Of a DNA stretch of 31,145 bases, positions 1 to 31,145 are shown in pieces. Positions within the stretch are counted from its first letter, which is position 1; each line of letters opens with the position of its first letter. The DNA is from a virus. The translations under genes were made by a program, and so were the position numbers. The notes below the pieces were generated by a model that saw nothing but the letters and a program-made list of their open reading frames with translations, searched no databases and was not told where the DNA came from. Location: IMG/VR virus record IMGVR_UViG_3300046753_000145, positions 1-31,145 of that record; one strand, 5' to 3'.

Positions 1-208
1 TGCGCCCGATGGCAGTCAAACAGCCGACAAAATTCAAGCGACAGGCGCAGGTAGTATAAGAACAAATAATTCTTACACCGTTACAAGTGGTTATTCTTTT
101 TCTATTTTTGTAAAGAAAGGCAATTCAAGATATGTTACTTTGCGTTCTTTTGCGTTTACTACAAGTGCTATAATAGGTTTTGATTTAGACACCGAAACAG
201 CACAGACA
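1..208. repeat. Left copy of the terminal overlap
   Basis: These 208 bases match 30938-31145 without gaps, with five differences at window positions 32, 33, 35, 145 and 190. An in-frame tail-fibre gene crosses the junction. This is what the overlapping ends of a circular or circularly permuted phage assembly look like, not a biological long terminal repeat, although the latter cannot be excluded. The mismatches point to mixed strains in the source population. Confidence 0.9.
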
Positions 209-910
209 GGAGGTGTAATTGAGAAATATCCTAACGACTGGTATAGGTTAAGTATATCTAAAGACGTTTCTTCTGATGCTGATAAAAATGGGTTTTTCTA
301 TATTTATTTACCTAACAGCTTGGGTTCAGCATCTACAGTTTCTGGCAATTACGCATATTTTTTTGGCGCACAATTAGAGGACGCTGACTATCCCACAAGT
401 TATATACCTGTTTTAGGATTATCTTCTGTAACTCGTTCAGCAGATGTATGCAACAGTGCAGGCGATAGCAGTACGTTTAACGACAGCGAGGGTGTTTTGT
501 TTTTAGAATTTCAGGGTTTAACAACTACTGATGCCGAAAATGGATATGTTTCTATTTCAGACGGAACAGCAACTAATTCTGTTTTAATTAACACAAGAAC
601 AAGTGGTTCTTTGCGTTTATACAATGGGGGTGTAGGAAGTACTAATTTGATATATATAGAAACTGTTGATTATTCAAACACGCTAAAAATAGCACTTCAA
701 TACGGAACTACCACAGGAAGTTATAAGGTTTATATAAACGGAACAAGCAAAACAATATCAGGCACTTTTTCAGCAACAGCTATAAGCGGTTTAGATGAAT
801 TAAAATTTCAATACGCTTTAGGCGGTAATAATTTCTACGGAAAAGTAAAACAACTAATGGTATTTAACACAGCACTAAGCGACAGCGAACTAGAAGAACT
901 TACAAGCTAA
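2..910 (+). CDS. Tail fibre / receptor-binding protein, C-terminal part (5' end beyond window edge)
   Basis: Open from the first base of the window in the frame that ends at 910. The first codons read APDGSQTADK, identical to the reading at the right end of the window, so this is the continuation of the gene starting at 30606. Joined across the circle the protein would be 413 aa. The second half (GVLFLEFQGL, then a beta-rich stretch ending LMVFNTALSDSELEEL) has the look of a LamG/concanavalin-like laminin-G fold, a jelly-roll domain that often binds carbohydrate in phage fibres. A role in host-receptor recognition at the tail tip is inferred from this and from its place between neck and lysis genes. 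The internal ATG at 140 is not the true start. Confidence 0.8.
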   Translation, partial: APDGSQTADKIQATGAGSIRTNNSYTVTSGYSFSIFVKKGNSRYVTLRSFAFTTSAIIGFDLDTETAQTGGVIEKYPNDWYRLSISKDVSSDADKNGFFYIYLPNSLGSASTVSGNYAYFFGAQLEDADYPTSYIPVLGLSSVTRSADVCNSAGDSSTFNDSEGVLFLEFQGLTTTDAENGYVSISDGTATNSVLINTRTSGSLRLYNGGVGSTNLIYIETVDYSNTLKIALQYGTTTGSYKVYINGTSKTISGTFSATAISGLDELKFQYALGGNNFYGKVKQLMVFNTALSDSELEELTS

Positions 911-914
911 TAAA

Positions 915-1268
915 ATGGAATATATATTTAAAAAATACGAGTTTCAAGACGAAGCAACAGCACAAGCTAGAATAGATGCTTTGCCACATCAAGAGGATGA
1001 GGATGGGAACAGCCATCCAGCATATAGCCATACGATAGTAAAGCTAGGAAACGTAATTATAGAGCAAGGTACTTATGATGATGAGGGTAACGAGCTAACC
1101 GCTCCTGTACTTGCTGACAATTATTCTATTGATGTTTTATGGAATGCTACTGAATTAGGTTTAGAAGAAGATGGGGATATTGACTATCCTTATGGTTGGA
1201 GAACTAAAGAAATAGAAGTAGAGGGTAACGGTGTCCACACTTTTGCAGGGTGGTCTTATACTAACTAA
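915..1268 (+). CDS. Small tail-fibre-associated protein, function unknown
   Basis: 117 aa, starting 4 nt after the fibre stop and so probably translated with it. It is acidic and rich in aromatic residues and glycine (for example DIDYPYGWRTKEIEVEGNGVH). There is no signal peptide or membrane segment. The position directly after the fibre suggests a fibre chaperone, a tip protein or another virion component. I do not recognise a named domain, so the assignment is by context only. Confidence 0.7.
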   Translation: MEYIFKKYEFQDEATAQARIDALPHQEDEDGNSHPAYSHTIVKLGNVIIEQGTYDDEGNELTAPVLADNYSIDVLWNATELGLEEDGDIDYPYGWRTKEIEVEGNGVHTFAGWSYTN

Positions 1269-1270
1269 TT

Positions 1271-1426
1271 ATGGACTTAACTACTTTGAGGGTATATCTG
1301 CTTAACATATCGGCAATGACCGTTAGCACGTTTAATATAGTTGAGGACACACTAAAGATTTTCTTGCTTGTTGTTTCAATAGGATATACTATTCAGAAGT
1401 GGTGGGAAATAAAAAAGAAAAAATAG
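1271..1426 (+). CDS. Small one-pass membrane protein, holin candidate
   Basis: 51 aa, beginning MDLTTLRVYLLNISAM and ending WWEIKKKK. A single hydrophobic helix (about residues 29-42, IFLLVVSIGYTI) is followed by two tryptophans and a lysine-rich tail, the usual arrangement for a small inner-membrane protein with a cytoplasmic positive end. It starts 2 nt after the preceding stop and lies three genes before the endolysin. That makes it a plausible holin or holin accessory protein, in addition to the two-helix protein at 1938-2339. The function is inferred from topology and position; the ORF itself fits its neighbours tightly. Confidence 0.6.
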   Translation: MDLTTLRVYLLNISAMTVSTFNIVEDTLKIFLLVVSIGYTIQKWWEIKKKK

Positions 1427-1431
1427 TTTTT

Positions 1432-1569
1432 ATGCTACAAAATAAAGAATTAGAGCAAAAACTTAAAAAGGGTGCTGACTTGTTTGTGAAGAATGTTTTT
1501 CCTTATATTAAAAAATTAGCTAAAAATGATAAAACCAAGAGCAAAAACTCACAAATACAGAAGTTATAA
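1432..1569 (+). CDS. Small basic protein, unknown
   Basis: 45 aa, beginning MLQNKELEQKLKKGAD, with a very lysine-rich, soluble sequence and a short central hydrophobic patch (FVKNVFPYIKKL). It lies 5 nt after the membrane protein and 15 nt before the endolysin, so it belongs to the same transcript. No domain is recognised. It could be a lysis accessory peptide, but nothing in the sequence shows this. Confidence 0.5.
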   Translation: MLQNKELEQKLKKGADLFVKNVFPYIKKLAKNDKTKSKNSQIQKL

Positions 1570-1584
1570 TACAAAGCGTAGTAA

Positions 1585-1938
1585 ATGAAGTATTTTAATT
1601 ACACAGAGTTTGATAGCCCAGATGTACAAGGTTCAGGGCAAATGATGGACAAAGCGTTTTTATCTATGCTTGATGAGATTAGAGAAATCGTTGGAGAGCC
1701 ACTTATAATTACATCTGGATACAGAACTCCTGCTCATAACGAATCTGTTAATGGTGTTGAATCCAGCAGCCATCTCAAGGGTCTTGCGGTAGATATTGCC
1801 GTTAGAAACTCTAGGATGCGTTTTAAACTTATTAACGCAATTCAAGAGGTAGGTATAAGTCGTATCGGCATTGCAGATAACTTTATACATATAGACATTG
1901 ACCCTGACAAGGATAAAAACGTAATCTGGACTTACTGA
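1585..1938 (+). CDS. M15-type peptidase endolysin
   Basis: 117 aa, the full length of a compact peptidase M15_3 domain (D-Ala-D-Ala carboxypeptidase / L-Ala-D-Glu endopeptidase group). The zinc-binding and catalytic signature is visible: SSHLKGLAVDI with H63 and D70, then FIHIDI with H102. YRTPAHNESVNG (about 46-57) is the usual substrate-side loop of the family. There is no signal peptide, so export depends on a holin. Predicted role: cleaving peptide cross-links in the host murein at the end of infection. Its stop shares one base with the next ATG, coupling it to the holin-like gene. Confidence 0.9.
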   Translation: MKYFNYTEFDSPDVQGSGQMMDKAFLSMLDEIREIVGEPLIITSGYRTPAHNESVNGVESSSHLKGLAVDIAVRNSRMRFKLINAIQEVGISRIGIADNFIHIDIDPDKDKNVIWTY

Positions 1939-2339
1939 TGAAAAAATTACTACAACTAATTACAGGCGGTTTAATAAAGGATATTGGTAGCGTTATAGAC
2001 AAGCTAACAACTACTGACGAAGAACGTTTACAAGCCAAGCAGAAGATACAGGAACTACTGGAAGAGGCTGATAAGGATGCCCAACAACAAGTAACGGAAA
2101 GATGGAAGTATGATATGCAAAGTGATAGCTTTTTGTCAAAGAATATTAGACCGCTTACTTTGGTATTTCTTACAGTCATGTTTACCTTATTGGCATTTAC
2201 CGATGGAAACATTGGAGAGTTTAGCATACAAAAAGAATATATCCCTATTTTTCAAACACTACTCATTACAGTCTATGGTGCGTACTTTGTTGGAAGAACT
2301 TGGGAAAAGAATAAGAAGAATGCCAAAGAAGATAATTAA
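1938..2339 (+). CDS. Holin-like protein with two membrane helices
   Basis: 133 aa. The N-terminal half is charged and helical (about 20-65; EERLQAKQKIQELLEEADKD). It is followed by two hydrophobic segments, about 71-90 (RPLTLVFLTVMFTLLAF) and 102-120 (YIPIFQTLLITVYGAYFVG), and a lysine-rich C terminus (WEKNKKNAKE). This matches the 3TM-holin family of phages and gene-transfer agents, where a coiled N-terminal part precedes the membrane helices. The TGATG overlap with the M15 peptidase supports a lysis pair. Predicted role: making the inner-membrane lesions that release or activate the endolysin. Confidence 0.8.
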   Translation: MKKLLQLITGGLIKDIGSVIDKLTTTDEERLQAKQKIQELLEEADKDAQQQVTERWKYDMQSDSFLSKNIRPLTLVFLTVMFTLLAFTDGNIGEFSIQKEYIPIFQTLLITVYGAYFVGRTWEKNKKNAKEDN

Positions 2340-2445
2340 CGCATACACACCAAGCTCAAGAGCTAAGAGACCAAACGTACATTCTAAGAATGCTTCTGTA
2401 GGTCAAAAGGGTTGGAAGAAGAAATATAGAGGGCAAGGTCGTTAA
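2320..2445 (+). CDS. Small very basic phage protein
   Basis: 41 aa starting at the ATG at 2320, within the end of the holin gene (20-nt overlap). An upstream ATG in the same frame at 2110 is far inside the holin gene and is rejected. The sequence (MPKKIINAYTPSSRAKRPNV, then HSKN and a KKKYRGQGR end) is extremely basic. From memory it resembles a short protein common in marine phages that contains YTPS-x-R-x-KRP-x-VHSK. The function is unknown; nucleic-acid binding is possible from charge. It is the last gene of the rightward late operon before a terminator. Confidence 0.65.
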   Translation: MPKKIINAYTPSSRAKRPNVHSKNASVGQKGWKKKYRGQGR

Positions 2446-2459
2446 TAACTTTCTCTATG

Positions 2460-2488
2460 AATTTAATACCCCTATGAATTTAATAGGG
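2460..2488 (+). repeat. Pair of AATTNAATA + C/G-run motifs (operator-like)
   Basis: Two copies 17 bp apart: AATTTAATACCCC at 2460-2472 and AATTTAATAGGG at 2477-2488. The segment CCCTAT - 7 nt - ATAGGG between them can form a 6-bp hairpin. A TATATTTG box that would suit a Bacteroidetes -7 element follows at once (2489-2496), without a clear -33 TTG. This belongs to the dispersed motif family also seen at 11.71, 12.53-12.63, 14.29-14.37, 16.46-16.52 and 28.15 kb. Confidence 0.6.
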
Positions 2489-2553
2489 TATATTTGTATC
2501 GTATTCGGGTATAACCTGTTTTCATTTGATTTTTTTATTTTGTTTTCTATATT

Positions 2554-2587
2554 AAAGAGGTTGTTTTTTTAGCAGCCTCTTTTTTTG
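2554..2587 (+). terminator. Rho-independent terminator after the lysis operon
   Basis: The arms AAAGAGG (2554-2560) and CCTCTTT (2576-2582) enclose a T-rich loop and run into an unbroken T tract to 2586. It ends the rightward late transcript after the small basic protein and separates it from the recombination genes starting at 2600. Confidence 0.85.
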
Positions 2588-2595
2588 TATATTAG
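2588..2595 (+). promoter_or_regulatory. Probable -7 box placed 4 nt before an ATG
   Basis: TATATTAG (one base off TAnnTTTG) ends four bases before the ATG at 2600, exactly as at 2979-2986 and on the minus strand at 12711-12704. The nearest TTG upstream is 24 bases away, inside the terminator, so the -33 part is weak. It implies transcription starting at or next to the ATG. Confidence 0.45.
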
Positions 2596-2599
2596 TCGC

Positions 2600-2962
2600 A
2601 TGAACGGAAATCAAAAGGGTTGCTTTGCTGAATATAAGTTTGCAACAATGGCTATGGAGAATGGTTTTAACGTCTCTATGCCTTTACTAGATGCCTCTGC
2701 ATACGATTGTATATTAGAGAGAGACAACATATTCTTTAAGATACAGATAAAATACTTTACTGGAGCAGGAGACCACACTACAATAAGACATGGTAACAAG
2801 AGCAAGGGCGGTTATTCTATGGAGGAAGTTGATTATTTTGCTGTATGGAATGAATCGTGCAAGGGTTTCTTTATATTAAAGAATACTGGACAGCTAGGAT
2901 ATGCCTTGTCTAAAGATGGTAAATACAAAAATAACTTCAATAATTTCGATTTAATTTTGTAG
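2600..2962 (+). CDS. PD-(D/E)XK endonuclease, small resolvase/homing-like family
   Basis: 120 aa from the ATG at 2600. An earlier in-frame ATG at 2585 lies in the terminator T tract and promoter and is rejected. The fold signature is readable: E11 in the first helix (GCFAEYKFATMAMENGFNV), then SAYDCIL with D36, then FFKIQIKYF with Q49-x-K51 forming the D...(E/Q)xK nuclease core. This matches the PD(D/E)XK endonuclease group related to the intron-encoded enzyme I-SspI. In a phage it is likely to process recombination or replication junctions. It stands first in the replication and recombination segment, 28 nt before the ERF gene, which has its own promoter. Substrate specificity cannot be read from sequence. 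Confidence 0.75.
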   Translation: MNGNQKGCFAEYKFATMAMENGFNVSMPLLDASAYDCILERDNIFFKIQIKYFTGAGDHTTIRHGNKSKGGYSMEEVDYFAVWNESCKGFFILKNTGQLGYALSKDGKYKNNFNNFDLIL

Positions 2963-2986
2963 TGTCAGTTGGAACTTGTATATTTG
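2957..2986 (+). promoter_or_regulatory. Bacteroidetes-type promoter of the ERF operon
   Basis: TTG at 2957-2959, a 19-nt spacer, then a perfect TATATTTG at 2979-2986. The ATG of the ERF gene lies 4 nt after this box, so the transcript should be leaderless or nearly so. The -33 element overlaps the end of the upstream nuclease gene. Confidence 0.8.
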
Positions 2987-2990
2987 CCAC

Positions 2991-3533
2991 ATGAATCTAT
3001 ATGAAAAACTGGTGGATATTCAGGGGAGACTGAAAGCACCTAAAAGTCAGTTTAATAATTTCGGCAAATACAAGTACCGAAATTGTGAGGATATACTCGA
3101 AGCAGTAAAACCTTTACTCGTAGAACATAAAGTTGTCTTAACTATTTCTGATAATGTTATAGAATTAGACAATGGATTGTCTTATGTAGAAGCAACGGCA
3201 CAATTCAAGAATATGGATGGTGTTATTGAGGTTTCAGCGCAAGCTGGAATAGACCCTAGTAAAAAGGGTATGGATGTGGCACAATGTTTTGGTAGTAGTT
3301 CATCTTACGCCAGAAAATATGCCCTAAACGGATTGTTCTTAATAGATGATACTAAGGATGCCGATAGTACAAACACACACGATAGTAAACCCTCAAAGGA
3401 ACTAGAGTGGCTGCCTGAGTCGGGCGTTAAGTTCGACAGGGTAAAAGAAGCCTTAACTGGTGGATTTACTATGTCTCAGATTAGAGAAAAGTATAAAGTG
3501 AGTAAAAAAGTAGAACAATTATTAAACAGTTAA
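2991..3533 (+). CDS. erf: ERF-family single-strand annealing recombinase
   Basis: 180 aa from the ATG at 2991. A start at 2976 would put the promoter -7 box inside the gene. The ERF superfamily core is clear: an N-terminal helix and KYKYRNCEDILEAVKPLL (27-43), then AQAGIDPSKKGMDVAQCFGS (83-102) and SYARKYALNGLFLIDDTKDAD (105-125), the best conserved block of the family. A short C-terminal tail (139-180) looks like a small helical DNA-binding or contact domain (TGGFTMSQIREKYKV). ERF proteins anneal complementary single strands in phage recombination and genome circularisation. Likely partners here are the SSB-like protein 2 nt downstream and the exonuclease at 8214. Confidence 0.9.
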   Translation: MNLYEKLVDIQGRLKAPKSQFNNFGKYKYRNCEDILEAVKPLLVEHKVVLTISDNVIELDNGLSYVEATAQFKNMDGVIEVSAQAGIDPSKKGMDVAQCFGSSSSYARKYALNGLFLIDDTKDADSTNTHDSKPSKELEWLPESGVKFDRVKEALTGGFTMSQIREKYKVSKKVEQLLNS

Positions 3534-3535
3534 TT

Positions 3536-3799
3536 ATGAACGAAAAGAAGTATGTAGGAACAGGTCGTCAAGCACCTAATGGATTAGAGATTGTAAACAT
3601 CTCTATAGCAGAATCTAAAGTCAAGGACTTTTGGAATGAGTATAACGGAGAGCGTTATCTAAGATTGGGAGTCTCTAAAAAGAAAGAGGCAGACCAATAT
3701 GGTAAAACCCATAGTGTTTACATTGATGAGTGGCAACCAACTACAAACAATAAACCAAAACCAGAACCAGTTAAAGTCGATGAGGACTTTCCGTTCTAA
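3536..3799 (+). CDS. SSB-like single-stranded-DNA-binding protein
   Basis: 87 aa, 2 nt after the ERF gene. The N-terminal 60 residues are beta-rich (GLEIVNISIAESKVKDF, YLRLGVSKKKEADQYGKTHS), followed by a proline-rich linker and the acidic tip VDEDFPF. Bacterial SSB proteins end in an almost identical tip (DDDIPF), which docks partner proteins, so the same use is likely here. The body is much shorter than a canonical OB-fold SSB (about 110 residues), so the call rests on the tip, the context and the beta-strand pattern. Expected role: coating single strands for ERF and the primase-helicase. Confidence 0.65.
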   Translation: MNEKKYVGTGRQAPNGLEIVNISIAESKVKDFWNEYNGERYLRLGVSKKKEADQYGKTHSVYIDEWQPTTNNKPKPEPVKVDEDFPF

Positions 3800-3808
3800 A
3801 TAATAGAG

Positions 3809-3831
3809 GGGGTCGAAAGACCCCTTTTTTT
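3809..3831 (+). terminator. Strong rho-independent terminator with GAAA tetraloop
   Basis: GGGGTC (3809-3814), a GAAA loop, GACCCC (3819-3824) and seven Ts (3825-3831). It lies directly after the SSB-like gene and only 4 nt before the next ATG, so the downstream genes need either read-through or an undetected start site. Confidence 0.92.
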
Positions 3832-3835
3832 AGCT

Positions 3836-4114
3836 ATGAAAACTAATTACGTTAAAGTAGATATGCAGGGTTTAAGTAAATTAACCTTTGCCGAGAAAGC
3901 AGTATTTTCTTATATTAAGTCTTTGTCTTTGGATAAGGGTTATTGCTTTGCAACAAACAAGCACTTGTGCGATGTTTTGTCTATAACAGACAGGACTATG
4001 TACAGAATACTAAAGAAGTTAGAAGAGAGTGCCTGTATAAGAAGAGAGACAAGAAGTATCGGTACTGATGGGAAACAAAGAAAGATATTTGTTAATCCTC
4101 AGTTTAAGCAGTAA
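3836..4114 (+). CDS. Winged-helix (HTH_36-like) protein, candidate replication initiator
   Basis: 92 aa. The sequence fits a single winged helix-turn-helix: KLTFAEKAVFSYIKSLS (15-31), then the recognition unit CFATNKHLCDVLSITDRTMYR (37-57) with ILKKLEESACIRRET, and a basic wing. HTH_36 domains are typical of phage and plasmid replication initiators (DnaD/RepA-like) and of small regulators. The gene is followed at once by a 17-bp iteron array with a palindrome, and then the primase-helicase, which is how many initiator-origin units are built. An origin-binding role is therefore inferred. A transcription regulator is the alternative. The first iteron begins at the last base of its stop codon. 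Confidence 0.65.
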   Translation: MKTNYVKVDMQGLSKLTFAEKAVFSYIKSLSLDKGYCFATNKHLCDVLSITDRTMYRILKKLEESACIRRETRSIGTDGKQRKIFVNPQFKQ

Positions 4115-4232
4115 CATGTTACGATACGATACATGTTATATAAAGAATTATAATATGAATCATATTATATATCTTTAACAAACATGTTATAATACGATAC
4201 ATGTTATAATACGATACATGTTATATAATTAT
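4114..4232 (+). repeat. Candidate replication origin: 17-bp iterons around a palindrome
   Basis: Unit ACATGTTATAATACGAT occurs at 4182 and 4199, with variants at 4114 (ACATGTTACGATACGAT), 4131 and 4216 (only the ACATGTTATA head kept). All spacings within each group are 17 bp. Between the groups lies a perfect inverted repeat, TATAATATGA and TCATATTATA around a single A (4149-4169). The block ends in an A-rich run before the primase-helicase ATG at 4264. Regularly spaced repeats, a palindrome, high AT content and position between an HTH gene and the primase are the marks of an iteron origin. Operator function for the HTH protein is the alternative. Confidence 0.7.
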
Positions 4233-4263
4233 AAAAAAAACAGAATAAAAATCAAATAGACAA

Positions 4264-5991
4264 ATGTTTGTACAAGAATTTATTAACATAGGCATTGAAC
4301 CGAAAGGAAATAGCACTCAACAAAAGGTTAGATGCCCAAAGTGTAAATCTCTAGGCAAGGAGAATTGGAAAGACACATGTATGTCTTTGAACTTGTCTGA
4401 CGGCATATTTAATTGCCACAAATGCGGATATAGTGGAACAGTCAATAGAAGAGAAAAAATGAACATAACATATAAAGCACCGTCTAAAAGCACCTTAAAG
4501 ACGTTAACAGACAAAGGGCGTAAGTTCCTCAACGATAGAGGTATTACTAACGAGGTTATAGATAGAAACAAAATTATTTCATCTAAGGATAACCGAAGTG
4601 TAGTGTTTCCTTATTTCAAGGATGGGGAACTTGTAAACTACAAGACAAGAGGTATTGACGGTAAGTTCTTTACTCAGGCAAAGGATGCTCAACCAATCAT
4701 CTACAATTACGATGGTGTTAAGGGCAAAGATAGAATAGTTATATGCGAGGGAGAGTTTGACTCTCTTAGTTGGGAAGTAGCAGGGTTTAACGCACACACC
4801 TCTGTTAATATGGGTGCGCCCAATGTTGGCGACAAGAGTATTGATAAGAAACTAGAGTGCCTAACTACCTGTTATGATGTCTTTGATGAGGCAAAAACTA
4901 TATACATTGCCACAGATAATGACGACAACGGCAGGAACTTAGAACAAGAGTTGATTAGACGCTTTGGAGCTGATAAATGCAGAATAGTCGATTTTAAGCC
5001 GTTTAAGGATGCAAATGAGGTGTTGCTACAAGAGGGTAAAGAAAGTCTCTTAGAACGCATTAAAACAGCTAATACGCCTAAAGTAGAGGGTATCTTTGAG
5101 GTTGACGATGTTGTTGAGTCAATGATGGATGGCTTTATCAATGGGCAGGAGAGAGGAACTACAACCTATATTCCTGATGTGGATAGGGCGTGGACTTGGA
5201 GAATGGGAGAGGTTAACATCTGGACAGGGTATCAGAATGAGGGTAAATCACTATTCTTAAACCAATTATCTACAGTTAAGGCGTTTCATGATGGGTGGAA
5301 GTTTGGTGTGTTTAGTCCTGAGAATATGCCGATGAAAGACTTTTTCAATGACATTGTAGAGATGTATATAGGGAAGAGTGCCGACCCATACTATCAGAAT
5401 AACCAGATGACTAAAGATGAATACTTTGAGGCAATAAACTTTGTCCGTAGGCACTTCTTCTTAATATATCCTAGAAAGAACTTTAACTTAGATTCTATAT
5501 TTGAAAGAGCAAAGTTTCTAGTTAGAACTAAAGGCATACGTTCTCTAATCATTGACCCATACAATACGGTACAGCATAAGATGTATAGTGGCGAAAGAGA
5601 GGATTTGTATATAAGTAGATTTATGAGTGAATTGAAAAGGTTTGCTATTGACAATCACATATCTGTTAATCTAGTAGCGCATCAGGTTACGCCACTAAAA
5701 GACGATAGCGGTAGGTATTATAAGCCTGATGTAAACAGAATTAAAGGTGGGGGAACATTTGCTGACAAGGCAGATAATGTACTATTTGTATCGAGACCGA
5801 ATCGTGCTTTGGATTTCTCAGATACAAGTGTTATATTTGGCTCACAGAAGATTAAGAAACAAAAGTTGGTAGGCATACCTCAAGAAGTGGAAAACATCAA
5901 TTTTAACATAAGAGAACAAAGGTATTACTTTAATGGATACACACCATTTAAAGAGATAGACGTTCTAAGATGCGGAAAAAAGCAAGAGTAG
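4264..5991 (+). CDS. Bifunctional primase-helicase (T7 gp4 / Twinkle-like)
   Basis: 575 aa, the usual size. In order: a zinc-binding primase head with C24-x2-C27 and C51-x2-C54; a TOPRIM core with IVICEGEFDSLSW (158-170, catalytic glutamate) and ATDNDDNG (216-223, metal-binding aspartates); then a RecA-like DnaB-type helicase with Walker A TGYQNEGKS (321-329), Walker B LIIDPYN (428-434), the VAHQ sensor (471-474) and KGGGTFADKADNVLFVSR (494-511) with a candidate arginine finger. It should unwind the fork and lay down primers in one ring. It follows the iteron block. Its 3' end overlaps the VRR nuclease gene by 22 nt, so the two are coupled. No phage DNA polymerase gene is seen, so the host polymerase is probably used. 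Confidence 0.93.
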   Translation: MFVQEFINIGIEPKGNSTQQKVRCPKCKSLGKENWKDTCMSLNLSDGIFNCHKCGYSGTVNRREKMNITYKAPSKSTLKTLTDKGRKFLNDRGITNEVIDRNKIISSKDNRSVVFPYFKDGELVNYKTRGIDGKFFTQAKDAQPIIYNYDGVKGKDRIVICEGEFDSLSWEVAGFNAHTSVNMGAPNVGDKSIDKKLECLTTCYDVFDEAKTIYIATDNDDNGRNLEQELIRRFGADKCRIVDFKPFKDANEVLLQEGKESLLERIKTANTPKVEGIFEVDDVVESMMDGFINGQERGTTTYIPDVDRAWTWRMGEVNIWTGYQNEGKSLFLNQLSTVKAFHDGWKFGVFSPENMPMKDFFNDIVEMYIGKSADPYYQNNQMTKDEYFEAINFVRRHFFLIYPRKNFNLDSIFERAKFLVRTKGIRSLIIDPYNTVQHKMYSGEREDLYISRFMSELKRFAIDNHISVNLVAHQVTPLKDDSGRYYKPDVNRIKGGGTFADKADNVLFVSRPNRALDFSDTSVIFGSQKIKKQKLVGIPQEVENINFNIREQRYYFNGYTPFKEIDVLRCGKKQE

Positions 5992-6287
5992 ATGCAAACC
6001 AAAAAGAGATTGTACAGCAATTAAGAAAGATAGGTATTTCAGTATTGCACACACACCAGTTAGGTAGGGGTGCGCCTGATATAATTCTTGGCTATAGAAA
6101 CGAGAATTTTATGATAGAACTGAAAGACGGAAACAAAACAAAGAGTCAACAAAAACTAACGCCTGATGAAATAGAGTTTCAAGCTAAGTGGCAGGGAAAC
6201 TATGCCGTTTGCAACTCACTAGAACAAATATTAAGCGTTATAGATTATGTTGACGAAACAAGAGTTATTAGAAAAACTAGCAAATAA
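5970..6287 (+). CDS. VRR-NUC domain nuclease
   Basis: 105 aa, a stand-alone VRR-NUC domain. The motif GRGAPDIILGYR (32-43, D37) is followed by NFMIELKDGNKTKSQQKLTP (46-65) with the E50-x-K52 pair, then FQAKWQGNYAVCNSLEQIL. These are the signature blocks of the family, a PD-(D/E)XK branch that includes structure-specific nucleases acting on flaps and Holliday junctions. The start ATG lies inside the primase-helicase gene. The gene end overlaps the sigma-like gene by 41 nt. The likely task is resolving replication intermediates. Confidence 0.88.
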   Translation: MRKKARVDANQKEIVQQLRKIGISVLHTHQLGRGAPDIILGYRNENFMIELKDGNKTKSQQKLTPDEIEFQAKWQGNYAVCNSLEQILSVIDYVDETRVIRKTSK

Positions 6288-6786
6288 ATACGATGATTGG
6301 TTCAATATGGCACATTCATTTAAGATTAGTAAGGCAAATGCTGAAGAGCTTGTGCAAGAAATGTTTGTTAGAATCTTTGATTATGTTAAAGACCCTCAGA
6401 AAATTATGTACAATGAGACTGAGGTCAACACGTTTTATATTTATATAACATTAAGAAATTTATATTATGCGAACATTCACACAAGCGGTAAAAAGAATCC
6501 AATCGTATTTACAACGGATGAGATTACGGATGATAATTTTAAAGGGCTGTATGAGGATAGCATGGATATTATCGAAGAGAAAAAGGAGCTGGAAGAGTCT
6601 CTGGAGCGAATCGAAGAGATAGTAAATGATTGGTATTGGTACGACAGAGGCATATTCAACCTTTATTATCAAAAGGGAATGTCGATGCGAGAGATTGCCA
6701 AAGAAACAAAAATAAGTTTAAGTAGTATATTTAACACATTGAAAAATGCAAAAGAAGTCATCAGAACAAAAACATCAAGAGATTAA
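6247..6786 (+). CDS. Sigma-70-family-like transcription factor
   Basis: 179 aa. The N-terminal part (13-75) resembles sigma region 2: NAEELVQEMFVRIFDYVKDP (31-50) and the aromatic stretch FYIYITLRNLYYANI. An acidic linker follows (about 88-126). The C-terminal GMSMREIAKETKISLSSIF (144-162) is a region-4-type helix-turn-helix that would contact the -33/-35 element. The size and architecture are those of small ECF-like sigma factors. It probably redirects host RNA polymerase to phage promoters. Late units here are preceded by an unusual ACAC/TATTATTTA pair that it may read, which is inference. It overlaps both neighbours by 41 nt, so it is part of the replication operon and made before late genes. 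Confidence 0.75.
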   Translation: MLTKQELLEKLANKYDDWFNMAHSFKISKANAEELVQEMFVRIFDYVKDPQKIMYNETEVNTFYIYITLRNLYYANIHTSGKKNPIVFTTDEITDDNFKGLYEDSMDIIEEKKELEESLERIEEIVNDWYWYDRGIFNLYYQKGMSMREIAKETKISLSSIFNTLKNAKEVIRTKTSRD

Positions 6787-7135
6787 GTCTACTGGTCTTG
6801 GAGATAGCGTAGAAAAGGTATTTCGCAAAACTGGTATTGACAAACTAGCAAAGGCAGTTCTAGGGGAGGATTGCGGTTGTGAAAATAGACAAGAGTTACT
6901 GAATGATTTATTCCCTTATAAAAAATATAATGCACCCACAGATGAAGAATTGGACACTATTGATTGGCTGTTTACACAAGCCAGAAACACAATTAGCGGT
7001 AGTATGGTTAAAGAGATTTATTCTGTTTATAATCGTATCTTCAATGATAGATTGCAACCCACAAGCTGCACTAGCTGTTTCAAACCTGTAAAACAGAAAC
7101 TACAAAAAATACACAATGAGTTTAATAAGAAATAA
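6746..7135 (+). CDS. Conserved phage protein with CxC and CxxC pairs
   Basis: 129 aa, overlapping the sigma-like gene by 41 nt. A conserved-looking head (GLGDSVEKVFRKTGIDKL, 17-34) is followed by EDCGCENR (C43, C45) and a late CTSC pair (C108, C111), which together could bind one zinc ion. From memory, similar proteins with GLGD and DCGC blocks occur in flavobacterial phages beside replication or transcription genes, with no known function. Tight coupling to the sigma-like factor suggests a partner or regulator, but the sequence does not show which. Confidence 0.75.
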   Translation: MQKKSSEQKHQEIKSTGLGDSVEKVFRKTGIDKLAKAVLGEDCGCENRQELLNDLFPYKKYNAPTDEELDTIDWLFTQARNTISGSMVKEIYSVYNRIFNDRLQPTSCTSCFKPVKQKLQKIHNEFNKK

Positions 7136-7581
7136 TGAACACCTTTAGAAGAGACCTAAAAAGAGGGGAACAGGTTGAGTTAGCTTTATTGAGCTTGATA
7201 AGAAAAAAATATCCTGAAGCGTATAAAGTTCAAGGTTATTTTAAGGACTACGATATTTATGTTCCTGAATTAAAAAAGAGTATTGAGGTTAAGTCTGATG
7301 AGAAATCAAAATATACTGGTAACATCGTTGTAGAAGTTTCGTTTAACGGTAAATCTTCGGCATTATCTACTTCTAAAGCTGATTATTGGGTTTGGTGGGA
7401 TGGAGAGTATTTTTCTTGGTTTACGATAGATTTGATAAAGAGGTGTCTTAAAGAGACTAAAACACCCATCAGAACTTTTGTCGGTAAAGGAGACTCGAAG
7501 TCTAAAAACGCATACCTTGTAAAGAAACACTTACTATATAAGTACGCTATAAAACAAACTAAAACAGATTTATTATTTTAA
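7135..7581 (+). CDS. PD-(D/E)XK-type nuclease, second copy type
   Basis: 148 aa, ATG sharing one base with the preceding TAA. E15 lies in an N-terminal helix (RGEQVELALLSLI), D40 in FKDYDIYVPE, and E51-x-K53 in KSIEVKSDEKSKYTG, giving the E...D...ExK core of the fold. After it come VVEVSFNGKSSALSTSKADYW and WVWWDGEYFSWF, typical of proteins that pack an aromatic strand beside the active site. It differs clearly from the nucleases at 2600, 5970 and 8214, so it is not a recent duplicate. A role in DNA repair, recombination or host DNA degradation is possible; the target is unknown. Confidence 0.75.
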   Translation: MNTFRRDLKRGEQVELALLSLIRKKYPEAYKVQGYFKDYDIYVPELKKSIEVKSDEKSKYTGNIVVEVSFNGKSSALSTSKADYWVWWDGEYFSWFTIDLIKRCLKETKTPIRTFVGKGDSKSKNAYLVKKHLLYKYAIKQTKTDLLF

Positions 7582-7582
7582 T

Positions 7583-7738
7583 ATGCCACTAATTAAGCCA
7601 AAGAAATACGAAAAGCAAAAGGACTTTGTTGTCCGTTGTCTAGGAAATGCTAAGATGGCATCAGAATATAAAGATGCCGACCAGAGAATGGCGGTATGTT
7701 ATACTATCTGGAAAGACAACTTTAATCCAAAAAAATAG
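7583..7738 (+). CDS. Small conserved phage protein (C...CYxxW type)
   Basis: 51 aa, beginning MPLIKPKKYEKQKDFVVRCL and continuing MASEYKDADQRMAVCYTIWK. The frame KP-x-EKQ-DF-x2-RC ... D-x2-QR-x-AVCY-x2-W matches, from memory, a short protein common in marine phages, also seen joined to larger structural proteins. The two cysteines are 21 residues apart. It starts 1 nt after the nuclease stop and closes this operon before the promoter at 7749. Function unknown. Confidence 0.65.
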   Translation: MPLIKPKKYEKQKDFVVRCLGNAKMASEYKDADQRMAVCYTIWKDNFNPKK

Positions 7739-7748
7739 TTAACATTTT

Positions 7749-7778
7749 TTGTTAATTACTAAATAGTTTGTATGTTTG
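7749..7778 (+). promoter_or_regulatory. Bacteroidetes-type promoter
   Basis: TTG (7749-7751), a 19-nt spacer and a perfect TATGTTTG (7771-7778). The upstream TTAACATTTTTTG echoes the TTAACATTGG element of the promoters at 12.75 and 14.69 kb. It would give a leader of about 12 nt for the gene at 7796. Confidence 0.8.
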
Positions 7779-7795
7779 CTGTAAATAAATAGCAA

Positions 7796-7990
7796 ATGAG
7801 ACAATTATTTAGAATTTTATTATCCCCCCTTATCGTACTGAAAGTGCTGCTTGCAATAAAGCTAGTATTCATATTCTGGATGCTAGAATCTACACTGCAA
7901 ATTATACACTATGCTATTGACACACCCCTACGATGGTTACTTGGAAAAGTAGAAAAGTTAATTAAATCACTAATAAAACATATAAAGTAA
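7796..7990 (+). CDS. Small membrane protein
   Basis: 64 aa. The N terminus is a long hydrophobic stretch (about 4-30; LFRILLSPLIVLKVLLAI and KLVFIFWML), then an amphipathic, lysine-rich end (LLGKVEKLIKSLIKHIK). It has one or two membrane helices and no recognisable domain. First gene after the promoter at 7749 and overlapping the next gene by 1 nt. An early expressed membrane peptide could affect host physiology or superinfection, but this is only suggested by position. Confidence 0.65.
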   Translation: MRQLFRILLSPLIVLKVLLAIKLVFIFWMLESTLQIIHYAIDTPLRWLLGKVEKLIKSLIKHIK

Positions 7991-8214
7991 TGGGAAAATC
8001 AAGTGAAGAGTACGTTAAATGGAAAGAAGAGTTTGAGGCTCAAAGAGACAAAGAACAAATAGAACTTGCGGAGCGTTTAGAAGCGTTGTACGAGAAGAAA
8101 AAGGCAGAGTATGAACACTACCATAGTGAAGAGGCTAAGAAGCGCAGGGCGCAGGTTGAGGCTACTCTATGGAAAGTATTTGATGATTTTCACCCTTTAA
8201 AGATGATGAAATAA
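7990..8214 (+). CDS. Charged coiled-coil protein, unknown
   Basis: 74 aa, almost entirely charged helix (EEYVKWKEEFEAQRDKEQIE, then ERLEALYEKKKAEYEHYHSE) with heptad-like spacing and an aromatic end (VFDDFHPLKMMK). No membrane segment and no known domain. Start and stop each share one base with the neighbours, so it is translated with the exonuclease downstream and may be an accessory subunit. That link is inferred from coupling only. Confidence 0.65.
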   Translation: MGKSSEEYVKWKEEFEAQRDKEQIELAERLEALYEKKKAEYEHYHSEEAKKRRAQVEATLWKVFDDFHPLKMMK

Positions 8215-9002
8215 TGAGCAGTCAAATAGTAACATTGGATGGAAAGTTCTGGAACAAAGAGGACATCCTTAAACAGATGGATAACGATGAGTTCTATTAT
8301 GAATACTTAGGGAAGAATGCCTTGAGCAGTAGTAGCGTAAAGGTGCTTAACAAGTCTCCTAAGTCGTATGCTAAGTCATTAAGGTTTGGCAGTAAGCGAA
8401 CAAGTGCTATGACGGCAGGGTGGTTGTTACATTTAGCTGTGTTTGAGCCTGATAATTTTGGACACCTTAATTGGGTGGATGCTTCAACAAAGAACACAAA
8501 GATATATAAGGAAGCGTTTGCTAAAAATCCGATGACATTCTTGCAAAAGGAATATGAGGACACAATGCGACTTGCTGATGCTATATATACTAACAGTGAA
8601 GCGTCTCAGCTTATTGAGGGATTGGAATACGAGAAACCTGCTATTGGAAACATTATGTATCTACCCTTTAGAGGTAAGGCAGATGCTATCAATGAGGGGG
8701 AAATGATTGTTGACCTAAAGACAACTACTGGTCTTGCTGAGGGTAGCTTCCCTTATAACTGCAAGAAGTATGGTTATGCGAGTCAAGTTTACATTTATTG
8801 CAATTTGTTTGGTATATCTTATAAAGATTTTGTATTTTTATGTATCGATAAAGAAAGCAAAGACATTGGTATTTACAATGTATCAGAAGAGTTTTACCTT
8901 GAGGGAGAACGATTAGTTGATAGTGCTGTACACACTTATAACAAGTGGTTTGCCGATGGTAATGAAGATTTAAACCAACATACAATAAAAGGGATACTTT
9001 GA
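8214..9002 (+). CDS. RecE/PDDEXK-type exonuclease
   Basis: 262 aa, the size of the PDDEXK-like domain family formerly called DUF3799 (RecE C-terminal, lambda-exonuclease-like, Cas4-related). Visible motifs: MTAGWLLHLAVFEP (66-79, H73), then GKADAINEGEMIVDLKTT (154-171) with D157, D167 and K169, and KKYGYASQVYIYCNLFG (184-200) with the conserved glutamine Q191. These are the metal ligands and the QxxxY motif of the group. The enzyme should resect duplex ends to give single strands that ERF (2991) anneals, making a RecE/RecT-like pair although the two genes are about 5 kb apart. Confidence 0.88.
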   Translation: MSSQIVTLDGKFWNKEDILKQMDNDEFYYEYLGKNALSSSSVKVLNKSPKSYAKSLRFGSKRTSAMTAGWLLHLAVFEPDNFGHLNWVDASTKNTKIYKEAFAKNPMTFLQKEYEDTMRLADAIYTNSEASQLIEGLEYEKPAIGNIMYLPFRGKADAINEGEMIVDLKTTTGLAEGSFPYNCKKYGYASQVYIYCNLFGISYKDFVFLCIDKESKDIGIYNVSEEFYLEGERLVDSAVHTYNKWFADGNEDLNQHTIKGIL

Positions 9003-9133
9003 GAAAAAAGAAACTAACACAGCAACAGAGGATTGAATCGCTTGAAAAGGCACTTACTAATATATATGTAATGGTTCAAGCAATAATCCAGAAGTTGCCT
9101 AAAGAAGAAAAAGATGAGTTATCATCAGACTAA
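8999..9133 (+). CDS. Small coiled-coil protein with TTG start
   Basis: 44 aa. The start TTG overlaps the exonuclease stop as TTGA, a usual coupling arrangement. The sequence reads RKKKLTQQQRIESLEKALTN, then IYVMVQAIIQKLPKEEKDEL: a basic start, one amphipathic helix and an acidic end. The only in-frame ATG is at codon 25, so TTG is the best start. Similar short coiled coils with LTQQ-x-RI-x-LE are known in phage replication regions, without function. Confidence 0.5.
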   Translation: MRKKKLTQQQRIESLEKALTNIYVMVQAIIQKLPKEEKDELSSD

Positions 9134-9299
9134 AGAAGAGTGCCGAGAAGATGTACTACTCTCATTAAGAGAGGGTATGTTACTTATGGCTGAGGTAAAG
9201 TTCTTAATAGAGTATTTTAAGGATACCGAGCAATATGAGTGCATACAGGGTGCTATGGAGGCATATAACGAATATAAACAAGAATTAGATGGAATTTGA
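9114..9299 (+). CDS. Small helical protein, unknown
   Basis: 61 aa, overlapping the preceding gene by 20 nt and the next by 11 nt. It is acidic and helical (EECREDVLLSLREGMLLMAE and QGAMEAYNEYKQELDGI). No domain recognised. Belongs to the same transcript as the exonuclease and the DnaA-like gene. Confidence 0.65.
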   Translation: MSYHQTKEECREDVLLSLREGMLLMAEVKFLIEYFKDTEQYECIQGAMEAYNEYKQELDGI

Positions 9300-9783
9300 T
9301 ATAGAATACGTAAAAGAAGCAATAAGAATAGTAACTGGATGCGATGTGTCTGAGAACACTAGGAAGAGGGAGTTTGTAGATGCTAGGTTAATCTACTTTA
9401 ACATACTTAGAGACAACACAGAACTTAGTGCCTCTAAGATTGGAAAGACGTTAAATAAAGACCATTCAACGGTGCTACATAACTGGTCTAGGTTTCAAGA
9501 CATGATACAGACAAGTGCAGAGTTCCGTAAGAAATACGAAACGATTTTAGACTTCTTGTCTGAAGAGAAACAGGATGAGTACGATACAGAGGAACTTCTT
9601 AAATCCAATAGTGATTTGAGGGTTGAGAATCTAAAGCTAAGGGATTGCATCTCTAAACTAGAAACGCAGTTAAAGAACGCTAAAGAGGAATTTCGTACTT
9701 ATAAATCAAAAATGATACAGCCTAAGAATCAGCAAGCAACAGTTTATCATTGCACTGAGGGCATATCTAACTTAATATACTAA
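9289..9783 (+). CDS. DnaA domain-IV-like DNA-binding protein with coiled coil
   Basis: 164 aa. Residues 24-70 (TRKREFVDARLIYFNILRDN ... SASKIGKTLNKDHSTVLHN) match the C-terminal DNA-binding domain of the replication initiator DnaA; DHSTVLHN (59-66) corresponds to its DnaA-box signature (RDHTTVxHA in hosts). The AAA+ ATPase and the N-terminal domains are absent. After it comes a coiled coil (about 98-142) and a short tail. It may bind DnaA boxes in the phage or host origin, to recruit or block host replication, or act as a regulator. The domain call is firm; the role is open. It is the last gene of the replication segment apart from a 50-aa ORF. Confidence 0.82.
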   Translation: MEFDIEYVKEAIRIVTGCDVSENTRKREFVDARLIYFNILRDNTELSASKIGKTLNKDHSTVLHNWSRFQDMIQTSAEFRKKYETILDFLSEEKQDEYDTEELLKSNSDLRVENLKLRDCISKLETQLKNAKEEFRTYKSKMIQPKNQQATVYHCTEGISNLIY

Positions 9784-9787
9784 CACA

Positions 9788-9851
9788 ATAACCCGAAAGC
9801 GAGAACTAATTTTAATGGGATTGATTATTGCAAACTCGTTAGTAGGGTTAT
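9788..9851 (+). other. Inverted-repeat RNA element in the gap before a small gene
   Basis: ATAACCC (9788-9794) pairs with GGGTTAT (9845-9851), and further in CGAG (9800-9803) pairs with CTCG (9835-9838), leaving a loop of about 31 nt. It fills the 81-nt gap between two genes and ends 13 nt before the next ATG. There is no T tract, so a terminator is unlikely. A translational control or processing element is possible. Confidence 0.45.
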
Positions 9852-9864
9852 AAAATAAAACAAA

Positions 9865-10017
9865 ATGAGAATACTATCAGAAGAAACATACATCAAAGCA
9901 TACGAATACTTTAAAGACCAACTACATTGGGCAAAGAAAAAAGAGGACAATGATGACACCATATCATACTACAAAGAGCAGATTTATAATTTAATGGAGA
10001 GGTATTACTCTCAGTAA
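9865..10017 (+). CDS. Small charged protein, unknown
   Basis: 50 aa, beginning MRILSEETYIKAYEYFKDQL. Mostly charged helix with many tyrosines, ending YNLMERYYSQ. The ATG follows an A-rich leader (AAAATAAAACAAAATG), the usual initiation context in this genome. No domain recognised. It sits between the hairpin element at 9788-9851 and the terminase promoter candidate. Confidence 0.55.
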   Translation: MRILSEETYIKAYEYFKDQLHWAKKKEDNDDTISYYKEQIYNLMERYYSQ

Positions 10018-10030
10018 ATCAGTAAGTTAA

Positions 10031-10057
10031 ACACTTTGGCTTGATGTTTATTATTTA
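10031..10057 (+). promoter_or_regulatory. Candidate late promoter before terminase
   Basis: ACAC at 10031-10034, 14 nt, then TATTATTTA at 10049-10057, ending 3 nt before the terminase ATG. The same pair with a 13-nt gap occurs before the tail operon (16966-16991), and a looser version before the scaffold (25952-25978). It does not fit TAnnTTTG. Assignment as a promoter is inference. Confidence 0.35.
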
Positions 10058-10060
10058 AAC

Positions 10061-10510
10061 ATGCCAAGACCAAAGAAAAGAAGTTTAATCCCTGACGAGA
10101 AGAAAATCGAACTGGGCATTCCTATAAAACCTAAAACAGAACCAAAACCAAGAGAACCGCACAAAAAGTATTCCGATGGTAGGAGGAACAATGGAGCGGT
10201 CAAGGGAGTGTCCAGAGGGCAGGGAAGAAAGCCAAAAGCAAAAGAAGCAGACATAAAGAACTTCGCACTAGGTTCAATGAAGAGAGCCTTTGGAAGTGAG
10301 AAGAAAGCGTGGGAGGCACTTGCTGAGATGAGCAAGGAATCCTTTGCACACCTGAGATTACTTTGGGAGTACAAGTACGGTAAACCAAAAGAGCAAAAGG
10401 ATATTAACGTAAAGCAGGAGATTAACATTCCTGTAATATCTTTCCTACAGCCAGAGGAAACCATTGACATTGAATCTACAGAGGTAAAGGATGAAGAAGA
10501 TAAATCTTAA
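10061..10510 (+). CDS. terS: Terminase small subunit-like protein
   Basis: 149 aa, directly upstream of the large terminase and overlapping it by 20 nt. The first 70 residues are very basic and disordered-looking (MPRPKKRSLIPDEKK, VSRGQGRKPKAKEADIKN). A helical middle follows (KKAWEALAEMSKESFAHLRL, WEYKYGKPKE) as in many small terminase C-terminal halves, and then an acidic tail. Small terminases bind the packaging site and feed DNA to the large subunit. The order and the YGKPKE block are the main grounds; no classical N-terminal HTH is obvious. Confidence 0.7.
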   Translation: MPRPKKRSLIPDEKKIELGIPIKPKTEPKPREPHKKYSDGRRNNGAVKGVSRGQGRKPKAKEADIKNFALGSMKRAFGSEKKAWEALAEMSKESFAHLRLLWEYKYGKPKEQKDINVKQEINIPVISFLQPEETIDIESTEVKDEEDKS

Positions 10511-11708
10511 TCCTAAGTACAACCCTCTGTTTAGAGATGCTAGTAGATACTTTGTAATTACTGGTGGCAGGGGTTCTGGTAAATCATTCGGTGTAAACAC
10601 GTTCTTAGTGCTTCTAACATACGAAAAAGGACATCGCATACTCTTTACCCGATACACGATGACTTCGGCTTCTATGTCGATTATTCCTGAGTTTATCGAG
10701 AAGCTGGAGCTTATGGGAATTGCCGAGAACTTTACCATTACCAAGAATGAGATTATAAACAATCTAACAGGCAGTAGTATTCTATTTAGTGGTATCAAGA
10801 CGGCAAGTGGAGACCAAACAGCAAAACTAAAGTCCATTCAAGGTGTAACAACATTTGTACTGGATGAGGCAGAAGAATTAAGAGATGAAGAGTCCTTTGA
10901 AAAGATTGACTACTCTGTTCGTGCTACAGGTAAACAGAATCGCTGTATATTGATTCTAAACCCCACAACTAAGCAGCATTGGATATACGAGAGGTTTTTT
11001 GAGAATAGAGGCATTACAGACGGTTATAATGGCGTTAAAGAGAATGTATCGTACATTCACACTACATACTTAGATAATGTCAAACATTTGTCTCCGTCTT
11101 TTGTGGAGCAAGTGGAGGTCATGAAGCAGAGGCGACCAGAGAAATACAAGCATCAGATATTAGGAGGGTGGCTTGAGAAAGCAGAGGGAGTTGTCTTTAC
11201 CCACTGGGAGATTGGAGACTTCAATAATGAATACGATACTATATTTGGACTTGACTTTGGATTCTCTGTTGACCCATCGGCACTTGTAGAAGTTGCTACA
11301 GATAAGATACGAAAAACTATCTGGATAAAAGAACACTTCTATAAAGCTGGACTGTCTACCTCTAATATATTTGAGATGTGCCGTAGATATGCTGGTAATA
11401 ATTTAATAGTATGCGACAATAGTGAGCCACGTCTTATATCTGAGTTAAAGAGTAAAGGACTGAGAAACATTACACCTACTATAAAAAAGAAAGGTAGCAT
11501 ACTCTCAGGCATCGCACTTATGCAGGACTACAATATAGTTGTCGATAAGGACTCTGTAAATTTAATACGTGAGTTTAACAATTACGCTTGGAAGCTAAAG
11601 GGCAGTATCCCCAATGATAATTGGAATCATGCCATTGACGGATGTCGCTACGCAATTCAATACGCCCTTGAGCGAACTGTTCCAAAGGGTATGTATGTAC
11701 TGCGATAG
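10491..11708 (+). CDS. terL: Terminase large subunit
   Basis: 405 aa, the normal length for the PBSX/SPP1-like Terminase_3/6 group. ATPase domain: Walker A GGRGSGKS (25-32), Walker B TFVLDEAEE (121-129), coupling motif LNPTT (156-160). Nuclease domain (RNase H-like): GLDFGFSVDPSA (253-264, D255), VCDNSEP (307-313, D309) and NHAIDGCRYA (379-388, D383) supply the metal-binding acids. It powers DNA into the prohead and cuts the concatemer. Overlap with the small subunit by 20 nt. Unusually, portal and capsid genes do not follow; about 17 kb separates it from the portal gene. Confidence 0.95.
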   Translation: MKKINLNPKYNPLFRDASRYFVITGGRGSGKSFGVNTFLVLLTYEKGHRILFTRYTMTSASMSIIPEFIEKLELMGIAENFTITKNEIINNLTGSSILFSGIKTASGDQTAKLKSIQGVTTFVLDEAEELRDEESFEKIDYSVRATGKQNRCILILNPTTKQHWIYERFFENRGITDGYNGVKENVSYIHTTYLDNVKHLSPSFVEQVEVMKQRRPEKYKHQILGGWLEKAEGVVFTHWEIGDFNNEYDTIFGLDFGFSVDPSALVEVATDKIRKTIWIKEHFYKAGLSTSNIFEMCRRYAGNNLIVCDNSEPRLISELKSKGLRNITPTIKKKGSILSGIALMQDYNIVVDKDSVNLIREFNNYAWKLKGSIPNDNWNHAIDGCRYAIQYALERTVPKGMYVLR

Positions 11709-11711
11709 ATA

Positions 11712-11724
11712 AATTAAATACCCC
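11712..11724 (+). repeat. Single AATTNAATA + C-run motif after terL
   Basis: AATTAAATACCCC, 4 nt after the terL stop, is a one-base variant of the dispersed motif. The rest of the 144-nt gap up to the end of the minus-strand genes (11725-11852) is AT-rich. I see no clear terminator there for either of the two converging transcripts. Confidence 0.5.
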
Positions 11725-11852
11725 ATACCAAAAGGATATTGTTATTATACCTATGACTATCCACGCTATTTGTTTCATCTTTTTGATTTATTTATCAACT
11801 CTATTAGTTGTTTTAAATACCCATATGTACTATTTTTATCAGTTTCCGCTAG

Positions 11853-12050
11853 CTACAATAAGCTATCTATTACAATGTCAAGTATATTTTTACTTGCTTT
11901 GTAATCATTCCAAGCTTTCAACACTTCGGGTTTTTCCTTTTCAAGAATAGGAGCAAGCTTTTCAAAAGTACCTAACCTCTCTAAATCTTCTTTTTCTTGC
12001 CAAAAGTATTGTAAGTCGTTTAAGTCTTGCTCTGTTAATTTATTTTCCAT
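11853..12050 (-). CDS. Small helical protein, unknown (minus-strand operon)
   Basis: 65 aa, beginning MENKLTEQDLNDLQYFWQEK. Charged and helical throughout with no membrane segment. Its ATG directly abuts the stop of the preceding minus-strand gene (no gap), so it is the third gene of that operon. A plus-strand ORF over the same place is hydrophobic and poorly coding and is treated as a shadow. Confidence 0.65.
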   Translation of the reverse strand: MENKLTEQDLNDLQYFWQEKEDLERLGTFEKLAPILEKEKPEVLKAWNDYKASKNILDIVIDSLL

Positions 12051-12311
12051 TCATCTCTTTGCTTTGTTTATTATCGAAATCAAATCTAGTAGATTATCGA
12101 TATTGGTAAACCTTATCTCGTGGTCTGCATCAAATATCTCCACATACCACATACCATCTTCTTTTTCAGCTTCATCACTATCACAGCTCAATAATCTGAA
12201 ACTATTTGTAAGGTCATAAGTGTAGTAGTACCAATCTTTTGGGTTACCGCTTTCTTTTGCTGTTACATCTAATCTTTCAAATCCTGCTTGTTCTAAATCT
12301 TTCTCAGTCAT
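12051..12311 (-). CDS. Conserved small acidic protein (minus-strand operon)
   Basis: 86 aa, beginning MTEKDLEQAGFERLDVTAKE. Alternating strands and aromatic residues (DWYYYTYDLTNSFRLLS, GMWYVEIFDADHEIRFTN) suggest one compact alpha/beta fold. A family of this shape is common in Bacteroidetes phages and prophages, as I recall, without known function. It overlaps the upstream gene by 8 nt and abuts the downstream one. Confidence 0.7.
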   Translation of the reverse strand: MTEKDLEQAGFERLDVTAKESGNPKDWYYYTYDLTNSFRLLSCDSDEAEKEDGMWYVEIFDADHEIRFTNIDNLLDLISIINKAKR

Positions 12312-12699
12312 TTTCTATTTCCTTTTGTAAGTTCGCTAACGCCCTCCAAGCCACCTTAGCGGAGTGCCTGATGCCATCGGTATCAATAGTACCAGCTTGA
12401 AGTAAGTGCCGAGAGAGAGCATCTAATTCGTCTCCTGACTTGCTTCTATCCCAATGAAGTGGTTTATCTGGATTGTGTTGCTGATTTCCTACGTATGAAA
12501 CTTTAGAAAGTTCACGTATAGCATCTGGAAAGTAATTCAATACCCCACTAAAGACAGGCATTTGTTTCCTTGTGAATTTAATAGGGGTGTCCTCTTCTGT
12601 AAATTCAATACCCCCCTGTGAATTTAATACTGCCTTGTCCTCTAGTATCAATCCGTTATTTATATCCCATTTATACATATATTCGTTTTTTGTGTTCAT
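12304..12699 (-). CDS. dATP/dGTP diphosphohydrolase-like protein (DUF5664 / dGTP_diPhyd_N)
   Basis: 131 aa. Residues 49-126 match the phage DUF5664 family, named after a dATP/dGTP diphosphohydrolase: VFSGVLNYFPDAIREL, then a histidine/aspartate frame H75, H82, WDR (83-85), GDELDALSRHLL (D90, H98), DGIRHSAKVAWRALANL (H112). The acids and histidines suit an all-helical metal-dependent nucleotide hydrolase, so it may tune the dNTP pool. The family call is good; activity is inferred. The first 48 residues look poorly conserved and contain in-frame copies of the dispersed AATTNAATA motif. It is the first gene of the minus-strand operon, with a -7 box 4 nt before its ATG. Confidence 0.72.
   Translation of the reverse strand: MNTKNEYMYKWDINNGLILEDKAVLNSQGGIEFTEEDTPIKFTRKQMPVFSGVLNYFPDAIRELSKVSYVGNQQHNPDKPLHWDRSKSGDELDALSRHLLQAGTIDTDGIRHSAKVAWRALANLQKEIEND
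12534..12630. repeat. Four AATTNAATA + C/G-run motifs inside a coding region
   Basis: On the plus strand: AATTCAATACCCC (12534), AATTTAATAGGGG (12575), AATTCAATACCCCCC (12602) and AATTTAATAC (12621). They lie in the 5' part of the minus-strand hydrolase-like gene and are read there as GVLNY, TPIKFT, GGIEFT and AVLNS. The frame stays open through all of them. The same elements are otherwise mostly intergenic. Confidence 0.7.
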
Positions 12700-12703
12700 A
12701 CTA

Positions 12704-12711
12704 CAAATATA
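12704..12711 (-). promoter_or_regulatory. -7 box of the minus-strand operon, 4 nt before the ATG
   Basis: Read on the minus strand this is a perfect TATATTTG, four bases ahead of the ATG at 12699. No TTG occurs at the right distance upstream, so the -33 part is missing or degenerate. Transcript start would fall at or next to the ATG (leaderless). It is divergent to the plus-strand promoter at 12748-12775. Confidence 0.55.
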
Positions 12712-12729
12712 GTAAATATTTTACAATTC

Positions 12730-12752
12730 CTTAACATTGGCTTAACATTGGG
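12730..12752 (+). repeat. Tandem 11-bp element upstream of a promoter (copy 1)
   Basis: Two head-to-tail copies of CTTAACATTGG plus a G, identical over 23 bases to 14665-14687. A decayed third copy (GTAACATTAGG) follows. The second copy contains the -33 TTG of the promoter. The 11-bp period places each copy on the same DNA face, as expected for an activator or repressor site. Confidence 0.75.
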
Positions 12753-12775
12753 TAACATTAGGCTTCGTATGTTTG
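12748..12775 (+). promoter_or_regulatory. Bacteroidetes-type promoter of the small-gene block
   Basis: TTG (12748-12750), a 17-nt spacer and TATGTTTG (12768-12775). A leader of about 20 nt ends in AATAAATACAAATG at the first gene. The tandem CTTAACATTGG element overlaps its -33 box. Confidence 0.8.
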
Positions 12776-12799
12776 CATCGAACATAAAAATAAATACAA

Positions 12800-13033
12800 A
12801 TGATATTAAGTTACAAGCAACAATTAAGAGTTATTCACGAAATGCATAATAACGGATTCAATGTATGTACCTGTGGTAATTGTGGTGAGGTTATCCTATA
12901 CAACAAAATGATGAGAGATGCAGATGAAGTAAGATGCCCTCATTGTAAAAAAAATATGGCTTATTGTGATAACCCAGATTATTATTACACAGGTTGCCCA
13001 GAAGTACAAAATGAATTAAACGATAAAATTTAA
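12800..13033 (+). CDS. Small zinc-ribbon-like protein
   Basis: 77 aa. CTCGNCGE (C23, C25, C28) and RCPHCKKNMAYC (C46, C49, C57) form the knuckles of a probable zinc ribbon, preceded by a short helix. Such small ribbons often bind nucleic acid or RNA polymerase, but the target is unknown. Reached by the promoter at 12748 and started by the leader AATAAATACAAATG that recurs before three further genes. Confidence 0.65.
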   Translation: MILSYKQQLRVIHEMHNNGFNVCTCGNCGEVILYNKMMRDADEVRCPHCKKNMAYCDNPDYYYTGCPEVQNELNDKI

Positions 13034-13038
13034 TACAA

Positions 13039-13476
13039 ATGAGAATAATAGAAACAGAAGCATATACATTTGATGAATTGTCAGATGATGCAAAAGAAAA
13101 TGCCAAAATAGAATTGGTATCAGAATATTTTTGGGCAGATGATGCTATTGCAAGTTTATATGCGTTTGCCGAAGAAATTGGAATAAAGATAATTGACTAT
13201 AGAATAGATTGGTCTTGTTCTGCAATTAGTCATGTAAAATGGGAATGGTACGTTGATGAACATAAAAACGATTTGTCTGTTGAGGAATTAACAGGTTATT
13301 GTATGGACTATCCATTAATTGACGAATGGAATAAAACAAAAGACGTTGATGATGCTATTGGTTCTTGGTTATATAATTGCGAGAGCGATTATGAATATCA
13401 ACAGACAGACGAATATATGTCAGAACATTGCGAAGCAAATGAATACGAATTTACAAAAGACGGAAAATTAATATAA
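13039..13476 (+). CDS. Conserved phage/antitoxin-annotated protein, unknown function
   Basis: 145 aa. The head, YTFDELSDDAKENAKIELVS then YFWADDAIASLYAFAEEIGI and DYRIDWS, matches a protein found in many phages and sometimes labelled 'antitoxin of a toxin-antitoxin stability system'; I know of no experimental basis for that label. It is very acidic, rich in tyrosine and tryptophan, and soluble. No toxin partner is evident beside it. Starts 5 nt after the preceding stop within an ATACAAATG leader. Confidence 0.72.
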   Translation: MRIIETEAYTFDELSDDAKENAKIELVSEYFWADDAIASLYAFAEEIGIKIIDYRIDWSCSAISHVKWEWYVDEHKNDLSVEELTGYCMDYPLIDEWNKTKDVDDAIGSWLYNCESDYEYQQTDEYMSEHCEANEYEFTKDGKLI

Positions 13477-13486
13477 ATAAATACAA

Positions 13487-13633
13487 ATGAATAAATTATT
13501 GATACAAAGATTGGATAAGATATATGACGATATTGTCAAAAATTATGTACATGATGATAAGATTGATGAGGCTATTAGCGACATATTAAAAATGATTGAC
13601 GAATTACAAAATAAAATAAAATGGACACTATGA
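13487..13633 (+). CDS. Small helical protein, unknown
   Basis: 48 aa, beginning MNKLLIQRLDKIYDDIVKNY. One or two charged helices, no domain. The ATG follows AATAAATACAAATG, the same leader as genes at 12800 and 13039. Its end overlaps the next gene by 13 nt. Confidence 0.55.
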   Translation: MNKLLIQRLDKIYDDIVKNYVHDDKIDEAISDILKMIDELQNKIKWTL

Positions 13634-13983
13634 ATAACGAAATATTAAAATTACTAGAGGATTGCAAAGATGCACTTAAATTGTCAGATGACGTACTGCA
13701 TGAATTTCTTATAATGGAAATAGAGGAATTGTTAAGTCATCCAGATGAATACAATACAACATATATATACGAAACAATATCGTTGCATCAATCAAATGGG
13801 GAATTATATGTTGACTATGGCACTATTGATAACACTAAGACGCTTGTGTTCAATATAGATAATCTATATAAGGATTTAGGTATCTGGATTAACTTAGTTA
13901 AGAAAGGTAATGCAGAAATGCAACAATTATATAAGGATAACATAAATAAGGAAATAGAGGATAATCATAGTATACAAGGATAA
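13621..13983 (+). CDS. Acidic alpha/beta protein, unknown
   Basis: 120 aa from the ATG at 13621; a second in-frame ATG at 13630 is also possible. A helical first half (EILKLLEDCKDALKLSDDVL, HEFLIMEIEELL) is followed by a beta section (IYETISLHQSNGELYVDYGT, TKTLVFNIDNLY). No known domain. Overlaps the upstream gene, consistent with one operon. Confidence 0.65.
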   Translation: MDTMNNEILKLLEDCKDALKLSDDVLHEFLIMEIEELLSHPDEYNTTYIYETISLHQSNGELYVDYGTIDNTKTLVFNIDNLYKDLGIWINLVKKGNAEMQQLYKDNINKEIEDNHSIQG

Positions 13984-14018
13984 TCTTTGCATATAAATTA
14001 ACACACAAATAAATACAG

Positions 14019-14240
14019 ATGAAAATATATAATAATAGATTAACATTAGAAGATTTTGAAGCATGGTCTGGTGCAGCAGACACTAAGCAAGTTATAATCG
14101 ATAACAACAAAGAAACTGACTTCGAGTATCTTATTGAGGAATTATATCCTGAGGGAATAGAGGAAACCCAATTGAATGATATATTATGGCATGATAGCGA
14201 CTGGGTGTTCAGACAATTAAATATACGGGAAGATGATTAG
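14019..14240 (+). CDS. Conserved small phage protein (FEAWSGA family)
   Basis: 73 aa. LTLEDFEAWSGAADTKQVI and EELYPEGIEETQLNDILWHD are blocks I recall from small proteins of Bacteroidetes phages and conjugative elements, always without function. Acidic, soluble, with a leader AATAAATACAGATG close to the repeated one. Confidence 0.68.
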   Translation: MKIYNNRLTLEDFEAWSGAADTKQVIIDNNKETDFEYLIEELYPEGIEETQLNDILWHDSDWVFRQLNIREDD

Positions 14241-14292
14241 TTTAGCAACAGGAATTTTATTTTTGCTCATCTTAATTTTGTTGGCACAATAA
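14233..14292 (+). CDS. Tiny hydrophobic peptide (possible gene)
   Basis: 19 codons, MISLATGILFLLILILLAQ, essentially one membrane helix. The ATG lies 5 nt before the preceding stop (ATGATTAG), a coupling arrangement. It is too short to prove by coding statistics; the uninterrupted hydrophobic run is the only support. Its stop coincides with the first of five dispersed motifs. Confidence 0.3.
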   Translation: MISLATGILFLLILILLAQ

Positions 14293-14374
14293 ATTCAATA
14301 AGTATAAATTTAATACCCCCTTTTGTAAATTCAATACCCTGTCAATTCAATAGGGGTATCAATTCAATAGGGGG
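14292..14374. repeat. Five AATTNAATA + C/G-run motifs, intergenic cluster
   Basis: Copies at 14292 (AATTCAATAAGT), 14307 (AATTTAATACCCCC), 14328 (AATTCAATACCC), 14344 (AATTCAATAGGGG) and 14361 (AATTCAATAGGGGG). Steps are 15, 21, 16 and 17 bp. The first three end in C-runs or none and the last two in G-runs, so C- and G-runs could pair in RNA. This is the densest cluster and lies at the end of the 12.8-14.2 kb operon. Confidence 0.8.
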
Positions 14375-14664
14375 TTTATACTTGGATTTTGGGTGTGTAG
14401 GGGTTGCCTTACATTATGTAGGAAAAATCTTACGTCAAGGTGTGGATAGTCCATTTTGCAAAAATACAAAATTGTATGTTAACTTAATGTTAAATTTTAA
14501 ATTGTACATTTAACTAAAACTTAACACGTTTTGTTTGCATATATAAAAAAGCGTTTTAAGGTGCTTTTTAAGCGTTTTAAAGCATCTTTTCCTTTCTTTA
14601 GTATCTTACTATTAAAATTGTGAGAAATGGCATTAAACTAAATTTTACAATTACTTAACAATTT
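14375..14664. other. AT-rich intergenic region with direct repeats
   Basis: No convincing gene. It holds two copies of AAGCGTTTTAA 21 bp apart (14549 and 14570), which is two helical turns, several TTAAC/GTTAA words, and GTTTTGTTTGCAT (14528-14540), which resembles a -7 box with one base off but lacks a spaced TTG. Probably a control region ahead of the promoter at 14683. Confidence 0.4.
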
Positions 14665-14687
14665 CTTAACATTGGCTTAACATTGGG
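14665..14687 (+). repeat. Tandem 11-bp element upstream of a promoter (copy 2)
   Basis: Same 23 bases as 12730-12752: CTTAACATTGG twice plus G. Again the second unit carries the -33 TTG, here with a 16-nt spacer. Confidence 0.75.
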
Positions 14688-14709
14688 AGTTGTTCCTTTC
14701 GTATATTTG
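14683..14709 (+). promoter_or_regulatory. Bacteroidetes-type promoter driving a long leader
   Basis: TTG (14683-14685), a 16-nt spacer, TATATTTG (14702-14709). The first gene downstream starts only at 14940, so the transcript begins with about 225 untranslated bases. Confidence 0.8.
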
Positions 14710-14713
14710 TGGT

Positions 14714-14925
14714 GTTGAAAGCGTTTGACGTTTTGCGCTCGACATGATACTCAAAGCGTTGGGAGGAGAGAACCTACTCTTGCATTCAGTGTGCGCCAGA
14801 TAAACGAAAAGTGGAGGGTGTACGGACAATGTAGCAAAAATCTTGACCGAGTCAAAAAAATAGGTCAAGGACAAAGGGTGTGCGATAGTGCGCCCATTTT
14901 GGCATACAATAGGTTTATATAAATT
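14714..14925 (+). ncRNA. Structured leader or small-RNA candidate
   Basis: By hand count about 45% G+C over 14711-14920, clearly above the surrounding AT-rich DNA. Visible hairpins: GAGAG/CTCTT around AACCTA (14776-14791); CTTGACC (14842-14848) with GGTCAAG (14863-14869), seven perfect pairs; and GGGTGTGC-GATA-GTGCGCCC (14877-14896), eight pairs with three G-U, followed by ATTTT, which could end a short RNA. TTTGA (14724-14728) may pair with TCAAA (14751-14755). Both strands carry short ORFs here (plus strand 65 codons, TTG start) but they lack the look of phage proteins. It could be a riboregulator of the genes from 14940, or a separate RNA. No known RNA family is recognised. Confidence 0.5.
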
Positions 14926-14939
14926 TTAAAACAAACATT

Positions 14940-15134
14940 ATGACACAAATGCAAAAAACAATCGAAGCATTAAAAGCAAAAGGAACGGAATTCAAAGTTG
15001 AAAAAAATCCTTATGGTGGATACTACGTTAAATATCCCGTTGAAAAATTTTGCGGACACAAATATACGTTTTGGCAAACTTTTAACGAGGATGGAACAGA
15101 AATAAGAAAACAATCGCACGTAAGTTCAATATAA
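14940..15134 (+). CDS. Small basic beta-rich protein, unknown
   Basis: 64 aa, beginning MTQMQKTIEALKAKGTEFKV. Helix then strands (NPYGGYYVKYPVEKF, HKYTFWQTFNEDGTEIRKQS). No known domain. First gene after the structured leader; its initiation region AAAACAAACATTATG recurs exactly before the gene at 15146. Confidence 0.6.
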   Translation: MTQMQKTIEALKAKGTEFKVEKNPYGGYYVKYPVEKFCGHKYTFWQTFNEDGTEIRKQSHVSSI

Positions 15135-15145
15135 AAACAAACATT

Positions 15146-15268
15146 ATGAAAACAAACAACACAAACAACAGAACACAAAAAAATTGGGACAGGTTCGCAA
15201 TTATTGTAACTATATTAACGTCAATTATTGTAATTGGTGGAGGCTTCCAAATATTAACTAATTTATAA
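15146..15268 (+). CDS. Small one-pass membrane protein
   Basis: 40 aa. An Asn/Thr/Lys-rich head (MKTNNTNNRTQKNWDR) and one membrane helix (FAIIVTILTSIIVIGGGF). Same initiation leader as the preceding gene. Function unknown. Confidence 0.5.
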   Translation: MKTNNTNNRTQKNWDRFAIIVTILTSIIVIGGGFQILTNL

Positions 15269-15270
15269 AT

Positions 15271-15363
15271 ATGAGAACATTTGACAAAATAACAAAGAAC
15301 ACGATAAAAGTACTTTTGGCATTAATACCTTTGTACTTATTAGCTAGAATAATTTTAACATAA
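15271..15363 (+). CDS. Tiny membrane peptide
   Basis: 30 aa, MRTFDKITKNTIKVLLALIP then LYLLARIILT: a basic start and one hydrophobic helix. It follows the previous stop by 2 nt. Real expression is plausible because three consecutive small genes are packed without gaps, but length alone cannot prove it. Confidence 0.42.
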   Translation: MRTFDKITKNTIKVLLALIPLYLLARIILT

Positions 15364-15377
15364 TAAAACATATAAAC

Positions 15378-15644
15378 ATGAAAACAAGTAACAGAAATAG
15401 CGCACAATTTGCGCACAAATTACACAATTTTACTGCAAATAATTTACATGGGATAAACAAGGCAAAATATTATATTGTTTATTCATATGGTTGGTATCCC
15501 TTATTTTTGTACGAATATAGTACGGGGATATGGTACGAAAATAGTACAAAATATAGCGTATCCACGAGCAAACAAAAAACACAAGTACGCCCTACATATA
15601 GTACAATTGAGCGCACTTATAACGAAATAAAAAACATGCTATGA
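15378..15644 (+). CDS. Conserved small phage protein (YIVYSYGWYPLF family)
   Basis: 88 aa. KAKYYIVYSYGWYPLFLYE, then WYENSTKYSVSTSKQKTQVR is a pattern I recall in short proteins of Bacteroidetes phages and elements. Basic, aromatic-rich, probably a small beta sheet. Its stop overlaps the next ATG (ATGA-type). Function unknown. Confidence 0.65.
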   Translation: MKTSNRNSAQFAHKLHNFTANNLHGINKAKYYIVYSYGWYPLFLYEYSTGIWYENSTKYSVSTSKQKTQVRPTYSTIERTYNEIKNML

Positions 15645-15820
15645 AATTATATACTAAAAATAACGAGCTAACAAAATACGCTTTGTGTTGTGGATACGCT
15701 CAAACAAGAAACAACAAAACACTAACGTTTATACATAACGTTTATAAGGTTGCATCATTATATGAAGTGAAGTATTTTGATACATTAAAACAGGCAAGAA
15801 AATATTTATATCATGGATAA
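15641..15820 (+). CDS. Small basic protein, unknown
   Basis: 59 aa, beginning MKLYTKNNELTKYALCCGYA and ending FDTLKQARKYLYHG. Two adjacent cysteines. The ending is of the kind seen in short proteins that read 'x-TLKQA...YL'. Overlaps the upstream gene by 4 nt and the downstream one by 8 nt. Confidence 0.55.
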   Translation: MKLYTKNNELTKYALCCGYAQTRNNKTLTFIHNVYKVASLYEVKYFDTLKQARKYLYHG

Positions 15821-15992
15821 GCAATATATACAAAACGAGTTTAACAAATTAGTACAAAACGACAATATATATAAATATCAATTTTCTATATATGACGGAT
15901 ACGGAAACAAAACAAAGTTTTTGAGTGTAAACAATATACAACTAGAACAAATAAAACAAATATTAATTAAACATGAACAAACAAATATTTGA
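15813..15992 (+). CDS. Small protein, unknown
   Basis: 59 aa, beginning MDKQYIQNEFNKLVQNDNIY. Strand-turn-strand middle (YKYQFSIYDGYGNKTKFLSV) then an amphipathic helix (NIQLEQIKQILIKHEQ). Overlaps its neighbours by 8 and 20 nt. Possibly a small alpha/beta regulator; no domain recognised. Confidence 0.55.
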   Translation: MDKQYIQNEFNKLVQNDNIYKYQFSIYDGYGNKTKFLSVNNIQLEQIKQILIKHEQTNI

Positions 15993-16113
15993 ACATTTGG
16001 TTAAAACAAATAAACAAAACAGAATAAAACAGAGCAAAGAAATAAACCACGAAGAACAGCAAAAGTTTTATAATTGGTTGATAGAGAATAATTTATATAA
16101 ATATTTAAAATAA
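15973..16113 (+). CDS. Small basic helical protein, unknown
   Basis: 46 aa, beginning MNKQIFEHLVKTNKQNRIKQ and ending YNWLIENNLYKYLK. It is charged and lysine/asparagine-rich. Overlaps the preceding gene by 20 nt. No domain recognised. Confidence 0.5.
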   Translation: MNKQIFEHLVKTNKQNRIKQSKEINHEEQQKFYNWLIENNLYKYLK

Positions 16114-16121
16114 AAATAGTC

Positions 16122-16277
16122 ATGAAAGTAGGTTTTTTTAAGGAATATATATACACAATAGAACAGAATAAAAACGGCTCAATAGTATGCAAATCAGATG
16201 AACATAAGCAAATATATTACGGATATTCACAAAACGAAGCCGTTCATAAATTTAGGCTATATTTAGAAGCAATTTAG
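16122..16277 (+). CDS. Small protein, unknown
   Basis: 51 aa, beginning MKVGFFKEYIYTIEQNKNGS, then ICKSD-like and YYGYSQNEAVHKFRLYLEAI. The ending YSQNEAVHKFR resembles short beta-beta-alpha proteins of phages. Last gene of the small-gene block, followed by a terminator 25 nt after its stop. Confidence 0.55.
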   Translation: MKVGFFKEYIYTIEQNKNGSIVCKSDEHKQIYYGYSQNEAVHKFRLYLEAI

Positions 16278-16302
16278 TTTTAGTTTGTTGTTGTTGATTA
16301 AG

Positions 16303-16328
16303 GCGGTGCGTATTGCATCGCTTTTTTT
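16303..16328 (+). terminator. Rho-independent terminator of the small-gene block
   Basis: GCGGTGC (16303-16309), loop GTATT, GCATCGC (16315-16321), then seven Ts. One G-U pair in the stem. It closes the rightward transcript starting at 14.7 kb. Confidence 0.85.
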
Positions 16329-16459
16329 GTGTCCATACGTTAAAAAAGAATATATACACACGTTTTTTTTGCTGATATATTGGAACTCTACCGAGCGACC
16401 GCCACTCACACCTTATTACCCTACTCTCTACACACACTTCAGTTTCCAACTGCCATTTC
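16329..16459. other. Intergenic gap without a recognised gene
   Basis: Between the terminator and the operator-covered promoter. Open frames on both strands here are short and of atypical composition. CGAGCGACCGCC at 16393-16404 is locally GC-rich. I see no further feature. Confidence 0.4.
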
Positions 16460-16522
16460 AATTCAATAGGGTTACTTGTAAATTCAATAGGTATTACTTA
16501 TCTTTGCTTTAAATTCAATACG
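16460..16522 (+). repeat. Three AATTNAATA motifs over a promoter (operator-like)
   Basis: AATTCAATAGGG at 16460-16471 (before the -33 TTG), AATTCAATAGG at 16481-16491 (inside the spacer) and AATTCAATACG at 16512-16522 (ending just before the ATG). A protein bound here would cover the polymerase site, so this is the best functional clue for the dispersed motif. Confidence 0.72.
16476..16506 (+). promoter_or_regulatory. Bacteroidetes-type promoter overlapped by motif copies
   Basis: TTG (16476-16478), a 20-nt spacer and TATCTTTG (16499-16506). It serves the gene at 16523 and possibly the region beyond. Confidence 0.75.
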
Positions 16523-16786
16523 ATGCCTAAAAAACAACCAAAACCGATTCCAGCTTATTTGCAGGACAATAAAAAAGCACTAAAAGCTATCTCTTGGGCA
16601 TTTAGAAGCGATTTAAGAGCATATCCCATACTTAGTGGCACTGAGTATCATATTATGATAGAAAGTGGCTTAAAACGCATTAAATCGCCTAACACGTACA
16701 CTAAGGCACAATTAACAGAAAAGTTATGGGATGTTTACATTCACTATTACGACAAACATTTAGAAAAAGTAGGTTATGAATCATAA
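16523..16786 (+). CDS. Small basic protein under an operator-like promoter, unknown
   Basis: 87 aa, beginning MPKKQPKPIPAYLQDNKKAL. Helical with conserved-looking aromatic positions (AISWAFRSDLRAYPILSGTE, KLWDVYIHYYDKHLEKVGYE). It is basic (many lysines) and the only gene between that promoter and the second iteron-like cluster. It is therefore a fair candidate for a DNA-binding protein acting on the AATTNAATA motif or the CATGTTAT repeats. No HTH is obvious, so this is inference from place. Confidence 0.62.
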   Translation: MPKKQPKPIPAYLQDNKKALKAISWAFRSDLRAYPILSGTEYHIMIESGLKRIKSPNTYTKAQLTEKLWDVYIHYYDKHLEKVGYES

Positions 16787-16795
16787 CTGGTTACT

Positions 16796-16930
16796 CATGT
16801 TATTATATAAAGCATGTTATATATTTTATATAGAGTGCAACATGTTATTATTCATTCTGAAACATAACTGTCTTAAAATGCATATTAAGATATTATACAT
16901 GTTAGGATACTTTAAGATATATGTTATATA
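16796..16930 (+). repeat. Second cluster of CATGTTAT repeats (iteron-like)
   Basis: CATGTTAT heads at 16796, 16813 (17 bp apart, as in the 4.1 kb array) and 16841, CATGTTAG at 16898 and TATGTTAT at 16920. After the first two come TATATAAAG or ATATTTTATATAG, like the variant unit at 4131. The block fills the 208-nt gap between 16786 and 16995 and is nearly all A+T. A hairpin CTGCC-GTATG-GGCAG follows (16935-16949). An overlapping 65-codon ORF is not credible. Confidence 0.65.
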
Positions 16931-16965
16931 TATCTGCCGTATGGGCAGTTGCACAATCAATAAGT

Positions 16966-16991
16966 ACACTTAAACAACCAATTATTATTTA
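16966..16991 (+). promoter_or_regulatory. Candidate late promoter of the tail operon
   Basis: ACAC (16966-16969), 13 nt, TATTATTTA (16983-16991), ending 3 nt before the ATG at 16995. Same layout as at 10031-10057. Function is inferred. Confidence 0.35.
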
Positions 16992-16994
16992 GAT

Positions 16995-17699
16995 ATGAAG
17001 CAAGTTCAAATAGAGTTATCAGTTCCAACTACACTAAACGATATGACGTTAGGGCAATACCAGCGTTATATGAAGATAGTTGAAGATAATAAAGAAAATG
17101 CCGATGAGTTCATTAACCTAAAACTAATTGAGATATTCTGTAATGTCTCACTAAAAGACGTTATGTCTATTCCTGCCAAAGATGCTGAGAGAGTTCTCGG
17201 TATTATTGGCAAAGCATTTGAAGAGCAGCCTAAGCTAATACGCAGGTTTGACTTACTTGGTGTGGATATGGGTTTTGAACCTCAGCTAGAAAGTATTGCG
17301 CTTGGTGCGTATATTGACGTAGAGGATAACATTTCAGATTGGCAAACAATGCACAAAGCAATGGCAGCGTTGTACAGACCTGTCAACTTTAAGCAAAAGG
17401 ATAAATATACAGTAACGCCTTACGAGCCATCAGATGAAGTGTCAGCACTTATGAAAGATATGCCGTTAGATGTAGCGATGAGTGCGATGGTTTTTTTTTA
17501 CGATTTAGGGATGGAGTTGTTGAAAGCTATCCCGAGTTATATACAGAACAATCTGACGGAGGAACAGATTTATCAGCTCAAGCAAACTTTGGCAGTAAAT
17601 GGGGGTGGTATCAATCCATCTACGCTCTCGCTGGAGGGGATGTTCTCAGGTTTGACGAAGTTACAGAACTTCCATTATTCCAGTGCCTCAACTTCCTAA
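16995..17699 (+). CDS. Tail assembly chaperone, unshifted product (G-like)
   Basis: 234 aa. A helical protein with a sequence plan known from tail-chaperone genes of Bacteroidetes siphophages (MTLGQYQRYMKIVEDN, IPAKDAERVLGIIGKAFEEQ, GAYIDVEDNISDWQTMHKAM). It is the first gene of the tail module and precedes the tape measure. Such proteins coat the tape measure before the tube grows around it. After codon 168 the ribosome can slip back one base on nine Ts. If it does not, it makes this form, which ends in a low-complexity tail (GGGINPSTLSLEGM). Confidence 0.8.
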   Translation: MKQVQIELSVPTTLNDMTLGQYQRYMKIVEDNKENADEFINLKLIEIFCNVSLKDVMSIPAKDAERVLGIIGKAFEEQPKLIRRFDLLGVDMGFEPQLESIALGAYIDVEDNISDWQTMHKAMAALYRPVNFKQKDKYTVTPYEPSDEVSALMKDMPLDVAMSAMVFFYDLGMELLKAIPSYIQNNLTEEQIYQLKQTLAVNGGGINPSTLSLEGMFSGLTKLQNFHYSSASTS

Positions 17700-17761
17700 C
17701 CTTTGAAAAAGAAAAGAACCAGATAGAGGCGCAGATGATAAAAAAAGCATATAAACGATGA
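16995..17761 (+). CDS. Tail assembly chaperone, -1 frameshift product (GT-like)
   Basis: Read as 16995-17498 then 17498-17761, this gives 255 aa. The shifted frame is open from well before the slip to a TGA at 17759. It reads KWGWYQSIYALAGGDVLRFD, then LPLFQCLNFLTFEKEKNQIE, clearly protein-like and, from memory, like the GT parts of flavobacterial phages (WGWY...ALAxGD...FLTFEKE). Its stop overlaps the next ATG as ATGA, so the shifted form couples to the following gene, while the unshifted stop leaves a 58-nt gap. This is the classic G/GT strategy of siphophage and other long-tailed phages. Confidence 0.8.
17490..17499 (+). promoter_or_regulatory. Slippery site for -1 ribosomal frameshifting
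   Basis: G followed by nine Ts. In the zero frame it reads GTT TTT TTT TAC and contains the heptamer T TTT TTT (17492-17498). It is the longest single-base run in the tail module. Both frames downstream look coding, which argues for a programmed event and not a sequencing error. Confidence 0.75.
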
Positions 17762-18228
17762 AAGAGTTTTACGACCTTATAGACAAACTTTACGAAGAGT
17801 TAAATTCAAACGACTTCGTTAACACAGTTACCTTTGGCAATATTATGGATGTTGACTTGGCAAAGCAAAGTATATTTCCGTTGTCGCACATAAACATACA
17901 AGACGCTGTGTTTGGAGAACACACAATTACATTCTCTATGCAGGTTATCGCTATGGACTTAGTTGACGAAAGTAAAGAGGATAAATTTGCCACAACATCA
18001 GAACCGCAAAGGGGATTAGACAATAAGCACGATGTATTAAACACGCAACTAGGAGTAATCAATAGATTGCAGTACAGACTTAGAAGAGGCGACCTTAACG
18101 AAGATAATTACGTTTTAGATGCCGATGCAACTGCCACAATGTTTGAGGACAGGTTTGAGAATCTACTTGCTGGTTGGGCATTAAATTTAACAGTATCTAT
18201 ACCTAACAACGGAATAAGTATTTGCTAA
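17758..18228 (+). CDS. Tail completion/terminator-like protein
   Basis: 156 aa. Plan: helical head (FYDLIDKLYEELNSNDFVN), then strands (TVTFGNIMDVDLAKQSIFPL, HTITFSMQVIAMDLVDESKE), a central loop and an LNTQLGVINRLQYRLRRGDL block. This resembles tail completion or neck proteins of Bacteroidetes phages. It is coupled by ATGA to the frameshifted chaperone and by TAATG to the next gene. The order chaperone, completion, minor tail supports a joint or terminator role; I am not sure which. Confidence 0.6.
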   Translation: MKEFYDLIDKLYEELNSNDFVNTVTFGNIMDVDLAKQSIFPLSHINIQDAVFGEHTITFSMQVIAMDLVDESKEDKFATTSEPQRGLDNKHDVLNTQLGVINRLQYRLRRGDLNEDNYVLDADATATMFEDRFENLLAGWALNLTVSIPNNGISIC

Positions 18229-18782
18229 TGGATATTAGATTCAAAAATACTGAGGCATATCTTAAATCATTTGCGGAAAGCAAACTGGTTCAGTATTTCT
18301 TGGAATCTTATGAAACAACAAGACCTAGAAGCGGAGGGATAAACTCTCAGGTTCGCTCTAGTGGAGAGGGTGGTAGCTCTTTGAATGTTAGAGTACAGAA
18401 CGATGGTCTTGACATAAACTTATATGGCAACTCTTATTTAGAGGGTGTTGACAAAGGAACAGCACCTTTTTTTCCTAATGTAGATGCAATAAGAAATTGG
18501 ATAACAACAAAACCAGTTACACTAAGAGATGCTAGGGGTGGAACAATGCCTAGAACAGAATCCAATATTAAGTCGGTAGCATATAAGATTGGCGAGGCAA
18601 TATCATTAAGGGGTATTGCTCCAGCAAACTACATAAGGGAAGTTGTAGAAAGAGCATTTGAAGAAATAGTCGGTGGAATAACACCATCACTAAAAGCAGA
18701 CGTAAAAGACAAATTAGACGATATATTAACAAAAGCTGGATACACAAAGAAAGGCGACACATACGTTTTAAAGACAAAATAG
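18228..18782 (+). CDS. HK97 gp10-like head-tail joining / minor tail protein
   Basis: 184 aa from the ATG at 18228, which overlaps the preceding TAA; an upstream TTG at 18222 is less likely. The middle reads YGNSYLEGVDKGTAPFFPN, then IRNWITTKPVTLRD, and SVAYKIGEAISLRGIAPANY. Family members of the gp10-like group carry the same 'Y...xxGT...P...I..Wi..k..' plan and an RGI-P end. The likely role is in the neck or the tail terminator ring. Structure prediction would settle it. Confidence 0.6.
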   Translation: MDIRFKNTEAYLKSFAESKLVQYFLESYETTRPRSGGINSQVRSSGEGGSSLNVRVQNDGLDINLYGNSYLEGVDKGTAPFFPNVDAIRNWITTKPVTLRDARGGTMPRTESNIKSVAYKIGEAISLRGIAPANYIREVVERAFEEIVGGITPSLKADVKDKLDDILTKAGYTKKGDTYVLKTK

Positions 18783-19976
18783 ATGGCACAAATAATAAAC
18801 ACAAGAAGTCCGTTTTATATAAAAGTTTATCACGCATCACTATTTGAGGCTAAACTTCAATTATACATATATGAGGGTGTAAAAGATGCTACACCTGATG
18901 CTGCTGACTTAAGATACACTATTCAAAAGGCAGAGCTTGAGGGTAACAACTACGTTGTATTTGAGATATCTGAGCTTGTAAGAGATTATATAGAAACTAA
19001 ATATGATGGGGAGTACGATAGCTATGCTGTTTGGGTCAATCCTGTAATTACAGCATTTGAGGAAGATGGGAGTCCAATATCTTCTCCAACGGTAACGCCT
19101 AGCACATATTCAGACCAGTTTATTGCAACAGACGGCTACGGATACTTTGACGAGGGCATAAACCCAGACATCGACAAAGGTCTTATGATGACCCCTGCTA
19201 CAATCTATAGGGTTCAGGATAGGAGCATCAACATTCCTGTTTATACAGATACAACAAATAGCGTTGCCTTTAGATTAAACGGAGAAACGGTTTATTCTAA
19301 AACCATTGAGTATGCAGACCCAGCAAATCCAACAACATCTGAAGCAATCCAATACATAGCTTCCGATAGCAATTCAACAGCCGACAGCTACAAAGAAAGA
19401 GTGCTTGAGGATGGCGGTACATTTGAAGATAGTAGATGCCTCAGAGAGTTTGATTCTCAGATAGACATAGGCAATATAGACGAGGTATATGTAAGCTACA
19501 CAAAAGACTCGCTAACAAAGACACATATTCTAAAAGTAAAAACATTTGATTGCTCAAAGTATGAACCGATTAGAGTAACCTTTGTGAACAAATATGGCGC
19601 ATTACAGGACATCTACTTCACTAGAAGAAGCAACGAATCTATAAATGTAAAAACAGATGACTTTAAGGCATCGGTGATGGACTTTGACAACTTTAGCTAC
19701 GATACATCATCGCATCAAATGAGAACACTAAACCTAGTGGGTAACGAAAGCATAACGCTAAACACTGACTACATTGATGAATCATGTAATGAACATATAA
19801 GACAGCTAATGTTATCTGAGCAGATTTGGATGACTAGGCTCACAGACAAAGAGGAAGTAGTGCCGTTGAAGCTAAGGAGTAATTCATTACAGTTGAAGAA
19901 AAGAGTAAACGACAAGCTAGTTCAATACACTATGGACTTTGATTTGGCATTCGACAAAATAAATACGATTCGATAA
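18783..19976 (+). CDS. Distal tail / baseplate protein
   Basis: 397 aa, soluble and beta-rich. Several blocks are typical of a large flavobacterial-phage tail family: SPFYIKVYHASLFEAKLQLY at the start, VVFEISELVRDYIETKYDGE, and VTFVNKYGALQDIYFTRRSN in the C-terminal third. Position between the neck-type genes and the 752-aa protein, with a 1-nt overlap to the latter, suggests a tail-tip or distal tail protein. Biochemical role unknown. Confidence 0.65.
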   Translation: MAQIINTRSPFYIKVYHASLFEAKLQLYIYEGVKDATPDAADLRYTIQKAELEGNNYVVFEISELVRDYIETKYDGEYDSYAVWVNPVITAFEEDGSPISSPTVTPSTYSDQFIATDGYGYFDEGINPDIDKGLMMTPATIYRVQDRSINIPVYTDTTNSVAFRLNGETVYSKTIEYADPANPTTSEAIQYIASDSNSTADSYKERVLEDGGTFEDSRCLREFDSQIDIGNIDEVYVSYTKDSLTKTHILKVKTFDCSKYEPIRVTFVNKYGALQDIYFTRRSNESINVKTDDFKASVMDFDNFSYDTSSHQMRTLNLVGNESITLNTDYIDESCNEHIRQLMLSEQIWMTRLTDKEEVVPLKLRSNSLQLKKRVNDKLVQYTMDFDLAFDKINTIR

Positions 19977-22234
19977 TGAATAAGGTTGTATTATACATAA
20001 AAGATGCCGACAATGTATTTCAGGCGGTGGACTTGTTTGAGGATGAAACAATATCACTAACCTCCAAAATACAAGACATAAGAGATATATCTAAAGTGTT
20101 TACTGACTTCTCTCAATCTTTCACAATACCTGCCTCAAAGAAGAATAATAAGATATTCAAACACTTCTATAACTACTTTATATCTGAGGGCGCATTCGAT
20201 GCCAGAAAAAAGGTTGACGCAAGGCTTGAGATAAACTACACTCCATTTAGACAGGGCAAGGTGTTTCTAAATAGTGTAAAGATGAAGAATAACAAGCCAT
20301 ACGCATATAATGTTAATTTCTTCGGAGACACAATCAATCTAAAAGATGTGTTGAGAGATGATGAATTGGAAACGCTTACTTGGCTTGATAATTTTAAGTA
20401 TCAATACACTAGTTCAAATACAAAAACAAGGTTTACAAGTAACTTAAACGAAACAGTTGGTGGCGTGGTTAAGTATGACCCATTGATTGTACCACTTATA
20501 GCACATACGAAAAGACTTTATTTTAATTCAGACACCAACCACTCCGCAACTACATTGGTTGGTGATTTGTCGTACCACAATGGCTCTCGTAGTGCTGATG
20601 TAGCATTACAGTTTGATGACTTAAAACCAGCCATACGACTTATACACATAATAGAGGCAATAGAAGAAAAGTATCCTGAAATAGAATTTACAAGAGATTT
20701 CTTTGATTCAGAGGCATTTTCTGGAGATGGGACAACTGATAACAGGGGTTTGTATATGTGGTTGAGCAGGGAGAAAGGAAAAATAGGTTCAGGAGAAGAA
20801 AGTGTAGAGACTGTATTAACTGGCTTTACACATTCATCTGGAGACACATTTGCCGATTGGGAAACAAACACAATAACTCCAAGTTTTTCAGATAGCGGAA
20901 GCGATGAGGATTCTATACTAAATTTAGAAACTTGGTCTGTAGGAGCTACTCCTCCCTTTGATTATTATAGGAATTTATTAGACTTAACTGTAACCACAAC
21001 CGCATCTACAAGTTATGACGTTAGAGTTATAGATACATTGGATAATAATAAAGTTATATTTGAATCATCTACAAATACTGGGTCTGACACTTATCAATTT
21101 CTTTTGGGTAACCCTAGAGTATATGGGTTAAAATTTCTTATAAATTCAGATGGTGGATTTCAGGCAACATTTTCACTTAGAATAAGGCAAAGATTTAAGA
21201 GTGGTGATTTTCCATTTCCAGAAACTACATTAACAGATGGTAATTTCACACCAGATTCCGTTCTTGCTTTACAAGATGGAGAGATAAGACCAACTGAAAG
21301 AATACCTAAAATGAAGATTATAGATTTCATAATAGGTATATTCAAGATGTTTAATCTAACTGCCTACATAGTAGATGACCTAAATGATTCTGATTATGGC
21401 AAAATCAGGGTGCTGCCTCTTGATGACTACTACAATGACAACCCAAAAATATTTGATATAACAAAATATGTAGATTCATCTGAGACAGACATTGATTCTA
21501 CAATACCGTTTAGCGAAATACAGTTTAAGTACAAAGACCCTAAAACACTTTTGATGTTACAGCACAAGGAGGCTTTTAACGAAATATTTGGAGACTCCAT
21601 TTATAATCAACAGGATGTGGATAGGGGTAAACCATATAAAATAGACGTTCCATTTGAACGTTTAAAGTTTGAGAGGCTTATTGATGAGGACACTAATGGA
21701 ATAGGTACTACCAGCATATTGTGGGGTTATTCAGCAGGAGACAATTTTAAACCAGATGCGAGTGCAGAACCCCAACCAACAGCAAACTATGATTCTGTAT
21801 TAACAGAACCAATTTTATTTTATGGAATTAGAATATCTGGACTATCAGCTGGTTATGGTATAAATTGGAATGGCGATTCACACGAAGAACTATTTAATTA
21901 CTGGAGACCGTCAAATACAGTTGAAAATGGAACAGCCTCAATAGCACCAGATTTTACAATAAATTTTGATGACGAGGTTGATGAGTGGAATCTTCAAAAT
22001 TACGGAGGAGAAACAAACTCACTATTTAAAAAGTTCTATCAAACATATATAGAGGATGCGTTTAATGCTAAGAAAAGGATATTTAAGCTAACAGCACATT
22101 TACCCAGTAGTATATTACTTAATTATAAGCTGAACGATAGATTTCAGATTGGAGACAAGGTATTTACGATAAATTCAATAGACACAAATCTAAAAACAGG
22201 AGAGTCTAAACTAGAATTACTAAACGTATTATGA
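19976..22234 (+). CDS. Large baseplate / tail-tip protein
   Basis: 752 aa. The N-terminal fifth carries a strong pattern: VFTDFSQSFTIPASKKNNKI (42-61), FKHFYNYF, GAFDARKKVDARLEINYTPF, GKVFLNSVKMKNNKPYAYNV, all conserved in tail proteins of Bacteroidetes phages as I recall. The middle is beta-rich and variable (about 270-390), and the C-terminal part (KLTAHLPSSILLNYKLNDRF, QIGDKVFTINSIDTNLKTGE) resembles tail-hub ends. A hub or tip role is inferred. Its ATGA overlap links it to the small gene at 22231. Confidence 0.68.
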   Translation: MNKVVLYIKDADNVFQAVDLFEDETISLTSKIQDIRDISKVFTDFSQSFTIPASKKNNKIFKHFYNYFISEGAFDARKKVDARLEINYTPFRQGKVFLNSVKMKNNKPYAYNVNFFGDTINLKDVLRDDELETLTWLDNFKYQYTSSNTKTRFTSNLNETVGGVVKYDPLIVPLIAHTKRLYFNSDTNHSATTLVGDLSYHNGSRSADVALQFDDLKPAIRLIHIIEAIEEKYPEIEFTRDFFDSEAFSGDGTTDNRGLYMWLSREKGKIGSGEESVETVLTGFTHSSGDTFADWETNTITPSFSDSGSDEDSILNLETWSVGATPPFDYYRNLLDLTVTTTASTSYDVRVIDTLDNNKVIFESSTNTGSDTYQFLLGNPRVYGLKFLINSDGGFQATFSLRIRQRFKSGDFPFPETTLTDGNFTPDSVLALQDGEIRPTERIPKMKIIDFIIGIFKMFNLTAYIVDDLNDSDYGKIRVLPLDDYYNDNPKIFDITKYVDSSETDIDSTIPFSEIQFKYKDPKTLLMLQHKEAFNEIFGDSIYNQQDVDRGKPYKIDVPFERLKFERLIDEDTNGIGTTSILWGYSAGDNFKPDASAEPQPTANYDSVLTEPILFYGIRISGLSAGYGINWNGDSHEELFNYWRPSNTVENGTASIAPDFTINFDDEVDEWNLQNYGGETNSLFKKFYQTYIEDAFNAKKRIFKLTAHLPSSILLNYKLNDRFQIGDKVFTINSIDTNLKTGESKLELLNVL

Positions 22235-22392
22235 TAAAGCAGATTATAGATTTATTGGCAGTTTCCGATTGGTATGGTATTTCTCACAACGTAGATATTG
22301 CCAAAGGAGTGTACAGAGGATGTCGTAATTGGGATGACGTAAAAAATCAAGTGGAAAGAGTGAAACAATCTAAAGCATACAAGAATGGCTGA
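22231..22392 (+). CDS. Small conserved tail-module protein
   Basis: 53 aa, beginning MIKQIIDLLAVSDWYGISHN then VDIAKGVYRGCRNWDDVKNQ. Overlaps the baseplate gene by 4 nt (ATGA) and the tape measure by 8 nt. A small protein with SDWYGIS...AKGVYR is, from memory, regularly found at this place in flavobacterial phages. Function unknown. Confidence 0.65.
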   Translation: MIKQIIDLLAVSDWYGISHNVDIAKGVYRGCRNWDDVKNQVERVKQSKAYKNG

Positions 22393-24460
22393 ACAGAAGA
22401 TACTCATATCGATACAGATACAGGATAAGGCTGCTAAAAAAACAATAGATGCAACATCTTCCAGTTTAAATAAACTGGCAACATCGCAAAAAAAAGTTGG
22501 TAAAGCAACAGACCAGACAAGAGCAACTTCTGGTCTGAACAATGCAATATTGATGGAAACCAGCCGACTTGCTTCTGATGCGAGTTTTGGATTTACAGCT
22601 ATCGCAAACAACTTGTCGCAGTTGATAAACTTATTCAAGGCTTCTAAAGATGCTACTGGTTCTTTTGCTCAAAGTATAAAGTCATTATTTACAATTCAAT
22701 CGGCATTATTAATAGGTGTTCAGTTGCTTATTACATACGGAAGTGATTTGTTTAAATTGTTTAAAGATTTAGCTGGTGGAGGGGATTTACTAAAGGAAAC
22801 ATTTAAGGATGCAGGAAGCGAAGTTTCTTCTACCGCTGGAAAATTTGAAACTTATATTAGGACACTTCAAGACTCTAATAAATCACAAGAAGAGCAGAAA
22901 AAAGCAATACAGGCATTAAATAAAGAGTTTCCTGAATACATTAATCAGTTAGATGAAGCTAATGTATCTTTGGTTGACGTGGCTAACAACACGTCTGAAG
23001 CAGCCGAACAAAACGATATATATAGAGAATCCCTTGTTAAATTAGCAATGGCACGTGCTGCTCAAAACAAGATAGATGAGCTTGTAGCGGAACAGTTGCA
23101 GAATGAGGTTGATGCTAAGAATGAGTTAAAGAAAGTAAGCGATTTAAGTATAGAACAGGCAGAGAAATTATCTAAGAGCCTTGATGAAACAATAAATAAA
23201 AGAGAATCTGAGGTAACCTCTATAAGAAAGAAAACAAGCATAAGGAGAGAAGAGGTAAGGGAGGATGATATTGCCGTTAAAAGAATTATAGACAATAGAG
23301 ACAAGGAGAATAAAAAATTAGATGAACAGATAGACGCTCTTATTGAATATACTCAAATACAAACAAATACTGCTAAAAAAGGTTCTCGTAATAGAAATCG
23401 TATATTTAAAGAAGCTGACCTTGATTTTGAAAAAGAAATACTTTCATCACAACAAAGAATAGAAAAGTTAGAAGCGAGGCATGAAAAAGACCTAATCGAA
23501 ATAAAGATAAGTGCGATGGGGGAAAAAGCCGTATTAAAGCAAGCCGAGTTTGAGCAAGACCAGTCCAGAAGATTAAGGGATTTTTTGCAGAGCGAAGCTA
23601 CCCTTAAACAGAAACAACTTGCCGAAGAAAGATACAACAATTCAATAGCGGAATCAAAAGAAAGCTTATACAAATATCTAATTCAACTTGATAATGAATA
23701 CAACGCAACAATATCTGACCTTGAAGAAAGAAGAGAGCTTGAAGATTTATCTGCTTTTGGCAAGGCGTTACAGACATTTAATACAGAGAGATTAAAGTTT
23801 CAAGAGCAGTTTCTTAAAAGCTATACTGACTCTGAAATTGACAGGGTTGAAGTTGCGAAACAATTAGAAAACGATAGGTTTAACAATGAAATGTTAAATC
23901 TTAAAGCTATAAGAGACCAAAGAATAGCTGATGGAGAAACCACTTATGAAATAGACCAACAAATACTTAATGCGGAAAAAGCAAATTCAGAGACTAAAAT
24001 TGCCTTAGCTGAACAAGAAAGAGATGCTAAAATAGCTATAGCAAATCAAGTTGGAAACGCTATTGTAGCTGTTGCTGGAGAGGGTTCTACTGTTGGTAAG
24101 GCAGCTTCTGTTGCAATGGCTATAATGAACACCAAAGAGGCGTTTACTGCTGCGCTTGGTGCTAAACCTTATGGTGTTTGGAATATAGCGCAAGCTGCCG
24201 CTGTGCTTGCCATGGGTATGAAGCAGGTTAAAGATATTATGGCTGTTAAAATTCCTGGAAAAGACCCATCTACAAGTGGTACAGGGGCGGTAATAGAAGC
24301 ACCAGCCTTTAATGTTGTGGGGGCATCACAAACATCGCAATTAGCAGAGACCGTTGCAGGACAACAAGCAAAACCAATAAAAGCATTTGTAGTTGGGAAA
24401 GATATTTCCACGCAACAAGAATTAGACAGAAACACAACAAACACCGCATCATTCGGTTAA
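22385..24460 (+). CDS. Tape measure protein
   Basis: 691 aa, the only gene of suitable size and composition. It has a helical head, a hydrophobic segment (about 94-116, SIKSLFTIQSALLIGVQLLI), then some 450 residues of charged coiled coil (LDEANVSLVDVANNTSEAAE through DLEERRELEDLSAFGKALQT). A hydrophobic, alanine/glycine-rich C-terminal section follows (AIVAVAGEGSTVGKAASVAM, WNIAQAAAVLAMGMKQVKDI), as in most tape measures, which use it near the tip or to enter the host membrane. Length in this class scales with tail length, so the tail is probably short to medium, on the order of 100 nm. Confidence 0.88.
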   Translation: MAEQKILISIQIQDKAAKKTIDATSSSLNKLATSQKKVGKATDQTRATSGLNNAILMETSRLASDASFGFTAIANNLSQLINLFKASKDATGSFAQSIKSLFTIQSALLIGVQLLITYGSDLFKLFKDLAGGGDLLKETFKDAGSEVSSTAGKFETYIRTLQDSNKSQEEQKKAIQALNKEFPEYINQLDEANVSLVDVANNTSEAAEQNDIYRESLVKLAMARAAQNKIDELVAEQLQNEVDAKNELKKVSDLSIEQAEKLSKSLDETINKRESEVTSIRKKTSIRREEVREDDIAVKRIIDNRDKENKKLDEQIDALIEYTQIQTNTAKKGSRNRNRIFKEADLDFEKEILSSQQRIEKLEARHEKDLIEIKISAMGEKAVLKQAEFEQDQSRRLRDFLQSEATLKQKQLAEERYNNSIAESKESLYKYLIQLDNEYNATISDLEERRELEDLSAFGKALQTFNTERLKFQEQFLKSYTDSEIDRVEVAKQLENDRFNNEMLNLKAIRDQRIADGETTYEIDQQILNAEKANSETKIALAEQERDAKIAIANQVGNAIVAVAGEGSTVGKAASVAMAIMNTKEAFTAALGAKPYGVWNIAQAAAVLAMGMKQVKDIMAVKIPGKDPSTSGTGAVIEAPAFNVVGASQTSQLAETVAGQQAKPIKAFVVGKDISTQQELDRNTTNTASFG

Positions 24461-24469
24461 TTTAATAGT

Positions 24470-25801
24470 ATGAAGATAATAGAATTATTTATAGACGAAG
24501 AGGGAGAATTTGCTGGAATTGATGCTATTTCAATCGTAGAGCAACCTGCAATAGAAGAAAACTTTGTGGCATTAAAAGAAGAGATTAAGGTTGAGTTAGC
24601 TGATGTAGATGCAGATAAACGTATCCTTATGGGTGCAGCACTTATCCCAAACAAAAACATATACAGAAGAGATAGGGATGAGGAATATTACATATACTTC
24701 TCTGAGGATACTGTGCGTAAGGCATCTGAAATGTTCCTGATGAAAGGAAACCAGAATAAGTCAACGCTAGAACATCAGGCAGAGCTTTCTGGACTATCTG
24801 TAGTAGAGTCTTGGATTATAGAGGATGAGACACACGATAAATCTCGTAAGTATGGCTTAAATATGCCTGTGGGAACTTGGATGGTATCAATGAAAGTCAA
24901 CAACGAAGATGTTTGGAACGACTATGTTAAAACAGGTAAAGTAAAAGGATTTTCAATAGAGGGATACTTTACCGATAAAGTTGCTATGTCTATGATTGAG
25001 CAAGATACGGATGCAGCAGAAATACTCTTAGAGATTGCAGATAGCATTGAAACTGGTAAATTACAACTAGAGACATACGGAGACTACCCTCAGAGCGTTA
25101 GAAACAATGCCAGAAGAGGTATTGAGCTAAACAAAAAGGTAAATAATAAGTGCGCAACCTCTGTGGGGAAAATAAGAGCGCAACAGCTCAGTAGAGGTGA
25201 AAAACTTAGTGTGTCCACGATAAAACGCATGTATTCATACTTATCTAGGGCAGGAGAATATTATGATGCTGGAGATTCTAAGGCTTGTGGCACAATTTCA
25301 TACTTATTGTGGGGTGGAAAGGCTGGACTAGCTTGGAGTAGAAGTAAACTAAAAAAATTAGGTGAAATTGAATTAGCAGAATACGATGACAAAGGCAGAA
25401 TTAAAAGAAGCAAGAAAGCTCCAAAATCCGATACTCCAAATCCTAATCCTAAACGAGGAAGCAATCGCAATCCAAAGGGTGCTGCTGGGAAATCAAGGGG
25501 AGTTAATGTTCCCGACAGAGTGCTAAAGTCGCTGCAAAAAAAGGCAGATGATTTTAATGATAAGTATAAATCTAAAAAAGGATATGGAACTACTGTTGGA
25601 CAGTTGAAGTCGGTATATCAACGTGGAGTTGGTGCGTTCCAAACATCGCATAGTCCAGAAGTAAAATCTGCTGAACAATGGGGTCAAGCTAGGGTTAACG
25701 CTTATATATATCTGCTGAAGAATGGCAGACCTCAAAACGCAAAGTACACTACTGACTACGATTTATTACCCAAGAAACACCCTAAATCAAGTAAGAAATG
25801 A
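24470..25801 (+). CDS. Prohead protease (XkdF-like S78_2) fused to two further domains
   Basis: 443 aa. Residues 1-185 fit the XkdF / Peptidase S78_2 prohead protease: IPNKNIYRRD, STLEHQAELSG with H102 and KGFSIEGYF with S162 as catalytic candidates. Residues 205-298 form a second conserved unit (YPQSVRNNARRGIELNKKVN, YLSRAGEYYDAGDSKACGTI, WGGKAGLAWSRSKLKKLG). After a basic linker, 368-433 matches the DUF5824 type (KKGYGTTVGQLKSVYQRGVG, WGQARVNAYIYLLKNGRP). The protease should process the scaffold and capsid encoded just downstream; the roles of the added domains are unknown. The ATG follows AATTTAATAGT, a partial copy of the dispersed motif. Confidence 0.82.
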   Translation: MKIIELFIDEEGEFAGIDAISIVEQPAIEENFVALKEEIKVELADVDADKRILMGAALIPNKNIYRRDRDEEYYIYFSEDTVRKASEMFLMKGNQNKSTLEHQAELSGLSVVESWIIEDETHDKSRKYGLNMPVGTWMVSMKVNNEDVWNDYVKTGKVKGFSIEGYFTDKVAMSMIEQDTDAAEILLEIADSIETGKLQLETYGDYPQSVRNNARRGIELNKKVNNKCATSVGKIRAQQLSRGEKLSVSTIKRMYSYLSRAGEYYDAGDSKACGTISYLLWGGKAGLAWSRSKLKKLGEIELAEYDDKGRIKRSKKAPKSDTPNPNPKRGSNRNPKGAAGKSRGVNVPDRVLKSLQKKADDFNDKYKSKKGYGTTVGQLKSVYQRGVGAFQTSHSPEVKSAEQWGQARVNAYIYLLKNGRPQNAKYTTDYDLLPKKHPKSSKK

Positions 25802-25944
25802 AAAGTAAAGAGACGGTAGGAAATCAAGTTCCCAGAAATAGCAAGAGAGGATGCCTATGTAAAGACGGCAGGAGATACTCAAGAAAGTGTTGCGATGGCA
25901 CACTCAGAAGTCAAGGTATTGGCAACATAAATTCTGGTAGCTAA
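25798..25944 (+). CDS. Small cysteine-rich phage protein
   Basis: 48 aa, overlapping the protease stop by 4 nt. KRGCLCKDGRRYSRKCCDGT (17-36), ending RSQGIGNI, gives four cysteines as CxC...CC, fit for one zinc ion or disulfides. From memory, short proteins of this type (CLCKDG...YS-KCCdG...QGIGN) are common in Flavobacterium phages close to capsid genes. Its role is not known. Confidence 0.68.
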   Translation: MKSKETVGNQVPRNSKRGCLCKDGRRYSRKCCDGTLRSQGIGNINSGS

Positions 25945-25951
25945 AAATCTA

Positions 25952-25978
25952 ACACCCAGTTATTTTTCTGTTACTTTA
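25952..25978 (+). promoter_or_regulatory. Candidate late promoter of scaffold/capsid
   Basis: ACAC (25952-25955), 13 nt, TGTTACTTTA (25969-25978). A looser version of the elements at 10031 and 16966, in the only sizeable gap before the scaffold gene. Function is inferred. Confidence 0.3.
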
Positions 25979-26005
25979 TAGAACTTAAAAGTTAATTAAC
26001 ATAAA

Positions 26006-26557
26006 ATGGAGAGTAAAGCTACAAATATTTTAAACGATATAATGCAAAAACTCTCTGCTATTACAGAAGTAGAATCAACCGAAGTTGAGAACATCGAAGT
26101 TCAAAGCGAAGAAGTTGCCGAAACTGAAAAAGTAGAGGAAGTTGCATTATCTGAAGATTCTTCAGAAGAGGCTTCTGCCGAAGAGGTAGAGGTTGCTTTA
26201 GACTCTGATTCAACTGAAGAGGTTGAACTAGAAGAAGATTCTGAAGAGGCTGCCGAAGAGGAATCTGAGGAAGTCGAACTAATGGAGGGTTATGTAAAGG
26301 AAGAGGATTTTAACTCTAAGATTGCACAGCTCGAAGATATGATTAAATCTATCAAAGAAGATATGATGGTAGAGTACGATAAAGTTGAGAAAGAGAAAGA
26401 AGAACTTTCTTCTCAGGTTGAAAAGCTATCTGCTGAACCAGCAGCCGAGCCAATCGCACACGCACCATCTCAAAAAACAGAACAAAAAGAGGTGATTAAA
26501 TTCGGTCAGAATCGCCCTGCTAACACACTTGACCGAGTATTTTCTAAATTAAAATAA
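26006..26557 (+). CDS. Capsid scaffolding protein
   Basis: 183 aa, extremely acidic in the first two thirds (runs such as EVESTEVENIEVQSEEVAET and SEEAAEEESEEVELMEG), then a coiled coil (FNSKIAQLEDMIKSIKEDMM, about 102-142) and a basic C terminus (FGQNRPANTLDRVFSKLK) that would dock on the capsid protein. This is the usual scaffold architecture, and it lies directly before the major capsid gene (9-nt gap) and after the protease. The Glu-rich repeat makes family recognition by sequence unreliable. Confidence 0.8.
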   Translation: MESKATNILNDIMQKLSAITEVESTEVENIEVQSEEVAETEKVEEVALSEDSSEEASAEEVEVALDSDSTEEVELEEDSEEAAEEESEEVELMEGYVKEEDFNSKIAQLEDMIKSIKEDMMVEYDKVEKEKEELSSQVEKLSAEPAAEPIAHAPSQKTEQKEVIKFGQNRPANTLDRVFSKLK

Positions 26558-26566
26558 CACACAAAA

Positions 26567-27538
26567 ATGAGTAATCAAAAAGTAAATTTAAGCTCAGTTG
26601 TAACTCCGATTACAACAACTTACGCTGGTGAGTTTGCAGGGAAATATATCTCAGCAGCTCTTTTAAGTGGTAAAACTCTAGCTGATGGAGCAATCACTAT
26701 TAAGCCAAACGTAAAATTTAAAGAGGTAATCAAAAAGGTTGCTTCTACCGACATTATCGCTGACGGAACTTGTGATTTCACAAGCACTGCTGATGCGTTA
26801 ACGCTTACTGAGCGTATTCTACAGCCAGAAGAGTTCCAAGTGAACCTAGAGCTGTGTAAGCAAGATTTCCGTTCTGACTGGGAAGCTGTACAAATGGGAT
26901 ATTCTGCATTTGACAATCTACCTCCAGCATTTTCTGATTTCTTACTAGGACACGTTGCTGCTAAGGTTGCAGAGAAAACTGAACAAAATATCTGGGGTGG
27001 TGTAAATGCCAACGCTGGAGAGTTTGACGGTTTAACTGTACTTATGGCTGCTGATTCAGATGTAAATGATGCTGCAAATGGAGCTGAGACTTCATTCTCT
27101 TCTTCTAACATCGTAACGCTACTTGGAAATGTTGTTGATGCACTTCCGTCTGCTGTATATGGAAAAGAAGATTTAACTATCTACGTTCCTACTGCTGCAC
27201 ATCAAGCGTATGTACGTGCATTAGGAGGATTCGCTTCTGGTGGACAAGGTGCTGCTGGTACAGATGCTAAAGGTCAACAATGGTATAACATGGGTAACGC
27301 TCTTAGCTTTGAGGGAATCAAGCTACAGTTAACTCCTGGACTTCCAAGCGACCACATCGTAGCTGGAGAGGCTTCTAACTTATTCTTTGGTACTGGTCTT
27401 ATTTCTGACCACAACGAAGTTAAAGTTATCGATATGGCTGACATTGATGGCTCACAAAACGTAAGAGTCGTTATGCGCTTTACTGCTGGCGTACAGTACG
27501 GTATTGGTTCTGACCTTGCCCTCCTTACTTTAGCATAA
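26567..27538 (+). CDS. Major capsid protein
   Basis: 323 aa, with an HK97-like size and composition: N-terminal arm, then VASTDIIADGTCDFTSTADA, EFQVNLELCKQDFRSDWEAV, and a P-domain-like YGKEDLTIYVPTAAHQAYVR with an A-domain glycine-rich section (GGFASGGQGAAGTDAKGQQW). The codon use is the most regular of the window (many preferred GCT, GGT, AAC and TCT codons), which suits very high expression. Flanked by scaffold and a terminator. No other gene fits this role. Confidence 0.88.
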   Translation: MSNQKVNLSSVVTPITTTYAGEFAGKYISAALLSGKTLADGAITIKPNVKFKEVIKKVASTDIIADGTCDFTSTADALTLTERILQPEEFQVNLELCKQDFRSDWEAVQMGYSAFDNLPPAFSDFLLGHVAAKVAEKTEQNIWGGVNANAGEFDGLTVLMAADSDVNDAANGAETSFSSSNIVTLLGNVVDALPSAVYGKEDLTIYVPTAAHQAYVRALGGFASGGQGAAGTDAKGQQWYNMGNALSFEGIKLQLTPGLPSDHIVAGEASNLFFGTGLISDHNEVKVIDMADIDGSQNVRVVMRFTAGVQYGIGSDLALLTLA

Positions 27539-27552
27539 TAATTGTTTAATTT

Positions 27553-27579
27553 AAAGGGGTGGTTAACACTACCCCTTTT
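27553..27579 (+). terminator. Terminator after the major capsid gene
   Basis: AAAGGGGT (27553-27560) and ACCCCTTT (27571-27578) with a 10-nt loop; only four Ts follow, so it is probably leaky and sets a lower level for the genes downstream. The left arm overlaps AATTTAAAGGGG, similar to the dispersed motif. Confidence 0.7.
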
Positions 27580-27596
27580 ACTAAAAAAAATAGATA

Positions 27597-28151
27597 ATGG
27601 CTTGTGATTTAACTGGAGGAAGATTAAGACCTTGTAAAGATGCCGTAGGTGGCATAAAGAAAATTCACTTTGTAGATTTCGGAGACTTAGGAACTTTGAC
27701 TATTGGTTCTAGCGATGAGATTACAGACATGAGTGGAACTTTCAATTATTACACCTATGACGTTAAAGGTAACTCTTCCCTTGAAACTAACATTACATCC
27801 TCTATGGAGAATGGAACAACATTCTTTGAGCAGGTTGTAAATATCACACTATTTAAGCTAACTAAAGAGGATAACAAAGAATTGAAACTTATGGCGTATG
27901 GTAGACCACACGTTATTGTTCAAACTTTTGATGATAAGTTCTTATTGGTTGGTGCTGAAAATGGTGCTGACGTAACTGGCGGTACTGCCGTAACTGGTAC
28001 TGCTATGGGAGACCTAAATGGATATACACTTACATTAACCGCAAATGAAATCCGTATGCCATCTTTTGTTGAGGGTGCTACTGATGCCGACCCATTTGCA
28101 GGTATGACAAGTGCTACTGCTACTGAGGGAACTCAAAGAGACCCATCATAA
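27597..28151 (+). CDS. Probable major tail tube protein
   Basis: 184 aa. MACDLTGGRLRPCKDAVGGI, then YFT-type strand blocks: TFNYYTYDVKGNSSLETNIT, NGTTFFEQVVNITLFKLTKE, and LVGAENGADVTGGTAVTGTA MGDLNGY-like turns. The even beta-strand pattern, glycine-rich hairpins, high-expression codon use and isolation between two terminators suggest an abundant virion protein. In flavobacterial phages a protein starting MACDxTxGRxxPCK lies near the capsid gene and is taken as the tail tube; I am not certain of that assignment. A capsid decoration protein is the alternative. Confidence 0.6.
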   Translation: MACDLTGGRLRPCKDAVGGIKKIHFVDFGDLGTLTIGSSDEITDMSGTFNYYTYDVKGNSSLETNITSSMENGTTFFEQVVNITLFKLTKEDNKELKLMAYGRPHVIVQTFDDKFLLVGAENGADVTGGTAVTGTAMGDLNGYTLTLTANEIRMPSFVEGATDADPFAGMTSATATEGTQRDPS

Positions 28152-28181
28152 ATTTAATAGGGGTATGAATCTAAAAGGGGG
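28151..28181 (+). repeat. AATTNAATA motif and decayed copy before a terminator
   Basis: AATTTAATAGGGG (28151-28163) begins at the last base of the gene's stop codon. AATCTAAAAGGGGG (28168-28181), 17 bp further on, looks like a diverged copy whose G-run forms the left arm of the next terminator. Confidence 0.55.
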
Positions 28182-28201
28182 TATTTATTACCCCTTTTTT
28201 T
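28173..28201 (+). terminator. Rho-independent terminator after the tail tube candidate
   Basis: GGGGTA (28178-28183) with TACCCC (28189-28194) around TTTAT, extended by AAAA/TTTT pairs and ending in seven Ts. Confidence 0.85.
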
Positions 28202-28241
28202 ATACACTAAAAACAAATAAAGTTGTTATTATTACTTTAGT

Positions 28242-28601
28242 ATGCACATATTAACAACATCTACAAGCAGTCAAATATTAAAGATAGTGCCAAGAGTATC
28301 TATTACTACGGCTGAGGTTGTGTTGACTGATAAGTCGGAAAGAAAAAACATATCATACATAGATTTTGCATCTAGCACAACTGATGGAATAGCAACAATT
28401 ACTGTTCAGTTTACTGGAAGCGACCAGCTTGTGGAGGGCAGGTATTATTCATTAATTGTAAGAAGCAGATTTGATAGTAGTGATATTTTCTATAAAGGAC
28501 TTGTTTTCTGTACAGACCAAACGGATTACAACAAGTATGAAACTGGTAAAGATGACTATGTTGTTGAGAGTTCTTATGATAACGAATTTGTAATTATATA
28601 A
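28242..28601 (+). CDS. Small structural protein upstream of the portal
   Basis: 119 aa, nearly all beta strand (ITTAEVVLTDKSERKNISYI, GIATITVQFTGSDQLVEGRY, YSLIVRSRFDSSDIFYKGLV), ending YETGKDDYVVESSYDNEFVI. That ending is a pattern I recall in small virion proteins of flavobacterial phages. Its stop shares a base with the portal ATG. A tail, decoration or connector role is possible; the sequence alone does not decide. Confidence 0.6.
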   Translation: MHILTTSTSSQILKIVPRVSITTAEVVLTDKSERKNISYIDFASSTTDGIATITVQFTGSDQLVEGRYYSLIVRSRFDSSDIFYKGLVFCTDQTDYNKYETGKDDYVVESSYDNEFVII

Positions 28602-29857
28602 TGGCTAAGAAAGTAAGACATTACGCTAAGAAAAGACCCATGATGCAAGTAAATAAAGAAGAGGGTAAAATACACATTGTTCAACTCGGCTCATATTCAA
28701 GACCAGAGATAAAAGAATACTACAACGATGATTTCGTTGCCTACGGAGAGGATAACGATTATTTCACATATCTTATAGATAGATACAACGGTAGTCCTAC
28801 AAATAACGCTGCAATCAACGGCATATCTGAAATGATATACGGAAGAGGTCTTGATGCTACAGACAGCAAGGAAAAGGATGCTGACTATAAGGAGATGAAA
28901 GAGCTTCTTAGGAAAGATGTTATCAAACGGATAACACACGACTACAAAATGATGGGTCAGGCTGCGTTGCAAGTTATATACACTAAAGACCGCTCTAAAA
29001 TTGCTCAGGTAGAGCATATACCAGTAGAGACGCTAAGAGCCGAGAAATGCAATGCTAAAGGCGAAATAGAGGCATATTACTACCACTCTAATTGGTCTGA
29101 GGCAAAATCTAACGACAAGCTACAAAGAATACCTGCGTTTGGCTTCTCTAAGCAGTCTATCGAGATATTGTATATAAAGCCATATCGTGCTGGCTACAAA
29201 TACTATTCCCCTGTAGATTATCAGGGTGGACTTCAGTATGCAGAGCTTGAAGAAGAAATTGCCAACTATCACATAAATAATATTCAGAACGGATTGTCTC
29301 CAAGTATGCTTATTAACTTTAACAACGGTACTCCAGATGCAGAACAGAGGGATGCCATTGAACAAAGCATTGTAACTAAGTTTAGCGGTAGTTCAAATGC
29401 AGGTCGTTTTATATTGGCATTTAACGACAGTAAAGAGCTTGCTGCCACGATTGAGCCAGTACAATTATCAGACGCACACCAGCAATATCAGTTCTTGTCA
29501 GACGAGAGTATGCGTAAAGTAATGGTGTCTCACAGAATTGTATCACCTATGCTTGTTGGTATCAAGGACACCTCTGGTCTTGGCAATAATGCAGAAGAAT
29601 TACAAACTGCTTCTGTTCTTATGGACAATACGGTTATACGACCAATGCAAGTAACTATTCTTGATGAACTTGAAAAGATACTTGAGTATAACGGAATAGA
29701 CTTAGATATCTATTTTAAGACGTTACAACCTCTTGAATTTACTGACTTGACTAATGCTATAAGTGAAGCAGAGATAGAGAAAGAAACAGGCGTTAAAAGG
29801 GATATAGAGGAAGAGGTTAAAGAAAAGGTAGAGGAACAAATTGAAGATGTAGAATAA
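28601..29857 (+). CDS. Portal protein
   Basis: 418 aa, of normal portal length. Blocks: YGEDNDYFTYLIDRYNGSPT, INGISEMIYGRGL, an acidic KRITHDYKMMGQAALQVIY section, GGLQYAELEEEIANYHINNI, QNGLSPSMLINFNNGTPDAE and SHRIVSPMLVGIKDTSGLGN NAEEL, the last part corresponding to the region with stem and tunnel-loop helices. A glutamate-rich tail closes it. The dodecameric portal is the DNA gate at one vertex and the docking site for the terminase, encoded far away here. It overlaps the neck gene by 1 nt. Confidence 0.82.
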   Translation: MAKKVRHYAKKRPMMQVNKEEGKIHIVQLGSYSRPEIKEYYNDDFVAYGEDNDYFTYLIDRYNGSPTNNAAINGISEMIYGRGLDATDSKEKDADYKEMKELLRKDVIKRITHDYKMMGQAALQVIYTKDRSKIAQVEHIPVETLRAEKCNAKGEIEAYYYHSNWSEAKSNDKLQRIPAFGFSKQSIEILYIKPYRAGYKYYSPVDYQGGLQYAELEEEIANYHINNIQNGLSPSMLINFNNGTPDAEQRDAIEQSIVTKFSGSSNAGRFILAFNDSKELAATIEPVQLSDAHQQYQFLSDESMRKVMVSHRIVSPMLVGIKDTSGLGNNAEELQTASVLMDNTVIRPMQVTILDELEKILEYNGIDLDIYFKTLQPLEFTDLTNAISEAEIEKETGVKRDIEEEVKEKVEEQIEDVE

Positions 29858-30360
29858 TGGCAACAGCACTATTTATAAAAAGAAGCGACCTTGTAAAAAA
29901 TACTGCCCTTAATGGCTCAGTAGATACAGATAAGTTTATTCAATTCATAAAGATAGCACAAGAGATACATATTCAGAATTATCTGGGCAGCGACTTGTAC
30001 GATAAGATTGGTGCTGATATAATTACTGGAACACTTACAGGAGATTATCTGGATTTAGTTAATGACTATGTTCAACCCATGCTTATTCACTTCGCTATGG
30101 TTGAGTATTTACCTTTTGCAGCATACACTATTGCAAATGGAGGCGTTTACAAGCATAACTCAGAGAATAGCTCTTTGGCAGACAAGCAAGAGATTGACTC
30201 TCTTATTTCAAAGGAGAGGGATTATGCTGAGTATTACACGCAGAGGTTGATTGATTACTTGAGCTTTAATGCACCAAGCAAATTCCCAGAATACTATTCA
30301 AACAATAACGAGGAAATATATCCTGATAAAAACGCTTTATTTAACGGATGGATGCTGTAA
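29857..30360 (+). CDS. Head-tail connector (DUF6712-like neck protein)
   Basis: 167 aa, helical. FIKRSDLVKNTALNGSVDTD, KFIQFIKIAQEIHIQNYLGS, DLYDKI, YVQPMLIHFAMVEYLPFAAY and ISKERDYAEYYTQRLIDYLS give the pattern of DUF6712, a family next to portal genes in Bacteroidetes phages that corresponds to head-completion (adaptor) proteins. It should bind beneath the portal and seal the filled head. ATG overlaps the portal stop by one base. Confidence 0.78.
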   Translation: MATALFIKRSDLVKNTALNGSVDTDKFIQFIKIAQEIHIQNYLGSDLYDKIGADIITGTLTGDYLDLVNDYVQPMLIHFAMVEYLPFAAYTIANGGVYKHNSENSSLADKQEIDSLISKERDYAEYYTQRLIDYLSFNAPSKFPEYYSNNNEEIYPDKNALFNGWML

Positions 30361-30482
30361 GTAAATATAAACCTAAGAAAAACAACGAAGTAAAATTAAA
30401 ATGTTACTTAAATAAAGAAGATAATGGCAACAGGTTGGGGAAAGATAATAAACAACATAGGACACGGAACAATATACAATGA
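30348..30482 (+). CDS. Possible small basic protein
   Basis: 44 codons, beginning MDAVSKYKPKKNNEVKLKCY and continuing LNKEDNGN. The ATG is 10 nt before the neck gene stop. The first 27 residues fill the 63-nt gap and look protein-like; the rest overlaps the following gene by 59 nt in another frame. Either a short real gene or chance. Confidence 0.38.
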   Translation: MDAVSKYKPKKNNEVKLKCYLNKEDNGNRLGKDNKQHRTRNNIQ

Positions 30483-30609
30483 GAGTTGGGTAGGACAATA
30501 TCCTTTTGTTAGTATTGTAGGAGATGCAAACGACTTGTATAAAAGAGTAAGTGGTACAATGGAAGCACAAGAATGCCTAGTAGAAACATTTAATAATTCA
30601 GTAAAATGA
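30424..30609 (+). CDS. Small virion-associated protein, unknown
   Basis: 61 aa, beginning MATGWGKIINNIGHGTIYNE, with repeated glycine/aromatic strands (SWVGQYPFVSIVGDA). Its stop overlaps the tail-fibre ATG (ATGA), so the two are coupled. A small fibre-attachment or structural role is possible but not shown. Confidence 0.62.
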   Translation: MATGWGKIINNIGHGTIYNESWVGQYPFVSIVGDANDLYKRVSGTMEAQECLVETFNNSVK

Positions 30610-31145
30610 GTATATACGATAAAGCAAGTTTAGTACAGATACCTAGCGGATATAATGCAGGTACGTTATATAGCGTACTTCCTAATACTTCTGATGGGGA
30701 TTTTACACACGATAGAAGTTTAACAACAGCTACACGAGTAAACAAAGATGGTCTTATAGAAAGTGTTGCTGCTGATGTACCTAGACTAGACTACCCATTA
30801 ATAGATGGAGTAGTACAGGATTGCCCTACTTTACTTTTAGAGCCACAAAGAACGAATTTACTTTCATATAGCGAAGATTTTTCACAACCAACACGATGGC
30901 TTGTATCTTTTATGACTGTTACAACTGACGATGCAGTTGCGCCCGATGGCAGTCAAACAGCCGACAAAGCTGAAGCGACAGGCGCAGGTAGTATAAGAAC
31001 AAATAATTCTTACACCGTTACAAGTGGTTATTCTTTTTCTATTTTTGTAAAGAAAGGCAATTCAAGATATGTTACTTTGCGCTCTTTTGCGTTTACTACA
31101 AGTGCTATAATAGGTTTTGATTTAGATACCGAAACAGCACAGACA
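30606..31145 (+). CDS. Tail fibre / receptor-binding protein, N-terminal part (3' end continues at window start)
   Basis: 180 codons visible. The head MSIYDKASLVQIPSGYNAGT and DLT-free AYKAGTLYS-like turn are followed by PLIDGVVQDCPTLLLEPQRT, NLLSYSEDFSQPTRW, and TAPDGSQTADK-type carbohydrate-binding repeats. 'P.LLLEPQRTNLL.YSEDF' is a well known block of phage tail fibres and of phage proteins with LamG domains. The reading frame continues at position 2, giving 413 aa in the closed circle. Two amino-acid differences between the two ends (IQ at left, AE at right, after ADK) fall in this gene. Confidence 0.85.
   Translation, partial: MSIYDKASLVQIPSGYNAGTLYSVLPNTSDGDFTHDRSLTTATRVNKDGLIESVAADVPRLDYPLIDGVVQDCPTLLLEPQRTNLLSYSEDFSQPTRWLVSFMTVTTDDAVAPDGSQTADKAEATGAGSIRTNNSYTVTSGYSFSIFVKKGNSRYVTLRSFAFTTSAIIGFDLDTETAQT
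30938..31145. repeat. Right copy of the terminal overlap
   Basis: Matches 1-208 without gaps, with five mismatches (about 97.6% identity by count). Two of the three clustered changes alter the fibre protein. Marks the redundancy of a circular assembly. Confidence 0.9.

Follow-up and report, generated by a model that had tools for sequence, protein, structure and literature searches.

A tailed-phage genome of 31,145 bases (the window, meaning the whole stretch of DNA analysed here) carries a dispersed, conserved, non-palindromic element, motif I, that stands singly or in arrays of 2-7 copies at gene-block borders. On balance, we favour the reading that these sites are one-way operator arrays for an ECF-sigma-like phage protein (6247 below, after the start of its gene), which would act at promoters and terminators. 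In sister phages the element is replaced by other words, and these lineage-specific words point to a gene-control protein encoded by the virus that would have evolved together with its docking sites.

The window is a virus record with terminase, portal, tail, lysis and replication genes. Its ends (1-208 and 30938-31145) overlap by 208 bp at 98% identity within one tail gene, which suggests that the map is circular and that the sequence varies at the junction. By terminase, the nearest isolates are the Nonlabens phages P12024S/L (Inhavirus, 55% identity), which makes the host probably a marine flavobacterium. These isolates share with the window phage a common gene order and a sigma-like gene near the terminase, but they are without motif I and the recognition helix differs. 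P12024S (L147) has a weak polarised word, AAGCCTATTAA, in 4 copies on a single strand only, which could be its own one-way motif. A blastn search with 12.7-17.7 kb against phage records gave no match, a tRNA/tmRNA scan found none, and in Rfam nothing reached gathering level.

The original prediction of a dispersed motif proved real. The core AATTNAATA has 27 matches in the window (24 on + and 3 on -), against 6.35-6.5 expected and a maximum of 15 in dinucleotide shuffles. With CCC or GGG directly after it, the count is 12 on + and 0 on -, where 0.057 are expected (maximum 1 in 300 shuffles), and the prediction survives this comparison with shuffled sequence. Of the 12 run-bearing sites, nine fall in non-coding sequence, which makes up only 8.7% of the window. 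The two commonest 9-mers of the window are AATTCAATA and AATTTAATA; a literature search for the motif 9-mers gave nothing relevant, in agreement with the earlier view that the form is undescribed.

A full site is about 13 bp long and consists of TRTGAATTYAATA followed by a GG/CC step. Across 329 unique run-bearing sites of relatives, T-R-T-G/A-AATT-Y-AATA is conserved, then CCC or GGG, so that TRTG forms an extended left flank. At the run positions of 732 unique core sites, CC occurs 228 times, GG 239 times and mixed CG or GC about 64 times. Every copy position given by the prediction was correct (Table 1), and so were the steps of 15, 17 and 21 bp; across relatives 17 is the commonest, followed by 21, 15, 16 and 19 bp.

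Table 1. Motif I sites and associated features in the window, with the start of each motif copy
Feature	Position	Strand	Copy starts	Context
Two-copy array, AATTTAATACCCC and AATTTAATAGGG, step 17	2460..2488	+	2460, 2477	Lysis/replication module border
Bacteroidetes-type -7 box, TATATTTG	2489-2496			Abuts last copy of the 2460..2488 array
ECF-sigma-like protein, candidate regulator, 179 aa, sigma region 2 + region 4	6247..6786	+		
Single site, AATTAAATACCCC	11712..11724	+	11712	Directly 3' of terminase stop
dATP/dGTP diphosphohydrolase N-terminal domain gene (dGTP_diPhyd_N)	12304..12699	-		PF18909, E 5.4e-9; overlaps the 12.5-kb array
Four-copy array (CCCC, GGGG, CCCCCC, CTGC)	12534..12630	+	12534, 12575, 12602, 12621	In 5' part of minus-strand gene 12304-12699
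Five-copy array (AGTA, CCCCC, CCC, GGGG, GGGGG), steps 15, 21, 16, 17	14292..14374	+	14292, 14307, 14328, 14344, 14361	
Three-copy array on structural-gene promoter	16460..16521	+	16460, 16481, 16512	Promoter geometry kept in relatives
Good copy AATTTAATAGGGG and degenerate copy AATCTAAAAGGGGG 17 bp on	28151..28181	+	28151	Head-gene region

The borders that carry arrays (2.46 kb, 11.7-12.6 kb, 14.3 kb, 16.46-16.52 kb and 28.15 kb) are syntenic, and array positions are conserved down to 68% terminase identity. The post-terminase place holds AATTCAATACCCC in L011, L027 and L052. The 14.3-kb array lies inside a 700-bp intergenic region, is followed by TATACTTG at 14377-14384, and has syntenic counterparts of 4-7 copies in relatives; arrays run to as many as seven copies (L053, L056, L060). 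At the structural-gene promoter one copy lies upstream, one in the spacer between TTG (16476-16478) and TATCTTTG (16499-16506), and one just before the start codon of 16523. At the head-gene site the G-run of the degenerate copy is the start of an intrinsic terminator stem (GGGGGTATTTATTACCCCTTTTTTT). For the dGTP_diPhyd_N gene (compared in the window, L108, L114 and L130), near relatives have the minus-strand arrangement behind the terminase; in distant relatives the gene lies behind 6746, on the plus strand, with no array mapped there.

Other repeats are present in the same genome. A second family, ACATGTTATAATACGAT, with a 17-bp step, occupies 4107-4229 just upstream of the primase-helicase gene and has diverged copies at 16795-16930; these repeats are iteron-like and a replication origin is possible there. 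Repeats of CTTAACATTGGCTTAACATTGGG lie at 12705-12752 and 14629-14687, upstream of two small-gene clusters, and similar words, CTTAACATT, are over-represented in sister lineages too.

The orientation of motif I is nearly invariant. Among 80 terminase relatives, 351 run-bearing copies lie along the direction of the terminase and 2 are opposed, and matches to AATTYAATASSS occupy a single strand in each of 20/20 further records, several of the IMG/VR records in the comparison being fragments. The element is thus present in relatives as well as in excess over shuffles, and the original prediction holds on this point also. Its claim that the motif is not a simple inversion is borne out, the element being non-palindromic and strictly one-way. 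Polarity tracks the genome and not the gene, as the 12.5-kb array faces + inside a minus-strand gene; this arrangement, the completeness of the polarity and the TRTG flank go beyond what had been predicted.

A two-copy pattern searched against 2.9 million viral contigs returned 62 stretches, nearly all with the genes of this phage and with constant polarity. The contigs of L136, L097 and L092 are syntenic members of the phage group, and L117 has an array of the same kind. In the GTDB genomes scanned, the pattern was confined to two contigs, both from a single Flavobacteriales MAG, and against the 62 viral stretches a host-encoded factor was rejected. These two contigs (L145, 260-340; L146, 2550-2630) share 3.8 kb at 99.8% identity, with one two-copy site (GGGG/CCCC) and bacterial-looking genes.

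Motif I is specific to one clade. Loci whose terminase is at least 68% identical carry it, save short or truncated fragments, and those at 65% or below have essentially none. A wider terminase search supplied sister lineages at 60-65% identity, in which an unbiased count of over-represented words revealed other one-way motifs. Clade II uses TTAAACGCARTA followed by GG/CC; its TAAACGCA occurs 156 times on + and 5 times on -, in arrays with steps of 17, 19 and 21 at places comparable to those of motif I. Smaller lineages have TTAAACATAGTA-GG, CTTTAACATAGTA and TGTTTAATATGA-GGGG, each on + only, clades III-V being represented by few genomes each. Replacement can be followed at single positions: the array at 2460..2488 has an orthologous array in clade I relatives and TAAACGCARTR copies instead in clade II. 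The spot behind the YRGQGR* gene is filled by two copies of AATTYAATA in clade I and by one or two copies of TAAACGCARTR in clade II; in both clades GGGTATA or similar comes next.

Motif I occupies a single clade of the terminase tree (support 97/98), and all motif labels together require 7 changes, against 20.2 when shuffled. Motif III is found on two branches, and label changes are therefore not one-to-one with lineage. Some sites fall in coding sequence: clade II motif copies lie within the terminase gene in L194 (10344, 10987) and orthologues, and one copy extends over the stop codon of that gene (the TAA of TAAACGCA) in L194 and L214. In L223, motif III is accompanied by eight AATTYAATA words that all lie on + and lack the GG/CC step.

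The most likely binder among the phage proteins would be 6247. It matches TIGR02937 above cut-off (E 1.1e-12), as do 18/18 members, and also PF08281 and phrog_1740; weak matches extend to phrog_36 'transcriptional regulator' (E 3e-5) and to Q-like families. The best Foldseek matches of its predicted model, of moderate confidence (pLDDT 72.5, pTM 0.45), are ECF sigma factors, with TM 0.82 to region 4 of sigma-E; a sequence search of solved structures gave no match. Within the motif I clade, its recognition helix (ISLSSIFNTLKN, residues 156-167) always reads I[ST]LSSIFNT; elsewhere the sequence is ISLTSI[YF]NSC, ISLTSIFNS, IGLTSIHNS or another. Loci with the LSSIFNT helix have run-bearing motif I sites in 66/73 cases (389 sites in 942 kb), the seven exceptions being short or partial loci, against 1/19 of the loci without it (1 site in 230 kb). 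This co-variation is partly shared descent, because all genes differ between clades; the clustering of switched columns in the recognition helix (4/8) is not significant alone (Fisher p 0.18).

Other DNA-binding proteins fared less well as candidates. In the DnaA-like protein 9289 no columns are switched, and the HATVLH-type helix persists in most lineages while the motifs change, and the HTH_36 protein 3836 has no match in mapped clade II genomes, which do carry arrays. The small terminase has clade-switched columns too.

The places occupied by the arrays suggest where such a protein might act. TAnnTTTG is the known Bacteroidetes -7 consensus. The 16.5-kb promoter has the form TTG-N20-TAnnTT[TA]G, with one copy lying two bases behind TTG and its motif core five bases from the start of the TTG, and the geometry TTG-N5-motif-TAnnTT[TA]G is maintained in relatives. 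A -7-type box lies within 60 nt of 14 of the 69 non-redundant arrays (background 7.7%, p 7e-4), and a hairpin with a T-run lies within 60 nt of 11 (background 0.6%, p 3e-13); in 44/69 neither a recognisable -7 box nor a terminator lies within that distance. In distant members the array leads directly into an intrinsic terminator, for example CCCCCC..GGGGGTTTTTTT in L093. The spacing between site and -7 box is variable (7, 11, 12 and 18 bp), and this speaks against an activator of a rigid class.

The original prediction saw alternation between C- and G-runs as part of the pattern, and this part did not stand: we find no code, runs are interchangeable at orthologous sites, and complementary neighbouring runs number 39, where 39.0 are expected by chance. 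In the spacer of the structural-gene promoter, for instance, the orthologous run is GGG in L020, CCC in L024 and L033, and GG in L027. Since GG on one strand is CC on the other, both versions present the same base-pair step, and a protein responding to the shape of this step instead of its letters would accept either; such shape recognition would explain the tolerance of both runs.

Taken together, we infer an operator in double-stranded DNA that is asymmetric, consists of TRTGAATTYAATA and a GG/CC step read by its shape, is used singly or in tandem at transcription-unit borders and is most likely bound by 6247 through the helix-turn-helix of its sigma region 4. One protein would sit on each site in uniform orientation and meet the host RNA polymerase with a constant geometry: at promoters from a site in the -33/-7 spacer or abutting the -7 box, and at terminators from a site just ahead of them. 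Through such contacts a regulator made early could re-set units transcribed later in infection. More tentatively, and with rather less than even confidence, we propose that an ECF-sigma-like protein has turned into a many-site, orientation-dependent regulator of both initiation and termination, whose operator words are replaced wholesale together with its helix around a strand-blind GG/CC step.

It is possible, if clearly less probable, that the sites serve stoperator-like repression, in which a phage repressor, 6247 or another protein, would halt initiation and elongation by the host RNA polymerase and so provide silencing or superinfection immunity. Sites of 13 bp that are asymmetric, genome-wide, in one orientation, placed in promoters and between genes, and of clade-specific consensus are all reported in cluster A mycobacteriophages, and arrays that close operons just ahead of terminators also fit. 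However, we found neither a tyrosine integrase (PF00589) nor an HTH_3 repressor (PF01381) in 20 related records, which are possibly fragments; Pfam and PHROGs scans showed no stoperator-repressor homologue in the window proteins that they covered, and tandem arrays of up to seven copies are no stated feature of stoperators. A lysogeny module was rejected on the same 20 records, possibly incomplete as they are. For 6247 as the regulator, the lack of integrase and HTH_3 repressor in these records is why we lean towards activation of middle or late units as the sign of regulation, with stoperator-like blocking nearly as likely and antitermination a third possibility.

We consider it unlikely that the motif is the -35 part of a bipartite promoter for which 6247 is a genuine sigma factor. 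Its sigma regions 2 and 4, the ECF models above cut-off and the directionality of promoters would agree with this, but among 103 non-redundant last copies no strongly conserved element, such as a second (-10) box, lies at any fixed distance beyond the site. Steps of 15-21 bp are too variable for such a promoter, the last copy touches the start codon at the late promoter, and host-type TTG-N20-TAnnTTTG promoters are already present there.

An element acting in RNA, whose C- and G-run copies pair in the transcript as terminator or antiterminator hairpins, is quite unlikely. The 14.3-kb array does fold unusually well (z -4.2), and the final G-run makes up an intrinsic terminator's stem in distant relatives. 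Against this, three of the five places (the 12.5, 16.5 and 2.46 kb arrays) fold no better than shuffles, many arrays contain C-runs only, and the promoter-spacer copies lie upstream of the inferred transcription start. With runs interchangeable and their pairing at chance, RNA hairpins are therefore not the rule.

We regard as improbable, too, that these are one-way packaging or replication sites for a small terminase or an iteron-binding initiator. Orientation and the switched columns of the small terminase are compatible with such a role, but at least five operon borders carry sites, which do not cluster at one origin or pac site, the behaviour of 3836 and 9289 described above does not follow the motif, and separate iteron-like repeats exist at 4107-4229. 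A selfish tandem repeat spreading without function would account for the differing copy number of arrays between relatives, but it is made very improbable by strict polarity, syntenic places, replacement of the core at orthologous positions and confinement to operon borders.

Transcription control in marine Bacteroidetes phages is little described in the literature searched. The candidate regulator-operator pair proposed here, with five motifs and matching helices in some 150 environmental contigs, offers natural specificity variants, and the DNA specificity of a sigma-like protein is therefore directly testable.

In layout, the closest known system is the stoperators of cluster A mycobacteriophages, asymmetric 13-mers that are oriented in correlation with transcription and no longer give repression once reversed (PMC9283540), with a consensus that is group-specific (PMC6550527). 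Motif I shares with the sites of these phages (L5, Bxb1, TipsytheTRex) the asymmetric 13-bp form, more than 20 sites per genome, an orientation tied to transcription, a position in promoters and intergenic spaces, and a group-dependent consensus. Unlike them, it comes with no homologous repressor seen in the scanned window proteins, with no integrase found, with tandem arrays of 17-bp step, with a strand-flipping GG/CC step and with a sigma-like candidate binder. This suggests that stoperator-type one-way operators arose outside actinobacterial temperate phages, in phages in which no integrase was found. ECF sigma factors resemble 6247 in their region 2 and region 4 architecture, sequence and predicted fold, whereas their promoters have two boxes with a fixed 16-18 bp spacer, a form that the 103 non-redundant motif I sites do not take.

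In the use of repeats, the closest known system is the Ltr/RinA/Alt regulators of Gram-positive phages. According to PMC13123087 (citing Quiles-Puchalt et al. 2013), these act with four imperfect repeats upstream of late promoters, the repeats being 18 bp long in phage phi13 and spanning -76 to -32 in TP901-1. As in our proposal, an early-made phage regulator works through about four direct repeats at a late promoter; the structural-gene promoter has 3-4 direct copies, as in Ltr/RinA-type arrays, and other places have 2-7. Ltr/RinA/Alt regulators serve one late promoter, whereas in Bacteroidetes phages motif I arrays are found at a number of operon borders and terminators, and the candidate binder is an ECF-sigma homologue. 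Membership in neither family can be claimed for the motif I system, which may nonetheless work in the manner of stoperators or of Ltr arrays.
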